Shown here one piece after another: positions 1-64,000 of a DNA stretch of 64,000 nt (position 1 is its first letter; each line of letters begins with the position of its first letter). This DNA is from Lachnospiraceae bacterium. Lineage in GTDB: Bacteria; Bacillota; Clostridia; Lachnospirales; Lachnospiraceae. The stretch covers positions 1 through 64,000 of the forward strand of contig JAFUZJ010000053.1 in the NCBI GenBank assembly GCA_017476665.1, written 5' to 3'. The position numbers and the translations under genes were made by a program. The notes below the pieces were generated by a model that saw only the letters and a list, made by a program, of their open reading frames with translations, ran no database searches and was not told where the DNA came from.

Positions 1-21
1 AGAAGGCTTTCGGCTTATCAT
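1..21 (-). CDS. Possible start of a gene running off the left edge
   Basis: An ATG at position 21 reads leftwards for seven codons and leaves the window. GGAAAGAG lies just upstream at ribosome-binding distance, and a good promoter lies at 145-173 on the same strand. The product cannot be identified from seven residues. The start is inferred only from the promoter and ribosome-binding site. Confidence 0.3.
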
Positions 22-144
22 TTACTCTTTCCGTATAGACAAAAATCTGCCGTGTACGCCTTCCTCACACATCCATTATTCTTTTTTCTTCAAAGTGAAT
101 TAAAAGGCGATACGCCAGATATGCACCTGAATTTCTATGTTAAT

Positions 145-173
145 ATCATATTATTGTTTTTGTGGTTTGTCAA
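145..173 (-). promoter_or_regulatory. Sigma-A type promoter reading left
   Basis: TTGACA (168-173) and TATGAT (145-150) are separated by 17 bp. Transcription would start near 138, leaving a leader of about 115 nt before the ATG at 21. I see no further structure in the rest of positions 22-229. Confidence 0.55.
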
Positions 174-229
174 TACCTAAATTTTTTTGACCGCCTTGCC
201 ATTGCATTCTATATGTCCTGGTTGGCCTT

Positions 230-892
230 CTAGCCCTTCCCCGGATACTCCACGATCAGCTCTGCCAGGCCGCCCAGATCAATCTGCAGCTCTCCGTCAT
301 ACAGTTCCAGCCCCAGACTCCCTTCCAACGGGTACATGTGGGCCGCATAATCATCTTTCCAGCAATAGGTAAGTATTTTCTTCTGGAATGGATCAAGTAT
401 CCAATATTCTTTCACACCCGCCTCGCTATACTTTTGCAGCTTTTTTACGCAATCCTTGCGTCTCGTGGATTCCGATAAGATCTCCATACAAAAGTCCGGT
501 GCACCGTAGACTCCCCACTTGCGGATTTTGCTCCGGTCGCAAAGGATCACCACGTCCGGCTGCACCATGGTTTTGTCGTCACAGTCCAGGTTTACATCCA
601 AGGGTGCAAACATCGGCATGCAAGGCCCTGCTTTTCCATCGAAAAATTCAGCAAGCATTTTATAAATGCTACCGATCAAATGCTGGTGCACAAAGCCTGG
701 CGCGCTCATATCATAAAACACGCCGTCGATCAGCTCCACTCGTCTGTCATCTGGCAGGGCATAGTAGTCCTCCAACGTATACTCTCCCTGTTGCTTTTCC
801 CGCTCCACCGCGTATGCCACAGGTTCCTCCACCCGATTTATCGAATTCTGTCCACGATCATTCTTTTTCTGTTCATTTTCTTCTGAAATCAT
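230..892 (-). CDS. Uma2 family endonuclease-like protein, copy 1
   Basis: Member of the Uma2/DUF820 family, which has a restriction-endonuclease-like PD-(D/E)XK fold. The core is visible in the middle: QPDVVILCD, then MEILSEST, then KKLQKYSEAGVKEYWILDP, which supplies the family's acidic residues and lysine. The start at 892 is chosen because GGAGG sits 7 nt upstream; a further upstream codon at 910 has no such site. It lies 26 bp downstream of a near-identical paralogue and is probably co-transcribed with it. The two differ mainly at the N-terminus and around residues 85-105. The biological role of Uma2 proteins is unsettled; they are abundant in multicellular bacteria and cyanobacteria and occur as strain-variable genes elsewhere. 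Confidence 0.85.
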   Translation of the reverse strand: MISEENEQKKNDRGQNSINRVEEPVAYAVEREKQQGEYTLEDYYALPDDRRVELIDGVFYDMSAPGFVHQHLIGSIYKMLAEFFDGKAGPCMPMFAPLDVNLDCDDKTMVQPDVVILCDRSKIRKWGVYGAPDFCMEILSESTRRKDCVKKLQKYSEAGVKEYWILDPFQKKILTYCWKDDYAAHMYPLEGSLGLELYDGELQIDLGGLAELIVEYPGKG

Positions 893-918
893 AGTAATCC
901 TCCACCTCATTTCTTTCT

Positions 919-1599
919 CTACGGATACTCCACGATCAGCTCTGCCAGGCCGCCCAGATCAATCTGCAGCTCCCCGTCATACAGCTCCATCCCCAGACTC
1001 CCTTCCAACGGGTACATATGGGCCGCATAATCATCCTTCCAGCAATAGGTCATCATCACCTTACGAAACGGATCAAGTATCCAATATTCTTTCACGCCCG
1101 CCTCGCTATACTTTTGCAGCTTTTTTACGCAATCCTTGCGTCTCGTGGATTCCGACAAGATTTCCATACAAAAGTCCGGTGCACCGCAGACTCCCCACTT
1201 GCGGATTTTGCTCCGATCGCACAGGATCACCACGTCCGGCTGCACCATGGTCTTGTCGTCGCAGTCCAGGTTGACATCCACCGGCGAATACAGGGGCACA
1301 CATGAACCCGCGCTCTCACGGATGAATTGTTTTATTGTAAAATAAATACTTCCGGAAAGATCCTGGTGCACAAAGCTTGGCGCGCTCATATCATAGAACA
1401 CGCCGTCGATCAGCTCCACACGCCTGTCATCCGGCAGGGTATAGTAGTCCTCCAACGTATACTCTCCCTGTTGCTTTTCCCGCTCCACCGCGTACGCCAT
1501 GGGCTCCTCCACCCGATTTACCTTTTTTTCTTTCTTGATCTGCTCCTTATCTTCCAAATGAATAATGATCCCTCCCATCTCTTTTTTTACTTTTCGCAT
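919..1599 (-). CDS. Uma2 family endonuclease-like protein, copy 2
   Basis: Tandem paralogue of the gene at 230-892 and the first gene of the pair. The same Uma2 core is present: QPDVVILCD, MEILSEST, KKLQKYSEAGVKEYWILDP. The start is uncertain. The ATG at 1599 lacks a clear ribosome-binding site, the ATG at 1578 has only weak AG-rich sequence, and GGGAGGG lies further in, upstream of possible non-ATG starts. The equivalent place in copy 1 carries an ATG, so the original start may have drifted. A strong promoter at 1719-1747 and a 14-bp palindrome at 1640-1653 lie in its leader. Confidence 0.82.
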   Translation of the reverse strand: MRKVKKEMGGIIIHLEDKEQIKKEKKVNRVEEPMAYAVEREKQQGEYTLEDYYTLPDDRRVELIDGVFYDMSAPSFVHQDLSGSIYFTIKQFIRESAGSCVPLYSPVDVNLDCDDKTMVQPDVVILCDRSKIRKWGVCGAPDFCMEILSESTRRKDCVKKLQKYSEAGVKEYWILDPFRKVMMTYCWKDDYAAHMYPLEGSLGMELYDGELQIDLGGLAELIVEYP

Positions 1600-1639
1600 T
1601 TTTGTATAAAAAATAGTCCTGAAAATACATTGAAAAATT

Positions 1640-1653
1640 TGACCGATCGGTCA
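1640..1653. promoter_or_regulatory. TetR-type operator-like palindrome
   Basis: TGACCGATCGGTCA is a perfect 14-bp palindrome of the kind bound by many TetR-family repressors. It lies about 60 bp inside the leader of the Uma2 pair. No TetR gene is encoded in this window, so any regulator would act from elsewhere. Confidence 0.45.
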
Positions 1654-1718
1654 GAATCCTGCCAGACAGCGTATTTCCTCTGTATAGATACTTCGTTTTG
1701 TTCACTTAGATAATTATG

Positions 1719-1747
1719 ATTATAATGTATTAATATTAATATGTCAA
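1719..1747 (-). promoter_or_regulatory. Consensus promoter of the Uma2 pair
   Basis: TTGACA (1742-1747) and TATAAT (1719-1724) with a 17-bp spacer, a perfect sigma-A consensus. Transcription would start near 1712, giving a leader of about 110 nt before copy 2 of the Uma2 genes. Confidence 0.7.
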
Positions 1748-1789
1748 CAACATCCCAAGGAGCTGTTCTTGTATAAATGACCACATGAA

Positions 1790-2827
1790 TCAAAACCTCA
1801 CTTTCATTTTATTTGCTATCTTTACCAATGTCAGCATCACAGGCACTTCTGTCAGCACACCGACAGTTGTTGCAAGTGCCGCCGAACTTGTAGTCCCAAA
1901 TAACGCAATAGCAACAGCTACTGATAGTTCAAAGAAATTAGATGCTCCAATCATCCCGGCAGGAGCTGCTATATCGAAAGGCAATTTCACAAGCTTAGCT
2001 GCACCAAAAGCAATAAAGAAAATCAACAAAGTCTGCAATACCAGAGGTACACCAATCAATATAATATGAATAGGATTTGACAAAATCACTTCCGCCTGGG
2101 AACTAAAGATGATGACCAGCGTAATCAGAAGTCCTATCATTGTGACATTATCAAATTTATGATTAAAATTATTCTCAAAGTAATCCTTCCCCTTATATTT
2201 AATTACGATTAACCTTGTTACAATGCCCCCAACAAGTGGTATGACCACAAAGAGAAAAATACTCATAACTAGCGTACGGTATGGTACACTCACATTTGAT
2301 ACACCTAACAAAAACTTTACAATCGGAACAAATGCCACTAATATGATTAGATCATTTGTTGCTACTTGGACTATGGTATAGGCTGGATTCCCATTTGTAA
2401 GCGTACTCCATACAAATACCATGGCCGTACATGGAGCAGCGCCCAGCAGCACCGTACCTGCCAAGTATTCTGTTGCCAACTCGGGCGTAATAAAAGCCCT
2501 AAAGACAACAAATAAAAACAGATAGGCTATCCCGCACATCGTAAATGGTTTGATTAGCCAATTCACAATCCATGTCAATAGTAATCCTTTCGGATTTTTT
2601 CTTACCTGTTTCACGCTTTGGAAATCCACTTTCATCATCATAGGATAAATCATCACCCAGATCAGTACAGCAATCGGAATAGAGATACCATTGATTTCAA
2701 GCCTCCCAAATGCCTTCGGAACTACCGGAACAAAACGCCCAATTAAAACACCGATAACCATGCAGCCAAGTACCCACCATGTCAGATGCTTTTGAAATGA
2801 ACTAATTCCTTTTTCACGATTATCCAT
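1790..2827 (-). CDS. acr3: ACR3-type arsenite efflux permease
   Basis: Integral membrane carrier that exports arsenite, driven by the proton motive force. The 345 residues form about ten hydrophobic segments, the usual length for the family. The conserved cysteine is in LLGAAPCTAMVFVWS and the conserved glutamate is in GVLTEVPVML near the C-terminus, both family signatures. It follows arsR by about 80 bp and is probably co-transcribed from the arsR promoter. No arsC reductase is nearby, so the unit would act on arsenite directly or rely on a reductase elsewhere. The symbol arsB is sometimes used loosely for this family. Confidence 0.92.
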   Translation of the reverse strand: MDNREKGISSFQKHLTWWVLGCMVIGVLIGRFVPVVPKAFGRLEINGISIPIAVLIWVMIYPMMMKVDFQSVKQVRKNPKGLLLTWIVNWLIKPFTMCGIAYLFLFVVFRAFITPELATEYLAGTVLLGAAPCTAMVFVWSTLTNGNPAYTIVQVATNDLIILVAFVPIVKFLLGVSNVSVPYRTLVMSIFLFVVIPLVGGIVTRLIVIKYKGKDYFENNFNHKFDNVTMIGLLITLVIIFSSQAEVILSNPIHIILIGVPLVLQTLLIFFIAFGAAKLVKLPFDIAAPAGMIGASNFFELSVAVAIALFGTTSSAALATTVGVLTEVPVMLTLVKIANKMKVRF

Positions 2828-2880
2828 CTTATCACCTTCTTATAGACATATTGCAATTATTCTATATATGTCGAAAGATT

Positions 2881-2906
2881 AGCCGACAGTCACACTTCCG
2901 TCGGCT
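2881..2906. terminator. Hairpin between arsR and acr3
   Basis: AGCCGAC (2881-2887) and GTCGGCT (2900-2906) form a stem. On the plus strand it is followed by a T-run (TTTTTTAGTTTTT), a textbook terminator for rightward transcription. No plus-strand gene lies to its left. On the minus strand it would sit inside the arsR-acr3 message without a U-tract, where it may adjust expression of the second gene. Confidence 0.45.
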
Positions 2907-2909
2907 TTT

Positions 2910-3236
2910 TTAGTTTTTCCTACACTTGTGACAGATACAGTCCGGCTTGTCCTCAAAAACCTTACCTAACGTTTGATACATCCGGTCAAGAGTTTCTTTA
3001 TCCAGCTTGTAATAGATGTTTTTCCCTTCTCGCCTGTCCATCACGATTCCTGCCTCGACCAAAACTCTCATATCATGTGATAGTGTAGGCTGAGTTATAT
3101 GAAACTCTTCCAATATCTCACAAGCACATAACTCCCCGCAGGATAGCATATCCACAATCCGAAGACGCTTTGGATCAGACATTGCTTTGAGCATCTTTGC
3201 GGTATTAATATAAATCTGTTCCATTTGATACCTCAC
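2910..3236 (-). CDS. arsR: ArsR/SmtB family arsenic-responsive repressor
   Basis: A winged-helix repressor of 108 residues that leaves DNA on binding arsenite. The DNA-binding helix region carries the thiol motif of ArsR proteins: LSCGELCACEILEE, followed by the recognition helix HITQPTLSHDMRVL. The C-terminus is cysteine-rich (CICHKCRKN), which may add metal ligands. It is the first gene of the arsR-acr3 unit and has a perfect 12-bp inverted repeat overlapping its promoter, so autorepression is expected. Confidence 0.92.
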   Translation of the reverse strand: MRYQMEQIYINTAKMLKAMSDPKRLRIVDMLSCGELCACEILEEFHITQPTLSHDMRVLVEAGIVMDRREGKNIYYKLDKETLDRMYQTLGKVFEDKPDCICHKCRKN

Positions 3237-3246
3237 ATAGAATTAT

Positions 3247-3286
3247 TTCTATGTATCACTATAAATGATACATAGAAAAATGTCAA
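3247..3286 (-). promoter_or_regulatory. arsR promoter with overlapping ArsR operator
   Basis: TTGACA (3281-3286) and TATAGT (3258-3263) are 17 bp apart on the minus strand. A perfect inverted repeat, TTCTATGTATCA (3247-3258) and TGATACATAGAA (3266-3277) with a 7-bp spacer, covers the -10 and most of the spacer. This is the layout expected for ArsR autorepression. Confidence 0.75.
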
Positions 3287-3364
3287 TATGTTTTCCGCAT
3301 TTTCTTAGTGTGTTCGAAAAAATTTATCTTGCTGTATATGTAAGCGTGGGTTGTGTACGTATCT

Positions 3365-3496
3365 TTATGTGAGTGAAGCTCCGTTTTCCCAACGCAAAAC
3401 CGCCTGTCTGGTCACAAAGACCTTTGCCGCCAGCTCATCCTGCGACAGTCCGTTCTTTGTCCTAAGTTCATACCGTTTTCTCCCGGTAATACGCAT
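3365..3496 (-). pseudogene. Truncated XRE-type helix-turn-helix reading frame
   Basis: A 43-codon frame that starts inside the last codons of the reverse transcriptase gene, in another frame. It reads as the first part of a Cro/C1-type regulator: RYELRTKNGLSQDELAAKV, then TRQAVLRWENGASL, then a stop. A normal XRE domain continues for about 20 more residues, and most family members have a further C-terminal domain. It is therefore a 3'-truncated gene or a very short single-HTH peptide. The 29-bp overlap with the upstream gene suggests translational coupling before truncation. Confidence 0.6.
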
Positions 3497-4676
3497 GCAC
3501 CAGACTCTCATATCCCCACTCCTGCATGGTCTCATAGCGGATGCGGAAATTGCCCTTATAGTGTCGTCCGGTGACTGTGTACCGGATGTATTCCTGAAAA
3601 TAGCTGTCGATTTCCTTTAATCCCGCATCTGTGGTAAGGCATGGAAAAAACCAGCGGCTCCAGGTGAATTCCCCTGATTCGTCCGGGCTGCCGTAAAACT
3701 TCCGGTTCATCGCATGGATCAGTCCCACCGCCGCCTTCTCAGGCTCCAATCCCTTTTTTCTCTGCCAGCGTCTGAGCGCCTCCGCTTTCCGCCTGATCCG
3801 GGCCTTTGTCTTGCGGATCGTATTTTCCGACAGATCGATCCTGCCGTCTCGATAGCCAAAGCCCAGGAAGTCCCAATCTTCTCCCGGCGCGGAAATCTTT
3901 ACCTTCTCCGGATTCAGCTTCAGCCGCAACGCCCAAAGCTGATCCGTGAGTTCTTCCCGGTATTGCTCCAGTTCTTCTCTGCTGTCTGCAAAGAGCAGGA
4001 TATCATCGGAATAACGGAAATAGGTGACACCTTTTTCCTGAAAATAGTAATCCACATCCCGCAGGTACACATTCGCCAGAAATGGCGAAATCGGTGTCCC
4101 CGCCATAGCCCCGTGGGCCTCCGTCACAATATGCCGATCCTCCATCACCCGGTTTTCCCTTAAAATCCGTGCGAACAGCTCATAGACATCCCTGTCCCGC
4201 TCCCGAACAAATAAAAGCTTCTCCAGCAAGATCTCCACATCAATGGAATTAAAGTAGTCGCTCACATCCACCTTCAGACAATACTGCCCGCCGATCTGTT
4301 GGTCTCTTCGAATGCGCAGGATGGCATCCTTCACCCCTACCGACCGGCGAAATGCATAGCAATTGGGGCAGAACCAGTCATCAAATCGAAACAGCTGCCA
4401 GGCAATGTATTTCAAAAAAATTCCTTCATCCCCCGAAAAGGAATAAACGATCCGTTTCTTGCGTGTCCCCTCTTTGTTCACCACATGTTTCACCGGAAGT
4501 GTCCCCGGAAAGGTTCCCGCACGCCAAGCATTACACAAAGGCAGCCACGCTTCCCTGTCCATAAAGTCCCGGAGCTTGGCTGCCTCCTTCTCAGATAAAT
4601 GCTGATGTTCTGTTTTATATGCACAGAACTCCTGCCAGCTTTCGGCGAGGCAGGCTTCCTCCAATAAACGTTTCAT
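3468..4676 (-). CDS. Stand-alone reverse transcriptase (defence- or group II-like)
   Basis: RNA-directed DNA polymerase of 402 residues from the chosen start. Motifs in order: basic RT2 (GTRKKRIVYSF, near 70-80), RT3 with a catalytic aspartate (CLKVDVSDYFNSID, D137), RT4 (HGAMAGTPISPFLANVYL, 188-205), RT5 (FRYSDDILLFA, the YxDD box with D224/D225), RT6 (LNPEKVKI) and RT7 (DFLGFGY). A short thumb-like C-terminus follows. There is no maturase or HNH domain, so it is not a complete group II intron protein. Start at 4676 or 4685: the frame stays open to 4844, but that extension looks non-protein and overlaps hairpins. Stand-alone RTs of this size include anti-phage DRT/UG types, which work with a nearby structured RNA. 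The exact clade cannot be assigned by eye. Confidence 0.85.
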   Translation of the reverse strand: MKRLLEEACLAESWQEFCAYKTEHQHLSEKEAAKLRDFMDREAWLPLCNAWRAGTFPGTLPVKHVVNKEGTRKKRIVYSFSGDEGIFLKYIAWQLFRFDDWFCPNCYAFRRSVGVKDAILRIRRDQQIGGQYCLKVDVSDYFNSIDVEILLEKLLFVRERDRDVYELFARILRENRVMEDRHIVTEAHGAMAGTPISPFLANVYLRDVDYYFQEKGVTYFRYSDDILLFADSREELEQYREELTDQLWALRLKLNPEKVKISAPGEDWDFLGFGYRDGRIDLSENTIRKTKARIRRKAEALRRWQRKKGLEPEKAAVGLIHAMNRKFYGSPDESGEFTWSRWFFPCLTTDAGLKEIDSYFQEYIRYTVTGRHYKGNFRIRYETMQEWGYESLVHAYYREKTV

Positions 4677-4719
4677 ACTCTGCATACTTTCTACAAAGAA
4701 AAAAGAAAGAGAAAAGGAT

Positions 4720-4875
4720 TTGAAGCTAATCAAATCGTGTTGATTAGCACAAGACCGAACGAACTTTCGCTGCCCGCAAAGCGACGCCTGCACCGCCTGC
4801 AAAGAGGCGGTACCGGACGCTACAAAATTCGCTTGATCCCCCACGGGCGCAGCCTGGCTGCATTTCTCTTTCTTT
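4720..4875 (-). ncRNA. Candidate structured RNA upstream of the reverse transcriptase
   Basis: Dense stem-loops lie between the RT start and the next gene: GCTAATCAA/TTGATTAGC (4725-4748, perfect 9 bp, 6-nt loop), TCGCT/AGCGA (4767-4784), ACCGCCT/AGGCGGT (4792-4811, perfect 7 bp) and GCAGC/GCTGC (4849-4861). The region is GC-rich compared with the pyrimidine-rich stretches around it. It could be an RT-associated template or guide RNA as in retrons and DRT systems, or simply a structured 5' leader. I see no clear promoter for it. Confidence 0.35.
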
Positions 4876-4889
4876 TTCTGATTAACTAT

Positions 4890-5483
4890 TTAGTTAGGCA
4901 TGCATTCTTTCATGCGCTCCGCTATGTAGGTCTTACGGTTCGGCAGATGCTCCAACAGGTGGAACGATCCGATCCCTCTGTCTTTACATGCTTTGTGAGC
5001 ACGCTGTACGCATTTGTTGCGGTACTGGTATTGATCCAGTATCATGATCATCAGCTTGGGCTGTCCGTCCAGATACAGACCATAGTCAAAGCCCTGATCC
5101 TTTGCACCGCCTCCGACCTCGGCTGCCGGAATGTTTTTCCGCAGCTCGTAGGACGGCCAATCCTCTGCCGCCGCTTTTTCAATCCGGCTGCGGATCAGTG
5201 AAACATCATAGCAGCAATCTTCATCATCGCCGGTTTCTCCCTCCAGGCCGGACGCTTTTCTCCTGCCTGCGGATGCCTTTGTCGCCGAAGCTGCCGCGGT
5301 ATGTTTCACACCGGCTGACGCTGATGCACTCGTGGCAGTCGTTCCGGCTGCAGAAGTATCGGTTGCGCCCGATGCTCCGAGATTGTCCTTGATTGAATCC
5401 GTCACATTATCCACAACACTGTCAACCACACTCGATATGATCTTGCGTGCTTCTTTATTTAACAGATTATCCAGAAAACCCAT
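4890..5483 (-). CDS. Hypothetical protein with a low-complexity linker
   Basis: 197 residues, not recognised. It begins MGFLDNLLNKEARKIISSV, an amphipathic helix of the MGLFDK type. An Ala/Thr/Ser/Gly-rich linker follows (about 36-75), then a compact C-terminal domain of about 110 residues with FDYGLYLDGQPKLMIMILD and a C-terminal helix (HLPNRKTYIAERMKECM). The D-G-x-P-K pattern followed by hydrophobic strands is reminiscent of nuclease-like or metal-binding folds, but I would not assign one. It lies 15 bp downstream of glgP and may share its transcript. It ends about 200 bp before the reverse transcriptase start. Confidence 0.7.
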   Translation of the reverse strand: MGFLDNLLNKEARKIISSVVDSVVDNVTDSIKDNLGASGATDTSAAGTTATSASASAGVKHTAAASATKASAGRRKASGLEGETGDDEDCCYDVSLIRSRIEKAAAEDWPSYELRKNIPAAEVGGGAKDQGFDYGLYLDGQPKLMIMILDQYQYRNKCVQRAHKACKDRGIGSFHLLEHLPNRKTYIAERMKECMPN

Positions 5484-5498
5484 CTTGTTTCTCCCGAT

Positions 5499-8015
5499 TT
5501 ATTTCTTGATGACTACCTTATCCAGGTGCCAGATCTCATCCACATACTCCTGAATGGTCCTGTCGGAGGTGAACTTGCCAGAGCAAGCCACGTTGAGGAT
5601 CGCACTCTTTGCCCACTCGTCCTCATCCTTGTATGCGATCTCCACACGTCTCTGTGCTTCCGCATAGGAACGGAAATCTTTCAGGATGAAGTAGGTATCG
5701 GCCTTGGATGTACTCTGCGTGTTCAGCAGAGAGTTGTACAGCGGACGGAACAGCTCAGTATCCTGCGCATAGGTTCCGTTGATCAGCTGCATCAGCACCT
5801 TGCGGATATCCTGATCGTTGTTGAATATCTCCATGGGATTGTAGCCGCCATGCTGCTCAAAGTTGATGACTTCATCGGAGGACAGACCGAAGATAAACGC
5901 ATTCTCCTTGCCAACCTCCTCCACGATCTCCACATTTGCACCGTCCATGGTACCCAGTGTCAGCGCACCGTTCAGCATAAACTTCATGTTACCGGTACCG
6001 GACGCCTCCTTACTTGCAGTGGAAATCTGCTCGGACACATCTGCTGCCGCAAAAATGATCTCTGCGTTGGACACATTGTAGTTCTCGATGAACACAACCT
6101 TGAGTTTTCCGTTAATGGAGTCATCGTTGTTGATCACATCAGCCACGGAGTTAATTAACTTGATGGTCAGCTTCGCGTTGCGGTAGCCTGCTGCCGCCTT
6201 TGCACCGAAGATAAAGGTTCTGGGATAGAAATCCATCTCCGGATGCTCTTTCAGCTCATTGTAGAGATACATGATATGCAGGATGTTCAACAGCTGTCTC
6301 TTGTACTCATGCAGACGCTTTACCTGTACATCAAAGATAGATCTGGGATCTACCTCAACACCGTTGTGCTCCAGAATATATTTTGCAAGGCGGACCTTGT
6401 TCTGGTACTTGATATTCATGAACTCCTGCTGTGCTTTCTTGTCATCCGCATATACTTTCAGGCGGCTGATCTGCGGCAGATCGGTGATCCATTCGCTGCC
6501 CACGTGATCGGTCACCCAGTCAGCCAACAGCGGATTGCCGTGCAGCAGGAATCTTCTCTGGGTGATACCGTTGGTCTTGTTGTTGAAACGCTCCGGATAC
6601 ATCTCGTAGAAATCACGCAACTCCTGCTTCTTCAGGATCTCGGTATGCAGTCTCGCCACACCGTTCACGGAATAACCGGAAACGATCGCCAGATGTGCCA
6701 TCTTCACCTGTCCGTCATAGATGATCGCCATCTTGCGGATCTTATCCTGTACGTCCACACCGGGCACATTGTTGTATTTATTTTCAATCTCGATGATAAA
6801 CCGACGATTGATCTCCTCCACGATCTGATATACTCTGGGAAGCAGTCTGGAAAACAGCTCGATGGGCCATTTTTCCAATGCTTCCGCCATGATGGTATGG
6901 TTGGTGTACGCACAGGTCTTGGTGGTAATCTCCCACGCCTCATCCCAGGTCAGATAATAATCATCCATGAGCACACGCATCAGCTCCGCGATCGCCACGG
7001 TCGGATGGGTATCATTCAGCTGGAAGGTAACCTTCTCGTGGAACTTGCGGATATCGTCGTGCTTTCTCATGTACTTCTCCACTGCCTCCTGAACGGATGC
7101 GGAGATGAAGAAATACTGCTGTTTCAGGCGCAGCTCTTTTCCTGCATAGTGGTTATCGTTGGGATAAAGCACCTCGCAGATGTTTCTCGCCAGGTTGGTC
7201 TGCTCCACCGCCTTCTGGTAATCGCCCTTGTCAAAGGAATCCAGCTGGAAGCAGTCAATGGGCTCTGCATCCCAGATACGCAGGGTATTTACAATGCCGT
7301 TGCCGTAACCCACGATGGGCAGATCAAACGGTACCGCACGCACGGACTGATATCCCTCCTGAGAGAACACATCTCTGCCGTTCTCATCTCTGCGCACATT
7401 TACATAGCCGCCGAATTTTACGATCTTCGCATACTCCGGTCTGCGCAGCTCAAACGGGTTGCCATCCTTTAGCCAGTCATCGGGAACCTCGATCTGATAA
7501 CCGTCTCTGATCTCCTGCTTGAACATACCGTAACGGTAGCGGATACCGCAGCCGTATGCGGGATATCCCAATGTTGCCAGAGAATCCAGGAAACAAGCAG
7601 CCAGACGGCCCAAACCTCCGTTACCAAGGGCCGCATCCGGCTCCTGATCCTCCACCAGGTTCAGATCCAGATCCAGTTCTTTCAAAGCCTCCTGTACAGA
7701 CTTATACGCCTGCATGTTGATCATATTATTACCCAACGCACGTCCCATCAAAAACTCCATGGACATGTAGTAAACCATCTTGGGATCCTGCTTCTCATAT
7801 GCTTTCTGAGTCTCCATCCAGTTGTCGATGATCTGGTCCTTCATGGCCAGCGCAACCGCCTGGAACACCTGCTGAGGAGTCGCCTCCTCCAGATTCTTAC
7901 GGTATAAAGTCTTTACATTATAGAGAACACTCCTTTTAAAGAGCTCTTTGTCAAAAGAAACCTTAGGTGCCGCCTTTTTCTTCGTAGTGCTTGTTGTGTT
8001 CGTTGTCGCCTTCAA
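5499..8015 (-). CDS. glgP: Glycogen/maltodextrin phosphorylase
   Basis: Cytoplasmic PLP-dependent enzyme that releases glucose-1-phosphate from alpha-1,4-glucans. The family hallmark is near the C-terminus: SKEASGTGNMKFMLNGALTLGTMDGANVEI, whose lysine binds pyridoxal phosphate. Also visible are NDTHPTVAIAELMR, the catalytic-domain region GNGGLGRLAACFLDS and VFIENYNVSNAE. I chose a TTG start at 8015 because AAAGGAG lies 6 bp upstream; the ATG at 8033 has only a weak site. This gives about 838 residues, with a Thr/Lys-rich leader before the conserved part. It pairs functionally with glgC/glgD at 25-27 kb. Confidence 0.95.
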   Translation of the reverse strand: MKATTNTTSTTKKKAAPKVSFDKELFKRSVLYNVKTLYRKNLEEATPQQVFQAVALAMKDQIIDNWMETQKAYEKQDPKMVYYMSMEFLMGRALGNNMINMQAYKSVQEALKELDLDLNLVEDQEPDAALGNGGLGRLAACFLDSLATLGYPAYGCGIRYRYGMFKQEIRDGYQIEVPDDWLKDGNPFELRRPEYAKIVKFGGYVNVRRDENGRDVFSQEGYQSVRAVPFDLPIVGYGNGIVNTLRIWDAEPIDCFQLDSFDKGDYQKAVEQTNLARNICEVLYPNDNHYAGKELRLKQQYFFISASVQEAVEKYMRKHDDIRKFHEKVTFQLNDTHPTVAIAELMRVLMDDYYLTWDEAWEITTKTCAYTNHTIMAEALEKWPIELFSRLLPRVYQIVEEINRRFIIEIENKYNNVPGVDVQDKIRKMAIIYDGQVKMAHLAIVSGYSVNGVARLHTEILKKQELRDFYEMYPERFNNKTNGITQRRFLLHGNPLLADWVTDHVGSEWITDLPQISRLKVYADDKKAQQEFMNIKYQNKVRLAKYILEHNGVEVDPRSIFDVQVKRLHEYKRQLLNILHIMYLYNELKEHPEMDFYPRTFIFGAKAAAGYRNAKLTIKLINSVADVINNDDSINGKLKVVFIENYNVSNAEIIFAAADVSEQISTASKEASGTGNMKFMLNGALTLGTMDGANVEIVEEVGKENAFIFGLSSDEVINFEQHGGYNPMEIFNNDQDIRKVLMQLINGTYAQDTELFRPLYNSLLNTQSTSKADTYFILKDFRSYAEAQRRVEIAYKDEDEWAKSAILNVACSGKFTSDRTIQEYVDEIWHLDKVVIKK

Positions 8016-8076
8016 GTTACTTTCTCCTTTCATTACTTTTCTCTCGTTATTAATATACTTTGATGCACACGCTGTT

Positions 8077-8105
8077 ATTATATCAAAAAAGAGGGGGAAT
8101 TCCAA
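8077..8105 (-). promoter_or_regulatory. glgP promoter
   Basis: TTGGAA (8100-8105) and TATAAT (8077-8082) with a 17-bp spacer, about 60 bp upstream of the TTG start of glgP. Confidence 0.6.
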
Positions 8106-8144
8106 CTGTTTTTTATAATTTGTATGTTTCCGCATTTGATTATT

Positions 8145-10232
8145 TTAAAAAATATGGTACACACGGATCCAGCTTACGTCAATTTTTTGCACCGCAGTAA
8201 GGCCTTTATAAATCTCTTCATCAATCTTTTGGTATACTGCAAGCACTTCCTGCCTCTCCCTTTCGGAAATCGTTGAATTGCTATAAGCCGCCCTCATAAT
8301 AATATCCGTAAACACTCCCGCCACACTTGTGTCGATACACTCAAATTCTTCCGCCATTTTTTCGGCAAAATCTTTCTCCTGACCGATGTAACCCACAAGT
8401 CTTCCGCTCAATTGCGCATAGTTCAATATTCTGTAAAAAAGTTGCCTTACTTCCATTTCCTTCCGGCTTTTCACCAAAATTTGCCTTCTGATAAATGCCA
8501 AAAGGATCAGTCCTCCGAAAGCCATCGCCGCATACGCGCCATAGCCTATATATTTTCCATATTCTCCTCCGGTTTCCTCACTCCCACCGGTTTTCGGATC
8601 TTTCGCTTCTTCCTCCTCTTCCTCTTCTTCCTCGTCCTCGCCGATCTGTTCCTCTGTTTCTTCCTCTTCGTCCTCCTCATCCGCCGCTGCCACTTGAATA
8701 CCTGTCACGCTGAAAGCAACTCCGTCTCCGCCTTCCGCAGCTGACAGCAGATTATCCATGTTCCAACCGACAGCCCCCATTTCTCCGCCTATATACTCCG
8801 CAGGTGTCATTTCCACCGGAACCCATCCATAATCCTCATGGTATATTTCCACCCAGGCATGTTTTCGCAGATCCGTCAGCGTTGCTGCGTAGGTTCCGTC
8901 AGACTGTAACGAGAAATCCTCCGGACGCGCCACCACTCCGGTCACATACCTGGCCGGCACTCCATACATACGATACATCAGCGTTGCCGCAGAGGCATAG
9001 TGCATGCAGAATCCCCGTCTGCTTTCAAACAGAAAATATTCGACAACATCCCGATTCACAGGGGTAATTCCGGGTGTCCTCGTATAGACACTGCCTTCCG
9101 TCACTGTGCTCCTGATAAAATCCGTGATCTCCGTGAAATCCACAAGAGGATTCTGCCTGCAGATTTCGGCAAGTCCTGGCACCCGCTTCTCGGGCACAGT
9201 CAGATATTTCTCCCATGCATACGCTCCGTACGCATCGCGTACATCCAACAGTTTTTTACTGAAAAAAAACTCATTTCTGCGCATGCGCTCCGGATCCAGC
9301 TGTGCATATTCGTAATAAAACCAGGTATCAATCTGTTCCCCTTCCGCAAACTCATAAGGATATTCCGCGTTGCTTGCATACACGGAAAAATACGGCTTAT
9401 AGCTCCCGTGATAAGAAGATGTGGTGTGAAGCCTTATGGTTTTTGCCTCCTCGTCCTTCGGCAGATTTCCCCTCAACATCATCGGCCAGTCACCCATATA
9501 CCCTTGGTTCAGCATAAATACCATACATTCGAACCGAATCTGCAGCCATGTCTTTTGCTCATACCTGTCCGAGAAAGCAGTATCATCCACCACAAAATCC
9601 GTCTCACTGTCCTTCGTCCATTTCCGTCCTGTGTAATCAGCACCTGTATACCCCCTCAAATAAACGGTGTCTGACGGAATCCTGTCCACCACAATATCCA
9701 ATATGATCCCATTGGAAAGATAGTCGTTTCCACGGATCACATCTCCGTTTTCATATAGATTATTTTGGGATTGTCCCAAGAACCTGTGATACCGCATACT
9801 GATCTCTCTGTCCGCCCAAAACGCCAGCCCGCTTAACTCATCCCCAAACAGATTCTGGATGATAAAGGATGCAATGAAAACCACTCCGAACAGGACACAG
9901 GATACCGTAACAGCGCGTACTTTTCCCTCTGCATAGGTCCCTAAAAAAGACAGAAAGACCATTAAAACTGACATCCATGACACCTTCGCCGCAAAAGCAG
10001 GCGCAGCCGCGATCACTCCCGCCGCCAGAAAATAAACGGCTGCCCTGAACGGAGTTGCTGCAATCCCCCATACAGCAGCAACGATCACACCTACAACAAC
10101 GTAATGCCACCTGCCGTCATAAACACTCCGAAACATCTCTGAAACCACAGGAAATATCCCGGCGAACCCCAAAAACATCCAGATCAGGGAAAAACGGGAA
10201 ACGAAGAATACCTTTTTTCTTTCCTCACTCAT
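8145..10232 (-). CDS. Membrane-anchored transglutaminase-like protein
   Basis: 695 residues. An N-terminal block of about five membrane helices (roughly 1-130) is followed by a long outer region with a transglutaminase-like domain: the cysteine motif RRGFCMHYASAATLMYRMYGVPARYVTG, the histidine motif LRKHAWVEIYHEDYGWVPVEMTP. Then come a very acidic linker (runs of Glu/Asp near 525-560), one more helix (about 572-592) and a cytoplasmic tail. This is the DUF3488/TgpA-like layout. Its start overlaps the DUF58 stop by 4 nt, and the MoxR gene precedes that one. Such MoxR-DUF58-transglutaminase units are widespread; their substrate is generally unknown. Confidence 0.88.
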   Translation of the reverse strand: MSEERKKVFFVSRFSLIWMFLGFAGIFPVVSEMFRSVYDGRWHYVVVGVIVAAVWGIAATPFRAAVYFLAAGVIAAAPAFAAKVSWMSVLMVFLSFLGTYAEGKVRAVTVSCVLFGVVFIASFIIQNLFGDELSGLAFWADREISMRYHRFLGQSQNNLYENGDVIRGNDYLSNGIILDIVVDRIPSDTVYLRGYTGADYTGRKWTKDSETDFVVDDTAFSDRYEQKTWLQIRFECMVFMLNQGYMGDWPMMLRGNLPKDEEAKTIRLHTTSSYHGSYKPYFSVYASNAEYPYEFAEGEQIDTWFYYEYAQLDPERMRRNEFFFSKKLLDVRDAYGAYAWEKYLTVPEKRVPGLAEICRQNPLVDFTEITDFIRSTVTEGSVYTRTPGITPVNRDVVEYFLFESRRGFCMHYASAATLMYRMYGVPARYVTGVVARPEDFSLQSDGTYAATLTDLRKHAWVEIYHEDYGWVPVEMTPAEYIGGEMGAVGWNMDNLLSAAEGGDGVAFSVTGIQVAAADEEDEEEETEEQIGEDEEEEEEEEEAKDPKTGGSEETGGEYGKYIGYGAYAAMAFGGLILLAFIRRQILVKSRKEMEVRQLFYRILNYAQLSGRLVGYIGQEKDFAEKMAEEFECIDTSVAGVFTDIIMRAAYSNSTISERERQEVLAVYQKIDEEIYKGLTAVQKIDVSWIRVYHIF

Positions 10233-11368
10233 GGTATCACCACCTTTCCCTCTTCCAGTTCCTTCACATACCCTTCCGGTGTAAATTCCCTGACAAGGAG
10301 TTCTCCGCAGAACAGCCTCAGACTTCCGTCAAGCTCGATCATTCGGCTTCCCAGCTTTGTGCGCTTCTCTTTGGTAAATGCCGCCTCGTCAATATTTTCT
10401 TTCTGCATCCATCCAGCCTCATAAAGTGCCTCAAACGCCTCGTCACTGTCATCTCTGTCCCGGATGATCCGCCTCTGTATCTCACCGGTCTGGGGATCCA
10501 TCCAATGCAGATCTATACTGTCAAACCCGGACATAAGCCCCAGGATCAGCGCCTGAAGGATCTCATAAAAAGCATCCTTTGCCACATCTCCCATCCCCTC
10601 ACTCTCCAGAAGGTTCGCAAATAAGGACACTCTGCGTTCATCTGCCCTGCTGAATTTCTTGACCCAGATTTCATCGCTCTTTGCACTCAGCTTCCAATGT
10701 ATGTTCTTAATGTTGTCCCCCGGCACATATTCATTATACTGTAAAAGTTCCTGCACATCCTCACCCAAAACAGGAATAGATTCGCTGTCGTTTCCCACGG
10801 TCAAAAGGCTCTCCCCTTCCGCCGCTTCAATATTCATTACATATTCTCTGGGAAATACCGGGATAAGCCGCTCTTTGCTGTCAGTCTTAAGTTTCCTTTT
10901 GAATATTTTCAAGCTATCCCACACAAAGATCCTCTCGAGTGTAAAGCTTTCAAATCCACAATGCTCCGCAGAAGTTTCAAACAGACACCTCTCCCTGCCG
11001 CGGGACTTCACCTGCCCCTCATACAGCAATTTCACTCTGCGCTTTTTCTTCCGGTCTTTCTGACGCAGAAAGTGCTGATGCTGAAGCATCCTGACACGAA
11101 AGTGCCAGATCGGTATAACACCTTTGTTTTCCAGGACGAGTACAAGTCCCGCCCTCTCTCCTCGCACGAATCGCCTTTCATTTCCCCATGAAATGACCTT
11201 AATACTTTTAGAAAAAAGATGCGCCAAGACAGCCATAAATATCCACAGCAAAAATTCAATGACCGACGCAACCATTACGATTCCCGACCGGTAAATCCCG
11301 GCGAGATATAACGTCACCGTTGCCAATATCAATAAAAAGAATGCTTTCATCTTCCCCAAGTCTCCCAC
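10229..11368 (-). CDS. DUF58 domain protein
   Basis: 379 residues with two N-terminal membrane helices (about 8-52) and a C-terminal DUF58 domain, a von Willebrand-A-like fold. The family signature is the run GDNIKNIHWKLSAKSDEIWVKKF. It is the middle gene of the MoxR-DUF58-transglutaminase unit: 23 bp after the MoxR stop and overlapping the transglutaminase start by 4 nt, so translation is probably coupled. DUF58 proteins are thought to act with MoxR ATPases in assembling envelope complexes; the partner here is not known. Confidence 0.88.
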   Translation of the reverse strand: MGDLGKMKAFFLLILATVTLYLAGIYRSGIVMVASVIEFLLWIFMAVLAHLFSKSIKVISWGNERRFVRGERAGLVLVLENKGVIPIWHFRVRMLQHQHFLRQKDRKKKRRVKLLYEGQVKSRGRERCLFETSAEHCGFESFTLERIFVWDSLKIFKRKLKTDSKERLIPVFPREYVMNIEAAEGESLLTVGNDSESIPVLGEDVQELLQYNEYVPGDNIKNIHWKLSAKSDEIWVKKFSRADERRVSLFANLLESEGMGDVAKDAFYEILQALILGLMSGFDSIDLHWMDPQTGEIQRRIIRDRDDSDEAFEALYEAGWMQKENIDEAAFTKEKRTKLGSRMIELDGSLRLFCGELLVREFTPEGYVKELEEGKVVIP

Positions 11369-11391
11369 TAACTGCTCGCAATCTCCTACCG

Positions 11392-12339
11392 TTATTTTCT
11401 ACCTGGCTCAGGCTTTATCACTTTATCAGTGATTTCCCGCAAAACCTCCTTTTTTTTGACACCTTCCATACGAGCGGCTGCTCCAAGCCGGATTCTGTGG
11501 GCAGCCACATAAGGGAACTGGGACGCTACATCCTCCGGTGTGACATAATCTCTGCCTTCAAACCAAGCCGATGCTTTTGCCATTCTGGTCAGCGCGATCG
11601 TACCTCTCGGACTGGCTCCCTGTTCTATCTGTCCATGCTCTCTTGTGCTTGTGATCAGTTCCACCAGATACCGGTACACCTCATCACTGATGAACACCTT
11701 GTCCGCTTCCGCCTGCATTTTCAAGAAACTGTCACGATCCGTGATCGCTTCACAATTCTCATTGGTCTTTTCCAAACGGTTCTCTTTCGCCATCCTGACT
11801 TCGCTCTCAAAATCTGGATATCCCACAGTCATGGAGATCATAAATCTGTCCATCTGCGCGGAGGGCAAAGGCTGTGTTCCCACCGCACCAAAGGGATTCT
11901 GGGTTGCCACCACGATAAACGGTGGCTCAAGTACTCTGGTGACTCCCTCCACCGTGACCTGTTTCTCCTGCATGACCTCCAAAAGTGCCGACTGGGTCTT
12001 AGGCGTGGTGCGGTTGATCTCATCCGCCAGCATCAGATTACAAAATACCGCCCCCTTCTGATATTCAAACGTTCCTGTTTCCCTTCGATAAATAGAATAG
12101 CCCGTAAGATCCGAAGGCATCACATCCGGCGTGAACTGAACTCTTTTCCAGGAAAGTCCCATGGAGTGCGCGAAGAGCAAGGCCATAGTGGTCTTCCCCA
12201 CGCCGGGGATATCTTCCAGCAAAATATTCCCTCCTGCCAGGAAAGCGGTCATGACCTCCCTGACCACTTCCTCCTTACCCAAGATGTGTTCATTTACCTG
12301 TGCTGTTATTTTTCGTGCAATCTCTCTGTAGCCTGACAT
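11392..12339 (-). CDS. MoxR-family AAA+ ATPase
   Basis: 315 residues from the chosen start. The AAA+ core is complete: Walker A (DIPGVGKTTMALLFA), Walker B (LMLADEINRTTPKTQSALLEVMQE), sensor 1 (VVATQNPFG) and arginine-rich lid elements (GASPRGTIALTRMAKA). The start at 12339 is preferred because AAGGAGGT lies 5 nt upstream; an upstream ATG at 12381 would overlap the previous gene. It leads the MoxR-DUF58-transglutaminase unit and probably acts as a chaperone for insertion or maturation of envelope proteins. Confidence 0.92.
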   Translation of the reverse strand: MSGYREIARKITAQVNEHILGKEEVVREVMTAFLAGGNILLEDIPGVGKTTMALLFAHSMGLSWKRVQFTPDVMPSDLTGYSIYRRETGTFEYQKGAVFCNLMLADEINRTTPKTQSALLEVMQEKQVTVEGVTRVLEPPFIVVATQNPFGAVGTQPLPSAQMDRFMISMTVGYPDFESEVRMAKENRLEKTNENCEAITDRDSFLKMQAEADKVFISDEVYRYLVELITSTREHGQIEQGASPRGTIALTRMAKASAWFEGRDYVTPEDVASQFPYVAAHRIRLGAAARMEGVKKKEVLREITDKVIKPEPGRK

Positions 12340-12368
12340 CTTGACCTCCTTCTCTTCCTTAAAATCTT

Positions 12369-13100
12369 TTATTTCCCCCAAATGTCCATGCGATTCAGAA
12401 TACCATCCACATCAATCCCCGGGTGCGTGGTATAAATCTGCAAAATTTGATTCACAAACTCCACCGACACTTTATTACGCCCGGCAATCCTGTCCACCGT
12501 GCGGTTCGCTTTCATATCTTTCATGATCGCGCGGATCAGCTTGTCCATGTCCCTTGCTGCGTCGGGAAGTTCCTTGTCACCGGCTTTGGGCTCCTGCTGC
12601 AAATCAATCCGCTCAACGGTATAATTATGCTCCCCTTCGTCAACCTTCATGACCGCCATGGTGATCGGCTGCGTAAACCGTCTTGGCCCACAGCTTCCGG
12701 GATTCAGATAAAGTGTCCCGCCTTCTGTGTTTGCTGCATATTTATGCGAATGTCCGTAAATCACCACATCCACCCCGCTCAAATCCTGCCGGATGTTCTT
12801 TTTCTTGTGTGTCATGTAAAAATGAAATCCATAGAGCTCCAGATCCCGCTCCAACGGCAGGTTCGCCTCTCGTTCTTCCTGCGGCCAGGTCTCTGCGCTC
12901 CACTCCTCATCCGCATTTCCCCGCACGAAATATGCCGGCGCGATCGCATCCAGCTCGTCATACGTCATGCTGCTTGCAATGTCACCCCCGTGCAGGATCA
13001 CCTCACAGCCCTTCAGAACCTGCTTGATCTCCGGACGCAAGAGAGAATGCGTGTCGGACAGGACCGCGATACAATGAATGCCCTGTTTTTTTTCTGCCAT
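12369..13100 (-). CDS. YfcE/MJ0936-like metallophosphoesterase
   Basis: 243 residues. Calcineurin-like phosphodiesterase motifs: LSDTHSLL, LHGGDIAS, RGNADEEW, YGHSHKY and LNPGS, the set that binds two metal ions. A C-terminal extension of about 70 residues, helical and rich in basic residues (ARDMDKLIRAIMKDMK, then VEFVNQILQIYTTHPGIDVDGILNRM), is longer than in E. coli YfcE. It may add regulation or binding. The gene has its own promoter at 13135-13163 and ends 29 bp before the MoxR start, so it may also feed the downstream unit. Confidence 0.88.
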   Translation of the reverse strand: MAEKKQGIHCIAVLSDTHSLLRPEIKQVLKGCEVILHGGDIASSMTYDELDAIAPAYFVRGNADEEWSAETWPQEEREANLPLERDLELYGFHFYMTHKKKNIRQDLSGVDVVIYGHSHKYAANTEGGTLYLNPGSCGPRRFTQPITMAVMKVDEGEHNYTVERIDLQQEPKAGDKELPDAARDMDKLIRAIMKDMKANRTVDRIAGRNKVSVEFVNQILQIYTTHPGIDVDGILNRMDIWGK

Positions 13101-13134
13101 TTATTGATCTGCTCCTCTCGCAATAGGTATAATT

Positions 13135-13163
13135 ATTATAAACTTTTTCAAAGTATATATCAA
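13135..13163 (-). promoter_or_regulatory. Promoter of the phosphoesterase gene
   Basis: TTGATA (13158-13163) and TATAAT (13135-13140) with a 17-bp spacer on the minus strand, about 30 bp upstream of the start codon. Confidence 0.6.
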
Positions 13164-13172
13164 ACAAATATA

Positions 13173-13215
13173 CAAGGTGCAGGCTCTTATTAATTCGTTA
13201 AGAACCTGCACCTTG
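13173..13215 (-). terminator. Intrinsic terminator after ileS
   Basis: CAAGGTGCAGG and CCTGCACCTTG form an 11-bp stem, extended by TCTT/AAGA around an AT-rich loop. A TATATTTGTTTG tail follows on the minus strand. It separates ileS from the phosphoesterase promoter. Confidence 0.7.
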
Positions 13216-13243
13216 AGTTGATATTACCAATTGCTGTATTGTA

Positions 13244-16200
13244 TTACACTCTCTCGATCGCCACGGTAACCTTCTCGCCGTTCACATCCCATTCCTTTGC
13301 CACCTCAAAATCCTTGCCGCTTGTCAGCTCATCTGCCAGCACCTTGCCGGAGATGGCGCCGCTGTTCTTCTGCGCGATAGCAGACAGCTTGTCGTTGCCG
13401 TTCAGCGACACGCGAATGTGATCCATCACTTTGAAATCCGCATCCTTACGCATGGTCTGCACCTTGCTGATGATCTCGAATACAAAGCCCTCCTCGATCA
13501 GCTCCTCGGTGAGGTTCATGTCCAGAACCACCGTCATACGGTTGTCCTCCTGGGATACATAGCCGTCCTTCTGCACCATGTCGATCAACAGATCATCCTT
13601 GGTCAGCTCCACCGTCACGCCAGCCACATCAAATTTCAGTGCGCCATTTGCGTTCAGCTCATCCATAGCCGCATTGCCGTCCAGAGATGCCAGGGTCTTC
13701 TGAATGCCGCCCAGCTGCTTGCCGTACTTAGGTCCCACGGTACGAAGCTGCGGCTTAAAGGTATAGGACGTAAAGTCTCTCACATCGTCCGTGAAGATCA
13801 CATCTTTCACATTCAGTTCGTCCGCAATGATGTCGGTATAGAACTTATCCTTCACGGAACCGGCGTCACCGTGCACCTGCACATCCGCCTTGATATACAT
13901 CTTAGAGAGGGGCTGACGGTTCTTTACATTCACCTCATTACGGCACGCACGTCCCATGACAACCGCATCCAGCACAGCCTCCATGTTTTTCTCCAGATCC
14001 TTGTCAATATGCTCCTGCTTCACCTGGGGGAACGCACACAGATGAATACTCTCCGGCGCATTCGCATCATTGCTGCGCACCAGATTCTGGTAAATATCCT
14101 CCGTCATGAACGGGATCATGGGCGCTGCCGCTTTGCACAGGGTCACTAGTGCGGTATACAGCGTCATATAGGCATTGATCTTATCCTGCTCCATGCCCTT
14201 CGCCCAGAAACGCTCACGGCTGCGGCGCACATACCAGTTGCTCAGATCATCCACAAAATCCTGCATGGCCTTGGCCGCCTCGGGGATCCGGTAAGCGTCC
14301 AGATTGGAATCCACCTCACCTACCACTGTGTTCAGCCGGGACAGGATCCACTTATCCATAACCGCCAGCTTGTCATAATCCAGCGTATATTTTGTCGCAT
14401 CGAATTCATCAATATTTGCATACAGCACAAAGAACGCATAGGTGTTCCACAGGGTGCCCATGAACTTGCGCTGTCCCTCCTGTACAGCCTTGCCGGAAAA
14501 ACGCTTGGGCAACCAGGGTGCGGAACTGGTATAGAAATACCATCTGATGGCATCTGCACCGTAAGTCTCCAATGCGTCAAAAGGATCCACCGCATTGCCC
14601 TTAGACTTACTCATCTTCTGGCCGTTCTCATCCTGCACATGTCCCATGACGATCACGTTCTCGTAAGGCGCTTTGTTGAAAAGCAGCGTGGACTCTGCTA
14701 ACAGCGAGTAAAACCAGCCTCTGGTCTGATCCACCGCCTCAGAAATAAACTGGGCCGGGAACTGCTGCTCAAACAGCTCCTTATTTTCAAAGGGATAATG
14801 ATGCTGCGCAAAGGGCATTGCTCCGGAGTCAAACCAGCAGTCGATCACCTCCGGTACACGCTTCATCTGCTTGCCGCATTCCGGACACTTGATCGTGATT
14901 GCATCGATGTAAGGTCTGTGGAACTCTACGGTCTTCGCCTCCTCATTGCCGCTCATCTGATAGAGTTCCTCACGGCTTCCGATGGCATGCTGGCAGCCGC
15001 ACTCGCACTCCCAGATATTGAGCGGGGTACCCCAGTAACGGTTTCTGGAGAGTCCCCAGTCCTGAATGTTCTCCAGCCAGTTGCCGAAACGTCCCTCGCC
15101 GATGGACTGCGGGATCCAGTTGATGGTGTTGTTGTTGCGCACCAGATCATCTTTCACGGCAGTCATCTTAATGAACCAGGACTCACGTGCATAGTAGATC
15201 AGCGGTGTGTCACATCTCCAGCAGAACGGATAATCATGCTCAAACTTGGGTGCGTCAAATAGTTTGCCTTCCTTATCCAGGTCAACCAGCACATCCTTGT
15301 CCGCATCTTTCACAAACTTGCCGGCATAAGGGGTTTCCTCTGTCATGTTGCCCTTGCCGTCCACAAACTGTACAAAAGGCAGATCATAGTCGCGACCCAC
15401 ACGGGCATCATCCTCACCGAATGCAGGAGCGATATGAACGATTCCGGTACCGTCGGACATTGTGACATAGTTGTCACAAGTCACGAAGTGCGCTTTCTTT
15501 TTCTGCTTTGCAGCGGATTCACCCGCGCAGGCAAAGAGGGGTTCGTACTCTTTATACTCCAGATCTTTACCGGTATAAGTTTCCAACACTTCATAGGCAG
15601 GCTTCCCATCCTCCGCTAACTTCCCCAGCACGGAATCCAACAGCGCCTGCGCCATATAATAGGTCTTGCCGTCCGCTGCTTTCACTTTGCAATAAGTCTC
15701 GTTCGGATTGGTACAAAGAGCTACGTTGGAAGGCAGTGTCCAAGGTGTAGTCGTCCACGCCAGGAAATAAGCATCCTCGCCCACTACCTTGAAGCGAACC
15801 ACCGCCGAGCGCTCCTTGACCGCCTTATATCCCTGCGCCACCTCATGGCTGGACAAAGGCGTTCCGCAGCGCGGGCAGTAGGGTACGATCTTAAAGCCCT
15901 TGTACAAAAGCTTCTTGTCCCAGATGGTCTTCAGTGCCCACCACTCGGACTCAATATAATCATCCGTGTAAGTCACGTAAGGGTTGTCCATATCCGCCCA
16001 GAAGCCGACTGTCTTGGAAAAATCCTCCCACATGCCCTTATACTTCCACACACTCTCCTTACACTTGTCGATAAATGGCGCAAGACCATATTCCTCGATC
16101 TGCTCCTTGCCGTCCAGACCCAGAAGCTTCTCCACCTCCAGCTCCACCGGCAGACCGTGAGTGTCCCAGCCCGCTTTTCTGGGTACCATATAACCCTTCA

Positions 16201-16420
16201 TGGTACGGTAACGGGGGATCATATCCTTGATGGTACGGGTCTCCACATGTCCAATGTGAGGCTTGCCGTTTGCCGTGGGCGGTCCGTCATAAAACGTATA
16301 GGTTGGTCCCTCCTTGCGGGTATCAATACTCTTCCGGAAAATGTCGTTGTCCGTCCAGAATTTCTCCACCGCTTTCTCGCGTTCCACAAAATTCAGATTC
16401 TTGTCTACCTGCTTGTACAT
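13244..16420 (-). CDS. ileS: Isoleucyl-tRNA synthetase
   Basis: Charges tRNA-Ile in the cytoplasm. 1058 residues, the long form of the enzyme. Class I motifs: the HIGH-type DGPPTANGKPHIGHVETR near residue 45 and KMSKSKGNAVDPFDALETYGADA near 590. The editing (CP1) domain lies between, with WTTTPWTLPSN and the DGTGIVHIAPAFGEDD signature. Cysteine pairs (CPRCG, CECGC, CPECG) could hold zinc. The anticodon-binding region includes NWYVRRSRERFW. The long C-terminal domain places it with the eukaryote-like ileS2 group, whose members are often less sensitive to mupirocin. Expression is controlled by the upstream T-box leader. Confidence 0.97.
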   Translation of the reverse strand: MYKQVDKNLNFVEREKAVEKFWTDNDIFRKSIDTRKEGPTYTFYDGPPTANGKPHIGHVETRTIKDMIPRYRTMKGYMVPRKAGWDTHGLPVELEVEKLLGLDGKEQIEEYGLAPFIDKCKESVWKYKGMWEDFSKTVGFWADMDNPYVTYTDDYIESEWWALKTIWDKKLLYKGFKIVPYCPRCGTPLSSHEVAQGYKAVKERSAVVRFKVVGEDAYFLAWTTTPWTLPSNVALCTNPNETYCKVKAADGKTYYMAQALLDSVLGKLAEDGKPAYEVLETYTGKDLEYKEYEPLFACAGESAAKQKKKAHFVTCDNYVTMSDGTGIVHIAPAFGEDDARVGRDYDLPFVQFVDGKGNMTEETPYAGKFVKDADKDVLVDLDKEGKLFDAPKFEHDYPFCWRCDTPLIYYARESWFIKMTAVKDDLVRNNNTINWIPQSIGEGRFGNWLENIQDWGLSRNRYWGTPLNIWECECGCQHAIGSREELYQMSGNEEAKTVEFHRPYIDAITIKCPECGKQMKRVPEVIDCWFDSGAMPFAQHHYPFENKELFEQQFPAQFISEAVDQTRGWFYSLLAESTLLFNKAPYENVIVMGHVQDENGQKMSKSKGNAVDPFDALETYGADAIRWYFYTSSAPWLPKRFSGKAVQEGQRKFMGTLWNTYAFFVLYANIDEFDATKYTLDYDKLAVMDKWILSRLNTVVGEVDSNLDAYRIPEAAKAMQDFVDDLSNWYVRRSRERFWAKGMEQDKINAYMTLYTALVTLCKAAAPMIPFMTEDIYQNLVRSNDANAPESIHLCAFPQVKQEHIDKDLEKNMEAVLDAVVMGRACRNEVNVKNRQPLSKMYIKADVQVHGDAGSVKDKFYTDIIADELNVKDVIFTDDVRDFTSYTFKPQLRTVGPKYGKQLGGIQKTLASLDGNAAMDELNANGALKFDVAGVTVELTKDDLLIDMVQKDGYVSQEDNRMTVVLDMNLTEELIEEGFVFEIISKVQTMRKDADFKVMDHIRVSLNGNDKLSAIAQKNSGAISGKVLADELTSGKDFEVAKEWDVNGEKVTVAIERV

Positions 16421-16435
16421 CTCAGTCTCCTTTCC

Positions 16436-16729
16436 AAAATAAAAAGCTTCGCCCTGTAACAGGACGAAGCTCTACCACCTCTTACAACAACATACTTCCC
16501 ATTCTGAATTCTACGGGAGTGATATGGTGTCCGATAACGGCGGACAGCCGTTCAACGCTACTGAAATCCATCTTCGCGCCGCCTGCTCCGGAGTGATCTT
16601 CGCCCGCTCTCTACTCGCACCGGTCTCTCACCATCACCGGTTCGCTTTGCCTTTTGAGTGGCGGCTACTCTCTCCTTCCACGCATTTCATTCTGTATCAA
16701 TTGATACATTCTGTTTCAATGATAATCTG
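16436..16729 (-). promoter_or_regulatory. T-box riboswitch leader of ileS
   Basis: The leader of about 290 nt has T-box elements in order. They are a GA-rich start of stem I (GGAGAGAGTAG), hairpins with conserved distal-loop-like sequence, the AGTAG...GAACGG segment, the T-box GAGGTGGTAGAGC (about 16470-16482), and a terminator at 16445-16471. The UGGU bulge fits the A73 discriminator of tRNA-Ile. A candidate isoleucine specifier ATC lies at 16595-16597, but its exact placement needs a structural alignment. Uncharged tRNA-Ile would stabilise the antiterminator and switch ileS on. Confidence 0.8.
16445..16471 (-). terminator. Regulated terminator of the ileS T-box
   Basis: AGCTTCGTCCTG and CAGGGCGAAGCT form a 12-bp stem with one wobble pair and a 3-nt loop. 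TTTTTATTTT follows on the minus strand. It overlaps the T-box sequence, as expected for alternative terminator and antiterminator folds. Confidence 0.85.
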
Positions 16730-16735
16730 ATGGGA

Positions 16736-16765
16736 ATTATAGTACGTGTTTTCCCTCTTTGTCAA
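16736..16765 (-). promoter_or_regulatory. ileS promoter
   Basis: TTGACA (16760-16765) and TATAAT (16736-16741) with an 18-bp spacer. Transcription would start near 16729, just before the T-box leader. Confidence 0.75.
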
Positions 16766-16773
16766 GTCCAATC

Positions 16774-17268
16774 TTATAGAGCTGTCTTCGGTTTTGCCTT
16801 TACTTTCGGCTTAGCGTCTGCTTCCGGCTTTTCCTCTGTCTTCTTGAACTCCGCCTTAACTTCTGCCTTGGGCTCCGCCTTCTTAGGCTCTGCTTTCACT
16901 TCCGCCTTCTTGTTTTCTGCCTTTGCTGCACGCTTTTTATGAGGAACCTCCGGCTTGAGTTTGGCAACTTTGCGGAACTTATCCATATTGCCCTCCAATC
17001 GCAGCAGACCCTTTTCCAATGCCTGCTCAAATGTCATCTCGCCCTTGGCTATCTCTACGATCGTATCGGAGGAAATCGTCATCAGACCATCTCTGTCATA
17101 ATAATCATAAGGCTCCACGCAAACTGCACGTCCGGCAACCTCAATATAAAATGCACCTTCTCCTTCTCCCGTAACATTCACCTGAATGGCGATATGCTCG
17201 TATATCTCTCGCGCATCGGCATTTTCATATGCGGTTCTCACGCATTGAACAATCTCTTCATATGTCAT
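16774..17268 (-). CDS. SCP2 sterol-binding-like protein with a charged tail
   Basis: 164 residues. The first 105 or so resemble the SCP-2 fold (IAIQVNVTGEGEGAFYIEVAGRAVCVEP, then DGLMTISSDTIVEIAKGEMTFEQALEKGLLRLEG). This fold binds lipids or acyl-CoA, though bacterial members have no agreed role. The last 55 residues are low-complexity Lys/Ala/Glu/Pro (KKAEPKAEVKAE-like repeats), probably disordered. GGAGG lies upstream of the start. The gene has its own strong promoter at 17405-17433, with a terminator-like hairpin at the very start of the transcript. Confidence 0.75.
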   Translation of the reverse strand: MTYEEIVQCVRTAYENADAREIYEHIAIQVNVTGEGEGAFYIEVAGRAVCVEPYDYYDRDGLMTISSDTIVEIAKGEMTFEQALEKGLLRLEGNMDKFRKVAKLKPEVPHKKRAAKAENKKAEVKAEPKKAEPKAEVKAEFKKTEEKPEADAKPKVKAKPKTAL

Positions 17269-17347
17269 AGACTACACCTCCTTTTGTCGCAGATCACAAG
17301 CAAAATCCTTTTTGCTCAAAAATCCGTTTTTACTTTCATCAGACCAG

Positions 17348-17393
17348 AAAAAAGCTTTGTCCGCTTTCACTTTACCTGGTGAAACAAAGCTTT
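17348..17393 (-). terminator. Terminator-like hairpin in the 5' leader of the SCP2-like gene
   Basis: CAAAGCTTT/AAAGCTTTG arms with inner GTGAAA/TTTCAC, followed on the minus strand by six T. Predicted transcription starts about 5 nt before it, so most transcripts could end after about 50 nt unless antitermination occurs. The plus-strand flank is also T-rich, so it may work in both directions. Confidence 0.6.
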
Positions 17394-17404
17394 GCTTGTT
17401 TTAT

Positions 17405-17433
17405 ATTATAACAAATTACTCAAAAAAAATCAA
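17405..17433 (-). promoter_or_regulatory. Promoter of the SCP2-like gene
   Basis: TTGATT (17428-17433) and TATAAT (17405-17410) with a 17-bp spacer, reading left. Transcription start near 17398. Confidence 0.65.
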
Positions 17434-17469
17434 CTGTAGAAACAACAACCGCAAAATTGTTTCCCTTCC

Positions 17470-17498
17470 TTGCATTTCTGCACATAAAAGTATATCAT
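17470..17498 (+). promoter_or_regulatory. Promoter of the diguanylate cyclase gene
   Basis: TTGCAT (17470-17475) and TATCAT (17493-17498) with a 17-bp spacer. The gap to the start codon is short, about 25 nt, and contains GGAGGAAG. Confidence 0.5.
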
Positions 17499-17522
17499 AT
17501 AATTGTGCGGAGGAAGTACATC

Positions 17523-18881
17523 ATGAAGCCCAAAGGAAAAGGAAAAGTCGGACAGACTTTACAGATCATCAATATTGTACCGCTATTGGTTTTCGGTTTT
17601 ATCTCCATTTTGCTGTGTTATTATTGTTTTACCAGGACGATGTATATGGAGATCACCCAGGAATTACACTATGTTGCCTGCAGCGTGGAAAGTTTAATGG
17701 ACGCCGCATATCCCGGCGATTATTCCCTGGTGGGAGACAAAGCTCTGCAGTTATATAAGGGGGAGACCAATATCACCCAGGCCTACGATCTGTTAGACAA
17801 TCTGAAGTCCCAGACAGACCTGGAGATCACGATTTTTTATCAGGATACCAGTATCCTCACCACCACTTACAACGCTGCCACCGGCACACGCTTTGTAGGC
17901 ATTGGTGCATCGGAGGCTGCCATTTCGCAGGTATTGCAAAACGACGGAGTCCTGTTTGCCCCAAGTGCGCTCATCAACGGTATACGCTATTTTGCTTATT
18001 ATATGCCTTTAAAAAATTCTGACGGACGCACGATCGGCATGATCTGTGTAGCCAAACCCAGCGGACAGGTGGACACGGAGATTCTGAAGTCCCTTTATCC
18101 CTTTATCATTGTCACCATTGCGGCGATGGGTATCATTTCCGCCTTTTTGTTCATCTATACCAAGCGCGTGGCCGGCATTCTGCTCCATATTCGAAATTTT
18201 CTTTTGGATGTGTCAACTGGCAATCTGACCGCAGAACTGGAGCCCTCTGTCTCCAAGCGAAGAGATGAATTCGGCGACATCGGACGCTCAGCGCTTTCCA
18301 TGCAAAGTTCCCTGCGAAACATGATCGAGCAGGATGCTTTGACAGGATTGTCCAACCGACGCGCCGCCGACCGCAGACTGAAACAGATTATACGCAAATA
18401 TGCAACCGACGGCACACCTTTCTCCATCGCCATCGGTGATATTGATTTCTTTAAAAAGGTAAATGACACCTACGGTCACGACGCCGGCGACCTGATCCTG
18501 AAGAATGTTGCCGATACACTGCGGGAGCATATGCGCACCTATGGATTTGTAGCCCGTTGGGGCGGCGAGGAATTTCTTCTCGTCTTCGACCATTCCGATG
18601 TATGGGAAGCACATCAGGTTTTGGAAAATATGTGCAGTGATCTACGACGTATGGAAAGTGCCTACGACGGCATTATTATCATGGTAACCATGACCATCGG
18701 ACTCGCTGCCGGGGATACCACAGATATTAATGCTCTGATCCGGTCGGCCGACGAATTCCTGTACGAAGGAAAAGAGGCTGGACGAAACCGGATCGTATGG
18801 TCCAAACCGCAGCGGAACGACGAACCCGTGGAGGCTGTCATCTCGTTAGCGGAAGCCGATGCGATCATTCGGGAGAAATAG
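17523..18881 (+). CDS. Membrane-bound diguanylate cyclase (GGDEF)
   Basis: Makes cyclic di-GMP from two GTP. 452 residues from the ATG at 17523, chosen for GGAGGAAG 8 nt upstream. Layout: first membrane helix (about 15-40), an outer sensory region of the single-CACHE type (about 45-180), second helix (about 185-207), a HAMP-like linker, then GGDEF (about 275-430). The active-site loop RWGGEEFLLVFD is intact, as are DALTGLSNRR and GDIDFFKKVNDTYGHDAGD. No clear RxxD inhibitory site stands before the GG(D/E)EF motif. It stands alone on the plus strand, convergent with spoVT. Confidence 0.93.
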   Translation: MKPKGKGKVGQTLQIINIVPLLVFGFISILLCYYCFTRTMYMEITQELHYVACSVESLMDAAYPGDYSLVGDKALQLYKGETNITQAYDLLDNLKSQTDLEITIFYQDTSILTTTYNAATGTRFVGIGASEAAISQVLQNDGVLFAPSALINGIRYFAYYMPLKNSDGRTIGMICVAKPSGQVDTEILKSLYPFIIVTIAAMGIISAFLFIYTKRVAGILLHIRNFLLDVSTGNLTAELEPSVSKRRDEFGDIGRSALSMQSSLRNMIEQDALTGLSNRRAADRRLKQIIRKYATDGTPFSIAIGDIDFFKKVNDTYGHDAGDLILKNVADTLREHMRTYGFVARWGGEEFLLVFDHSDVWEAHQVLENMCSDLRRMESAYDGIIIMVTMTIGLAAGDTTDINALIRSADEFLYEGKEAGRNRIVWSKPQRNDEPVEAVISLAEADAIIREK

Positions 18882-18894
18882 CTATAAGAGCAAT

Positions 18895-18919
18895 AAAAAA
18901 GTGCCATTGGCACTTTTTT
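18895..18919. terminator. Bidirectional terminator between the GGDEF gene and spoVT
   Basis: AAAAAAGTGCC, loop ATT, GGCACTTTTTT: a perfect stem with A- and T-runs on both sides. It serves both convergent genes and touches the spoVT stop codon. Confidence 0.85.
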
Positions 18920-19463
18920 ATTGCTCCATCTGTCTCCCCAAAAAGCCGGCCGCCGACAGAATCAGTTTCTGTTCAACCTCCCCCATCTTTCCCCGATTAT
19001 CATTGTCCAACAGTACCACACTCCCTATGATGTCACCGGCACAAATAATGGGCGCTATGGCCTGATGCTGATAGTCGTTTCCGCCGTCCTCGCAGACCGG
19101 GATAAAATTGCGATCTCCCCGGGCCGCCAAAAGGGTCTCCCGGTTATTCACCTTTTCCTCCAACTGCTTGCTGACTGATTTATTGACCAACTGCTTATAA
19201 CCGCCTGCAGCGGCAATAAACTGATCCCTGTCCGCAATCACAGCCGCATGCCCGGACACCTGCGCAAGACTTTCCGCATACTGACGTGCAAAAGTTGTCA
19301 TCTCACCAATCGGAGAATATTTCTTTAAAATGATCTGCCCCTCTCTGTCGGTGTAGATCTCAAGGGGGTCCGATTCCCTGATGTGTAACGTGCGTCGAAT
19401 TTCCTTGGGGATCACAACACGCCCCAGATCATCTATTCTTCGTACAATTCCTGTTGCTTTCAT
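18918..19463 (-). CDS. spoVT: Stage V sporulation protein T
   Basis: Transcription regulator active in the forespore. 181 residues from the ATG at 19463. It has an N-terminal AbrB-type swapped-hairpin DNA-binding domain (MKATGIVRRIDDLGRVVIPKEIRRTLHIRESDPLEIY) and a C-terminal GAF-like domain (about 55-178), the exact SpoVT architecture and length. GGAGG lies 10 nt before the chosen start. Its presence marks a spore-forming Firmicute lineage. Confidence 0.93.
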   Translation of the reverse strand: MKATGIVRRIDDLGRVVIPKEIRRTLHIRESDPLEIYTDREGQIILKKYSPIGEMTTFARQYAESLAQVSGHAAVIADRDQFIAAAGGYKQLVNKSVSKQLEEKVNNRETLLAARGDRNFIPVCEDGGNDYQHQAIAPIICAGDIIGSVVLLDNDNRGKMGEVEQKLILSAAGFLGRQMEQ

Positions 19464-19598
19464 CCGTTTATTTCCTCCATGTTCTCTGTCATTCTGTTCC
19501 ATCCCGCATTCTGAGCCGTCAGGATTTACAGTTATTATGTGGAAATAATACCGAATTATGCAAATCAGAGCCTATCAGTCCGGATCAATATCCGCGGA

Positions 19599-19949
19599 TT
19601 AGTATCCGCTATACTGTGCCATAGCCGCAAACAATCCGGAAGCACCGCCCAGCACCGCAATGATGATCGTCAGGATGAGGCAGATGACCATCCAGCAAAA
19701 AAAAGATCTTGCGAAATTTTTCAGATTGATATTCTTGGTTCCGCCCAACGCAAAAACAATCATAATGATAAATCCGATACAGGGAATTGCAAACAAAAGC
19801 TGATAGCCAAAGTATCCCCACATACTGATCGGACGATACTCCTCCGGAATCACCGGCTGCTGCGAAGCAGCGGGCTGGTAGCCATTCGGCTGATAGCCGT
19901 TGGGCTGCGCGTTATTCTGGGGGGTATTCTGCATCTGATAATTGTCCAT
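19599..19949 (-). CDS. Small membrane protein with an Asn/Gln/Pro-rich N-terminus
   Basis: 116 residues, no firm family. The first 40 are low-complexity and polar, with the repeat NGYQPNGYQP. Two membrane helices follow (about 45-68 and 80-108), with a short basic loop (GGTKNINLKNFARSFF) between them. The layout is common among small Firmicute membrane proteins of unknown function. It lies between spoVT and the DUF2752 gene, on the same strand as both. Confidence 0.7.
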   Translation of the reverse strand: MDNYQMQNTPQNNAQPNGYQPNGYQPAASQQPVIPEEYRPISMWGYFGYQLLFAIPCIGFIIMIVFALGGTKNINLKNFARSFFCWMVICLILTIIIAVLGGASGLFAAMAQYSGY

Positions 19950-20023
19950 GTTTTTCTCCTTCGCACTATGTATTTGTATTAATTGTACCGTTTTACAGCT
20001 TTCACTGCACTTTTCGTTTTATG

Positions 20024-20467
20024 CTACCATATTGTCGGGAAACTGTAAAGTCTGAGCGGTAAAATATCCTGCGGAATCATTCCTTTCCAGACGCGGAATC
20101 CAAAATAAACGCATGTCACGCCCCCGATCACCGTCGCAATCGCGAGCGCCATCCGCGGTTTTCTCGCCAGAACATATCTCTCCACTGCAAGATACAATAA
20201 ATAAGGCAGCCATAGTCCGATCATGGCATTCCATCGAAATGCATCCCTGAAATGCAGTGCAGCCACACAAAGCCCTGCTCTGGTCAAGCCGCAGGCCGGA
20301 CACGGAAAATGTGTCAGTATGGCCCAGGGACAGACCGTGCCGAAAACGGAATGCGTGATGATCATGTAAATCGCCAAAACCGCCAACGCCAGCCGGATGC
20401 TTTTGATATCTTGTCGCAGCTGCACCACTGCCCTCTTCAGGTTATCTGTCTTCCAGATATTCCTCAT
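20024..20467 (-). CDS. DUF2752 membrane protein
   Basis: About 147 residues with three or four membrane helices. The DUF2752 signature is clear: CPWAILTHFPCPACGLTRAGLCV, with two cysteines in a CPxCGxTR motif. Function unknown. The start is either this ATG, with GAGGAGG 3 nt upstream, or a GTG at 20479 without a ribosome-binding site. Both lie inside the upstream 34-codon gene, so the two are probably translationally coupled. A small TM gene with this domain next to sporulation genes is typical of the lineage. Confidence 0.85.
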   Translation of the reverse strand: MRNIWKTDNLKRAVVQLRQDIKSIRLALAVLAIYMIITHSVFGTVCPWAILTHFPCPACGLTRAGLCVAALHFRDAFRWNAMIGLWLPYLLYLAVERYVLARKPRMALAIATVIGGVTCVYFGFRVWKGMIPQDILPLRLYSFPTIW

Positions 20468-20546
20468 ATTCCTCCTCACTCACAAAGAGTATATATCTGT
20501 TCTCCACAAATCCCATATACCCGCTCGATGTAATATATCCCTTCAT
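20442..20546 (-). CDS. Small conserved-looking protein of 34 residues
   Basis: ATG with AGGAGG 9 nt upstream, reading MKGYITSSGYMGFVEN... to EEEYEEYLEDR. It has a balanced composition with glycine- and aromatic-rich strands followed by an acidic helix, and looks like real protein rather than noise. Similar short proteins beginning MKGYIT or MKGYVT occur in Clostridia as unannotated genes, as far as I recall. It overlaps the DUF2752 start by 26 nt in another frame. Function unknown. Confidence 0.65.
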   Translation of the reverse strand: MKGYITSSGYMGFVENRYILFVSEEEYEEYLEDR

Positions 20547-20625
20547 CCTCTGATACCTCCTGTTCTTCCACGTAATTTCTTGTGTTGAATAAAAGATACC
20601 AGATTTTGAGTACAATAATTCTCCC

Positions 20626-23600
20626 TTATAACAACTGCTTCATGACCGTCAATATCTCCTTGGTTTTGCCCAACAAAAGCTCCGCGTCCGTTTCCACCAG
20701 TCCCGTCTTTTTATACTTATAAGTCAGATACGGATTGCCGTACGCGGTAAAGCTCATATCTTTTCCCACCTTCTGCAGGAGTATGGGAATTCCCGTCGGA
20801 TCTATGTTGGCGTCCGGCTTAAACGTGAAGATGATCCGCTCATTTTTCCCCTTGATCTCCGTCAGGTACAGGCTGTGTGCCGCCACCCGGATCAGGGCAA
20901 TATCCAGCAGATTCTCCACGGACTTCGGCACCGCACCAAAACGATCCAGGAGTTCGTCTTTCATGTCATCCCGCTCTTTCTCGTTTTCGATCCCTGTGAT
21001 CCGCTTATAGATATCCAGCTTCTGCACCTCATTGACAATATATGTGCCGGGAATAAACGCGTCCACATCCAGATCGATGGTGGTGGTGAAAGAATCCGTA
21101 TCATTGGCATCCTGTCCCTTCAGCTTCTGTACCGCTTCATTCAGCATCTTGCAGTACAGATCATATCCCACGGCCTCCATATGCCCATGCTGGCGCATGC
21201 CCAGCAGATTCCCGGCACCTCGGATCTCCAGATCCCGCATGGCGATCTTAAAGCCGCTGCCCAGATCCGTAAACTCTCTGATTGCTTCCAGGCGTTTTTC
21301 CGCCACTTCCTTGAGCATTTTGTCCCGCTTATACATGAGAAACGCATACGCATTTCTGCTGGATCGTCCCACACGGCCCCTGAGCTGATATAGCTGGGAA
21401 AGCCCCAGATTGTCCGAATCATGGATGATCATGGTATTCACATTCGGTATATCCAGACCAGTCTCAATGATAGTGGTGGTCACCAGCACATCGATCTCGC
21501 CGTTCACGAAGTCATACATGATTCGTTCCAGTTCCTGTTCTTTCATCTGCCCGTGGGCAAAGGCCACCGTCGCATCGGGAACCAGTTTTGCAATCTGTGC
21601 TGTGATATCCGCGATATTGTTCACTCGATTGTATACATAATACACCTGCCCGTTTCTGGCAAGTTCCCTGGTAATTGCCTCCCGTACCAGTTCTTCATTG
21701 TATTCGCAGACAAAAGTCTGGATCGGATGCCGCTCTCCCGGCGCCTCCTCCAGCACGCTCATATCCCGGATACCGATCAGGCTCATATGCAGTGTCCGCG
21801 GGATCGGCGTTGCTGTCAAAGTCAGTACATCCACGTTTTCCTTTAACTTCTTGATCTTCTCCTTATGCGCCACGCCGAAACGCTGCTCCTCATCCACGAT
21901 CAGAAGTCCCAGATCTTTGAACTGTACATCTGCAGAAAGCACACGATGTGTACCAATAACAATATCCACCTGTCCTTTTCGGATATCCTCCACCGTCTTC
22001 TTCTGTTCGGAAGCGCTGCGAAAACGGCTGAGCAGATCGACCCGCACCGGGAAGTCTTTCAGTCGCTGGACAAAGGTATTGTAGTGTTGTCCTGCCAGAA
22101 TGGTGGTGGGCGCCAGATACACCACCTGCCTGCCCTCCTGCACTGCCTTAAACGCCGCTCTGATAGCAATCTCCGTCTTACCGTATCCCACATCTCCGCA
22201 GATCAGGCGGTCCATGATCTTGTGGCTCTCCATATCCGCCTTTGTATCCGCGATGGCCGCCAGCTGATCCTCCGTCTCCTCAAAGGGAAACATTTCCTCA
22301 AACTCCCGCTGCCAGACCGTATCCTTTCCGTACTGATACCCTTCCGCCTGCTGCCTGACCGCGTACAGTTCCACCAGATCTTTTGCAACTTCCGCAACCG
22401 CAGTGCGGACTTTGGTCTTGGTGTATTCCCATTCTTTGCTTCCCAGCTTATTCAGCTTCGGCTTTTTCGCGGCATCCGCAGAAGCATACTTCTGGATCAC
22501 ATCAAGCCCCGTGGCAAGTACATAAAGATTGCCTCCGTCCCTGTAAGAGATCTTGATGTAGTCTTTCACCACATGCTCCATCTCCACCTTCTCAATTCCC
22601 TGGTAGATACCGAGCCCGTGGGATTCATGCACCACATAATCCCCGACCTTCAGTTCATTAAAATCATTGATCTTCTGTCCCTGATACTGACTGCGCTTCT
22701 TTTTCTTCTTTTTCTCCGCGCCGAAAATATCCGTCTCCGACAGGACAACAAACTTTAACATGGGGTACTCAAACCCCTTGCTGACATGCCCGTAACAGGT
22801 GACAATCTCCCCGGGCTGAACCTCCCGCATCGGATCCTGCGTATAGACCGCGATCAGATCATTCTCCCGCAGATCCTTCGCCAGACGTTCCGCCCTGGTG
22901 CGTGAGCCCGACAACAGCAACACCCGATATCCCTTTTTGTGGAACTTCTCCAGATCTTTTACAAGTGCCTCGAAGCTGTTATTGTACGGCGCAACATTTC
23001 TGACATTTATGTCAAATTTTTGTCTTGTCTTGAAATAGCCGGACTGCCAATCCAGCATGGACAGCGTGATCACCGTGCTTTTCGCCAGTTCCGCAGCAAC
23101 CTGTTCACCGGTATAAAGAAGTTCCATCTGTCCCGGCAGGATATATCCTTTCAGCATCCGCTGCTCCATGCTCTGGCTGAACTCAAACTCCACTGCGTCC
23201 GCCTGTTCCTTCACTCTGGCAGGCTCATCAATAAAAAACACCGGCTCGCTGCCCATCTGTCTCAAAAGCTCCGGCAGCGTCACGGTATCCTGATAAAAAT
23301 ACCGCACGTAACTCTCCAGATTCACCTTATCCTGGAACTCCGTCAGCTGTTCCCTCAGTTCTTTCACCTGCACGGCAATGCGATGCGCCGCCTCCGGATC
23401 ATGTGCGTCTCGGAAACGCTGCTCCTGGTCTTTCGCCTCTCTTTCGATCCGCTCCAATCCCTGTCGGATCTGTTCTTTGGACAGTACAAACTCCGTAGCC
23501 GGATAGATCCGGATGCTCTCCAGTTTTTCAATGGATCTCTGGCTTAAAATGTCAAAGCTGCGGATGGAATCCACCTCATCCCCCCACAGTTCGATCCGGT

Positions 23601-24165
23601 ACGGATTCTCCTCTGTCAGATCAAATACATCCACGATACCACCGCGAACAGAGAACTGTCCCGGTGATTCCACCTGGTAGCACTTCTCATAACCCATGCT
23701 GACAAGCTGTTCGCACAGCCGATTTTCCTGCAAAATTCCCCCTCGTCCAATAGATATGACATCTTTGTCATTATCCCAGAGTACCTGAGGCGTCATCAGC
23801 GCGGCAAATGTGGTGATCACCGTCACCGGTTTTTTCTCCACCAATCTGCGCATGGTAATAATGCGTTCTCTGGTCAGCTGATTTCCGTGAATATCCGCCT
23901 GAAAGAAGATCAGATCCTTAGCCGGGTACAATGTAACATTTCTGTCATAAAACTTGTACTCCTCATATATTTCCTTTGCTTTCAGGTCATTAAAAGTGAT
24001 GATCACTCTGCACCGTCTACCATCGCCCAGTCCATAGATCATATGCAGTTTTTGGGAGTCCACACAGCCGGAGAGTGCCAACACGCTGCCGCTCTTTTTC
24101 TGAATAATCTGCCGTATGGTCTCATATTCCGCCAGTTCCCGCAAGGGCGCAAGCAATGCCTGCAT
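20626..24165 (-). CDS. mfd: Transcription-repair coupling factor
   Basis: Removes stalled RNA polymerase from damaged DNA and recruits UvrA. 1179 residues, normal length. Order: UvrB-like N-terminal domains (about 1-340), RNA polymerase-interacting CarD-like domain (DYVVHESHGLGIYQGIEKVE, near 500), SF2 translocase with Walker A (ICGDVGYGKTEIA), the DEEQ box (LLIVDEEQRFG), TATPIPRTL, and the TRG/helicase C region ending in RGRVGRSSRNAYAFLMY. The C-terminal TRCF domain is present. It starts 1 nt after the pth stop, so the pair is surely one transcript. Confidence 0.97.
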   Translation of the reverse strand: MQALLAPLRELAEYETIRQIIQKKSGSVLALSGCVDSQKLHMIYGLGDGRRCRVIITFNDLKAKEIYEEYKFYDRNVTLYPAKDLIFFQADIHGNQLTRERIITMRRLVEKKPVTVITTFAALMTPQVLWDNDKDVISIGRGGILQENRLCEQLVSMGYEKCYQVESPGQFSVRGGIVDVFDLTEENPYRIELWGDEVDSIRSFDILSQRSIEKLESIRIYPATEFVLSKEQIRQGLERIEREAKDQEQRFRDAHDPEAAHRIAVQVKELREQLTEFQDKVNLESYVRYFYQDTVTLPELLRQMGSEPVFFIDEPARVKEQADAVEFEFSQSMEQRMLKGYILPGQMELLYTGEQVAAELAKSTVITLSMLDWQSGYFKTRQKFDINVRNVAPYNNSFEALVKDLEKFHKKGYRVLLLSGSRTRAERLAKDLRENDLIAVYTQDPMREVQPGEIVTCYGHVSKGFEYPMLKFVVLSETDIFGAEKKKKKKRSQYQGQKINDFNELKVGDYVVHESHGLGIYQGIEKVEMEHVVKDYIKISYRDGGNLYVLATGLDVIQKYASADAAKKPKLNKLGSKEWEYTKTKVRTAVAEVAKDLVELYAVRQQAEGYQYGKDTVWQREFEEMFPFEETEDQLAAIADTKADMESHKIMDRLICGDVGYGKTEIAIRAAFKAVQEGRQVVYLAPTTILAGQHYNTFVQRLKDFPVRVDLLSRFRSASEQKKTVEDIRKGQVDIVIGTHRVLSADVQFKDLGLLIVDEEQRFGVAHKEKIKKLKENVDVLTLTATPIPRTLHMSLIGIRDMSVLEEAPGERHPIQTFVCEYNEELVREAITRELARNGQVYYVYNRVNNIADITAQIAKLVPDATVAFAHGQMKEQELERIMYDFVNGEIDVLVTTTIIETGLDIPNVNTMIIHDSDNLGLSQLYQLRGRVGRSSRNAYAFLMYKRDKMLKEVAEKRLEAIREFTDLGSGFKIAMRDLEIRGAGNLLGMRQHGHMEAVGYDLYCKMLNEAVQKLKGQDANDTDSFTTTIDLDVDAFIPGTYIVNEVQKLDIYKRITGIENEKERDDMKDELLDRFGAVPKSVENLLDIALIRVAAHSLYLTEIKGKNERIIFTFKPDANIDPTGIPILLQKVGKDMSFTAYGNPYLTYKYKKTGLVETDAELLLGKTKEILTVMKQLL

Positions 24166-24166
24166 C

Positions 24167-24760
24167 TTATGCCTCCTTCTTATTTCCGCTGCTGTTTTTC
24201 ACATTGAATCGGTTCATGGCTCCGTCCGGGTCGCCGCTTACCATGGTTCGGATGGCCTCTGTTGCACGCCCACAGGCTTCGTCCATCACTTCGCGTTCCG
24301 GTGCGGAGAAGTGACCCAGGACATAATCCGCCAGATCCCAGCCCTTTGGTTTCTCGCCCACACCCATTTTTACCCGCATAAACGTATCATGTCCCAAATG
24401 TCCGATAATACTCTTCAGCCCATTGTGCCCGCCTGCGCTGCCTTTTTTCCGCACACGGATCGATCCCACGTCCAGGCTGATATCATCTGAGACCACAATC
24501 AGCTCCGTCTCCTCGTCCACCTTATAATAATCTATCAGCTCCCGCACGCTCTCTCCGCTCAGGTTCATATAGGTTACAGGCTTCGCCAGAATACATTTCA
24601 CTCCCGCGACAACGCCCTTCCCAATGATTGCTTTATGCTTCTTCTCCAGCAGGGAAATGTGTTCTTCCTCCGCCAATCTGTCTATCACATCAAACCCGAT
24701 ATTGTGCCGGGTGTTCTGATATTCTTTGCCGGGATTTCCCAGACCCACAATGATATACAT
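24167..24760 (-). CDS. pth: Peptidyl-tRNA hydrolase
   Basis: Recycles peptidyl-tRNA that has dropped off ribosomes. 197 residues from the ATG at 24760, which follows AGAAAGGA and starts at the conserved MYIIVGLGNPGKEYQNTRHNIGFDVID. The catalytic histidine is in TRHNIG. The motifs TYMNLSGESV and SAGGHNGLKSI are also present. The C-terminus has a short basic tail (NSSGNKKEA). The frame is open further upstream, but without protein-like sequence. It directly precedes mfd, a standard Firmicute arrangement. Confidence 0.96.
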   Translation of the reverse strand: MYIIVGLGNPGKEYQNTRHNIGFDVIDRLAEEEHISLLEKKHKAIIGKGVVAGVKCILAKPVTYMNLSGESVRELIDYYKVDEETELIVVSDDISLDVGSIRVRKKGSAGGHNGLKSIIGHLGHDTFMRVKMGVGEKPKGWDLADYVLGHFSAPEREVMDEACGRATEAIRTMVSGDPDGAMNRFNVKNSSGNKKEA

Positions 24761-24832
24761 GAATACTTTTTCCTTTCTGATTATGGTAATATTTTCGCAT
24801 CTTTTCCTCCAAAAAACAAGCAAAACATGAGA

Positions 24833-24858
24833 CCGCTTTCTCCCCCCGAAGAAAGCGG
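24833..24858 (-). terminator. Terminator between spoVG and pth
   Basis: CCGCTTTCT and AGAAAGCGG form a perfect 9-bp stem. On the minus strand a T-rich stretch ending in TTTTTT follows about 25 nt later. Confidence 0.6.
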
Positions 24859-24910
24859 CCCCGATCTTATGTAGAACTATTCAATTGTATGCTATACCGG
24901 CTTTTCAGCC

Positions 24911-25186
24911 TTATACCTGCTCCTCCGGCTCATCCTTCGCCTTATCATAGGCGTCAAGAATCTCCTTCTGAATATAATCTCTGGTGCCGGAATTGATGGG
25001 ATGTGCTATATCCCGATACTCCCCGTCTGATGCTTTCTTGCTGGGCATGGCGATGAATAATCCCTTTTCGCCCTCAATTACTTTAATGTCATGTACTACA
25101 AACTCATCGTCCAAAGTAATGGACACGACAGCTTTCATCTTGCCCTCTTTGCTGATTTTTCGAACGCGCACATCAGTGATTCGCAT
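24911..25186 (-). CDS. spoVG: Septation protein SpoVG
   Basis: RNA-binding regulator of 91 residues, the usual length. Signature: [39 protein letters not shown], then [21 protein letters not shown]. Known roles in this family are sporulation-septum timing and post-transcriptional control. It lies between glgD and pth with its own terminator downstream. GGGGGAGG precedes the start. Confidence 0.95.
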
Positions 25187-25243
25187 ACGTTCCTCCCCCT
25201 TACTGTAATAGCGGCTTCCTAAGCCGGGTGTTTTCGTTGTGTT

Positions 25244-26362
25244 TTATAATACATAGCGCTCGTTGCGCTCCACAACAATTTTGATTCCGTCCTCCCCTAC
25301 AAACCGGGAGTCCGCACGGATCGTACTATGACTCTCCACAATGCAGTTTTCAATGTATGAATTATCTGCAATATATACATCATTCAAGATAATGGAATTC
25401 TTGATGACACAGTTATTACCGATATAACTCTCTTTAAAAACAACGGAGTTCTCCACGGTGCCGTTAACGATACAACCGCTGGAGATCAGGCTGTTCTTAA
25501 TACTTGCGCCCACATTGTACTTTGCAGGTGCCTGATCATCTACCTTGGAATAAATGTCAGGATACTGTTTGAAGAAGTAATCGCGAACATCCGCTTTGAG
25601 GAAATCCATATTGGTTCCGTAGTAATCCTCGATGGACGCAATGTTTCTCCAGTAGTTCTGAATCTTATATCCGTAGATATGCTTCAGATCCTTATAACGG
25701 ATCAGAATATCACGCACGAAATCATAGCGGTCTTCCTCCGCACACTTCTCGATCATCTCGATCAAAAGACGTCTGCGGATCACATAGATACCGCAGGAGA
25801 TCGTGTTGGTCTTGGCCTGGATGGGCTTCTCCTCAAACTCCTCAATACGGTTATCCTCGTTCAAAACCACCGTACCGTAACGCTCGATATTGGCATCCGG
25901 CTCCATATCACGGCAAACCACAGTGATATCTGCCTTCTTGTCAATGTGATACTCCAAAACCTTACCAAAATCCAGTTTGTACACACAGTCACCAGAGGAG
26001 ATCACCACATACGGCTCATGGCTGCTCTTTAAGAAGTTCAGATTCTGATAGATCGCATCTGCTGTTCCACGATACCAGTTGCTGTTGTCCGCAGTCACAG
26101 CGGGAGTAAATACATACAAGCCGCCCTGCTTACGTCCGAAATCCCACCATTTGGAGGAATTCAGGTGCTCATTGAGGCTTCTTGCATTGTATTGTGTAAA
26201 TACCGCAACCTTCTGAATATGGGAATTGGACATGTTGCTCAATGTAAAGTCGATGCTTCTGTAACTACCTGCAATAGGCATTGCACAGACTGCACGCTTC
26301 TGAGACAACTCCTTCATTCTGTGATTGTTACCACCTGCTAAAATAATTCCGATTGCTCTCAC
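25244..26362 (-). CDS. glgD: Glucose-1-phosphate adenylyltransferase, GlgD subunit
   Basis: Non-catalytic or regulatory partner of GlgC in ADP-glucose synthesis, found in Firmicutes with GlgCD pairs. 372 residues. N-terminal nucleotidyltransferase fold with a divergent loop (IILAGGNNHRMKELSQKRAVCAMPI), where GlgC has the canonical GGQGSRL. The C-terminal part is a left-handed beta helix with hexapeptide-like repeats (NSLISSGCIVNGTVENSVVFKESYIG). It starts 3 nt after the glgC stop, so the two are translated from one message. Confidence 0.95.
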   Translation of the reverse strand: MRAIGIILAGGNNHRMKELSQKRAVCAMPIAGSYRSIDFTLSNMSNSHIQKVAVFTQYNARSLNEHLNSSKWWDFGRKQGGLYVFTPAVTADNSNWYRGTADAIYQNLNFLKSSHEPYVVISSGDCVYKLDFGKVLEYHIDKKADITVVCRDMEPDANIERYGTVVLNEDNRIEEFEEKPIQAKTNTISCGIYVIRRRLLIEMIEKCAEEDRYDFVRDILIRYKDLKHIYGYKIQNYWRNIASIEDYYGTNMDFLKADVRDYFFKQYPDIYSKVDDQAPAKYNVGASIKNSLISSGCIVNGTVENSVVFKESYIGNNCVIKNSIILNDVYIADNSYIENCIVESHSTIRADSRFVGEDGIKIVVERNERYVL

Positions 26363-26365
26363 TGT

Positions 26366-27634
26366 TTATTCACCTGCCTTAATCAAAGTTTTGCCGCTGG
26401 CAAGAGCGGAATCTGTGTAATCCGATTTGACAGTCACACCGGAAATCACAGAGTTCTTACCCACTGAGATACCATCAGGGATCACACTCTTCTCACCGAT
26501 CGTTACAATGCCGTGATTGTAAATATGAGGCGCCGTGTCATTCTCTGCCTCTTCTCCCGTTCCCAATACGACATCATCACCAATGGTTACATTTTCAGCT
26601 ACGATGGCCTTGTTCAATTCACAGTTATCTCCGATCTCCGTCTCATTCATGATGATGGAGTCACGTACGACGGTGCCCTTGCCGATAGTCACACCGCATC
26701 CGATCACGGAATTGTAAACTTCGCCGTAAATATTGGTTCCCTCACCTACGATACTGCGCTCGATCTTGCTTTCTGCTGAGAAGTACTGAGGAGGCTGTAT
26801 CTCGCTCTTTGTGTAAATCTTCCAATATTCTTCATACAGATTGAACTCCGGCACAATATCGATCAGCTCCATATTTGCCTCCCAGTAGGAGTTCAATGTT
26901 CCGACATCCTTCCAATAGCCCGTAAATTCATAAGCATACAAAGGTGAACCCTTATCATGGCAATAAGGAATCACATGCTTACCAAAATCCAGTGCCGGCT
27001 GATCTGCCATTGCAACAAGGGCATCCCGCAGAGTCTTCCAGTTAAATATGTAGATGCCCATGCTGGCCAGATTGCTTCTGGGATGCTCCGGTTTTTCTTC
27101 GAACTCAGTGATTCGCTTGTTCTCGTCCGCGATCATAATTCCGAAACGACTTGCTTCTTCCATAGGAACAGGCATAACTGCGATTGTCACATCCGCGCCG
27201 TTCTTTTTGTGGAAATCCAGCATCACTTCATAGTCCATCTTGTAGATATGGTCACCGGAAAGAATCAGCACATAATCCGGATTAAAACTCTCCATATACT
27301 CCAAGTTCTGATAAATGGCATTTGCCGTACCTGTATACCACTCGCTGTTCGTGCTCTTCTCATAGGGCGGCAGCACAGTTACGCCTCCGATGTTACGATC
27401 CAGATCCCAAGGAATACCAATGCCGATATGAGTGTTCAAACGCAGGGGCTGATACTGGGTAAGCACACCTACTGTGTCCACGTTCGAATTGATACAATTG
27501 GAAAGAGGAAAATCAATAATGCGGTATTTGCCTCCGAATGCCACGGCAGGCTTTGCCACTTTCGATGTCAGGACGCCCAGACGGCTACCCTGTCCACCAG
27601 CCAATAGCATGGCTATCATCTCTTTCTTGATCAT
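26366..27634 (-). CDS. glgC: Glucose-1-phosphate adenylyltransferase, catalytic subunit
   Basis: Makes ADP-glucose, the committed step of glycogen synthesis. 422 residues from the ATG at 27634, which follows AGAGGTGATGAC. The catalytic loop is [35 protein letters not shown], and [11 protein letters not shown] carries the metal-binding aspartate. The C-terminus is a hexapeptide beta helix ([22 protein letters not shown]). An upstream ATG at 27676 would add 14 residues without family support. It leads the glgC-glgD operon from the promoter at 27679-27707. Confidence 0.96.
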
Positions 27635-27678
27635 GTCATCACCTCTTCTAGCCTTCCAGCAATTTTTATGATACAAGC

Positions 27679-27707
27679 ATTATAGCACAGATTATGCAGG
27701 AAGTGAA
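27679..27707 (-). promoter_or_regulatory. glgC promoter
   Basis: TTCACT (27702-27707) and TATAAT (27679-27684) with a 17-bp spacer. The -10 is good and the -35 weak, which leaves room for activation. The AT-rich stretch 27708-27861 upstream shows no gene. Confidence 0.5.
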
Positions 27708-27861
27708 TATAAATTACCAAAAATTTTTTGATTTTTTGCGTTTAATATAGATATTTTTCACATATTTTCGAATTTGTCCACCGATATCTTGACGCATTTT
27801 TACTATTTTTGTCGGTATAACACAATTTATAGTGTACTATTTTTCACAAAACACTGTGGCA

Positions 27862-29664
27862 TCAATTCCGAAACCCTTTGATCACATCATATTTTGTACC
27901 GTTGGACGCCGTAAATTCATCCACAACCCGCAGAAAACTGCCGGGATAGTGCTCCTCATAGTATCGCTCCAGAAAATCCCACGAATCAAAATCTACCTCC
28001 TGATAAAGCAGATAGACATTTTCCCGGGAAATAAGCGCTTCTCCGACATCCGTGATCCCTAAATCCGCAAAGACTGTGTCATACCAGGGACTGTGCGGCA
28101 TCCAGCTGCCCATATAGAGATAATTGTTCCTTGCCGGAACCTGCTTACCTGTTGCCATATCATAAACCATATGGGGTTTCTGAAATACTTCCTCCTCAAA
28201 ATAAAGATGCGACATATCAAAATAGTAAAATTTATCATTGTTTACAGTCAGATAATCCTGGAGTTCCCTGTAACTTTCGCTGAATTCATACCAGCTTCTC
28301 GCTTCAGACATATGCGCCTTCGCCACCGGAACCCCGAATCGGATGCAGGCCAGACACAAGATCAGGATACCGGCCGCCATACCAGCCGGCAAACAGTGCT
28401 CGCCCCGTTTTACCATAAACACGTTCCACAGTTCATGTTTAATAACAATTCCTGCCAGCAGAAAAACCTCTGCCACATAAATGATCTGTGTCACCCGTGC
28501 AGGAAATCTGCCCCGATCAATCAGGTATATCCATAAAAACATTCTGGCAACAACCACAAAAACAATATCCCGCACCGCTTTTTTCTTCCGCAGGATCAGT
28601 GCAGCAGGCACCAGGCATAAATAAAGCAGATAGACCAGAATATTGATCGGTCTTTCTGTATAAGAGGTAAAATTACGCTCCACAAAACGTTTTGCAATCC
28701 TCCCGGTCTGTTGGATGAGCGTTTCTTTGGAAGCCTTCTCTCTTTCTCCCACATCCGCAAGCCTTTCCATACTGTATCTATTGATCGCAGGATCCAGCAA
28801 GATATTGTAATGTGCAGTTATCGCCTCATAAGAAGACTTTGTGATTCTCAATTCATCATAAATCGTGCGGTGCTCTTCGTAATCCGGAACCCCATAATAA
28901 TCAAATACCAGCTCAGATGCATCTGTATAGGCTCTGAATTCTTTCCAAGCATCATTTCCGTAAGCGATCATCGTACCTGTATAACACAGTGCCATGGCAA
29001 CCGCCAATGACATTCCTGCCAGCACCAGGTTTCTCCAACCATCCTTCTGTTTTGCATCATATACATCCTGCAGTTTGCCCAGAAAGATCATTCCGATAAA
29101 GGGCAAAAGCATGTAAAAAGCTTTATCCCGCATATTTACAGACCAAACAGCAAACAAAACAACCGGCACGATAGCCCGCCAATATAGCCTGCGTTCCGTC
29201 CTCTCATCCAGCAGATACAAAGCCAGGAGGGATGCACACCCCACCATCCCCGTAATTGTAGTAAACTCTGACTTCACAATATGCTGCGTGAAAAAACCAT
29301 ATATGAAAAAAGCTGTCGAGAGAGCCATCAATGCCTTAGATATCAGCGAATCACACGCATTCAGGATCCTGTACAGGAAATACGAAAATACCGCTGCCAG
29401 CGAAACAGTCATAGCTACTCCATACCAGGCAACTCCCGGAAATAGTTTATAAAGCATGCTGACCACACCGCCAAAAACAATCCCTATATAATACATTCTG
29501 AACTCCGGAGCCCCCGTCATTTCGCCCGACACAATAGACTTCAGATAAAAATTGTCATTGGTCATCATGAATGGAGCCTGCTTGTAACAATACAAAAATA
29601 CGCTTCCTATAACAATGCATGAAAGAAAGGCTGTCAGCAGCCCGGACCGGTTACTCTTTATCAT
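27862..29664 (-). CDS. Large multi-pass membrane protein, GT-C glycosyltransferase-like
   Basis: 600 residues with about eleven hydrophobic segments spread over the first 450, then an outer domain of about 150 residues. The layout resembles GT-C-type glycosyltransferases or DUF-type polymer membrane proteins. An acidic or aromatic loop early in the chain (KQAPFMMTNDNFYLKSI) is where GT-C enzymes often place a catalytic Asp/Glu. I do not recognise a specific family. The gene stands alone, divergent from murC and downstream of nothing obvious. A role in cell-wall glycopolymer decoration is only a guess. Confidence 0.72.
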   Translation of the reverse strand: MIKSNRSGLLTAFLSCIVIGSVFLYCYKQAPFMMTNDNFYLKSIVSGEMTGAPEFRMYYIGIVFGGVVSMLYKLFPGVAWYGVAMTVSLAAVFSYFLYRILNACDSLISKALMALSTAFFIYGFFTQHIVKSEFTTITGMVGCASLLALYLLDERTERRLYWRAIVPVVLFAVWSVNMRDKAFYMLLPFIGMIFLGKLQDVYDAKQKDGWRNLVLAGMSLAVAMALCYTGTMIAYGNDAWKEFRAYTDASELVFDYYGVPDYEEHRTIYDELRITKSSYEAITAHYNILLDPAINRYSMERLADVGEREKASKETLIQQTGRIAKRFVERNFTSYTERPINILVYLLYLCLVPAALILRKKKAVRDIVFVVVARMFLWIYLIDRGRFPARVTQIIYVAEVFLLAGIVIKHELWNVFMVKRGEHCLPAGMAAGILILCLACIRFGVPVAKAHMSEARSWYEFSESYRELQDYLTVNNDKFYYFDMSHLYFEEEVFQKPHMVYDMATGKQVPARNNYLYMGSWMPHSPWYDTVFADLGITDVGEALISRENVYLLYQEVDFDSWDFLERYYEEHYPGSFLRVVDEFTASNGTKYDVIKGFRN

Positions 29665-29762
29665 ATAGAACTTTCACCTCATTTTTTCTGATTCCATTGT
29701 AAAATTCATTATATCCATTATAATTCCACCCAAAACATATTTCCACATATTTTACTTTGTAT

Positions 29763-29791
29763 TTGTTTTTTTCACCGGAAATGTATATAAT
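29763..29791 (+). promoter_or_regulatory. murC promoter
   Basis: TTGTTT (29763-29768) and TATAAT (29786-29791) with a 17-bp spacer, about 70 bp before the chosen start of murC. Confidence 0.55.
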
Positions 29792-29859
29792 GTAGTAGGC
29801 GCAGCGTCACTGTTTTTCGTTGTTTGCGCAAGAGACATATGAAAGGATATACCACTGCT

Positions 29860-31263
29860 ATGTATAAAATTGATTTTTCGCACCCCTGTCATGTATATTT
29901 TGTGGGAATCGGAGGCATCAGCATGAGCGGTCTCGCCGAGATACTTGCAGATGCCGGTTTCAAGGTCTCCGGGTCTGACAGACAGAAAAGCCCGCTGACG
30001 GAAGGCTTGGAGCATAAGGGGATCAAAGTCTTCTACGGCCAAAGAGCTACAAATATCACTCCCGATATCGACTGCGTGGTATTTACCAGTGCGATCCGCG
30101 AGGATAATCCGGAATATATCGCCACCATGGAGCAGGGACTTCCGCATCTGACCCGCGCAGAACTTCTGGGACAGCTCATGAAGAATTACGGCACCTCCAT
30201 TGCCATCAGCGGTACCCACGGCAAGACAACCACAACCTCTATGATCAGCGAGATCCTGTTGCAGGCAGGCACTGACCCCACCATCTCCGTGGGCGGTATT
30301 TATAAGCCCATCGGCGGCAATATCAGGGTCGGCGGCTCCAAATACTTTGTGACGGAAGCCTGCGAATACACCAACAGCTTTTTAAGCTTCTTTCCGACTG
30401 TGGGAATCATCCTTAATATAGAAGAAGACCACTTGGACTTCTTCAAAGATCTGGCAGATATCCGGCACTCTTTCCGAAAATTTGCCGAGCTGCTGCCGGC
30501 CGACGGCTGCCTGATCATCAACGCAGACATTCCCGATTACAAAGAAATAGCAGACGGCCTTCCCTGCAAGGTGATCGCTTATTCCATGAGCGATACCGGA
30601 ACAGACTATTATCCTTCCGGCATTTCCCATGACGCTTTCGGACATCCGCAGTTTACCGCCCACACAGATATCACCGCGACAGGAGACAATGATATAGCCG
30701 CCCGTCAGATCTCACTGAGCGTATCCGGTGATCACAATATCGGCAATGCGTTGGCTGCACTGGCTTTGGGAGACTTTTTACACATGGACAGCGAGATCAG
30801 CGTGAAAGCTTTAAAATCCTTTACCGGAACGGACAGACGGTTTGAATACAAGGGAACCATCGGCGGAGTCAACATCATTGACGACTACGCACACCACCCC
30901 ACAGAGATCACAGCCACGCTGAAGGCGGCACAGAATTATCCCCACAAGACTCTCTGGTGTGTGTTCCAGCCCCATACCTACACCCGCACCAAGGCATTTA
31001 TGGACGATTTTGCCAAGGCGCTGTGTCTGGCCGACAAAGTGGTGTTAGCAGATATTTATGCGGCCAGGGAGACCGACAACCTGGGGATCAGCTCCCGCAC
31101 GTTACAGGAGAAGATCCGGGCTGCCGGCGGAACCTGCTACTACTATCCTACCTTTGACGAGATTGAAAATTTTCTTCTGGAAAATTGCACAAAGGATGAC
31201 CTGTTGATAACTATGGGCGCGGGGGATGTCCATAAAATCGGAGAAAATCTGCTCGGAATTTAA
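29860..31263 (+). CDS. murC: UDP-N-acetylmuramate--L-alanine ligase
   Basis: Cytoplasmic peptidoglycan precursor enzyme that adds L-alanine to UDP-MurNAc using ATP. About 467 residues. The N-terminal Rossmann-like motif is VYFVGIGGISMSGLAEIL, the ATP loop is SGTHGKTTTTSMISEIL, and the C-terminal ligase domain includes DDYAHHPTEITATL and FQPHTYTRTK. Starts at 29839 (ATG) and 29824 (TTG) are possible; 29860 has AAAGGA about 14 nt upstream and begins closest to the conserved region. It stands alone on the plus strand ahead of the dnaD-dnaI-prs run. Confidence 0.95.
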   Translation: MYKIDFSHPCHVYFVGIGGISMSGLAEILADAGFKVSGSDRQKSPLTEGLEHKGIKVFYGQRATNITPDIDCVVFTSAIREDNPEYIATMEQGLPHLTRAELLGQLMKNYGTSIAISGTHGKTTTTSMISEILLQAGTDPTISVGGIYKPIGGNIRVGGSKYFVTEACEYTNSFLSFFPTVGIILNIEEDHLDFFKDLADIRHSFRKFAELLPADGCLIINADIPDYKEIADGLPCKVIAYSMSDTGTDYYPSGISHDAFGHPQFTAHTDITATGDNDIAARQISLSVSGDHNIGNALAALALGDFLHMDSEISVKALKSFTGTDRRFEYKGTIGGVNIIDDYAHHPTEITATLKAAQNYPHKTLWCVFQPHTYTRTKAFMDDFAKALCLADKVVLADIYAARETDNLGISSRTLQEKIRAAGGTCYYYPTFDEIENFLLENCTKDDLLITMGAGDVHKIGENLLGI

Positions 31264-31272
31264 TTTTCCACC

Positions 31273-31323
31273 ATATCCACAGAATTGACGAATTTTATCA
31301 ATTTGTCTTCTGTGGATATTTTG
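31273..31323 (+). terminator. murC terminator whose arms contain DnaA-box-like 9-mers
   Basis: ATATCCACAGAA and TTCTGTGGATAT form a perfect 12-bp inverted repeat around an AT-rich loop, followed by TTTTG. It lies 10 bp after the murC stop and reads as its terminator. Each arm is also one mismatch from the DnaA box TTATCCACA, so it may have a second role with the box cluster just downstream. Confidence 0.6.
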
Positions 31324-31331
31324 TTCCAAAA

Positions 31332-31421
31332 TGTGGATATTTGTCAAAATGGATTTCCCTTATATTTCAATTCCGATTCCGTCCCCAATTATTTTTATCC
31401 ACATTATCCACGTTATCCACA
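31332..31421. promoter_or_regulatory. Cluster of DnaA-box-like sites upstream of dnaD
   Basis: Three 9-mers abut with no gap: TTATCCACA (31395-31403), TTATCCACG (31404-31412) and TTATCCACA (31413-31421). An opposite-strand TGTGGATAT (31332-31340) lies upstream, and two more form the arms of the murC terminator. Two of the three tandem copies match the DnaA box perfectly. They end about 70 bp upstream of the dnaD -10 box (TATACT, 31491-31496). Confidence 0.6.
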
Positions 31422-31541
31422 TTTTGATGGGACTTTGCCATAGGTCAGGCTTTCGTAAATTTGCCTATTTCCTTTTCAAAACTCCTGTGCTATACTCTAA
31501 AATACTTCGATAAAAGAAGGATGAGGGAAGGTTTGACAACT

Positions 31542-32672
31542 ATGGCACGCTTGACGATTTATAAAGACAGCAGAAATAATACCACACCGGTGAACAACCG
31601 TTTTATAGATGAATTTATGGGGAGCGCAAATGACGTCCAGTTAAAAGTATATCTGTACCTTTTGCGCATGCTGGGTGCCAATCAGGCTACCAGTGTGTCC
31701 GATCTGGCGGACAAGTTCAATCACACGGAGCGCGAGATCATCCGCGCATTAAAATATTGGGAGAAGCAGAAGCTTCTGACTCTGGATTATGACGCCGGGG
31801 GGATTCCCGTCGGCATTCATTTCCGAGACCTGGATACGGAGTATACTGTGGAACGCAAGATTGAGAGCTCCACTTCCCAGTCTCTGGCGATGTTTATGGA
31901 ACCATCCGAAAGTGTTTCCCCGGAACCGGTCTATGAGAAACCGGCCTACGAAAAAACTGCTTATGAAAAGCCGGTTTACGAGAAGCCTGTTTATTCGGCA
32001 GGCGATGTCCGCGAGTTCAAAAACCGGGAGGAGACCGCCCAGATCATGTTTATCGCGGAATCCTATATCGGTCGTCCCCTGACCCCCGCTGAGATGAAAT
32101 CTCTGCTGTTTCTCACGGACGTATTACAGTTCTCGGTGGATCTCATCGACTATCTGATCGCCTACTGTGTGGAGCGGAACAAGAAAGACTTCAAATATAT
32201 AGAGCGCGTAGCACTTAACTGGGCAGAAAACAATGTCACCACACCTGCACAGGCAAAACGTTTTTCCAAAAAATATGACAAAAATGTCTATGCGATCATG
32301 AATGCACTGGGCAAGACAAACGCTCCTACCAATAAGGAAGCGGAATATATCACCCGCTGGACCGGCGAATACGGCTTTGATCTGGATATCATCCTGGAAG
32401 CCTGCGACCGTACCGTAATGGCAACGGACCGCCATCGTCTGGAGTATGCCGAAAGCATTTTAAGCAACTGGCATCAGGAAAATGTGCAGAAGAAGGCAGA
32501 TATCCGCAAGATAGATGAACTCTATCAGCAGAAGAAGACTTCCGTCAGATCTGCCTCCTCCAAGCAGGCGGGCAGCGAAAATCGGAATTCCTCCGCCAAC
32601 AATAAGTTTAACCAGTTCCCGCAGAACAGCTATGACTTTGAAGCACTGGAAAAGCAATTGCTGAGCAATTGA
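31542..32672 (+). CDS. DnaD-domain primosomal protein
   Basis: Acts in loading the replicative helicase at origins or restart sites. About 376 residues from the ATG at 31542. An N-terminal winged-helix DDBH1 domain (about 20-100: NDVQLKVYLYLLRMLGANQATSVSDLADKF, then EREIIRALKYWEKQKLL) is followed by a linker with tandem YEKP units and then a DDBH2 domain (about 170-245: AESYIGRPLTPAEMKSLLFLTDVLQFSVDLIDYLIAYC). A second DDBH2-like stretch follows (about 250-310: YDKNVYAIMNALGKTNAPTNKEAEYITRW). It precedes a dnaI-like loader by 18 nt. The promoter has an extended -10, TGCTATACT (31488-31496). Confidence 0.9.
   Translation: MARLTIYKDSRNNTTPVNNRFIDEFMGSANDVQLKVYLYLLRMLGANQATSVSDLADKFNHTEREIIRALKYWEKQKLLTLDYDAGGIPVGIHFRDLDTEYTVERKIESSTSQSLAMFMEPSESVSPEPVYEKPAYEKTAYEKPVYEKPVYSAGDVREFKNREETAQIMFIAESYIGRPLTPAEMKSLLFLTDVLQFSVDLIDYLIAYCVERNKKDFKYIERVALNWAENNVTTPAQAKRFSKKYDKNVYAIMNALGKTNAPTNKEAEYITRWTGEYGFDLDIILEACDRTVMATDRHRLEYAESILSNWHQENVQKKADIRKIDELYQQKKTSVRSASSKQAGSENRNSSANNKFNQFPQNSYDFEALEKQLLSN
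31926..31995 (+). repeat. In-frame 12-bp repeats coding YEKP units in the DnaD-like protein
   Basis: Five imperfect 12-nt units encode VYEKP, AYEKT, AYEKP, VYEKP and VY. They form a Pro/Tyr/charged linker between the two structured parts of the protein. Third-codon positions vary, so the array is not recent, but the unit number could still vary between strains. Confidence 0.7.
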
Positions 32673-32690
32673 TGCTGAAAGGGGATACAG

Positions 32691-33677
32691 ATGGCACTGA
32701 ATGATCAGCAATACAGGGAGATCATGCGGCAATATGAGCAGACAAGAGATCATAACCGCATGGAACTGGACAGGCGCCGGGAAGAGGTCTATCATAAAGT
32801 TCCTGCATATCAGGAACTGGAAGCTTCTTTCAGAAGCAGTTCTCTGAACAGATTACAAAGCTTACTGAACGGCGATGACACGGCTCTCGCCTCCATCCAT
32901 GGAGATACAGAGCATAATATCGAAAAAAAGAAAGCACTTTTGACGCAAGCGGGTTTCCCGGAGGATTATCTGGAGCCGGTCTATGAATGTCCTTTCTGTA
33001 AAGACACCGGTTATATTGACAACTCGGGTTCCCCAAAAGGAAAATGCCAATGTCTTAAGCAGAAGGAAATCTCCCTCCTGTACGAACAATCCCATCTTCG
33101 GGAAGTAATCTCGCAGGAGAACTTTGATACACTGTCCTATACCTATTATCAAGGAGAGGATTTAGAGCACTTCAAAAAAGCCGCACAGGTCAGCAAAGAT
33201 TTTGTACAAAATTTTGTACAGGACTATCATAATCTCTTTTTTTATGGTACAGTAGGTACCGGAAAAAGTTTCCTTTCCGGTTGTATCGCCAATGAACTGA
33301 TCAAGTCGGGACAATACGTGATCTATTTCAGCAGTATTGACCTTTTTGAAACATTGGCGCATTATACCTTTGACCACAATGAGAAACAGATGCTTTATGA
33401 TCTGCAAAACGACATCTATGATTGCGATCTGCTCATCATCGATGATCTGGGAACGGAATCGACCAATTCTTTTGTTTCCACCCAGTTGTTTAACTGTCTG
33501 AATGAACGACATCTGCGTCATAAAGCCACTGTCATTTCTACCAACCTGAGTCTGGAAGCGTTGCGGGATCGATATTCCGACCGGATCTTCTCCCGCATCA
33601 CAGGCAATTATACGCTCTGCAAGCTGTCCGGTCCGGACATCCGCATGCGTAAAAAATTGTCCAATATACATGAGTGA
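32691..33677 (+). CDS. DnaI/DnaC-like helicase loader ATPase
   Basis: 328 residues. The N-terminal part is helical with a zinc-type cysteine cluster (CPFCKDTGYIDNSGSPKGKCQC). The AAA+ C-terminal domain has Walker A (FYGTVGTGKSFLSGCIANEL), Walker B (CDLLIIDDLGTES), sensor 1 (KATVISTNLSLE) and a terminal arginine region (RYSDRIFSRITGNYTLCKLSG). It is the natural partner of the DnaD-like protein just upstream; together they would load DnaB-type helicase. The spacing of 18 nt implies one operon. Confidence 0.92.
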   Translation: MALNDQQYREIMRQYEQTRDHNRMELDRRREEVYHKVPAYQELEASFRSSSLNRLQSLLNGDDTALASIHGDTEHNIEKKKALLTQAGFPEDYLEPVYECPFCKDTGYIDNSGSPKGKCQCLKQKEISLLYEQSHLREVISQENFDTLSYTYYQGEDLEHFKKAAQVSKDFVQNFVQDYHNLFFYGTVGTGKSFLSGCIANELIKSGQYVIYFSSIDLFETLAHYTFDHNEKQMLYDLQNDIYDCDLLIIDDLGTESTNSFVSTQLFNCLNERHLRHKATVISTNLSLEALRDRYSDRIFSRITGNYTLCKLSGPDIRMRKKLSNIHE

Positions 33678-33698
33678 ATAGAAAGTGAGGATTTTTTC

Positions 33699-34886
33699 AT
33701 GCCAAACCGTGAAGAAAAGCGCAATTTGGAAACCATACCTGTAGGATCACTGGGGATCATCGCATTGAAAGGATGTGCTCCCTTAGCCGAGCAGGTAGAC
33801 AACTATCTCGTAAAATGGAGAGCAGAGCGGGAAAGCGAACACAAGGAATCCCTTGCATTCTCCGGCTATATGCGGGATAGTTATCTTTTGGAGACCAAGG
33901 TTCCCCGCTTTGGATCCGGAGAAGCAAAGGGAATGATCATGGAGTCTGTGAGAGGTACTGACCTATATCTATTGGTGGATGTGCTGAACTACTCCCAGAC
34001 CTACTCTCTGTCAGGACATGAAAACCATATGTCTCCCGACGACCATTTTCAGGATCTGAAACGTGTGATCGCCGCAGTGGGCGGCAAGGCAAGACGCATC
34101 ACCGTGATCATGCCGTTTCTCTATGAAAGCCGTCAGCATAAGAGAACCGCCAGAGAATCTCTGGACTGTGCTTTGGCTCTTCAGGAACTGGTTGCCATGG
34201 GTGTGGACAATATCATTACCTTTGACGCCCACGACCCCAGAGTACAGAATGCAATTCCCTTACACGGCTTTGAAACCGTACAGCCCGCATATCAGTTTAT
34301 CAAAGGCTTATTGAGACATGTAAAGAATCTGCAGATTGACGCGGATCACATGATGATCATCAGCCCGGATGAGGGCGGCATGGGACGTGCTATCTATATC
34401 GCCAACGTCCTCGGCCTGGATATGGGTATGTTCTACAAGCGCCGTGATTACACCCGCATTGTGGATGGCAGAAACCCGATTGTGGCACATGAATTTCTGG
34501 GAAGCAGCGTAGAGGGGAAAGATATGATTATTATTGATGACATGATCTCCTCCGGCGAAAGCGTACTGGAAGTTGCAGCAGCGCTGAAACAGCGCAAGGC
34601 GAACAAGATCTTCGTCTTCGCCACCTTCGGTCTGTTCACCAGCGGTCTGGAGCGCTTTGACAAGGCTTATGAGGATGGCATCATCGACAAGATCCTGACC
34701 ACTAACCTGATCTACCAGACACCTGATCTTCTGAGCCGTGAATGGTATATCAACTGCGACCTGAGTAAATATATTGCTTATATCATCGACACATTAAATC
34801 ACGATTCCTCCATCAGCGACCTGCTGAACCCCAACGAGAGGATTCAGAACATTGTGGCAAGATATAAAGCCGGTGAATTGGAATAA
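33699..34886 (+). CDS. prs: Ribose-phosphate pyrophosphokinase
   Basis: Makes PRPP from ribose-5-phosphate and ATP. 395 residues, longer than the 315-residue E. coli type but typical of the long Clostridial form. The PRPP-binding loop is MIIIDDMISSGESVLEVAAALK. FDAHDPRVQNAI and the ATP-region TVIMPFLYESRQHKR are also present. It lies 21 bp after the helicase loader and probably ends that operon, with a terminator at 34895-34937. Confidence 0.93.
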   Translation: MPNREEKRNLETIPVGSLGIIALKGCAPLAEQVDNYLVKWRAERESEHKESLAFSGYMRDSYLLETKVPRFGSGEAKGMIMESVRGTDLYLLVDVLNYSQTYSLSGHENHMSPDDHFQDLKRVIAAVGGKARRITVIMPFLYESRQHKRTARESLDCALALQELVAMGVDNIITFDAHDPRVQNAIPLHGFETVQPAYQFIKGLLRHVKNLQIDADHMMIISPDEGGMGRAIYIANVLGLDMGMFYKRRDYTRIVDGRNPIVAHEFLGSSVEGKDMIIIDDMISSGESVLEVAAALKQRKANKIFVFATFGLFTSGLERFDKAYEDGIIDKILTTNLIYQTPDLLSREWYINCDLSKYIAYIIDTLNHDSSISDLLNPNERIQNIVARYKAGELE

Positions 34887-34894
34887 TCAAGGAG

Positions 34895-34937
34895 CTCCTG
34901 CCTGGCTGTATACAATATAGTCACGCAGGAGTTTTTT
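34895..34937 (+). terminator. Terminator after prs
   Basis: CTCCTGC and GCAGGAG close a long loop and are followed by TTTTTT. It separates prs from the bioY promoter. Confidence 0.75.
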
Positions 34938-34969
34938 AATGATATTCGTAAACGCATTTCATTTAAGGG

Positions 34970-34998
34970 TTGACAATCTGTTCCGAATGCAGTATCCT
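34970..34998 (+). promoter_or_regulatory. bioY promoter
   Basis: TTGACA (34970-34975) and TATCCT (34993-34998) with a 17-bp spacer. The BirA-like operator begins just downstream at 35006, across the expected transcription start. Confidence 0.65.
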
Positions 34999-35005
34999 AC
35001 TCTTG

Positions 35006-35035
35006 TTGTTAACCTTCCGTTTTCTTGGTTGACAA
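35006..35035. promoter_or_regulatory. BirA-type operator upstream of bioY
   Basis: TTGTTAACC and GGTTGACAA form an inverted repeat with one mismatch and a 12-bp spacer, the BirA operator pattern. With biotin-bound BirA it would block transcription of the biotin transporter. No birA gene lies in the window. Confidence 0.7.
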
Positions 35036-35048
35036 TCAAAGAGGGGGA

Positions 35049-35107
35049 AAAGGCAAAGTCATTGTGTGCAGATACAGCGCTGTATCTGTGCACAATCCAA
35101 TGCCTTT
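35049..35107 (+). promoter_or_regulatory. Long stem-loop in the bioY leader
   Basis: Arms 35061-35077 and 35080-35096 pair over 17 positions with two wobble pairs. Outer AAAGGCA/TGCCTTT (35049-35055 and 35101-35107) extends the stem beyond an internal loop. No U-run follows, so it is not a simple terminator. It lies about 40 nt before the bioY start. Confidence 0.5.
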
Positions 35108-35146
35108 CTCATCATACACTTTATCAATTATGAAAGGATACTTACC

Positions 35147-35710
35147 ATGAACAACATTTCACCCAAAATCAAACAGATGACCGTCATCGCCCTGATGACT
35201 GCTGTGCTCTGCATTCTGTCACCCTTTTCCCTGAATATTCCTGTCAGCCCTGTTCCCATCTCCTTGGGCAGTATGGCTGTTTACTTCGTTGTGACCGTAC
35301 TGGGAATGAAGCGCGGAACCGTCAGTGTCCTGCTCTATATCCTGTTGGGACTTGTGGGATTGCCCGTTTTCAGCGGCTTTACGGGTGGTGCAGGCAAGCT
35401 CTTTGGTCCTACCGGCGGATACATCATCGGCTATATTTTCCTGGCACTGATCTTCGGCGGTGCAATCGAGTACGGTACTAAACTGATTAAAAACGAATTG
35501 CTGGTATCCATTCTCGGCGGTATCGTCGGCACTCTCGTGCTCTATCTCTTCGGCACGGTCTGGCTGGCAATCCTGCTTCAAAAAGACTTTGTAAGCGCTT
35601 TATGGCTGGGAGTGATTCCCTATATTCCAGGCGATATCATTAAATTTATTTTGGCAATGGTAATCGGTGTCCAGCTGCGCAAGCGCCTGAAAAAAGCAAA
35701 TCTGATTTAA
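35147..35710 (+). CDS. bioY: Biotin transporter BioY
   Basis: S-component of an energy-coupling-factor biotin importer. 187 residues from the ATG at 35147 (AAAGGA upstream) with six membrane helices. BioY signatures: SPFSLNIPVSPVPISLGSMAVYF, LLYILLGLVGLPVFSGFTGGAGKLFGPTGGYIIGY and the C-terminal PYIPGDIIKFILAMVIG. It probably uses a shared EcfAAT module encoded elsewhere. It is regulated by the BirA-like operator. The single gene suggests the cell scavenges biotin. Confidence 0.95.
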   Translation: MNNISPKIKQMTVIALMTAVLCILSPFSLNIPVSPVPISLGSMAVYFVVTVLGMKRGTVSVLLYILLGLVGLPVFSGFTGGAGKLFGPTGGYIIGYIFLALIFGGAIEYGTKLIKNELLVSILGGIVGTLVLYLFGTVWLAILLQKDFVSALWLGVIPYIPGDIIKFILAMVIGVQLRKRLKKANLI

Positions 35711-35744
35711 AAAACTCCTTGTAAAAAACTCCTACAATTATCTC

Positions 35745-35773
35745 TTGTCAAGTCCGCTCGACTGTGATATACT
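35745..35773 (+). promoter_or_regulatory. queT promoter
   Basis: TTGTCA (35745-35750) and TATACT (35768-35773) with a 17-bp spacer. Transcription start near 35781, about 35 nt before the riboswitch. Confidence 0.65.
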
Positions 35774-35813
35774 TGCCTTTGTCACTGTCGGGCACTTTTT
35801 TCCCCGGCAAATC

Positions 35814-35855
35814 CGTGTGTTCGAAACCATCCACACGTAAAACAAAACTAAGGAG
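35814..35855 (+). promoter_or_regulatory. preQ1-I-like riboswitch
   Basis: A 6-bp P1 stem (CGTGTG/CACACG) holds a 12-nt loop with conserved-looking TCGAAACC. The tail TAAAACAAAACTAAGGAG carries the ribosome-binding site. This small H-type pseudoknot plan, with an A-rich tail ending in AAGG, is that of preQ1 class I. Because the ribosome-binding site is in the pseudoknot, control would be at translation initiation of queT. Confidence 0.7.
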
Positions 35856-35862
35856 AACAAAA

Positions 35863-36384
35863 ATGAACAAAAAGACTTTATCACTGGTCCATGCAGCAGT
35901 CATTGCTGCTCTTTATGTTGTGCTGACACTGTTGGCCAACGCACTCGGTCTGGCAAACTATGCCATCCAGGTCCGCTTCTCGGAAGCGCTGACCATCCTT
36001 CCCTATTTTACTCCCGCCGCAATTCCCGGACTTTTCGTTGGATGTGTACTGTCCAATATTCTAACCGGCTGCATGCCTCTGGATGTACTGTTCGGCAGTA
36101 TTGCCACCCTGTTGGGTGCTTTAGGCACTTATTTTCTCTGCGGCAAGGCAAAGGCAGGCGCACAGACAAGCCTTATAAAGACCTTCCTTGCGCCGATTCC
36201 GCCTATCCTTGCCAACACTTTGATCGTGCCCTTTGTGCTGGCATATGTGTATCAGTTTGAGGGCTCTATTCCGTATTTCATGCTAACCGTAGGCGCCGGA
36301 GAAGTGATCTCCTGCGGCGTGCTTGGCATCCTGCTGCTAAAGGTATTGCAAAAATACAGGAAACATATTTTCCCGGAAAACTAA
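35863..36384 (+). CDS. queT: QueT-family queuosine precursor transporter
   Basis: ECF-type S-component, 173 residues, five or six membrane helices. The family signature is in YAIQVRFSEALTILPYFTPAAIPGLFVGCVLSNILTGCMPLDVLFGS. AAGGAG lies at ideal distance from the ATG at 35863. Transport of preQ1 or preQ0 is expected for the family, and the preQ1-I-like leader supports it. Like bioY just upstream, it needs an ECF energising module encoded elsewhere. Confidence 0.9.
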   Translation: MNKKTLSLVHAAVIAALYVVLTLLANALGLANYAIQVRFSEALTILPYFTPAAIPGLFVGCVLSNILTGCMPLDVLFGSIATLLGALGTYFLCGKAKAGAQTSLIKTFLAPIPPILANTLIVPFVLAYVYQFEGSIPYFMLTVGAGEVISCGVLGILLLKVLQKYRKHIFPEN

Positions 36385-36423
36385 CTTATTTTCGATATAA
36401 CATAACTCCTTAATTCCTACACG

Positions 36424-36463
36424 AAAACAGTCCTGCAGTACGATACCTGCGGGACTGTTTTTG
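36424..36463 (+). terminator. Terminator after queT
   Basis: AAAACAGTCC and GGACTGTTTT form a strong stem, with CAG and CTG pairing inside, followed by T-rich sequence. It marks the end of the conserved block and the border of the accessory island. Confidence 0.8.
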
Positions 36464-36551
36464 TTAAAAAGTAAGTCGAAAGTATATAGATTGATGCTCA
36501 ATGTTTGATAATTAAAATGCGAATTTATAAAATGCAAATTTAAAATTAATA

Positions 36552-36580
36552 TTGACAAACATTGTCGAATATTGTAATAT
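36552..36580 (+). promoter_or_regulatory. Promoter of the Rpn-like nuclease gene
   Basis: TTGACA (36552-36557) and TAATAT (36575-36580) with a 17-bp spacer. The leader to 36705 is AT-rich. The rest of the stretch 36464-36704 holds no gene that I can see. Confidence 0.55.
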
Positions 36581-36704
36581 AACTTTACATTAAGCAAGTG
36601 CATATTTAAATTCAACGGCACCTCGCCGAAATTTCCAACCTTACAAATGATGTGGATATAAACAGACTAAAAATTATTGTCTTAGAAAGGAGAAAACAGA
36701 TTTA

Positions 36705-37610
36705 TTGGAAACTGATGTGACAAAAAAGATTCAATGGCATCCCGCATTTGTAACAGGCATAGATTTGGATTTGAATCAATACCGGAGCGAGATGTCGCAT
36801 GAAAGAGAATATAACCTCAATACCAAACCCCTGACAATCGATGTGCTGATCAAAAAACATACCGACATAATCATCGAGGACAATGAAATTGCAAGAATAT
36901 TCCGAAGATATAATGTTGTGGAATACAAGTCCCCGGCTGCCCACCTGAATATCGACACATACTACAAAGCAACTGCCTATGCCTGCCTGTATAAGTCTCA
37001 GGGGGAACAAGTTGATTCTATCAAAGCCGAGGAGATAACCATATCTCTGTTTCGGCATACAAAGCCGGTGGAATTGTTCCGAACTTTTGAAGAACAGGGT
37101 CTGTCTATCACTAATCCGTATCCCGGGATCTATTATGTTGAGGGGAAAATATGCTTTTCCACACAGATTGTTGTGACTCGGGAACTCGATATAGACAAAC
37201 ATATCTGGCTTGTAGCATTGTCAGGAGAACTTACCAAACCGCAGCTAAAAAAGATTTTGGACAAAGCAGCTGAAATTACAGACAAACGCGAAAAGCAGTT
37301 GGCGGACTCTGTTTTACAGGTCTGCCTCACAGCCAACAAAAACATCGCAGATGAATTAAAACAAGAGGAGGGAGCTATTATGTGTCAGGCACTATTAGAT
37401 CTCATGGAGCCGGAGATCAATCAAATCCGTAACAAAGTTCGCGAGGAAGCCCATAAGGAGGGGCTTGAAGAAGGCATTAAAGAAGGCATCAAAATAACCA
37501 TTAAATCTCTTCGGGATTTCGGTCAGAAAGACGAGGATATTAAAGCAATCATCATTAAAAACTTTGAGTTATCTCCGTCTGAATTAGATAGTCTTCTGAT
37601 TAACCAATAA
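36705..37610 (+). CDS. Rpn / PD-(D/E)XK nuclease-family protein
   Basis: 301 residues, similar to the Rpn (recombination-promoting nuclease) or PD-(D/E)XK transposase-related family. The core reads NEIARIFRRYNVVEYKSPAAHLNIDTYYKATAYACLYKSQ, where EYKSP is the E-x-K active-site strand. The C-terminus is a charged repeat-like helix (EEAHKEGLEEGIKEGIKI) typical of these proteins. A TTG start at 36705 is used, with AAAGGAG about 12 nt upstream; GTG at 36717 is an alternative. It is the only plus-strand gene of the island and marks its left edge. Confidence 0.8.
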   Translation: METDVTKKIQWHPAFVTGIDLDLNQYRSEMSHEREYNLNTKPLTIDVLIKKHTDIIIEDNEIARIFRRYNVVEYKSPAAHLNIDTYYKATAYACLYKSQGEQVDSIKAEEITISLFRHTKPVELFRTFEEQGLSITNPYPGIYYVEGKICFSTQIVVTRELDIDKHIWLVALSGELTKPQLKKILDKAAEITDKREKQLADSVLQVCLTANKNIADELKQEEGAIMCQALLDLMEPEINQIRNKVREEAHKEGLEEGIKEGIKITIKSLRDFGQKDEDIKAIIIKNFELSPSELDSLLINQ

Positions 37611-37645
37611 ATGTAAACAACTATTTGTGCACTCAAGGTCGGCTC

Positions 37646-38368
37646 TCACTTCAATGCTTTCTTTCTCTGATTCAGTATCTGATTCAGCTCTTTCTTCCTG
37701 CCCTGTAACCTCTCGTCCGCGATCTTCCGCAATGCCGACTGATAGAGCTTGATTGATTTAAACTGCATGGATATAGGCAATGTGCTGACCTTAGCATAAA
37801 TATCTTTCAAAATCTCATACATTCTGTCATCGCCGATGATATGTTCCAGCATATTAACCTGATTCATAGCAGAAATCATCTCCACCACCGCTTGATATAA
37901 CTCTGCTATATATGCCTTGTCCCCGGCAAACAACTCCTCCTGTTTCGCAAGCCAGTACGACACCATCTGTGGCTCATTGTGCATCACCGCCATAATTGCC
38001 GGATTGTTATAGGGTGACTTACGTTTCTGAATATTCTGTTCCAGATTTCGTTCCACCTGCACACCAAGCCCCAGCAGCCACTCCGCATCCTCCGGACTTC
38101 TGGCAACATTTAAGGCATTACCTTTTATCAGACTTCCCGGCACTTCCAACTTCACATCCGCGCCCAATTCCGCAAGGGCCGCTGCCACTCGCATGCGCCG
38201 GTGCATAATAGCCTCCACGAACAGATTAGACCTGGACATTGCACTGACTACGCCCGCCACCTCCGGTGTCTTGCGCACCAGACCGACTATCACATCTTCC
38301 TCTGTATCCGTATCTCTCAACATTTTGCGGATGTCTTCCATATGCTTTCTTAAATCTTTGTCATCCAT
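37646..38368 (-). CDS. Ankyrin-like hypothetical protein
   Basis: About 240 residues. The middle section has ankyrin-like features: FVEAIMHRRMRVAAALAELGADVKLE, then GNALNVARSPEDAEWLLGLGVQVERN, then NNPAIMAVMHNEPQMVSYWLAKQEELF. Helical N- and C-termini surround it. There is no catalytic motif. The start at 38368 follows GGGAG; the ATG at 38380 is an alternative and nearly abuts the upstream stop. It is the last gene of the leftward cluster. Ankyrin-repeat proteins of this size are common among predicted immunity genes, but the role here is unknown. Confidence 0.65.
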   Translation of the reverse strand: MDDKDLRKHMEDIRKMLRDTDTEEDVIVGLVRKTPEVAGVVSAMSRSNLFVEAIMHRRMRVAAALAELGADVKLEVPGSLIKGNALNVARSPEDAEWLLGLGVQVERNLEQNIQKRKSPYNNPAIMAVMHNEPQMVSYWLAKQEELFAGDKAYIAELYQAVVEMISAMNQVNMLEHIIGDDRMYEILKDIYAKVSTLPISMQFKSIKLYQSALRKIADERLQGRKKELNQILNQRKKALK

Positions 38369-38381
38369 TTTTTCTCCCATA

Positions 38382-39773
38382 TCACACCCGCACCTCTTTC
38401 ATCTGCCCCCACAGATCCTCCACACGGTACAGATTATCGCCGCTGCCTAACAACACCGTACCACAAGCCGTTTCATAGATTTGCCTTATAGATTCCTTGC
38501 CGAGTGCGCCGTACTTCAACACCCGTTTCTTTCCGGTCTCCAGATCAAAACATTCCAAAATCGGCGTATTCTTCGTCGGATCACCTACAAAAAGAACACA
38601 TACCTTCCCTCTCCACTCCTGCACCAGTCCATGTATCGCAGGATATTTTGTCTCCCAAAAAGTCTTTAAATCGAGCACTGCCAGCTCACTGTCGCTCTCT
38701 CCTCCCCAGTGCTCCGGACGTTTCTCGTAAGCAACTCTGCTCGCGCCGATTTTGGTGAAAGAACTGACCAAAACCTCGCCCAGACTACCTTCTTTTTCAA
38801 ATACACCCTTTGTTTCAGAATCTGTGTCTTTTTGCACCCAACGGTAAATATCCTCCGCTACCCGCAGATAAAGCACCTCGTCCGTCACAAACAAATCCGG
38901 TGAAGAAGTCCTTGCGTCACCCTTTGGCACCTCCAGCAACTTTTGCGGCTCCCCGCCGGAATTCTCAACATTCTCCACAAGATATACTGTATAATGCACC
39001 CGATTATCCTCTACCAGAAAAAGCTGCCCCGCAAACCAAAACAAATCATACAGATCAAACCCACGCCCTCCGCATACCTGTTTCCATTCCCTGACCTGCT
39101 GGGACTCCTGTCCCCAGACAACATGATTCTTTTTGTCGATCAGATACCCGTCCCCACCTATCGCATTGTCGGATACACTCGCAATCTGCCTTCCGTCACC
39201 GCAATCCACCAGATCCCGCACCAGAATCCCAAGATCAGCTCCCTGACTGGGCGGCCAATTGCCAATATCAAGTATCGCTGTATCAAACCTTCTCTTTTCC
39301 CCATAAGACCAGTTGCGGAAATCCAACACCAACTGATCTTTCATGCAGGGTATGGTATTGCGTACACTATATCCCTTCGGCAGAGAAAACTTCTCGCAGA
39401 CAATTCTCTCGCTCAGATCAATCCTCTTGGCCGCATCCCCCGGTTTCTTCCGCGGCTGTTTCTTCGCAGTCCCTTTTTTCTTTTCCGCCTTCAACTGCTT
39501 CTTAAACGCATCTTCCTCCTCCGCACGAATGACCGTGAGCACATACGAATCGCTGTCCGACGCAATCTGATAAAGCATCATGCCATACACCGAAAGCTCC
39601 TGCCCCAGCGCATTGATAAAATCCTCCGTCTCCTCCGCGGCATAATTCTCCGCAAGGGCATCAAAATTCTCCCCCGCAAGCTCTGGGAATGCCGTGCCAA
39701 ATCCCTCCCGCACCGCATATAATACGTCCTCGCTCTCGCTTTTCCAATCGGTCTCCACTGTGATTATTTCCAT
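38382..39773 (-). CDS. Hypothetical protein, possible beta-propeller
   Basis: 463 residues, no recognised family. An N-terminal acidic, helical domain (about 1-90) is followed by a basic linker (AEKKKGTAKKQPRKKPGD). A beta-rich region of about 330 residues follows, with regularly spaced strand patterns such as VVWGQESQQVREW, YTVYLVENVEN, DIYRWVQKDTDS and LAVLDLKTFW, suggesting a propeller. GAGGAGG precedes the start. It ends 14 bp before the ankyrin-like gene. Function unknown; placed with the orphan-immunity-like genes by context only. Confidence 0.6.
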   Translation of the reverse strand: MEIITVETDWKSESEDVLYAVREGFGTAFPELAGENFDALAENYAAEETEDFINALGQELSVYGMMLYQIASDSDSYVLTVIRAEEEDAFKKQLKAEKKKGTAKKQPRKKPGDAAKRIDLSERIVCEKFSLPKGYSVRNTIPCMKDQLVLDFRNWSYGEKRRFDTAILDIGNWPPSQGADLGILVRDLVDCGDGRQIASVSDNAIGGDGYLIDKKNHVVWGQESQQVREWKQVCGGRGFDLYDLFWFAGQLFLVEDNRVHYTVYLVENVENSGGEPQKLLEVPKGDARTSSPDLFVTDEVLYLRVAEDIYRWVQKDTDSETKGVFEKEGSLGEVLVSSFTKIGASRVAYEKRPEHWGGESDSELAVLDLKTFWETKYPAIHGLVQEWRGKVCVLFVGDPTKNTPILECFDLETGKKRVLKYGALGKESIRQIYETACGTVLLGSGDNLYRVEDLWGQMKEVRV

Positions 39774-39853
39774 ACTTGTCCTTCGTCCTCCTCGTTTCTC
39801 CTACGTGCATATCGCAAACGGTGCCCTATACTCAAGAATAAAATCCTTTTAGC

Positions 39854-40432
39854 TTAAATACTCAAACAGTCAATCGGTCTCATAATACATTCTCCGCCTT
39901 CGATAATAATGAACCCGCCTCCATACTTATACCAATCACACTTACACTCGATCTCTATGCAATCCATAAAAACGAAAATTTTCAACAACTGCAATGACTC
40001 CAACTTTTCCTCGACCGTTTTTGCAGAAAGTAATTTTATTGCCTTTTCTTTACCAATAAATTTTGACAAACTCCGTTCATCATAATCTTGCAATACCTCT
40101 GAAAGCTCCTGCACTGCCGCATTCTCTATGTTTGTTTCAAGTGCTTTGAGATTATCAATCACAATATCTTTATATAGTTTTCTCTGCATGTCTTTCTTCT
40201 TTAAGACCTCTGCCTCGTTGACTGCATTTGTGTTTAATAATAACGCCGCCACTTCTTTCTTGGTGATACCCAATTGAATTTTGTCATATGCGGTACTAAA
40301 GGATACAATCTCTAATTTCGCCTCCTGCCTTCTCCCCGCTATTGTCATCACCACGGGATCAGCCGCTTTCCAGTAGCCCTCTTTATAAGTTATTTTCCCA
40401 AACACCTCATCAACAATCGTCTTTTTTGCCAT
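39854..40432 (-). CDS. Hypothetical protein, DUF6985/DUF2004-like N-terminus
   Basis: 192 residues. It opens with VDEVFGKITYKEGYWKAADPVVMTIAGRRQEAKLEIVSF, which recalls small predicted-immunity families that begin with an FG.(I/L).Y..GYW element. A charged helical middle follows, and the C-terminus is beta-rich (IEIECKCDWYKYGGGFIIIEGGECIMRPIDCLSI). GGAGG lies 7 nt upstream of the start. The family placement is weak. It lies 24 bp after the TPR gene on its right. Confidence 0.6.
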   Translation of the reverse strand: MAKKTIVDEVFGKITYKEGYWKAADPVVMTIAGRRQEAKLEIVSFSTAYDKIQLGITKKEVAALLLNTNAVNEAEVLKKKDMQRKLYKDIVIDNLKALETNIENAAVQELSEVLQDYDERSLSKFIGKEKAIKLLSAKTVEEKLESLQLLKIFVFMDCIEIECKCDWYKYGGGFIIIEGGECIMRPIDCLSI

Positions 40433-40456
40433 TATCCCGTCCTCCTGCCTGCACTG

Positions 40457-42409
40457 CTATATCTGATACGACACCCTCCCCAGTCCGATGGGCTGAGGAT
40501 TCAGCAGCACCCACTCCACACAAATCTGACACAATCTGAGGGGCAGATCCGGATCGCTCTTGTACGTGATCTTCTTTGCCAGCTTGCATGCCTCAGCGTA
40601 TTTCTTCGCATCCAGCGCATTCCCCTGGCTGAGCAGTTCCGGGATCAGTTCCAGCATATCTTTATAATCCCCGATCCACTTCTCGCCGCCGCGTTCTATG
40701 AGCCACCGCCTCACCCTGCAACAGATACGCACTACCTCTCCCTGCACCGTTTCGCAATGGGCAAACGGCGGAACCAGCAACTCCCAAATTTCATTAACCA
40801 GATCATCATACTCCTTGGAATGCAGCTCAATCGCCGGTGCTCCTTCCAGCACTTGATATCTGGGTGCGGAAATCTCTGCGCTAAACATACTCCCCGCCTG
40901 CCCGTTCTGCCCATACGCCGCGCCAATCATGTTCGCAGCCTCCACTCCGAACTCTTGGCGCATTATCTCCATATCCACCGTCTCCCGCAAAATCTCCGCC
41001 CGGAAACAATACGCTTTCGCCATCCCTTTCTGTCCCCGATACTCCGCCAATTCCGCAAAGTCCTTCATCAATCGGCTGCTGTACCGCCCCGCATCTATCG
41101 CATAAGCAGCCCGGTATTCCTCCTCTGCCTTTGCCGCATTCCCCTCTCGCAAATACACCTCACCATTCAGGCAATGACATTCCACCGCTTCCTTTGTATC
41201 CTTTCCTGCCTCGCCCAATAACGCAAGCAGCTCTTCCACCTTCTTGTGTAGCTCCACATCTGCCCGGCTTTCCGCATCTGTCTGTCCTTTCAAACCTATC
41301 CCGGTTTCCGCATTTGCGTCTCCTCCCAAGCCCGCCAACGCTTCCACCTGTTTCCATTCCTCCACAAACTTGGCAAGACTCTCGCTTAACTGTTTCTCAT
41401 ACTTCCTGCTTTGCTTTTTGACTTCCTTTTCGTGATTTTCATCAATTTCATCCATTTCAGAATCCGTTACGATCAACGCCTCGCCCCGTGCCGCCTTCTC
41501 CTGTATGTCTGCATCCCTGTCATACACCCACTGCGGCACATCCAACACCGTCTCCTTCTCTAACAGCGCCCGATATTTCTCATTCTCTTTTCTCCAACAG
41601 GTGTGCGCCGTATTCTCGTCCACCCGCTGAAAACAATTCCTCGCAAACTCCTCATACCCCAACTCATATAATACCTTACCCGTAAAAAACAGACTTTCCT
41701 CAAAGTGAGTAAAGCTCCGCTTGCCGCAGATCATATGTAGAGGTGAAAGCAACAGACAAGTCCGATAAGCCTTATGCCGGAAACAGACCTCTGCAATCCT
41801 CCTGATCACCTCATAAGCACTGTCGTCCTCCGTCTTGGGCAGCTTAAAATTCCGCCACTGAACAATCGGCTCTTTTAATTCGTCGATCAATTCCTCAATC
41901 GTTTTATCACTCAATCCCTCACCGACACCACCCGAAAGCTCCGCCTTTTCCTGCAGTTCCTCCAGGATCAGTCCCAAAATATCCGCCACATGCGTATTCT
42001 CATTCTCCTTGATCAATGCCACATAATCTTTCCCACTGTTCGACAAATCCGCTTTACTCGTATGTTTCAAGTCACGAAAAATGATTTCCCGACAAAACTC
42101 GGGAAGGTTTCTTTTCATATGACGGAAATAATAATCCATTGCCCTGGTCAAATACCATCCCTCTTCCGGATTATCCGATATGGCAACATATAATGCGAAC
42201 ATTGCCAGCTGTGTCTCTTCTTCCGGCTTTTCCAGCAATGTACTATTCAGATCCACTGCACGATCCATGCTCTCTTCTTGCTTATACCTTGGCTGCGGAA
42301 GTGCGTTCCACTCGCGCACTGCCTCCTCATATTCCTCCGCCAGATTCACAATCGTAATCTGATACGGCTCCTTGATAACTACCCAATCCCTGTCGTCGAA
42401 ATCGTTCAT
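40457..42409 (-). CDS. Large TPR-like hypothetical protein
   Basis: 650 residues, mostly helical with TPR-like pairs: LLSPLHMICGKRSFTHFEESLFFTGKVLYELGYEEFARNCFQRV and EAVECHCLNGEVYLREGNAAKAEEEYRAAYAIDAGRYSS. A long Glu/Lys-rich stretch (about 300-400) looks like coiled coil. GGGAGGT precedes the start. No enzymatic motif is visible. It is the second gene from the right in the run 43540-37646, whose members are 15-80 bp apart, so they likely share a transcript. Function unknown. Confidence 0.65.
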   Translation of the reverse strand: MNDFDDRDWVVIKEPYQITIVNLAEEYEEAVREWNALPQPRYKQEESMDRAVDLNSTLLEKPEEETQLAMFALYVAISDNPEEGWYLTRAMDYYFRHMKRNLPEFCREIIFRDLKHTSKADLSNSGKDYVALIKENENTHVADILGLILEELQEKAELSGGVGEGLSDKTIEELIDELKEPIVQWRNFKLPKTEDDSAYEVIRRIAEVCFRHKAYRTCLLLSPLHMICGKRSFTHFEESLFFTGKVLYELGYEEFARNCFQRVDENTAHTCWRKENEKYRALLEKETVLDVPQWVYDRDADIQEKAARGEALIVTDSEMDEIDENHEKEVKKQSRKYEKQLSESLAKFVEEWKQVEALAGLGGDANAETGIGLKGQTDAESRADVELHKKVEELLALLGEAGKDTKEAVECHCLNGEVYLREGNAAKAEEEYRAAYAIDAGRYSSRLMKDFAELAEYRGQKGMAKAYCFRAEILRETVDMEIMRQEFGVEAANMIGAAYGQNGQAGSMFSAEISAPRYQVLEGAPAIELHSKEYDDLVNEIWELLVPPFAHCETVQGEVVRICCRVRRWLIERGGEKWIGDYKDMLELIPELLSQGNALDAKKYAEACKLAKKITYKSDPDLPLRLCQICVEWVLLNPQPIGLGRVSYQI

Positions 42410-42424
42410 ATTCCTTTACCTCCC

Positions 42425-43540
42425 TCACCTCTCATAAAGCGTAACGCCTCCCACATCCTGCCTGAAACTGTGAAACGCCGCCCACGCAATTTCCGTCTTC
42501 CCAAAAATCGAAACCGCCGCATCAAGCACCGCTTTCAGATCCCATGCGATAAAATCAATATACCCAAAATAAATACCGTTGGCTCCTCCGATAAACGAAA
42601 AGGCATCCGCCCCCGCAACATCCTCCAACTGCGCCACGACCCTATCCCGGAAATCCAAAATCTTCGCGCCCCTATCCTCTCCGTCAAAGAGATCCAAAGG
42701 ATAAAACAAATATCCCGCCGCAATACCGTCCGCCTCAAACGTATCCATGATGTAGCTTTCCGCACTCCAAAATTCATTCAGCAACGGAATAAAACAGGTG
42801 GAACCTGCGATCACATCCCCCCGCAGACCATCTGTAGCTTCCTCGTCCGGCTGCATATGATACGCGCTGTACAGTTCAATATACCGTTCCGCATCCAACA
42901 ACTCCTCCCTGGTAAGCGAAAGATGTGTCATAAAATCCTGCAGCAGCTCTCCCAGCTTCAGTGCCGGTTCTGCCTTGGGCGCATGCAGAATCTCCAAATT
43001 CGCAGTATACTTCATTTCCGCCAACTCACCCACTGCCTGATCCAGCAAAATATAAGTGATACCATAAGCCTGCTCCGCCTTATCCTCCAAAAGCGGAACC
43101 AAATTTTCGCAATATACGGAAAGCGCTGCTTTCCCGTCCGCCCACGTGCTCCATACCCGGATATCCTCCGCGCAGACCGAATTCCCCCAAATATCAATTC
43201 GGAAATTTTCCACCGCTTTCTCGTTCGACTGCCTTCCCACCAGAATATTCCAATGCTCCAAGACCTGTTTCGGCGCATGCCGCTTAAAATATACCAAAGA
43301 AAACAGCCTCGACCAGTCCCCCTCCAAGTTCAGGATCAAATCATGCTTCTCCCCGTTAAACCCAACCTCTGCATACACCGCGTCAAACGCCGGCGACAAC
43401 AGCTCGTTCAGCTTATCCATGATCACATCGCTCTCCGCCTTCTGATCGATCAGACGCCGCAGCTCCTCTTCGCCCTGTAAAAACACTTCCCAACATTGCC
43501 AAACCCGCCTTTGAAACGGTTCTTCCGTTAAAAATCCCAT
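42425..43540 (-). CDS. Hypothetical protein of the MGF-leader type
   Basis: 371 residues, soluble, acidic, no recognised family. It begins MGFLTEEPFQRRVWQCWEVF. The body alternates helices and strands, with an aromatic-rich segment (VGFNGEKHDLILNLEGDWSRLFSLVYFKRHAPKQVLEHWNILVG) and a C-terminal domain with repeated glycine-aromatic strands (FSFIGGANGIYFGYIDFIAWD). GGAGGG precedes the start. No motif suggests catalysis. The combination of fold-like segments, size and context fits a predicted immunity protein, which I infer only from the neighbourhood. Confidence 0.6.
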   Translation of the reverse strand: MGFLTEEPFQRRVWQCWEVFLQGEEELRRLIDQKAESDVIMDKLNELLSPAFDAVYAEVGFNGEKHDLILNLEGDWSRLFSLVYFKRHAPKQVLEHWNILVGRQSNEKAVENFRIDIWGNSVCAEDIRVWSTWADGKAALSVYCENLVPLLEDKAEQAYGITYILLDQAVGELAEMKYTANLEILHAPKAEPALKLGELLQDFMTHLSLTREELLDAERYIELYSAYHMQPDEEATDGLRGDVIAGSTCFIPLLNEFWSAESYIMDTFEADGIAAGYLFYPLDLFDGEDRGAKILDFRDRVVAQLEDVAGADAFSFIGGANGIYFGYIDFIAWDLKAVLDAAVSIFGKTEIAWAAFHSFRQDVGGVTLYER

Positions 43541-43606
43541 TTGTTATGCCCTCCAACTATCCCATCCGCTTGTCTTTTGGTTCCTGAGTTTTGCCCTATA
43601 TACTTT

Positions 43607-44947
43607 CTATAAAAATTGTGTCATATATACTGGTAAACAAAGAATATCTTTCTCTTTGGCCACATCCTTTGTATATAGCAAATATTTATTTCCTATTTGT
43701 TCTGAAAACTTATTACAAAATGCATCCAATGATTTATGTGTTTTATAGCCGGAAGATTTTACTTCTATGGGACATATCTTATTCCGTTTTGCAATCAGAA
43801 AATCAACCTCATAATTATGAGTGGAATTATCTTTAGGAAATGTATGATAATACAATTCATTTCCTGAAGCCTTCAATATCTGTGCTACAATATTTTCGTA
43901 TAAATACCCTAAATCTACGCTTAACTTATCACTTAACAGCTTTTCATATAAAATATTCTCTGTAAAATCCTTATCTTTAAAAGCTAATGTCGTAAATAAC
44001 CCTGTATCACATAAAAATAATTTGAACTGACTTAAATTTTTGTGAAATGCAAGACCAGCGCTCGGGTTATTCGCATGATAAGATACATACACCGTCATAG
44101 AATCCTGCATATCTGCAATGATATTCTGAATTCTCTCCACTCTCTCTCCTTCTATCACACCTCCTACCTGATAGCGGGAAGCATTAGAATTCAATTGTGC
44201 AGGAATCGCATCAAACATCAACATTGCTCTACCAGAAGAATCGACCTTTCGGAAATCCTCCTCATACAATTCTATGATGTTACGTTTGACACGATCGACC
44301 ATTTCCAGATTATTCGTACGGATATACTCCATTACTGCCTGTGGCATACCGCCCACCAGCATATAGAGCCTAAAGTCCCGCATTAGTCTTCTGTTCATTG
44401 CATCTCCCAAAGACTGCCCTTCTTCGTAAACCGTTTTCAACATAGGAATCGTTACTTCATCCCCCAATGCCCACTTGAATTCTTCATAATCCAATGGATA
44501 GAGCTGTACTCTCTGCTCTTCACTGGGTATGACAATATCCTTGACATTCATCCGAATGGACAAAAGTGATCCCGTTTCAATATAATCGTATCGATGATCT
44601 TTTACTAAATGCTTGATCGCCTGTCTAGCCAACGGCGCTTTCTGGACTTCATCAAAAATTATTACAGATTTTCTCTCTATCAGCCTGACGCGATAAATCA
44701 TCTGCAGTCTCATAAAAATATAATTTAAATCCGAAATATCACGAAACAGATCCAAAACCTCAACAGGCGCAACAGAAAAATCAATCAGAATATAACTCTC
44801 ATATTCGTTTTGTGCAAAATTTTCAGCTAAAGTAGACTTTCCAACACGCCGCGCTCCCTTGATCAACAAGGCCGAATGGCCCGACGATTCTTCTTTCCAC
44901 TGTAGCATTTTGTCATATAATTTTCTTCTAAAAATTGAATTTTTCAT
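43607..44947 (-). CDS. AAA+ ATPase with DUF4143, copy 1
   Basis: 446 residues from the ATG at 44947 (GGGAGGT upstream). N-terminal AAA+ domain with Walker A (LLIKGARRVGKSTLAENFA), Walker B (SVIIFDEVQKAPLARQAIK) and sensor (YDYIETGSLLSI). The C-terminal DUF4143 domain has a nuclease-like fold: NELYYHTFPKDNSTHNYEVDFLIAKRNKICPIEVKSSGY, where EVDF and EVKS are the D-x-E-x-K-type positions. Family function is unsettled; such genes are frequent in accessory regions. Three tandem 33-bp repeats lie in front of its promoter. Confidence 0.9.
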   Translation of the reverse strand: MKNSIFRRKLYDKMLQWKEESSGHSALLIKGARRVGKSTLAENFAQNEYESYILIDFSVAPVEVLDLFRDISDLNYIFMRLQMIYRVRLIERKSVIIFDEVQKAPLARQAIKHLVKDHRYDYIETGSLLSIRMNVKDIVIPSEEQRVQLYPLDYEEFKWALGDEVTIPMLKTVYEEGQSLGDAMNRRLMRDFRLYMLVGGMPQAVMEYIRTNNLEMVDRVKRNIIELYEEDFRKVDSSGRAMLMFDAIPAQLNSNASRYQVGGVIEGERVERIQNIIADMQDSMTVYVSYHANNPSAGLAFHKNLSQFKLFLCDTGLFTTLAFKDKDFTENILYEKLLSDKLSVDLGYLYENIVAQILKASGNELYYHTFPKDNSTHNYEVDFLIAKRNKICPIEVKSSGYKTHKSLDAFCNKFSEQIGNKYLLYTKDVAKEKDILCLPVYMTQFL

Positions 44948-45000
44948 CAATCTACCTCCCATTTAACAATGCCTAAATTTTTTTCCAAACTCAAATTCGA

Positions 45001-45037
45001 AAACTGCTCCGCAGTTTCCAGAAAACACTTTGTGTTT
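45001..45037 (-). promoter_or_regulatory. Paired hairpins in the leader of AAA+/DUF4143 copy 1
   Basis: AAACAC/GTGTTT (45023-45037) and AAACTGC/GCAGTTT (45001-45017), each with a 3-nt loop, lie directly after the expected transcription start. The second is followed by GAATTTGAG rather than a clean T-run. Confidence 0.45.
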
Positions 45038-45040
45038 CAC

Positions 45041-45150
45041 ATTATAGCAGTTTTGTCAAAAAATTCAATTTTTATTCTCTTCTATATGTCAAAAAATTCA
45101 ATTTTTATTTTGTTCCACATGTCAAAATTTTCAATTTTTATTCATCAACA
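45041..45150 (-). repeat. Three 33-bp direct repeats overlapping the promoter of AAA+/DUF4143 copy 1
   Basis: Units beginning TGTCAAAA at 45054, 45087 and 45120 share TGTCAAAA, two variable bases, TTCAATTTTTATT. The spacing is exactly 33 bp twice. On the minus strand the unit next to the gene supplies the -35 region (TTGAAT), 16 bp from a TATAAT -10 at 45041-45046. The same AT-rich core, AAAAATTCAATTTTT, recurs at the start codon of the gene itself. The rest of 44948-45178 shows no gene. Confidence 0.75.
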
Positions 45151-45178
45151 TGTACCAGTCAATAAAAGTAGACATCCA

Positions 45179-46513
45179 TCAACGAGACAAATTTAATATC
45201 TTTCCATCGCCAACAGAAATTTCATTGCTAATGGGAATCTCAAAATAATGCTCCCCCACCTCATAATACATATCTTCCCCGTCATAAATATAATCACAGA
45301 AATACAGATACAACTCCTCCGCATCCGCAGGCACCAGATACGCCATCTTCCCGCTCGACACCTGATCTCCCGCTACCGTGAATTCCTCCCCGAACATCCC
45401 GTTTGCCTCCAGATCATCACAGCGGAACGAATAGTCCGTATCCCACATCATGACAAAATCATCCCCGAACAGATCCACATCCTCATCAGATAGTTCGCGG
45501 GTGTCAAAGCTCACATCCAGAATCACATACTTCGCCCCCTCCGGCGCCATCTTCGGTCCCACCGCATCCATCCATTCCACATGATCGATCCGGAAATCAA
45601 AATACACCCCGTTCATCGTTTCATCCCATGCATAAGTATAGACCGGCGTTTCCTCGTCCTCATCCACCGGCTCCTCCGGGTAAGTGATGTCCGAGATCGT
45701 GCCCTTGTCAATCTGCGCCGCAAAGCTCTCTGCCGTATGCCCGTACAGATACCCACCGCCACTGGCCATATGAATCGCCACCACCTCGCCATATTTGTCC
45801 ACGATCGGACCACCGCTGGCACCCGTCGTGCCATACTTGGAATCCATCTTAAAGGTCAGCACCCCGTTTCGCGAAGAAACCGCCTCCGCCTCATACACAC
45901 AGTTCTCATGCACATCCTCCGTATCCCACAGACTCGCCAACAGATACAACTTCTCGCCCTTCTGCACCTTCCTGTTAGAGAGCGGCAGCGTCCGCAAATC
46001 CGTCTGTCCCTGCAGCGTAAATGCCGCCACATCCTTTTCGATCTGGGGCACCGCGTCCGCATCCTTGATCACCAGACAATTCTTCAACCTGGCGCCTGTG
46101 TCCTCCCCCGACTTCGCGTAGAAAATCCTGCCGCCCTCGATATACTCCGGCAGCTCCTCACCCGTAAACGTGTCCGCGTCATCCGGCCACAGAAAATGAA
46201 ACGCCGTCACCAACAGCTTCTGCCCATGTTTTTCGGAATCCATGACAAAAGCGGTCCCCGAATCAAACGTCCCGTCCGTCGAATACCAATGCACATGAAA
46301 AGAACACTCCTCCGCCAACTCCTCAATCTCCTCGAAGGTAAGCTCCTGCTTGTCCGACTGCTCCGATCCAGACTGCCCGAACATGCCTCCAAACATCCCG
46401 CTGCCTCCGCCGTTGTCGCCGCCTATACTGCCAGACGAACCGCAGCCCGTAAGCGCTAACGCCGACGCCATTACAATGCCAATTCCACTCAATAACCACT
46501 TTGCTTTCTTCAT
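45179..46513 (-). CDS. Trypsin-like serine protease lipoprotein
   Basis: 444 residues. Lipoprotein signal peptide with lipobox ALTGC (Cys24), then a Gly/Ser-rich flexible segment. A chymotrypsin-type protease domain (about 60-280) has a complete triad: His106 in LLVTAFHFLWP, Asp161 in IEKDVAAFTL and Ser233 in GTTGASGGPIVDKYG. The C-terminal 150 residues form an Ig-like, DUF4352-type domain (GAKYVILDVSFDTRELSDEDVDLFGDDFVM). It would be anchored on the outer face of the membrane. GGGAGG precedes the start. It is the only clear enzyme among the soluble-protein genes here; its target is unknown. Confidence 0.88.
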   Translation of the reverse strand: MKKAKWLLSGIGIVMASALALTGCGSSGSIGGDNGGGSGMFGGMFGQSGSEQSDKQELTFEEIEELAEECSFHVHWYSTDGTFDSGTAFVMDSEKHGQKLLVTAFHFLWPDDADTFTGEELPEYIEGGRIFYAKSGEDTGARLKNCLVIKDADAVPQIEKDVAAFTLQGQTDLRTLPLSNRKVQKGEKLYLLASLWDTEDVHENCVYEAEAVSSRNGVLTFKMDSKYGTTGASGGPIVDKYGEVVAIHMASGGGYLYGHTAESFAAQIDKGTISDITYPEEPVDEDEETPVYTYAWDETMNGVYFDFRIDHVEWMDAVGPKMAPEGAKYVILDVSFDTRELSDEDVDLFGDDFVMMWDTDYSFRCDDLEANGMFGEEFTVAGDQVSSGKMAYLVPADAEELYLYFCDYIYDGEDMYYEVGEHYFEIPISNEISVGDGKILNLSR

Positions 46514-46545
46514 GATTTCCTCCCTTAAAAGCTATAATTAAACTC

Positions 46546-46830
46546 TTAAATTTTCTTATCTCGCACTTCTTTCCATTTCAAGATCAATCCCCGCAATCCC
46601 ATGAGGATCCGCGCCACACCACCTAAAATTGCAATCCAAAAACCCACCTTTGTCAGTTCCTCTCCAATCCCCATATTGACGGCATATTTGATCTGCAATT
46701 CCAACGGCGAATCCTGATAGGGGATGCCTGCCTTTATCACCACATAAAATAAGCCGATAAAAAGCACGATCACTCCTGCCAATGTAATTGCATTGAGAAT
46801 ACTTTTAAAAAAATGTATCACTTGCTCCAT
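46546..46830 (-). CDS. Small two-helix membrane protein
   Basis: 94 residues: an N-terminal helix (ITLAGVIVLFIGLFYVVIKA, about 14-35), a polar loop, and a second helix (VGFWIAILGGVARILMGLRGLIL, about 62-85) with a basic C-terminus (KWKEVRDKKI). GGAGGAGG precedes the start. It ends 33 bp before the protease lipoprotein start and is probably co-transcribed with it. No family recognised; the placement beside a surface protease hints at a membrane partner, which is inference. Confidence 0.65.
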   Translation of the reverse strand: MEQVIHFFKSILNAITLAGVIVLFIGLFYVVIKAGIPYQDSPLELQIKYAVNMGIGEELTKVGFWIAILGGVARILMGLRGLILKWKEVRDKKI

Positions 46831-46848
46831 AGTCCTCCTCCACCAAGA

Positions 46849-47386
46849 TCAATCCCAAACAATTTCCATACATGTATATCCTTCGGGAACATCCGGCACT
46901 TCAAAAAAAATGTTAGCCAACCGCATAAAATCAATGCCCCCTTAAATCAAATTCACTAAAAAAAACAAAATCATTATGTCCCCATGAATACACTATATAG
47001 TAACCATTCCCCATCACATTCGTATCAAGTGATAGATTGCCATGCTCTATCAATTGAATACTTGTACCTGCCTGCTTTTCAACAATACATTCCCACTCCT
47101 CATTTGCATATTGTGCATAATAGGTTCGCAGCTCATCTATTGATAATTCACTTTTAATCAGAATGCCTCCAAGGTACTGCATTCCATTACCATTTCCCAC
47201 CAGTTTCCCCGCTTTCCAAAAACTTTCCATGTATTCTGTATGTTCAGGCAATTCTATTTTCTCAATCACCTTCGCTGTGTTTTTAGCAGTATGATCATTA
47301 ACGAACGGAATGGATATCATAATCCCCAATAAGAAAAGAATAAAAAAAGCCATTACTATTCCAATCATTTTTCCAACATTCTTCAT
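46849..47386 (-). pseudogene. Membrane-anchored hypothetical protein, frameshifted near the end
   Basis: As it stands the frame codes 151 residues (46931-47386). It has one N-terminal helix (MIGIVMAFFILFLLGIMISI) and an outer domain ending FSEFDLRGH and a stop. At the run of five G (46937-46941), removing one G continues the frame as FDLRGIDFMRLANIFFEVPDVPEGYTCMEIVWD before a stop at 46849. That extension is rich in ordered-looking sequence, so the longer form is probably original. GGGGG precedes the start. No family recognised. A sequencing error in the G-run would look the same. Confidence 0.55.
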
Positions 47387-47407
47387 ATTCTTTATTTCCC
47401 CCGATTA

Positions 47408-47915
47408 TTATTCATTAAACAACAGCGGCACGCCCCGCCAAGCCAGCTCCGGCATGACATCCAATCGATTCAGATACACATATATGATCTGGTCATCGCC
47501 CCAAATTCCCGAATCCGGCCTTTTCGTGCACAGTGTAATATGGTAGTACCCCGGCTTTATGGACAGGATCTGTTCCGGCAGCCCCCCCGCTCCACTCCGA
47601 CAGCCAAAACAAATCTATCCTACACAGCTTGTCGTCCTGCAGATCAATCCCTAACCGAATCGCAACATCCTGTTCCTCCAGCAGTTCATCCGTCGGATAA
47701 CCCTCTCGGAATTTCAGGATAAAATCTCCTCCCGTTCCCGTACAGAAACCTACCACATCCCCTTTTTTAATATGCCTCGCCACATCCTCCGGCGCAGAAT
47801 ATTCCTCATCTAAAAAGTTCATTCCCTCCGGAATATCCTTGTTCGTCTCCGGTGAAAAAAATACAATTCCCATACCGTCTATGGATAATGCAATGTCCCT
47901 TTCTTCAAAATTCAT
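47408..47915 (-). pseudogene. Hypothetical protein, frameshifted at a run of seven G
   Basis: The open frame (47493-47915, 140 residues) reads well up to FWLSEWSGG, then becomes unlikely sequence. At the G7 run (47582-47588), one G fewer restores LPEQILSIKPGYYHITLCTKRPD, then DDQIIYVYLNRLDVMPELAWRGVPLLFNE and a stop at 47408. The repaired protein would have about 168 residues, with a beta-rich N-terminus (DGMGIVFFSPETNKDIPEGMNF) and a compact C-terminal domain. It could be a decayed gene, a slippage-controlled gene, or a sequencing error at a homopolymer. No family recognised. Confidence 0.65.
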
Positions 47916-47937
47916 ACAGACTCGAGCCTTCCCTTAA

Positions 47938-48666
47938 CTAATTCTGCTGATTTCCTTTCGCTCCCGCAATTTTCCCGTATCTCTCATAAAAATCTTCCAG
48001 CATATACCCTACCACATATTCTTCCATTCTCTTCGGATCAGTTACTTCATTGGTCACTCCATACCAACCGCTGGCACCTGCCGCATCCCATTTGCACAGG
48101 AAACTCAGATCCATGCTGTCGATCAGCTTCCCCCTGTCCGGTCCTTCCGGCTCTCCGGACTTTCGTGGCTCTTCCATGTCTTCCGGCTCTCCGGACTTTC
48201 CCGAGGTTTCCGGCTCTTCCGCCTCCTCATATCCTGGAAAATCTGCTATGACCTGACCGTCTCTCTGCAAACGGAATTCCATGGACGCGCCGAGAATATT
48301 TTCCACAATCCGCACATCAATATCATACTCCTGTCCGAAATGCGCTTTGACAAACCCGCTTGCCAAAGTCTCTGCAAGCGACTTTGCCGCGGCAATCATG
48401 CGGTTTGTCTCCGTACTGTCATAGGTAACACCACCCTCCGAAGCATCTTCAAAGGAAACCGGATAGTTTTCAAGGAGCGCCTTCAATTCCGGGTGCCGGA
48501 GCGCCTGAACCGTCTCCCCTTTCGCCGTAACCTCCCCGCCGTCTTTCAGTACGATCACCGTGCCGGTTTCCGACGTATGTATGCTGCGTATGTCCCGGTA
48601 CGCTATTTGTTTTATTGAAAACAGCGACTTGATGATCAACTGATCTGCTCCCATAACTAAACGCAT
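47938..48666 (-). CDS. Hypothetical protein with a PH-like N-terminus
   Basis: 242 residues. The first 70 look like a bacterial PH-type beta domain (LVMGADQLIIKSLFSIKQIAYRDIRSIHTSETGTVIVLKDGGEVTAKG). A helical middle follows, then a Glu/Pro/Ser/Gly-rich linker with repeated SGEPE units (about 155-180), and a C-terminal domain with WDAAGASGWYGVTNEVTDPKRMEEYVVGYMLEDFYERYG. Start choice between codons 1 and 5 is open. No catalytic motif. It lies 22 bp upstream of the frameshifted gene at 47408. Confidence 0.6.
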   Translation of the reverse strand: MRLVMGADQLIIKSLFSIKQIAYRDIRSIHTSETGTVIVLKDGGEVTAKGETVQALRHPELKALLENYPVSFEDASEGGVTYDSTETNRMIAAAKSLAETLASGFVKAHFGQEYDIDVRIVENILGASMEFRLQRDGQVIADFPGYEEAEEPETSGKSGEPEDMEEPRKSGEPEGPDRGKLIDSMDLSFLCKWDAAGASGWYGVTNEVTDPKRMEEYVVGYMLEDFYERYGKIAGAKGNQQN

Positions 48667-48764
48667 ACTTCCCTCTGCTAACAGCTTGCATCTTCAATCC
48701 AGCTATACACGGGACTCCGCTCACCCGTTTCAAGAAAATACCTAATAATAGCTTTGACGTCTCT

Positions 48765-49277
48765 TCAACTTTTGAATGCCACTTTCATTTTTTCCATTTG
48801 CTCATAGGGATAATCCATCCAATGCCCTTGATACTCTTCTATATCACACTTACGGAATTCCTCATAAACATTTTTCACAAAATGCTCCAGATCTAAATTT
48901 TCAACAACCAATAAATCCTGCAAGTCATCAAAGAAACCGCGAATCTCTTCATAGGACAGATCGCCTTCAATCGACTGAAAATATCTGCCAAGCATATCCT
49001 CCGCATCCTCCGAATAAGAAACGATTAACCTTACCCGGTTCTCAAACCGATCCATACAGATAAAATACTCTCCCGGTTCCTCATCCCAGATAACACATCT
49101 GTGCTCTGCGCTTTCAGCATACATGTCATAGAGGACTTCTAAGAACTTTCCGGGCGAATCGTTTCCCCATGCATCCGAGGCGGAAATCGTCAGCTTTTCT
49201 GTGCCTTCTCTAAATGAAACATCAAACCACCCCGCATAGATTTGCTTTATTTCAAAATTAACAATGTCCATAACCAT
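48765..49277 (-). CDS. Hypothetical immunity-like protein ending at an in-frame TGA
   Basis: 170 residues, acidic, soluble. The N-terminus is beta-rich (IKQIYAGWFDVSFREGTEKLTISASDAWGND) and a helical C-terminal half is rich in Tyr/Glu/Asp, a look shared with predicted immunity proteins. After the TGA the same frame continues for 28 codons as RDVKAIIRYFLETGERSPVYSWIEDASC before a TAG at 48680. That is protein-like, so the original gene may have been longer (48678-49277). The natural C-terminus could also be the TGA. GAGGAATAGA precedes the start. Confidence 0.6.
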   Translation of the reverse strand: MVMDIVNFEIKQIYAGWFDVSFREGTEKLTISASDAWGNDSPGKFLEVLYDMYAESAEHRCVIWDEEPGEYFICMDRFENRVRLIVSYSEDAEDMLGRYFQSIEGDLSYEEIRGFFDDLQDLLVVENLDLEHFVKNVYEEFRKCDIEEYQGHWMDYPYEQMEKMKVAFKS

Positions 49278-49348
49278 TCTATTCCTCTGTTTGTTCCAGT
49301 TATATGCCCCATGCTCTTTCCAAAAATCATGTCAATGCCAGCAATACG

Positions 49349-50044
49349 CTATATGACAGATTCTCTATGATAATCCGTTACATCCGACTTCAGTTTCCCG
49401 TAAATATTTTCCACAGACGTTCTATCTGATAAGCTCTTTAGTTCCGCATCCGTCATTCCGATTAACTCCAGAAACTCAACCCGGCCATTTGGCGTAGAAA
49501 TTGTTTCCACGGATGGGTCTTTTATGGTGATAAATCCTGTAAGATTTGATTTCTGATTTGCATCAATCCCGGTGGTCTGTCCGGTATAAATGAATTCATT
49601 CGGTCGGAATACCTCCCCTGCCGTAAAAGTAATTCTGGCGACTGTTTGCAGAATTCCACAAATATTCTTGATCTCTGCTTCCTCATTTTCATATTCATCT
49701 TTTTTTAACTTAAATGTAAGCTCATAACCGTAACCGCTTATGTCAAGGTTCTCGCTTTCTTTTCCGTATATTTCGGTTAAGCCAAAAGAAACAAAATGCC
49801 AATAGTCGCCGCCATCGTAAACACTGATCCCATCCAGAGGATCATTTCCCCCAAAGATCCACTTGAGCAATGTCCCATAGTGTTTCGGATTATCCTGATC
49901 CGGGTAAACTCGCAGAAATTCCTTCTCAATTGCTTCCCAGCCTACAGCCTCTACATTCTCGTCATCAGGCGCACTAATTACTATCTTCTCTTCTTTCTGT
50001 TCTTTCTGCTCTTTCTCTTTCTTAAACTTATCAAATAATCCCAT
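49349..50044 (-). CDS. SUFU (suppressor of fused)-domain protein
   Basis: 231 residues. A Lys/Glu-rich leader (MGLFDKFKKEKEQKEQKEEK) is followed by a SUFU-like domain (about 35-215): GWEAIEKEFLRVYPDQDNPKHYGTLLKWIFGGNDPLDGISVYDG, then YWHFVSFGLTEIYG, and GYELTFKLKKDEYENEE. SUFU proteins in bacteria are established members of immunity-protein sets associated with polymorphic toxins. GGAGGAG precedes the start. No toxin gene adjoins it here, which fits an orphan immunity gene. Confidence 0.88.
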   Translation of the reverse strand: MGLFDKFKKEKEQKEQKEEKIVISAPDDENVEAVGWEAIEKEFLRVYPDQDNPKHYGTLLKWIFGGNDPLDGISVYDGGDYWHFVSFGLTEIYGKESENLDISGYGYELTFKLKKDEYENEEAEIKNICGILQTVARITFTAGEVFRPNEFIYTGQTTGIDANQKSNLTGFITIKDPSVETISTPNGRVEFLELIGMTDAELKSLSDRTSVENIYGKLKSDVTDYHRESVI

Positions 50045-50097
50045 TTTCTTTCTCCTCCGTGATCACTTTCGGCTCAGCTAATTCCGTAGCCTTTTCT

Positions 50098-50526
50098 TTA
50101 CTCAATATGCTCCACATGCGCTTTCAAAAACTCAAAATATTTCATCCCGTCATCATTCCCGTCCTCGTCGGGTTCAAATATCTCTCTCCCCTCCAGCATA
50201 TATGCCCTGAGCAGATATTCAATGGCATTCTTCTCGTCGCCGATCTCCAGACAACATTCTCCCAGCCGCAGCATGACAAAGGGATTGGCATACCCCATTT
50301 CAATGCACCAATTCCCCCGCGCCTTGTCAAAACATGCATGTGCCTGCGGATACATTCCCTGCTGAAAATAGACATCTCCGATCGCCGTCAAAAACCAACT
50401 TGTCTCGCTATAACACTGCTACGGCTCCGGTATCAGGTCAAGGGCTTTCTTCCACGCAGAAACCGCCTCGTCATACCGCTCGTCCTCTTCCAACTGATTT
50501 CCTCTCTCTGCCAGTTCGTCCAACAT
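50098..50526 (-). pseudogene. TPR protein interrupted by an in-frame TAG
   Basis: Starting at the ATG at 50526, 3 nt after the upstream stop, the frame reads MLDELAERGNQLEEDERYDEAVSAWKKALDLIPEP. It then meets TAG (50419-50421) and continues in the same frame as QCYSETSWFLTAIGDVYFQQGMYPQAHACFDKARGN, to the end at 50098. The pieces together form a normal TPR protein of about 142 residues with repeat units on both sides of the stop. An ATG at 50391 begins the downstream piece but lacks a good ribosome-binding site. Most simply a nonsense mutation. Confidence 0.7.
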
Positions 50527-50529
50527 TTT

Positions 50530-51870
50530 TCATTTCCACCCCATCTCATACGCAATATAATCCTTGATCCGGAACAATGTGTACAACGGAATGCACCAGA
50601 CATGGGTTTTTCCATCCATATTATCCCCCACATTCTTTAGCGACGTTTTGACCGCCATTTTAGGCTCATATTTATTGCAAAACAAATGCAGGCTCTTGGC
50701 TTTGGTATTATCTGCGGCTTTCACTTCGATAGGGATCAGAACCCCTTCATGATCTGTGATAAAATCAAGTTCCGCATTGGCTTTTGTACGCCAAAAATAA
50801 CAATCCATCTCCATACACCGTAGCTGTGTCATGACATAATTTTCCGTCAATGCTCCCTTAAAATGAATATACGACGCATCACCTTCTATAATTGTCCTGT
50901 AATTTACTTTGGATTTTCTTCTTAGCAATCCTACATCAGACAGATATACCTTGAAATAGGAATGAGCCGCCATCCCTGACAACGGAAGTTCCGGCGTTGA
51001 TACCAAATTCAATTTATAAGCGATTCCTGCATTTACAAGCCATTCCAACGCGTCCTCCAGATCTTTCGCTCTGGCTCCCTGCTTTACATGGGAAAAGATA
51101 AATTTATTATTATCTCTTGCTATCTGGGAAGGAATCGCATCCCAGATTAGTCTTATCTTTGTCGCCGTATCCGGTGATGTGTGCTTACCAAAATCGTCCG
51201 CATAATCCCTTAGAATCCTGTCCTGCACCTCCTCAACCTGCCTGTAATCATGTGTGTCAATCCATGTCTGTACGGCTTCCGGCATTCCTCCAATGATGTA
51301 ATAATTCTTCAAATATTTTTCCAAAGGTACAGTATATAGTTCGGACAGGCTGCGCTCAAACGGCAATTCCCGGACACCGTTAAGATATTTTTCTCCACCG
51401 TCAGCAATCACAAATTCTTCAAAGCTCATTGGATACATTTCCAGACGGTCAACCTTTCCTACAGGGAAAGAAATTCCTTCTTCCCGAAGTGCCACGCCAA
51501 GCAACGAACCTGCGGCAATGATGTGAAGTTCCGGCATATTCTCCGCAAAATACTTAAGCGCACTGATCGCCCGCGGACAATCCTGAATCTCATCCAAGAT
51601 AACCAATGTCCTGCCCGGAATAATCTCCTTGCCATATAGAATGCTGCCAAGCTCTTTGATGATCCGCTGGGTATCAAAATCAAATTCAAAAATCGCTTGC
51701 AGCCCCGTGTTCCCGTCGAAATTGAAATACGCCATTTCTTCAAATTCGCTTTCCCCAAACTGCCGTATCAAATATGTCTTACCACACTGACGGACACCCG
51801 TGATCAACAATGGTTTTCTATTCTTCTTGTTTTTCCATTTCAGCAACTGCTCTCTCGTTTTTCGTTCCAT
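50530..51870 (-). CDS. AAA+ ATPase with DUF4143, copy 2
   Basis: 446 residues from the ATG at 51870 (GAAGGAG upstream). Walker A LLITGVRQCGKTYLIRQFG, Walker B RTLVILDEIQDCPRAISALKYF, sensor LHIIAAGSLLGVAL. The C-terminal DUF4143 domain has YFWRTKANAELDFITDHEGVLIPIEVKAADN, with ELDF and EVKA at the nuclease-like positions. Related to copy 1 but clearly diverged. Its promoter (51919-51947) is overlapped by three 32-bp repeats carrying TTCNATNGAA palindromes. The interrupted TPR gene follows 3 nt downstream. Confidence 0.9.
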   Translation of the reverse strand: MERKTREQLLKWKNKKNRKPLLITGVRQCGKTYLIRQFGESEFEEMAYFNFDGNTGLQAIFEFDFDTQRIIKELGSILYGKEIIPGRTLVILDEIQDCPRAISALKYFAENMPELHIIAAGSLLGVALREEGISFPVGKVDRLEMYPMSFEEFVIADGGEKYLNGVRELPFERSLSELYTVPLEKYLKNYYIIGGMPEAVQTWIDTHDYRQVEEVQDRILRDYADDFGKHTSPDTATKIRLIWDAIPSQIARDNNKFIFSHVKQGARAKDLEDALEWLVNAGIAYKLNLVSTPELPLSGMAAHSYFKVYLSDVGLLRRKSKVNYRTIIEGDASYIHFKGALTENYVMTQLRCMEMDCYFWRTKANAELDFITDHEGVLIPIEVKAADNTKAKSLHLFCNKYEPKMAVKTSLKNVGDNMDGKTHVWCIPLYTLFRIKDYIAYEMGWK

Positions 51871-51918
51871 ACTATCACACTCCTTCAATGAATTCTTAAT
51901 TGAATTTGCTTAATTAAA

Positions 51919-52025
51919 ATTTTAGCATTTTTCAATTGAATAATCAATTGATTAGTGCGTTTTTCGATCGAATAAGTTGATATATATTGCGTTTTTCGAT
52001 GGAATAATTTTTACATTTTGCGTTC
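51919..52025 (-). repeat. Three 32-bp direct repeats with palindromes over the promoter of AAA+/DUF4143 copy 2
   Basis: Units begin GC(A/G)TTTTTC at 51925, 51957 and 51989, exactly 32 bp apart, with a partial fourth at 52020. Each carries a 10-bp element at the same place: TTCAATTGAA (51931-51940), TTCGATCGAA (51963-51972) and TTCGATGGAA (51995-52004); the first two are perfect palindromes. A promoter, TTGATT (51942-51947) and TAAAAT (51919-51924) with a 17-bp spacer, has the first palindrome inside its spacer. This looks like a repression or cooperative-binding array. Confidence 0.8.
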
Positions 52026-52050
52026 TGCCTGTCTCTCCCCTTTATTTTTC

Positions 52051-54402
52051 TCAATCCACCTTATCCAGCCACACAAGCCCCGGATAGGTATGTTCCGCAA
52101 CCGTTCCCACGGCCGACGCGAACTTCGCCGCCTCGCGGATATTGTAGTCCGTCTCCTTTATGAAATAGCTGTAGAAACCGCCCAGGATCAGCGACTGTGC
52201 ATACTCCTCCCAGGAAGAAAATGCCTCCTTGCACCAATCAAACGCAAATACATACGTCTCAAACAATTCTGTATTGGTGAGCAGGTCTGCAGCATACATC
52301 ATTCGCGCCATTCCCACCACCTCATTCAGATCCCAAGCAAGCAGCCCTGCCTTCGGAAACAGTTCTATCACTTCACTGACATAACGCACATTCATATCCC
52401 AATAATTTCTCGTCCCTGCATCCAATTCATCCGGTTTGACATCGCTCTTGCCGTCCAAATATCTTATAGCCGCCTCCGCCACACGTGCGATCTGTGTCTG
52501 ACCAAAATGATTTTGCAGGCTCTTCAGATCCGTGATTCCGTATATGTCCGCAAAATATTTTCTGACCGCTTCCTTCTCTTCTTCCTTTTCCAATCTGTAT
52601 GCGCTGACATCAGGATCAAGCTCCTGACGAAAAGGACCGTTCTGCAAAATCGTCCTCATGACGCCCATTCTGGTATATGCCTGTAATTCACTTATCTTCA
52701 CCTGTTGTGCACCGGCACATGCCTGATGAAGCTTCTCAATCTGGTCTGCCAACATTTTACGGGCAGCAGCCATGTCCTTTGCCACATACCCCATACTGTC
52801 CTCGATCATTTGTGGCAGATCAAATTTGGACACGCTCTCCGGCCAGACTTCCATAGCCTGCCTAAAACACTCCACCGCCTTGCCTTCGCAATGGGTATTG
52901 TCAAAAATATATCCCAGCATATAGAACCATCGCGCCCTGTCCTCCGGACTCTTGCAGCGGGCATTTAACGCGCCCAGCTCTCTTCTTGCGTCGTTATAGC
53001 GTGACAGATTATTCAGCGCACTGATCTTGCGAAAATATATTTTATTACTCCTGCGCTCCGGGGGTATCTCCGCAATCTTGTCAAGGATTTTGTCATACTC
53101 ATCGTTTTCATGCCACTGATCTAACAGTTCATAGATTTCGTCATCATCCTTGATCCAATTTTCCTCCTGAGCTACTTCTGCTGCCAAGCCTTCTGTTGTC
53201 AAGCCTTCTGTCGACACGCTTTCTGCCCCTGTATTCTGTGGCATGCCGCCTGCCGTCTCATCCTCCTCCGGCTGCTGCAGCTCTTCATATTCATACTCTC
53301 CGGCATCATTCAGAAAATAAGAGTGCCCCACCGGCTTGTCCAGTATCGTGATCAACTTCGGACAAATCTGACAAATGTACGCCAGATCCTCCACGCAGCA
53401 ATTGTCAGGATCGCTGGTGTACGCCTCGTCCTCCGAACCGTCAAACAAAATCCACCCGCTGTCCGTAGGTCCATGCTCCGGCTTGATCCGGTAGAGATAC
53501 CCTACCCTGCGCGTCTCAAATATTTTCCGAGAGGCAATACAATGTCTTGCCTTCGGCAGCCCGGTCATCATCCTGTCAAAATCCGCATCTGCCTTCTCCA
53601 GATCATCCGCATCCGCAAAGGGCACGATCAATTCACAGATCTCGCCCACCTCGTCATACCCCCAGAACATACTATAAAAGCCATCTCCGAAACCCGTGGA
53701 GAAAAAGGGCATCTGATAATCCGTCCCCGGCACAGTCCACGCCAGAAAATCTCCGCCCTCCCGCTGCCACTCGGGAAGTTTCTCATAGCTTGCGGCATAC
53801 AACGCCTGAAAATAATCGTCATAATGATTGCCATCAGGATTTTCGGCGTGCCACTTGTCGATAAATTGCTGATACGCTTTCAGCACCACCTCATCTGCAA
53901 ACGCCGCCGTCCCGGTATCCACCGGCACCCCCACGAGCTTGCGATGTGCAGCCTTCACCAGCTCATACCGCACCGGCTCTTTGTCCGTAATCTTCAACTG
54001 CGCGGTACAGATCCTGGAACCAAAATAGTTACTCCTATAGATTGATACATTGACCGGATATTCCCCCGGCGCCACGGTATCGGCAAGCACATCCTGCGCC
54101 GCTTCGTCCCGCCACAAATACGCCAACGGGTCACCCACGACCAGCCGCCCTGACGGGCAGGACGCCTTTCCCACAGTGACTACAAAGCGGTTGCCCTCTT
54201 TCACGAACTGCCTGCGGATCTTCGCAGGATCGACCTTGTCCTGACAGATGTATTTCCTGTTGTCCGCGAAGATCTCCTTCAAGCTCCTGGGAATGAAAAC
54301 TGCGCCTCCCGGTTGCTGTTCTTTCTTTTCTGTTCCCTTTTCTGTTTCCTGTTTTGTCTCCTGCGCTTTAGTCTGTTTTTTCAATTTGTCTAATAACCCC
54401 AT
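52051..54402 (-). CDS. Multi-domain DUF4241-DUF2185-TPR-DUF1266 protein
   Basis: 783 residues, apparently a fusion of several predicted immunity domains. After a K/E/Q-rich leader (MGLLDKLKKQTKAQETKQ), a DUF4241-like region (about 45-290) has LVVGDPLAYLW and GEYPVNVSIYR, then FFSTGFGDGFYSMFWGYD. A DUF2185-like region (about 305-375) has VGYLYRIKPEHGPTDSGWILFDGSEDEAYTSDPDNC. A TPR section (about 415-600) precedes a DUF1266-like C-terminus (about 670-760: LLAWDLNEVVGMARMMYAADLLTNTELFETYVFAF, then SSWEEYAQSLILGGFYSYF). GGGAGGG precedes the start. No catalytic residues are evident. The names rest on motif memory. Confidence 0.75.
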   Translation of the reverse strand: MGLLDKLKKQTKAQETKQETEKGTEKKEQQPGGAVFIPRSLKEIFADNRKYICQDKVDPAKIRRQFVKEGNRFVVTVGKASCPSGRLVVGDPLAYLWRDEAAQDVLADTVAPGEYPVNVSIYRSNYFGSRICTAQLKITDKEPVRYELVKAAHRKLVGVPVDTGTAAFADEVVLKAYQQFIDKWHAENPDGNHYDDYFQALYAASYEKLPEWQREGGDFLAWTVPGTDYQMPFFSTGFGDGFYSMFWGYDEVGEICELIVPFADADDLEKADADFDRMMTGLPKARHCIASRKIFETRRVGYLYRIKPEHGPTDSGWILFDGSEDEAYTSDPDNCCVEDLAYICQICPKLITILDKPVGHSYFLNDAGEYEYEELQQPEEDETAGGMPQNTGAESVSTEGLTTEGLAAEVAQEENWIKDDDEIYELLDQWHENDEYDKILDKIAEIPPERRSNKIYFRKISALNNLSRYNDARRELGALNARCKSPEDRARWFYMLGYIFDNTHCEGKAVECFRQAMEVWPESVSKFDLPQMIEDSMGYVAKDMAAARKMLADQIEKLHQACAGAQQVKISELQAYTRMGVMRTILQNGPFRQELDPDVSAYRLEKEEEKEAVRKYFADIYGITDLKSLQNHFGQTQIARVAEAAIRYLDGKSDVKPDELDAGTRNYWDMNVRYVSEVIELFPKAGLLAWDLNEVVGMARMMYAADLLTNTELFETYVFAFDWCKEAFSSWEEYAQSLILGGFYSYFIKETDYNIREAAKFASAVGTVAEHTYPGLVWLDKVD

Positions 54403-54424
54403 GTGTGCCCTCCCTGCGTAACTT

Positions 54425-54931
54425 TTACAAATTTTTCAGCATCTCATAAATTGAAATAAGATCCGAATCCGCCGCCCCTTGCAGCCGTCTTCCGACACGG
54501 TTATACAAAAAGGCGTTTGTTCCTTTGACATTGACACCATATCCCAGATTGGAGCTGATAAATCCGCCGCCTATGTTCTTCCAGATCACAACACTCAAAA
54601 AACCTGTCGCTTTCTTCACTATATCATTGAAAAAATCCTCCGAAACCGGCTGTTGTTGAAAATGCTTCGCCAGACTGATCAGAAGATTGTCCAGCGTCGG
54701 GATTACCCCCTCGTCAAAGTCAATCGTGACATGGGCAATCTGCTGAATCAGGCCAATAAAATCAATGGCGTATCCCAACATCATAAATTCACCGTTTAAA
54801 AACGATTTATCGCCTTCAGAAATCTTTTGTGCCTGCTCGTCGTAGAAAGCAACCAAATCTTCTACTGTTTTGGAGTAGTCAATTTTACATTCCTCCACAT
54901 CACTGACTTTGATTTCAAAATTTTCTCCCAT
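54425..54931 (-). CDS. Hypothetical protein
   Basis: 168 residues from the ATG at 54931, chosen for GGAGGT 7 nt upstream. Mostly helical first half (YSKTVEDLVAFYDEQAQKISEGDKSFLNGEFMMLGYAIDFIGLIQQIAHVTIDFDEG) and a C-terminal stretch GYGVNVKGTNAFLYNRVGRRLQGAADSDLISIYEMLKNL. Soluble, acidic, no signal peptide. No family recognised. It lies 22 bp upstream of the 783-residue protein and probably shares its transcript. Confidence 0.6.
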   Translation of the reverse strand: MGENFEIKVSDVEECKIDYSKTVEDLVAFYDEQAQKISEGDKSFLNGEFMMLGYAIDFIGLIQQIAHVTIDFDEGVIPTLDNLLISLAKHFQQQPVSEDFFNDIVKKATGFLSVVIWKNIGGGFISSNLGYGVNVKGTNAFLYNRVGRRLQGAADSDLISIYEMLKNL

Positions 54932-54959
54932 TTGAGTTACCTCCATAATTCTTACATTA

Positions 54960-56074
54960 TTACGTCAACGCCAACTGCTTTCTATGCAACAGAAAATCCA
55001 CAATGTTCATATGCACTATCCCGTTATGGCTTAAGTCGATGCGATCCAACGACAGCACGTATTTCGGCGATGCGTCCGTGATAGGGGAGAACGCTCCGAA
55101 TTCACGGTCGATGGTGCTTTGTGACGCTAACAGGTACGCCACCTGGATAAAGCATTTTTTCCCGTCTTTGATTGCCACGAAATCCACCTCCGACTTATAG
55201 GTTTTTCCCGTGAACACAGTGAAACCCTGCACCAGGAGCTCATTGTAGATCATGTTCTCCAGAAAAAAGGTGTCCTCGTAGTTGATGGTGTTAGTATTGA
55301 TCGTGCGCAGCCCCATATCCGTGGCGTAATATTTCTCCCTGTTTCCCAGAGATGCCTTGCCAACCAGATTATACCGGGTCACTCCATGCAGCAGGTATGC
55401 CTTCTTCATTTTGTCAAGGTAATTGTAGATCGTCCTCGAAGAAATCTCTTTTCCTGCATTTTGACTGTAGTATTCCGCAATATTGTCGGCAGAAAATTCT
55501 TTTCCCGAATTGGCAAGGATATAGAGCGAAATGTCCTTAAACACTTTCTTGTCAATCCTGGTATTTTTCTTGATAATATCGCGGTTGATAATGCCTTCAT
55601 ACAAATTGGAAATATATCGTTTGACAGATGCCTCGTCAGAAAAATCAAATCGCAGCGGAAACCCGCCCCATTTCAGATAATCGTAGATCAAATCCTCGGA
55701 AAATGGTCTGTTGTTCAATTCGTAAAATTCTTTCATCTCACAAAAGGAAAAAGGTAAAATCTCAAATTCCACTGTCCGTCCGGTCAAAAGCGTCGCAAGC
55801 TCACTCGACAGCAAAGTGGAATTGCTTTGTCCCGAATCCGACCCTTGATGTCTTCGTTCAGATCATCTGCTGTCTCAATGTAATCGTAGTCCATATCCTC
55901 CAGATTCAGATAGATCACATGATCTTCTCTCACGCTGTTTTCCACCAGTTCATCTCTAATTGTTTCCAACAAAATAGACTTACCGGCACGGCGCACACCG
56001 GTGATCATCTTGATCAGATCCACCTCATAATAAGGCCTGATCTGCTGTAAATAAGTTTCTCTTTTTAATCTCAT
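54960..56074 (-). pseudogene. AAA+ ATPase with DUF4143, copy 3, broken by an internal deletion
   Basis: Two adjoining frames. The N-terminal piece (55784-56074) has Walker A (MITGVRRAGKSILLETIRDEL) and ends after KGRIRDK in unrelated residues. The C-terminal piece, in another frame, resumes at SNSTLLSSELATLLTGRTVEFEILPFSF and runs through DUF4143 (KSEVDFVAIKDGKKCFIQVAYLL) to 54960. The stretch that should carry Walker B (the FxDEIQ region), about 35-45 residues, is missing at the junction near 55818-55832. The loss of both frame and Walker B makes it a non-functional remnant. GGAGGTGG precedes the start at 56074. Confidence 0.85.
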
Positions 56075-56140
56075 GATGCCACCTCCACATTTCATAAATT
56101 AACATATTTTTTGTGTTTGTGCAACATGACCTTTCGCATT

Positions 56141-56842
56141 TTAAAAATTATGCCATTCCATCGGTCTCAGATCCGGTGTGAAATTCTCATAGTCGCTGCA
56201 GAAAAATTCATAGTCTCCATCCCAGTCATCCGAAAACTGCACTTCCATGCACGCCCCCTCAAAGCACATCCCCTCACTGCGAATGGCAGCAAACAGCTTT
56301 TCCAGGTCAAACATCGGCAAATGTGCCTTGAAAAAAGCGGTCATATCCACATTCAGATCAGCCATGCTTTGACTCTTGTTTTTATCATGTATGGCGTAGA
56401 CCAGATCACTGATTTCATGATAGAATGCATCTGTCCACTCGCCATCATATACAGACGCATCTGCTTCATCGTACCCCTCGGTCAGAACATTCCCCCGTTC
56501 CCAGAACGGATACTCCGTGTCCACCAGATTTTCCATCAGCATGTACAAAAAATAGTTTTTGAGCTGCTCATGATGTGCTATGACTGTTTGCTCCAGACCG
56601 TTGTAGTAGTCTGTCAGAATCGCTGCCGCCGCATCCCCGCCAAATTCTTTTCCCGCAAACAAACTCCGCAGCGGTTGGAGCCAATGGTAATCAAACGCTT
56701 TCTCGCCCTGCAGATCTTCCAACTCCAAATTGATCTCGATCGCTCCCACACCGAACTCTTTGTTTTCATATACGCCGATCACGCCCCAGTCAAAAGTACC
56801 TTTTGCCTCAAATCTTCCGCCCCTGTACCTTACTTCGATCAT
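56141..56842 (-). CDS. Hypothetical protein, acidic
   Basis: 233 residues, soluble, strongly acidic and aromatic-rich. A beta-rich start (RYRGGRFEAKGTFDWGVIGVYENKEFGVGAIEINLELEDLQ) is followed by a helical middle with FLYMLMENLVDTEYPFWERG, and the end is FSDDWDGDYEFFCSDYENFTPDL. No family recognised, no catalytic motif. Low isoelectric character and small size fit the predicted-immunity look of the neighbours. GGAGGG precedes the start. It lies between the Sel1 protein and the broken ATPase. Confidence 0.6.
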   Translation of the reverse strand: MIEVRYRGGRFEAKGTFDWGVIGVYENKEFGVGAIEINLELEDLQGEKAFDYHWLQPLRSLFAGKEFGGDAAAAILTDYYNGLEQTVIAHHEQLKNYFLYMLMENLVDTEYPFWERGNVLTEGYDEADASVYDGEWTDAFYHEISDLVYAIHDKNKSQSMADLNVDMTAFFKAHLPMFDLEKLFAAIRSEGMCFEGACMEVQFSDDWDGDYEFFCSDYENFTPDLRPMEWHNF

Positions 56843-56869
56843 GGCAGCCCTCCATCACTTGCAATTCAC

Positions 56870-58117
56870 TTATACGCGGGTCCACTTGCCGAACAGAGGC
56901 TTCTTATATTTTGCAAGCTCCGCCTTCGCCTCCGGAAGATTGTCCGCATCTTTTAAAAACCGGACTCCCTTTCCGATATCTTCCGCAACGCCCAGACCCT
57001 GTGCATAAATGACACCTAACATATAATTGGCTTCCGCATCGCGGTTTGTTTCCTGTTCAAAGCATTCGCGAGCCTTGCCATAGTCCTGCGGGGTTCCCCA
57101 TCCACGGAAATAACATTTTCCCAGCCAGCCGATCCGATTGGTGTTTTTATGTTCCTCTGCAGCTTTCAGCAAGGGAAATGCTTTTTCTCCATCCCGCTGT
57201 CTGTTGCCCAGGCCATCGCAATAAATATAGCCAAGCTGGGATTTTGCCCTATATTTAAAGCTCGTGTCCTCCACCTGTTGTACCGCTTTTTCATACCACT
57301 CCACAGCACGATCGATATCCTTGGAGACCTCCTTGCCATTCAGATACGCATAGCCCATGATCGCGCAGCACTCAAACTGCCCTCCCAGTGCCGCCTGCTC
57401 ATACCAGTGATATGCTTCCTTCATGTTTCCGGCATTTTCCACAATATTGCCATAGCCCCACTGTGCGTCGGGATGACCATGCTCCGCCGCATACTGAATA
57501 ACCTTCGGTACCCGTTCCGGCTGCGGTTCAACCCAACCATCGTTGCCTGTTTTATAAAAATTACACAAATTTCTGTATGCACTTAAATATCCGCCTGCCA
57601 TGGATTTCAGAAACCAATCCTCGCATTTCCACACATTTTCATGCAGATAGGTTGCAAAAGCCCTCTCGTCAGGAAAGTTTGCCACTGTCACCCCGTCAAT
57701 CTCCGGAAAATCCATCCAGAAATAGACATTCCCTATCGTATACTGACAATAGGGCTCCCCGGCCTCAGCCTTCTGCAGTATGATCCGAAAAGCTTCCTGA
57801 AAATTCACTTCCGGCATCGTTTTCCACAGCTCCTTCGTGAGACACCGCTTTGCCACCAACGTCCCCAGGGCACTCCCCTGCTCCAATGACTTGCGCATAG
57901 CCGCCACCATGGCGCTGTAATTTTCTTCAAAGTTATGACCGGTCCACATAAACTCATGACCGCCATAGCATCTGCCCAAAAGACAGCTGGCATCGCCGTC
58001 TCCTTCCTCCGACGCTTTTTTCAGTATCTCCATCGCTTCCGCGCCTTTCCCTGCGCGGAGATCATAGTACAGATACTGAAGTGCTGTCTCTGCTGCGTCG
58101 CTGAAAAATCTACCCAT
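56870..58117 (-). CDS. Sel1-repeat protein
   Basis: 415 residues of Sel1-like repeats (TPR relatives, 36-40 residues each, with the AxxxLGxxYxxGxGV pattern). Clear units: GHPDAQWGYGNIVENAGNMKEAYHWYEQAALGG, CCAIMGYAYLNGKEVSKDIDRAVEWYEKAVQQ, RIGWLGKCYFRGWGTPQDYGKARECFEQETN and EANYMLGVIYAQGLGVAEDIGKGVRFLKDA. No signal peptide, so cytoplasmic. GGGAGG precedes the start. A scaffold for protein interactions; its partner is unknown. It follows the membrane protein at 58132 by 14 bp. Confidence 0.85.
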   Translation of the reverse strand: MGRFFSDAAETALQYLYYDLRAGKGAEAMEILKKASEEGDGDASCLLGRCYGGHEFMWTGHNFEENYSAMVAAMRKSLEQGSALGTLVAKRCLTKELWKTMPEVNFQEAFRIILQKAEAGEPYCQYTIGNVYFWMDFPEIDGVTVANFPDERAFATYLHENVWKCEDWFLKSMAGGYLSAYRNLCNFYKTGNDGWVEPQPERVPKVIQYAAEHGHPDAQWGYGNIVENAGNMKEAYHWYEQAALGGQFECCAIMGYAYLNGKEVSKDIDRAVEWYEKAVQQVEDTSFKYRAKSQLGYIYCDGLGNRQRDGEKAFPLLKAAEEHKNTNRIGWLGKCYFRGWGTPQDYGKARECFEQETNRDAEANYMLGVIYAQGLGVAEDIGKGVRFLKDADNLPEAKAELAKYKKPLFGKWTRV

Positions 58118-58131
58118 AATATTTTCCTCCC

Positions 58132-58821
58132 TTATAAATACTGTTTTTCATTTGCCATTTTCTCTAATATCCTGCGCTGGTCGCCGGTCTGAAATAGAAT
58201 ATCCACCGCCTTGATCAACTGCTCATGCGTGATCAGATCCTGCGGGCGCGGTGTAAAGTTTCCGTAGGGGGTATAAAAAGAAATACGCGTCTCAGATTTG
58301 TCCACATTCGAATTGATCAGCTGATAGTACTCCCGCGCTGCGGCCTGGTTGTCCTGCGTAAACCAGACCTCCGCAACAAATTGTCCTTGGTAGCCATAGA
58401 ATTGAAAGAAACCATCCTTGGTGTTCAGGATCAGATGTTGTTCTCCGCCGTTATCAATGGCGGTAATGATATTTTTTACTTCCGTTGAAGAAGGGTTTTC
58501 CTTAGTCATACCCGATGCGGTTTCCATATTGATCACCGCGCCTGGCACATCGCCTTTTTTGATTTTAACCGTATAAAAGGTACCGATCACGCCCGCAAGC
58601 AGTCCCACCCCCATCAGCACATAGAAGATTCCCGTCCACAGCATGCCTGTGCTCCCATCCGCTTCCGTAAAATACCCTTTGACCAAGCAGCATCCCATAA
58701 AAAGGAAAAAGCAGCTTACAGGAAAGCCCATGCCCCAGAACATGCCCCAGCTTCGACGTTTCTGTGGCACCAGCCCCCACAAAAGCTGCATCCTGTCCTC
58801 TGTGAATATTTCGTTTGCCAT
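58132..58821 (-). CDS. Two-helix membrane protein, first gene of the island
   Basis: 229 residues. Two membrane helices near the N-terminus (about 25-50 and 60-85: FPVSCFFLFMGCCLVKGYF and GIFYVLMGVGLLAGVIGTFYTV) are followed by a cytoplasmic domain of about 140 residues (VKNIITAIDNGGEQHLILNTKDGFFQFYGYQGQFVAEVWFTQDNQAA). No family recognised. The start follows GGGGGA. Its promoter region (58855-58918) carries a LytTR-type direct repeat identical in layout to that of the regulator operon, so it is the best candidate target of that system. Confidence 0.65.
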   Translation of the reverse strand: MANEIFTEDRMQLLWGLVPQKRRSWGMFWGMGFPVSCFFLFMGCCLVKGYFTEADGSTGMLWTGIFYVLMGVGLLAGVIGTFYTVKIKKGDVPGAVINMETASGMTKENPSSTEVKNIITAIDNGGEQHLILNTKDGFFQFYGYQGQFVAEVWFTQDNQAAAREYYQLINSNVDKSETRISFYTPYGNFTPRPQDLITHEQLIKAVDILFQTGDQRRILEKMANEKQYL

Positions 58822-58854
58822 TTCACATTCCCCCTAAAAAACTACTTTCATAGA

Positions 58855-58918
58855 AGTATACCAGAAACAGATTTAGTATACATTTTTTTAACTGAATCGC
58901 ATGATTTTTTTACTGAAT
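58855..58918 (-). promoter_or_regulatory. LytTR-type direct repeat and promoter of the 58.8 kb gene
   Basis: ATTCAGT at 58912-58918 and 58891-58897 (minus strand) are 21 bp apart, each followed by an A-rich run. A TATACT -10 box (58855-58860) begins 37 bp after the start of the second repeat. No good -35 is present, as expected of an activator-dependent promoter. It overlaps the end of the kinase gene. Confidence 0.7.
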
Positions 58919-61018
58919 TTCAGACAGGATATTTTGATCGATCTCCTCAGTCCAATCCACAACAGAATCTCCCTCTTTGCGCAGCGCAGGGTAACCTTTG
59001 TCAAAGGAGAACGTCCATGCCAGTCTGCCCGAAGCATCCTCCATGGCGATCTCCGTCACAAAATAACGATCCTCCAGCCATTTCAGTCCTGTTTTCTCAT
59101 AGGTATAGTATTCCTCATGGCTGTCAGAGAAGTATAAGCATCCTCCCTCTGGTGTATCCAGAGAAAATTCTCCCAAATAGGCATCATCAATGACATATAC
59201 ATAGGTCGCTGAAAGCCGCCCTGCTGAATCATATTGATATACATACAGCCCGCCGTCGCCCTCCTGTGCATCAATATTCAGCATATATGCCGGAGAGTCC
59301 TCCGCCGTGTTGTAAAAATAAAATTGATACCTGTTTTCCGACTGTCGCGGACGCAGTGGCTGCGTGAGCGCCTCGTCATAGAAATTTTCCCGATACTTAT
59401 CTGCCAGACGTTCTTTGATCAGGCGCGGCGTATTGTCATCGATCTCCTTGACACGCCCTTTGTCATCGAAATACGCCTGATAGATCAACTGTGCCACGTT
59501 ATCCTGTATGGAATATCCTCTGGTTTTGCGCCCCTGCGCATCATAGTCGTAAATAAATTGGTGTTCTTCACCATAATAGTCTGTCTCCGTGATATGGGCA
59601 CGCCTGAGCTCTGCGTCCCAATCACACGTCATGTCCTCATTTTTCTGCGCGGCAAGCACCTCCTGCGGTATGCCGTCCGCATTGCCTGTGTTGTCCGCCT
59701 GCGGCTCATAATCTATTTCTTCATACAACTGGGGCTCCAGATCGGCCCCGTATTGCTTGTAGGACCGGTAAGACACTGCCTGCCCGGTTTCATTATAAGT
59801 CCAATATTCCTGTAAACGTCTGCGATATCCATCAAAGTTCCAATATTCTTTTCCCAGCTTCACCAGAACTCCCCTGTCCGTACTGCTGTCGTTCCAGCGA
59901 GGGATGTAAGTATCGCGGGCAATATGATTTCCCTGTGCATCATAGGTTTCATATTGAATCTTTGCCAGTGCTACGGATGTCGGGAAAAAACTGCACGGAT
60001 GCCAGAAGCTTTCATCCGGCCGCTCAAGCTCCTGTTCCCCTTCCGGTGCTTCGCCCACATCATACAGGGTAAAAGGTCTGGATACGGACACCTGTGTCCC
60101 AGCCTGCATATCACTCGCCTGCGCATCGTTCGCAGGTATATCGCTCACCTCTGCAATATATGTTTCGTCCTGCGGTAAATCCTGAGACAATCCCTGATCT
60201 TTCGACGGTACAATAACGAAAATAAGCAGGCTCATAGCCACCGCAATACCTGCTATGCCTGCATACATTCCAAATCCTATCAATCTCTCCGTCTTCTCAA
60301 GTGAATATTCTTCACCTATATCCTGCCGCACTGACTCCCCGGCAGACTCTGTTTCCTCCGGCGGTTTCAGATACAGCATGAAGAACACTTCATTGTCCCC
60401 GTCCGTCTCCTGGTTGCCGTAGGCGATATCCGCCCTGCCGTCCGCGCAGATCTCCCGGGCATGTGCGAGTCCCAATCCTCTGCCCATACCCTTGCTGGTA
60501 TGTCCTGCACGAAACCAGCTATGCATGGTCTCATAGGGTACATAAGGAAAACGATTGGCCACGGTGATCCGGTACTGTCCGTCCTCCCTATCCACCAGGA
60601 TGCGTATGTTCCGCTCATCCCCCGGCCTGGACAATTCCGCATCAATGGCATTGTCCAGCAGACCGCCTACTATGGCGATCAAGTCATGCTGTGGAAGCGC
60701 ATAGGCCTCAAGCCTTGCAGATATATGGCTCTCCACACGGATTCCCTGAGCCTCAGCCTCCTTACATTTCTGATAAAGCAGTCCCGCAAGCAACGGATCC
60801 CCGCACAATAAGAGTACATTGTAACGCTGATCTCGGTTTAACTCCTCCAGATACTGCGATGCCTCCCCGGAAGAAAGCGTTTTCGCCGCGCTTAGTTGAT
60901 TTCCCAATTCGTGCTGACGCATGCGCACTTCCCGCACCAACTGCTCATATTGTTCCTTTGCCTCCTGCGTCAATCTGTCGGATTGCGGATTGGCATCTGC
61001 CTGTCGCTGTTTACTCAT
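58910..61018 (-). CDS. GHKL histidine kinase with kinase-first topology and outer YD-like domain
   Basis: 702 residues from the ATG at 61018, which overlaps the regulator stop (ATGAGTAA). Kinase region first: a His motif (EVRMRQHELGNQLSAAKTL, His36), N box (LLDNAIDAE, 122-128) and G box (SKGMGRGLGLAHAREIC, 176-188), an AgrC/GHKL-type ATPase. One membrane helix follows (about 246-270), then about 430 outer residues. The outer part has repeated Tyr/Asp/Gly segments resembling YD repeats: YETYDAQGNHI, YNETGQAV, YDYDAQGRKTRGYS, YQYDSAGRLSATYVY. Most kinases of this family have their membrane part first. It forms a pair with the LytTR regulator. Confidence 0.85.
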   Translation of the reverse strand: MSKQRQADANPQSDRLTQEAKEQYEQLVREVRMRQHELGNQLSAAKTLSSGEASQYLEELNRDQRYNVLLLCGDPLLAGLLYQKCKEAEAQGIRVESHISARLEAYALPQHDLIAIVGGLLDNAIDAELSRPGDERNIRILVDREDGQYRITVANRFPYVPYETMHSWFRAGHTSKGMGRGLGLAHAREICADGRADIAYGNQETDGDNEVFFMLYLKPPEETESAGESVRQDIGEEYSLEKTERLIGFGMYAGIAGIAVAMSLLIFVIVPSKDQGLSQDLPQDETYIAEVSDIPANDAQASDMQAGTQVSVSRPFTLYDVGEAPEGEQELERPDESFWHPCSFFPTSVALAKIQYETYDAQGNHIARDTYIPRWNDSSTDRGVLVKLGKEYWNFDGYRRRLQEYWTYNETGQAVSYRSYKQYGADLEPQLYEEIDYEPQADNTGNADGIPQEVLAAQKNEDMTCDWDAELRRAHITETDYYGEEHQFIYDYDAQGRKTRGYSIQDNVAQLIYQAYFDDKGRVKEIDDNTPRLIKERLADKYRENFYDEALTQPLRPRQSENRYQFYFYNTAEDSPAYMLNIDAQEGDGGLYVYQYDSAGRLSATYVYVIDDAYLGEFSLDTPEGGCLYFSDSHEEYYTYEKTGLKWLEDRYFVTEIAMEDASGRLAWTFSFDKGYPALRKEGDSVVDWTEEIDQNILSEIQ

Positions 61019-61748
61019 TTTCTCTGCTCCCGAACGTTTCCCTGATCGCCGACACATAGGTTCCGCCTATCTCCACAGGATTCTCCTCCCCCTGTAAGCA
61101 GACTCTTCTTCGCGGAAGATCAAGGGAAACCACAAATTTCCGGTTGATGACCGTATTGCGGCTGCATTGAATAAAATCATGACTGTCCGCATCCATAAGA
61201 AATTGTTTCACCGTCAGATACGGAATTGCAATATTGTCCTTTTTACGTGTAAAAATATGAAGTGCATGCCGTATACTCTTGGCATAAACCACATCCTCGC
61301 GCTGCACCACAACGATCGCGCCATCTTTCCGATAGTAGAGTGTACGCTCCCGCTCCGGCAGTCTGGGCGAGCGAAGACACTCCACGATCGTCTTGCGCAG
61401 ATGTTCCGCCACGAACGGCTTTTCAATGTATGCATAGCAATGAAGCTTTTCATAGCTGTATGACTTCAGATCCTCCAGACAGGTAAGGATAATCACCGGT
61501 GTAAATTCATATCGTGTGACGCCCCTGATACTCTCCACAAACTTCAGCCCCGATGTGTCCTCCTGCTGATCCGGTTTTAAGATCACATCAATAATGAAAA
61601 GGTCAATATTCCCCTCCAATGCGCATACATAGGCCTCTTTGGTGTCCGCACATCGGATCACTTCTGTAGGGCTCTCGATCGTATTGATGAGAGTCGCAAT
61701 TTCCTCCCGCTCCTCCGGGCGATCCTCCAATATCAGTATTTTTCGCAT
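61011..61748 (-). CDS. LytTR-family response regulator
   Basis: 245 residues. Receiver domain (about 1-120): LEDRPEEREE, phospho-acceptor in LFIIDVILKPD, and KPF. LytTR DNA-binding domain (about 138-240): YYRKDGAIVVVQREDVVYAKSIRHALHIFTRKKDNIAIPYLTVKQFL, then FIQCSRNTVINRKFVVSLD. AGGAGG precedes the start. Its promoter (61796-61801) has the same ATTCAGT direct repeat as the promoter of the 58.8 kb gene, so autoregulation is likely. It is translationally coupled to the downstream kinase gene. Confidence 0.93.
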   Translation of the reverse strand: MRKILILEDRPEEREEIATLINTIESPTEVIRCADTKEAYVCALEGNIDLFIIDVILKPDQQEDTSGLKFVESIRGVTRYEFTPVIILTCLEDLKSYSYEKLHCYAYIEKPFVAEHLRKTIVECLRSPRLPERERTLYYRKDGAIVVVQREDVVYAKSIRHALHIFTRKKDNIAIPYLTVKQFLMDADSHDFIQCSRNTVINRKFVVSLDLPRRRVCLQGEENPVEIGGTYVSAIRETFGSRENE

Positions 61749-61795
61749 CGTCTTTCCTCCTGCTGTTATGCCATGACAAACATAGTCATATCAGA

Positions 61796-61859
61796 AGTAT
61801 ATCAGAACTAATTTGGAAAATCGGATTTTTTACTGAATGATATTATTTTTTTACTGAAT
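61796..61859 (-). promoter_or_regulatory. LytTR-type direct repeat and promoter of the regulator operon
   Basis: ATTCAGT at 61853-61859 and 61832-61838 (minus strand), 21 bp apart, both followed by A-runs. TATACT (61796-61801) begins 37 bp after the start of the second repeat, as at 58.9 kb. The repeat overlaps the end of the BlaR1 gene. Confidence 0.7.
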
Positions 61860-63086
61860 TTGCCCTTTGAATTTTACGCCTTCCTCTATCAATGCCTCGG
61901 CCACCTCATCACGGATCTGCTTTGTGTTCCCATAGGTTTCCAAAAAATAGGTTCCGTCTTCCACCTGGTAAATACAGGTATCCGGTGCCATAATATAGAC
62001 CTCATCCATGTCGAAGACATCTCCGGGACCAGTTCCTATATTCAGATCATCCAGGTCAGGCAGAAAATAGGGCGCTATGACCAGGCTGTTAGCGATAAGT
62101 ACCATCATGAACGCAAATCCTGCCACCACAAGCCGCACTCCCCATGTGTATGTCTTCTGTCCCGGATCATTTTCCAACATGGCAAAACGACGCTTTAACT
62201 CTGAACGCAGCCCGTTTCCTGTTCCCAACAGACCCAGCCCGCGCCAGACGCCGCTTCTGTTGCGGCCGCGAAAAATAGTGAGGAGCGTTGTCATATAATC
62301 CGCGACCTCGTCTCTCTCCATACCGCGGATTACCTCACTGTCACAACGCATCTCCATGCTCTGTTCCACTTCTTTTTTCAAAAGGTAGATACAGGGATTC
62401 CACCAGTAGATCACACAGAGTAGGTCTGTCAAAAGGGCAAGATAATGATCTCCTTTTTCCAGATGGATCCTCTCATGCAGAATGATATACTTCAGCTCCT
62501 GTGCTGTATAAGGCTGATCCGGAATCAGGATTCGTTTACGTAACACACCAAAGCTGAACGGCACGGTAATTCCGGTACATCGATAAATCGTAATCTGCGA
62601 AGGCACCTCTATCCCCATCTGCTCCGACAATTCCTTGCGTGGGATCTGTCTGTGCGGAAGCTGTTTCAGCACTTGATCATTTCTCGCATATCCCACAGAA
62701 AGACAGATAAATTTCATCGCAATCCCTGCCAGCCAGATGAACAGCAGCATTTGTCCGATAGAAATCTCTGCAGAATCATAGGCAATGATTGTACGATGAA
62801 ATACCCGAAATATCTGATTCAGCGCATAAGGTATCACAATATGCTTCTGCCATGTGGCGCTGACCGGTATGAGCAACTGAATGATGCATAGATAATACAA
62901 AACAAGCATTCCTCTCACACCTACAACTTCTTTAAATTTTTTACTCCGCCACAGGAGGGAATAGAACAAAATCAGAAGACTGCCCCAAAATAAGCAGGAA
63001 ATGATCGACCATACGCTGACGTGCGAGTTTCCACTCATAAGCCTGATGAAAAACATAAAAATGCCATAGCAATTTTCCTGGGGCAT
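61851..63086 (-). CDS. BlaR1/MecR1-like M56 metalloprotease sensor
   Basis: 411 residues. Four membrane helices frame a zinc metalloprotease domain: ILHERIHLEKGDHYLALLTDLLCVIYWWNPCIYLLKKEVEQSMEMRCD, where HERIH is the HExxH motif and the later Glu is the third ligand. The outer C-terminal part (about 110 residues) is much smaller than the penicillin-binding sensor domain of true BlaR1, so the signal sensed is probably different. It follows the BlaI-type repressor by 5 bp. No beta-lactamase is in the window. Confidence 0.88.
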   Translation of the reverse strand: MPQENCYGIFMFFIRLMSGNSHVSVWSIISCLFWGSLLILFYSLLWRSKKFKEVVGVRGMLVLYYLCIIQLLIPVSATWQKHIVIPYALNQIFRVFHRTIIAYDSAEISIGQMLLFIWLAGIAMKFICLSVGYARNDQVLKQLPHRQIPRKELSEQMGIEVPSQITIYRCTGITVPFSFGVLRKRILIPDQPYTAQELKYIILHERIHLEKGDHYLALLTDLLCVIYWWNPCIYLLKKEVEQSMEMRCDSEVIRGMERDEVADYMTTLLTIFRGRNRSGVWRGLGLLGTGNGLRSELKRRFAMLENDPGQKTYTWGVRLVVAGFAFMMVLIANSLVIAPYFLPDLDDLNIGTGPGDVFDMDEVYIMAPDTCIYQVEDGTYFLETYGNTKQIRDEVAEALIEEGVKFKGQIQ

Positions 63087-63091
63087 ATCGC

Positions 63092-63511
63092 TTATACCTC
63101 TCTGTTTCTAATGCGCTCAATCACCTTTTCCAGTTCTGCGATCAACTCCTCGTCCTTAGTTTCATTTGGCATGTCATCTCTATCATTGCCGATCATAGCA
63201 AGTACAAGACTTCCCAGAGATGATGTGCGGATTCCGCCGTTCGCCAGTACAATGGCCGCATACTGCTCTCTGGTGATCTGTGCCTCATATTTGCGCGCAT
63301 AAACCGTCCCCGACAGTTCCAGTCCTTCCACACCGATATAACCTTTCTGCAACAGAGACTGTACCGCTTTGAAGATTGACACCTTACTCATCTTTTCACC
63401 GGCAAATAACTCCTCCAGCTCTGTAACGCTTACGGAGTTCTTCACGTCCGTCTGCTCCCAGATTTTATCCATGATGCGCTGCTCGCGCTTGTCCATGATC
63501 TGCTTTTCCAT
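63092..63511 (-). CDS. BlaI/MecI-family repressor
   Basis: 139 residues. Winged-helix N-terminal domain (about 8-75: REQRIMDKIWEQTDVKNSVSVTELEELF, then MSKVSIFKAVQSLLQKGYIGVEG) and a helical C-terminal dimerisation part (NETKDEELIAELEKVIERIRNREV). It is normally cleaved or released by the partner protease just downstream. GGAG lies upstream of the start. A TATAGAATACTATA palindrome at 63560-63573 in its upstream region may be its operator. Confidence 0.85.
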   Translation of the reverse strand: MEKQIMDKREQRIMDKIWEQTDVKNSVSVTELEELFAGEKMSKVSIFKAVQSLLQKGYIGVEGLELSGTVYARKYEAQITREQYAAIVLANGGIRTSSLGSLVLAMIGNDRDDMPNETKDEELIAELEKVIERIRNREV

Positions 63512-63559
63512 TCTGTATCTTCTCCTTTATTGATTTGTTCTAATTTGATTCTGTCTATT

Positions 63560-63573
63560 TATAGAATACTATA
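63560..63573. promoter_or_regulatory. Possible operator of the BlaI-type repressor
   Basis: TATAG, spacer AATA, CTATA: a perfect 5-bp inverted repeat in the upstream region of the repressor gene. TTGACA lies next to it on the minus strand (63574-63579). It does not match the classic TACA/TGTA box exactly. The rest of 63512-63610 shows no gene. Confidence 0.4.
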
Positions 63574-63614
63574 TGTCAAATATATTTTCAATGTTTAAGT
63601 TATGTTTGGAAAGC

Positions 63615-63668
63615 AAAATCCTCCGGACAAAAGGATTTTAATGTACTCCTCTTGTCCGAAGGATTTTT
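63615..63668 (-). terminator. Terminator after the right-edge membrane gene
   Basis: AAAATCCT...CGGACAA and TTGTCCG...AGGATTTTT pair over about 15 bp around a long loop, with T-rich ends on both sides. It isolates the BlaI promoter from the gene upstream. Confidence 0.65.
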
Positions 63669-63694
63669 GTTATTTCAAGGCTTTTTTACTGATC

Positions 63695-64000
63695 TTACCG
63701 GTTTTGATCTTCCGCATCCGCTTCGGCATCCATCGGCTCGGCATCCAGCTCCTTCTGCCTTTTGGTGACGATCTTCGCCAGGATGCTCAACGACACAAAC
63801 TGGAGCACAAACAGAAATCCCGCAGTATACACTCCTGCCGCTATACTGCCCATGACATACTCCGGATTCATATGAAATATGGTAGCAAACATAACTGCAC
63901 CAAACAGAATTGACACGCCTGCGGAAAAGAGCAGGTTGGTCTTAATATCCGGTTTCAGCCGCCTGTCCCAAATTCCTCTTTTGGCACAGGCAATAACAAG
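63695..64000 (-). CDS. Membrane protein, partial (right edge)
   Basis: The frame is open to the window end; only the last 101 codons are visible. Sequence includes KPDIKTNLLFSAGVSILFGAVMFATIFHMNPEYVMGSIAAGVYTAGFLFVLQFVSLSILAKI and an acidic tail ending AEDQNR. Two or three membrane helices can be seen. No family recognised. An internal GTG at 63916 would give a short form, but the codons before it read naturally. Confidence 0.6.
   Translation of the reverse strand, partial: LVIACAKRGIWDRRLKPDIKTNLLFSAGVSILFGAVMFATIFHMNPEYVMGSIAAGVYTAGFLFVLQFVSLSILAKIVTKRQKELDAEPMDAEADAEDQNR

What the first reader, a model, noticed from the sequence alone, without database searches (positions are those of the whole stretch)
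58855..61859. Two promoters with identical LytTR-type architecture
At 58.9 and 61.8 kb the minus strand has ATTCAGT, 21 bp, ATTCAGT, then exactly 37 bp to a TATACT -10 with no -35. A 21-bp direct repeat is the known spacing for LytTR proteins, and a LytTR regulator is encoded between the sites. The two-component system probably regulates itself and the first gene of the island, linking envelope sensing to the immunity-like genes.
Basis: partly seen in the sequence, partly recalled or inferred. Interest (0 to 1): 0.8.

Follow-up and report, generated by a model that had tools for sequence, protein, structure and literature searches.

The report
Rewired Agr-type switch for immunity genes
A bacterium related to gut Lachnospiraceae appears to use a cell-to-cell communication regulator, refitted with a back-to-front surface sensor, to switch on itself and gene clusters that look like protection against toxins of rival bacteria; this rests on sequence comparison only.

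Summary
Confirmed and extended. Two minus-strand promoters (58855-58918, 61796-61859) share ATTCAGT-N14-ATTCAGT-N30-TATACT with a TG-extended -10. The exact double box occurs at only these two places in the 3.64 Mb draft genome. Two different pattern searches (double box without -10; one box plus extended -10) return the same four sites, controls 0; the two extra sites head clusters with immunity-type genes on contig C59. A relative (regulator 98% identical) keeps both sites: 0/22 core changes, 3/31 and 7/31 elsewhere. In 138 genus genomes the motif is in 7 of 11 with the regulator and 3 of 127 without. In 8 of 9 distant genomes the regulator sits beside AgrB. Here no AgrB was found and the kinase is inverted: AgrC-type core, one helix, then a large C-terminal outside region. 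Best reading: an Agr-derived LytTR two-component system that regulates itself and polyimmunity-like clusters. Binding, activation, transcript length and signal are inferred; nothing was tested at the bench.

The parts
61832..61859 (-). Direct repeat ATTCAGT-N14-ATTCAGT (21-bp period, A-tract after each box) of the regulator gene's promoter; overlaps the stop of the M56 gene
61796..61804 (-). Extended -10, TGATATACT, 30 bp after box 2
61011..61748 (-). LytTR response regulator, 245 aa, AgrA-like
   Evidence: LytTR 3.7e-9, Response_reg 6.4e-9, both above cut-off; ten orthologues 39-98% identical
58910..61057 (-). Sensor kinase, 715 aa, inverted: AgrC-type core (about 34-231), single predicted helix 259-287, then a C-terminal region with YD-like motifs (motifs by script; no family match)
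   Evidence: open frame only 718 aa, so no N-terminal membrane part
58891..58918 (-). Direct repeat ATTCAGT-N14-ATTCAGT of the downstream operon's promoter; overlaps the stop of the kinase gene
58855..58863 (-). Extended -10, TGGTATACT, 30 bp after box 2
58132..58821 (-). First gene of the target operon, 229 aa, two predicted membrane helices, no family
56870..58117 (-). Sel1-repeat protein, 415 aa, 14 bp after the 229-aa gene; a homologue in L104 has its own promoter of this type
56141..56842 (-). 233-aa protein without a family, 27 bp after the Sel1 gene
54425..54946 (-). 173-aa protein without a family, colinear
52051..54402 (-). 783-aa protein with DUF4241, Imm33 and DUF1266 domains (polyimmunity-type)
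   Evidence: Imm33 as an immunity domain in PMC3482391 (passages)
49349..50044 (-). SUFU-domain protein (immunity-type), further downstream; membership of the operon not shown

Best explanation
The two promoters are binding and activation sites of the LytTR response regulator encoded at 61011-61748. Inferred mechanism: a signal outside the cell acts on the C-terminal region of the inverted kinase (58910-61057); its cytoplasmic AgrC-type core phosphorylates the regulator; the regulator binds the two ATTCAGT boxes on one face of the DNA (21 bp apart) and helps RNA polymerase at an extended -10 promoter that lacks a -35. This raises the system's own expression and turns on four promoters in all: its own, the 229-aa/Sel1 operon that runs on towards an Imm33/DUF4241/DUF1266 gene, and two promoters on contig C59 heading clusters with DUF4261, UPF0167, DUF4303, SUKH and NADAR genes. 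The system probably descends from an Agr quorum-sensing locus that lost AgrB and AgrD and exchanged the AgrC sensor but kept the DNA box. Shown by sequence: architecture, rarity, conservation, co-occurrence, domain order. Inferred: binding, phosphotransfer, activation, transcript length, signal, protective role, and the direction of the evolutionary change.
For: Rarity: exact double box 2 hits, control 0; relaxed double box at up to 3 mismatches 4 hits, control 0; one box plus extended -10 at up to 2 mismatches the same 4, control 0. The two C59 sites were found without using the -10, yet have TGCTATACT and TGGTACAAT exactly 30 bp after box 2. Relative G063 (regulator 98%, kinase 90%): both sites kept; 0/22 core changes at each, A-tract 0/11 and 1/11, elsewhere 3/31 and 7/31. 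Genus, 138 genomes: motif in 7 of 11 with the regulator (E<=1e-50) and 3 of 127 without, Fisher p 2.3e-7; without own and G063 5 of 9 against 3 of 127, p 1.8e-5. All six hits in the five distant genomes lie within 4.3 kb of the regulator (positions). Profile on 79 loci not used for training: 16 exceed the maximum of 120 shuffled strands (20 of the 79 loci, three shuffles each), against 1 for mirrored sequence; box spacing peaks at 21 (14 loci above score 18, at most 4 at any other spacing from 14 to 31; above 15: 20, next best 10) and -10 distance at 30 (6 of 24 sites, at most 2 at any other distance from 20 to 42). L104 (regulator 64%) has the inverted kinase, ATTCAGT-N30-TATAAT before the regulator and ATTCGGA-N30-TATAAT before the Sel1 gene. 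Agr background: AgrB near the regulator in 8 of 9 distant genomes, none in G000 or G063; AgrD-like LFGEYP ORFs at the end of AgrB in 3 of 5 loci examined.
Against: No binding or expression data. Four of 11 regulator genomes (G103, G068, G077, G010) have no hit at up to 3 mismatches, and three genomes without it have one, none of these with a clear -10. Of the six hits in distant genomes only two (G042 at 31 bp, G092 minus strand at 29 bp) have a clear TG-extended -10; G104 and the other G092 hit are weak, G058 and G016 have none. Fisher tests treat related genomes as independent. In L104 the regulator promoter has lost the left box, the Sel1 promoter lacks the TG, and the whole genome gives 0 hits to the double-box pattern. 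10 of the 20 genomes given to lack AgrB, so its absence is not special; G068 has the regulator but no AgrB. The first genes of the window operon and of the second C59 cluster have no family. The genome is a draft in 72 contigs.
Confidence: 0.8

Rival explanations
1. The sites belong to another regulator of the genome and the neighbour is only coincidentally placed.
For: The genome has two other weak matches to the regulator (C30, C9), so other regulators exist.
Against: Motif presence tracks orthologues of this regulator across 138 genomes, and hits in distant genomes lie within 4.3 kb of it.
Confidence: 0.06
2. The regulator represses these promoters, or its phosphorylated and unphosphorylated forms act oppositely.
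For: Sequence cannot give the sign of the effect; box 2 lies only 30 bp before the -10, nearer than the positions reported for AgrA (repeat centre about -60) and RgaR (G at -51).
Against: Boxes lie upstream of the -10, and the missing -35 calls for an activator; LytTR promoters with 9-bp repeats, 12-bp gaps and extended -10s are described as auto-activated (PMC6193735, passages).
Confidence: 0.08
3. The two promoters are alike because one was copied from the other recently.
For: Both lie at the 3' end of a gene and share ATT CAG TAA at its stop.
Against: 19 of 31 non-motif positions differ between the two in this genome and 15 of 31 in G063, core 0 of 22; the two C59 sites share the geometry.
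Confidence: 0.03
4. The sites are real, but the regulon has nothing to do with immunity; the target genes serve envelope or general stress.
For: The first controlled gene here is an unknown two-helix protein followed by a Sel1 protein; M56 and BlaI-like genes lie upstream. In the other family loci the sites face AgrB (3 of 18), Xre-type genes (6 of 18) or other genes.
Against: Three of the four promoters head gene rows that contain Imm33, SUKH, DUF4303 or DUF4261 genes.
Confidence: 0.25

Closest known systems
Agr quorum sensing (AgrA/AgrC with AgrB/AgrD); related Clostridia systems RgaSR and VirSR
   Same: LytTR regulator and AgrC-type kinase core; paired direct repeats 21 bp apart (RgaR needs G residues at -51 and -72; PMC10602386, passages); 8 of 9 distant orthologues of this regulator sit beside AgrB
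   Different: No AgrB found in this genome; kinase without N-terminal helices and with a C-terminal outside region; box 2 lies closer to the promoter; targets are immunity-like clusters
LytTR Regulatory Systems (HdrRM, BrsRM)
   Same: 9-bp direct repeats mostly with 12-bp gaps, autoregulation, extended -10 in several (PMC6193735, passages)
   Different: Those regulators lack a receiver domain and pair with a membrane protein; here a true two-component pair, and the box reads ATTCAGT
Polyimmunity loci and polyimmunity proteins of polymorphic toxin systems
   Same: Tandem unrelated immunity-type domains (Imm33, SuFu, SUKH), described in PMC3482391 (passages)
   Different: Here they appear tied into one regulon by a dedicated two-component system; I did not see this described in the listings (open-access full text only)

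Membership tests
LytTR-regulated promoter | Two direct repeats with about 21-bp period | tested here: met
   spacing scan peaks at 21
LytTR-regulated promoter | Repeats at a fixed distance upstream of a weak or -35-less promoter | tested here: met
   30 bp to an extended -10 at the four own sites; peak at 30 in 79 loci
LytTR-regulated promoter | Binding by the LytTR protein | not testable with these tools
   Co-occurrence only
LytTR response regulator | Receiver plus LytTR domain | tested here: met
   both above Pfam cut-offs
AgrA in the strict (NCBIfam equivalog) sense | Score above the curated cut-off | tested here: not met
   26.6 bits, cut-off 400
AgrC-type kinase | GHKL core with AgrC-like phospho-acceptor region | tested here: met
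   HATPase_c_5/GHKL 31.4 bits, cut-off 22; H49, N53, D135, N136, G194, G196 invariant with six AgrC-like kinases and G063
AgrC-type kinase | Multi-helix N-terminal sensor | tested here: not met
   Single helix 259-287, after the core; in the family loci 63 ORFs have helices before the core and 3 the inverted order
Agr quorum-sensing locus | AgrB and AgrD | tested here: not met
   0 AgrB matches in G000 (97% complete) and G063 (69% complete); AgrD was not searched for in these two
Polyimmunity locus | Tandem immunity-type genes without a toxin | tested here: inconclusive
   Imm33/DUF4241/DUF1266 and SUFU in the window, two SUKH genes and others on C59; toxins not systematically searched

The most novel reading that the evidence does not exclude
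An Agr quorum-sensing system has been converted into an attack or contact sensor: the AgrC core was turned round so that it hangs inside on one membrane helix with a large C-terminal YD-motif region outside, AgrB and AgrD were lost, and the unchanged DNA box now switches on polyimmunity clusters when the outside region is engaged or cut, for example by a rival's toxin or by envelope damage. This would be an inducible, regulated form of orphan immunity.
Probability: 0.3. Interest if true: 0.85.

Novelty: new variant of a known kind. Interest (0 to 1): 0.62.

Why it matters
Polyimmunity loci are described as reservoirs of immunity proteins (PMC3482391, passages). A dedicated two-component regulon for them would mean that some bacteria sense attack and raise these defences. 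The inverted kinase shows an AgrC-type core conserved with its sensor at the other end, and the preserved DNA box gives a direct way to test how sensor swaps evolve. The regulon found is small (four promoters), so one deletion strain and one gel shift would settle it.

Tried and rejected
Chance repeats: rejected. Recent duplication of one promoter: disfavoured. Single ATTCAGT as the signal: not enriched. A missed N-terminal membrane part of the kinase: excluded by the 718-aa open frame; same order in G063 and L104. Relatives of the outside region: 1 of 397 sampled family genomes, the own one (the sample is partial, since G063 and L104 also have it); no Pfam or NCBIfam match for that region; no PDB sequence at E<=1. 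A fourth script hit for an inverted kinase (L127) rests on a 14-residue partial match and was dropped; five further ORFs had no helix on either side. One search used a pattern one base too long between box and -10 (my error): it matched two places, control 1, one of them the 58.9-kb site through its first box; repeated correctly. Literature: inverted histidine kinases and two-component control of immunity loci: nothing seen in the listings, none of those papers opened. DUF4261 was not looked up in PMC3482391; of that paper 300,000 of 357,715 characters are held. A link of CbrC/UPF0167 to colicin tolerance under CreBC is recalled; one search gave listings only.

Full report
OBSERVATION. The two sites are as described. 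On the minus strand, ATTCAGT-N14-ATTCAGT lies at 58891-58918 and 61832-61859; with TATACT 30 bp after the second box the full elements are 58855-58918 and 61796-61859, 0 mismatches. I see no -35 and the sigma-70 scan lists neither site; both have TG one base before the -10 (TGGTATACT, TGATATACT), so they are extended -10 promoters. Single ATTCAGT is as frequent as expected. In the window alone the double box at up to 2 mismatches is only mildly enriched (3 hits, 0.65 expected, 3 of 100 shuffles reach 3), but the exact double box occurs nowhere else in the 3,635,727-base draft genome (2 hits, control 0).

REGULON IN THE OWN GENOME. Two searches that use different parts of the element converge. 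The double box with A-tracts, without the -10, at up to 3 mismatches gives 4 hits, control 0. One box plus extended -10 at up to 2 mismatches gives the same 4 places, control 0. The two new ones are on contig C59 at 50222 and 56986. Both have a TG-extended -10 exactly 30 bp after box 2 (TGCTATACT, TGGTACAAT), which one search did not ask for. The first heads genes with DUF4261, UPF0167 and DUF4303 domains; the second heads a 138-aa gene without a family, then, after about 760 bp, a SUKH gene, with another SUKH gene and a NADAR gene further on. In the window the 58.9-kb site heads a colinear row (gaps 14, 27, 45, 13 and 22 bp from the coordinates): a 229-aa two-helix protein, a Sel1 protein, a 233-aa protein, an AAA_14/DUF4143 gene that lies in two overlapping ORFs, a 173-aa protein and a 783-aa DUF4241-Imm33-DUF1266 protein; a SUFU gene lies further on. 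SUKH, SuFu and Imm33 are described as immunity domains that form polyimmunity loci (PMC3482391, passages read). DUF4303, DUF1266, NADAR and UPF0167 are not named in the held part of that paper, and its listing shows 0 for DUF4241. So 'immunity-like' is firm for some genes and loose for others.

COMPARATIVE TEST. Across the 138 genomes of the genus the pattern gives 15 hits in 10 genomes, the reversed control 1 hit. The regulator (E<=1e-50) is in 11 of 138; two weaker matches, G040 and G019, were counted as without. The motif is in 7 of the 11 and in 3 of the other 127 (Fisher p 2.3e-7); leaving out the own genome and G063, 5 of 9 against 3 of 127 (p 1.8e-5). The test treats related genomes as independent. 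In the five distant genomes (G042, G092, G104, G058, G016) all six hits are on the regulator's contig within 4.3 kb. Against this: G103, G068, G077 and G010 have the regulator but no hit; G083, G116 and G118 have a hit but no regulator, though none of these three hits has a clear -10. Of the six distant hits only two have a clear TG-extended -10 (G042 at 31 bp, G092 minus strand at 29 bp); two are weak and G058 and G016 have none.

A profile from the own four and the two G063 sites was applied to 79 regulator-family loci that were not used for training. 16 of 79 exceed the maximum of 120 shuffled strands (20 of the 79 loci, three shuffles, two strands); mirrored real sequence gives 1 of 79. 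The spacing between boxes peaks at 21: 14 loci above score 18, at most 4 at any other spacing from 14 to 31; above score 15, 20 loci at 21, next best 10 at 26. Of 24 sites with two good boxes, 6 have a good -10 at 30 bp and at most 2 at any other distance from 20 to 42. This is what a conserved LytTR promoter should show.

In G063 (its contig has the length of record UBA3821) both sites are kept. Core positions changed 0 of 22 at each site, A-tracts 0 and 1 of 11, other positions 3 and 7 of 31. In L104 (regulator 64% identical, a sheep-rumen assembly) the regulator promoter keeps the right box and TGCTATAAT at 30 bp but has lost the left box; the Sel1 homologue, which there lies between regulator and kinase, has ATCCGGC-N14-ATTCGGA-N30-TATAAT, without the TG. 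The whole L104 genome gives 0 hits to the double-box pattern at up to 3 mismatches.

THE KINASE AND ITS ORIGIN. The core of the 715-aa kinase aligns with six AgrC-like kinases of distant loci, with phospho-acceptor and ATP-site residues kept. In 80 family loci plus the window, 72 ORFs in 61 loci match the core: 63 have helices before it (median 6), 3 are truly inverted (window, G063's record, L104), one further hit is a partial-match artefact and 5 have no helix. Here the core comes first, one helix follows at 259-287, and about 430 residues with five YD-like motifs lie beyond it (hydropathy and motif script); no Pfam or NCBIfam family covers that part. The frame is open for only 718 codons, so an N-terminal membrane part is excluded. 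The basic residues before the helix fit an inside N-terminus (inference). That outside region was found in 1 of 397 sampled family genomes, the own one, and has no PDB sequence match at E<=1.

AgrB lies near the regulator in 8 of 9 distant genomes (not G068) and was not found in G000 or G063 (G063 is only 69% complete, and 10 of the 20 genomes searched lack AgrB). Small ORFs with an LFGEYP motif, AgrD-like by my judgement, lie at the end of AgrB in 3 of 5 loci examined (L036, L037, L078; not L038, L076). Of 18 sites examined in family loci, 3 face AgrB, 6 an Xre-type gene, 2 the regulator and Sel1 genes of L104, 6 other genes and 1 none. So the regulator and its box come from an Agr background, while the sensor side differs; that it was replaced, rather than the reverse, is inferred from the rarity of the inverted form.

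MECHANISM AND LIMITS. Most likely the kinase senses something outside, phosphorylates the regulator, and the regulator binds the double box to start transcription at a -35-less extended -10 promoter, with positive feedback. Described systems fit: LytTR repeats of 9 bp with mostly 12-bp gaps and several extended -10s (PMC6193735, passages), AgrA on two direct repeats upstream of P2 and P3 (PMC4227749, passages), RgaR with needed G residues 21 bp apart (PMC10602386, passages). A difference: box 2 lies nearer the promoter here than in AgrA (about -60) or RgaR (-51). Not shown: binding, sign of the effect, transcript length, signal, any protective effect.

VERDICT. The system is a new variant of a known kind: LytTR/Agr-type control with an inverted kinase and a small regulon centred on immunity-like clusters.

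Noticed in passing
window 58910-61057: Inverted histidine kinase: AgrC-type core at the N-terminus, one helix, large C-terminal region with YD-like motifs; same order in L074 and L104.
   Followed up: yes
window 61851-63086 and 63092-63511: M56 (BlaR1-type) gene and a BlaI-like gene (20.6 bits, below the Pfam cut-off of 22.6) directly upstream of the regulator, in the same order in L074.
   Followed up: no
window 58910-58918 and 61851-61859: Both genes upstream of the promoters end in Ile-Gln-stop because box 1 supplies ATT CAG TAA; the same in G063.
   Followed up: partly
window 54960-56095: AAA_14/DUF4143 gene lies in two overlapping ORFs (54960-55814, 55784-56095), apparently broken; described only.
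   Followed up: no
L013, L014, L015, upstream of their regulator genes: Other LytTR-type regulator genes of the genus carry a different 21-bp direct repeat (around AAACGACA) before a TATACT- or TATAAT-like -10.
   Followed up: no
L106 (record titled Gastranaerophilales): Carries a regulator locus of this family with a double box and TGGCATAAT; possibly a mis-binned Lachnospiraceae contig.
   Followed up: no
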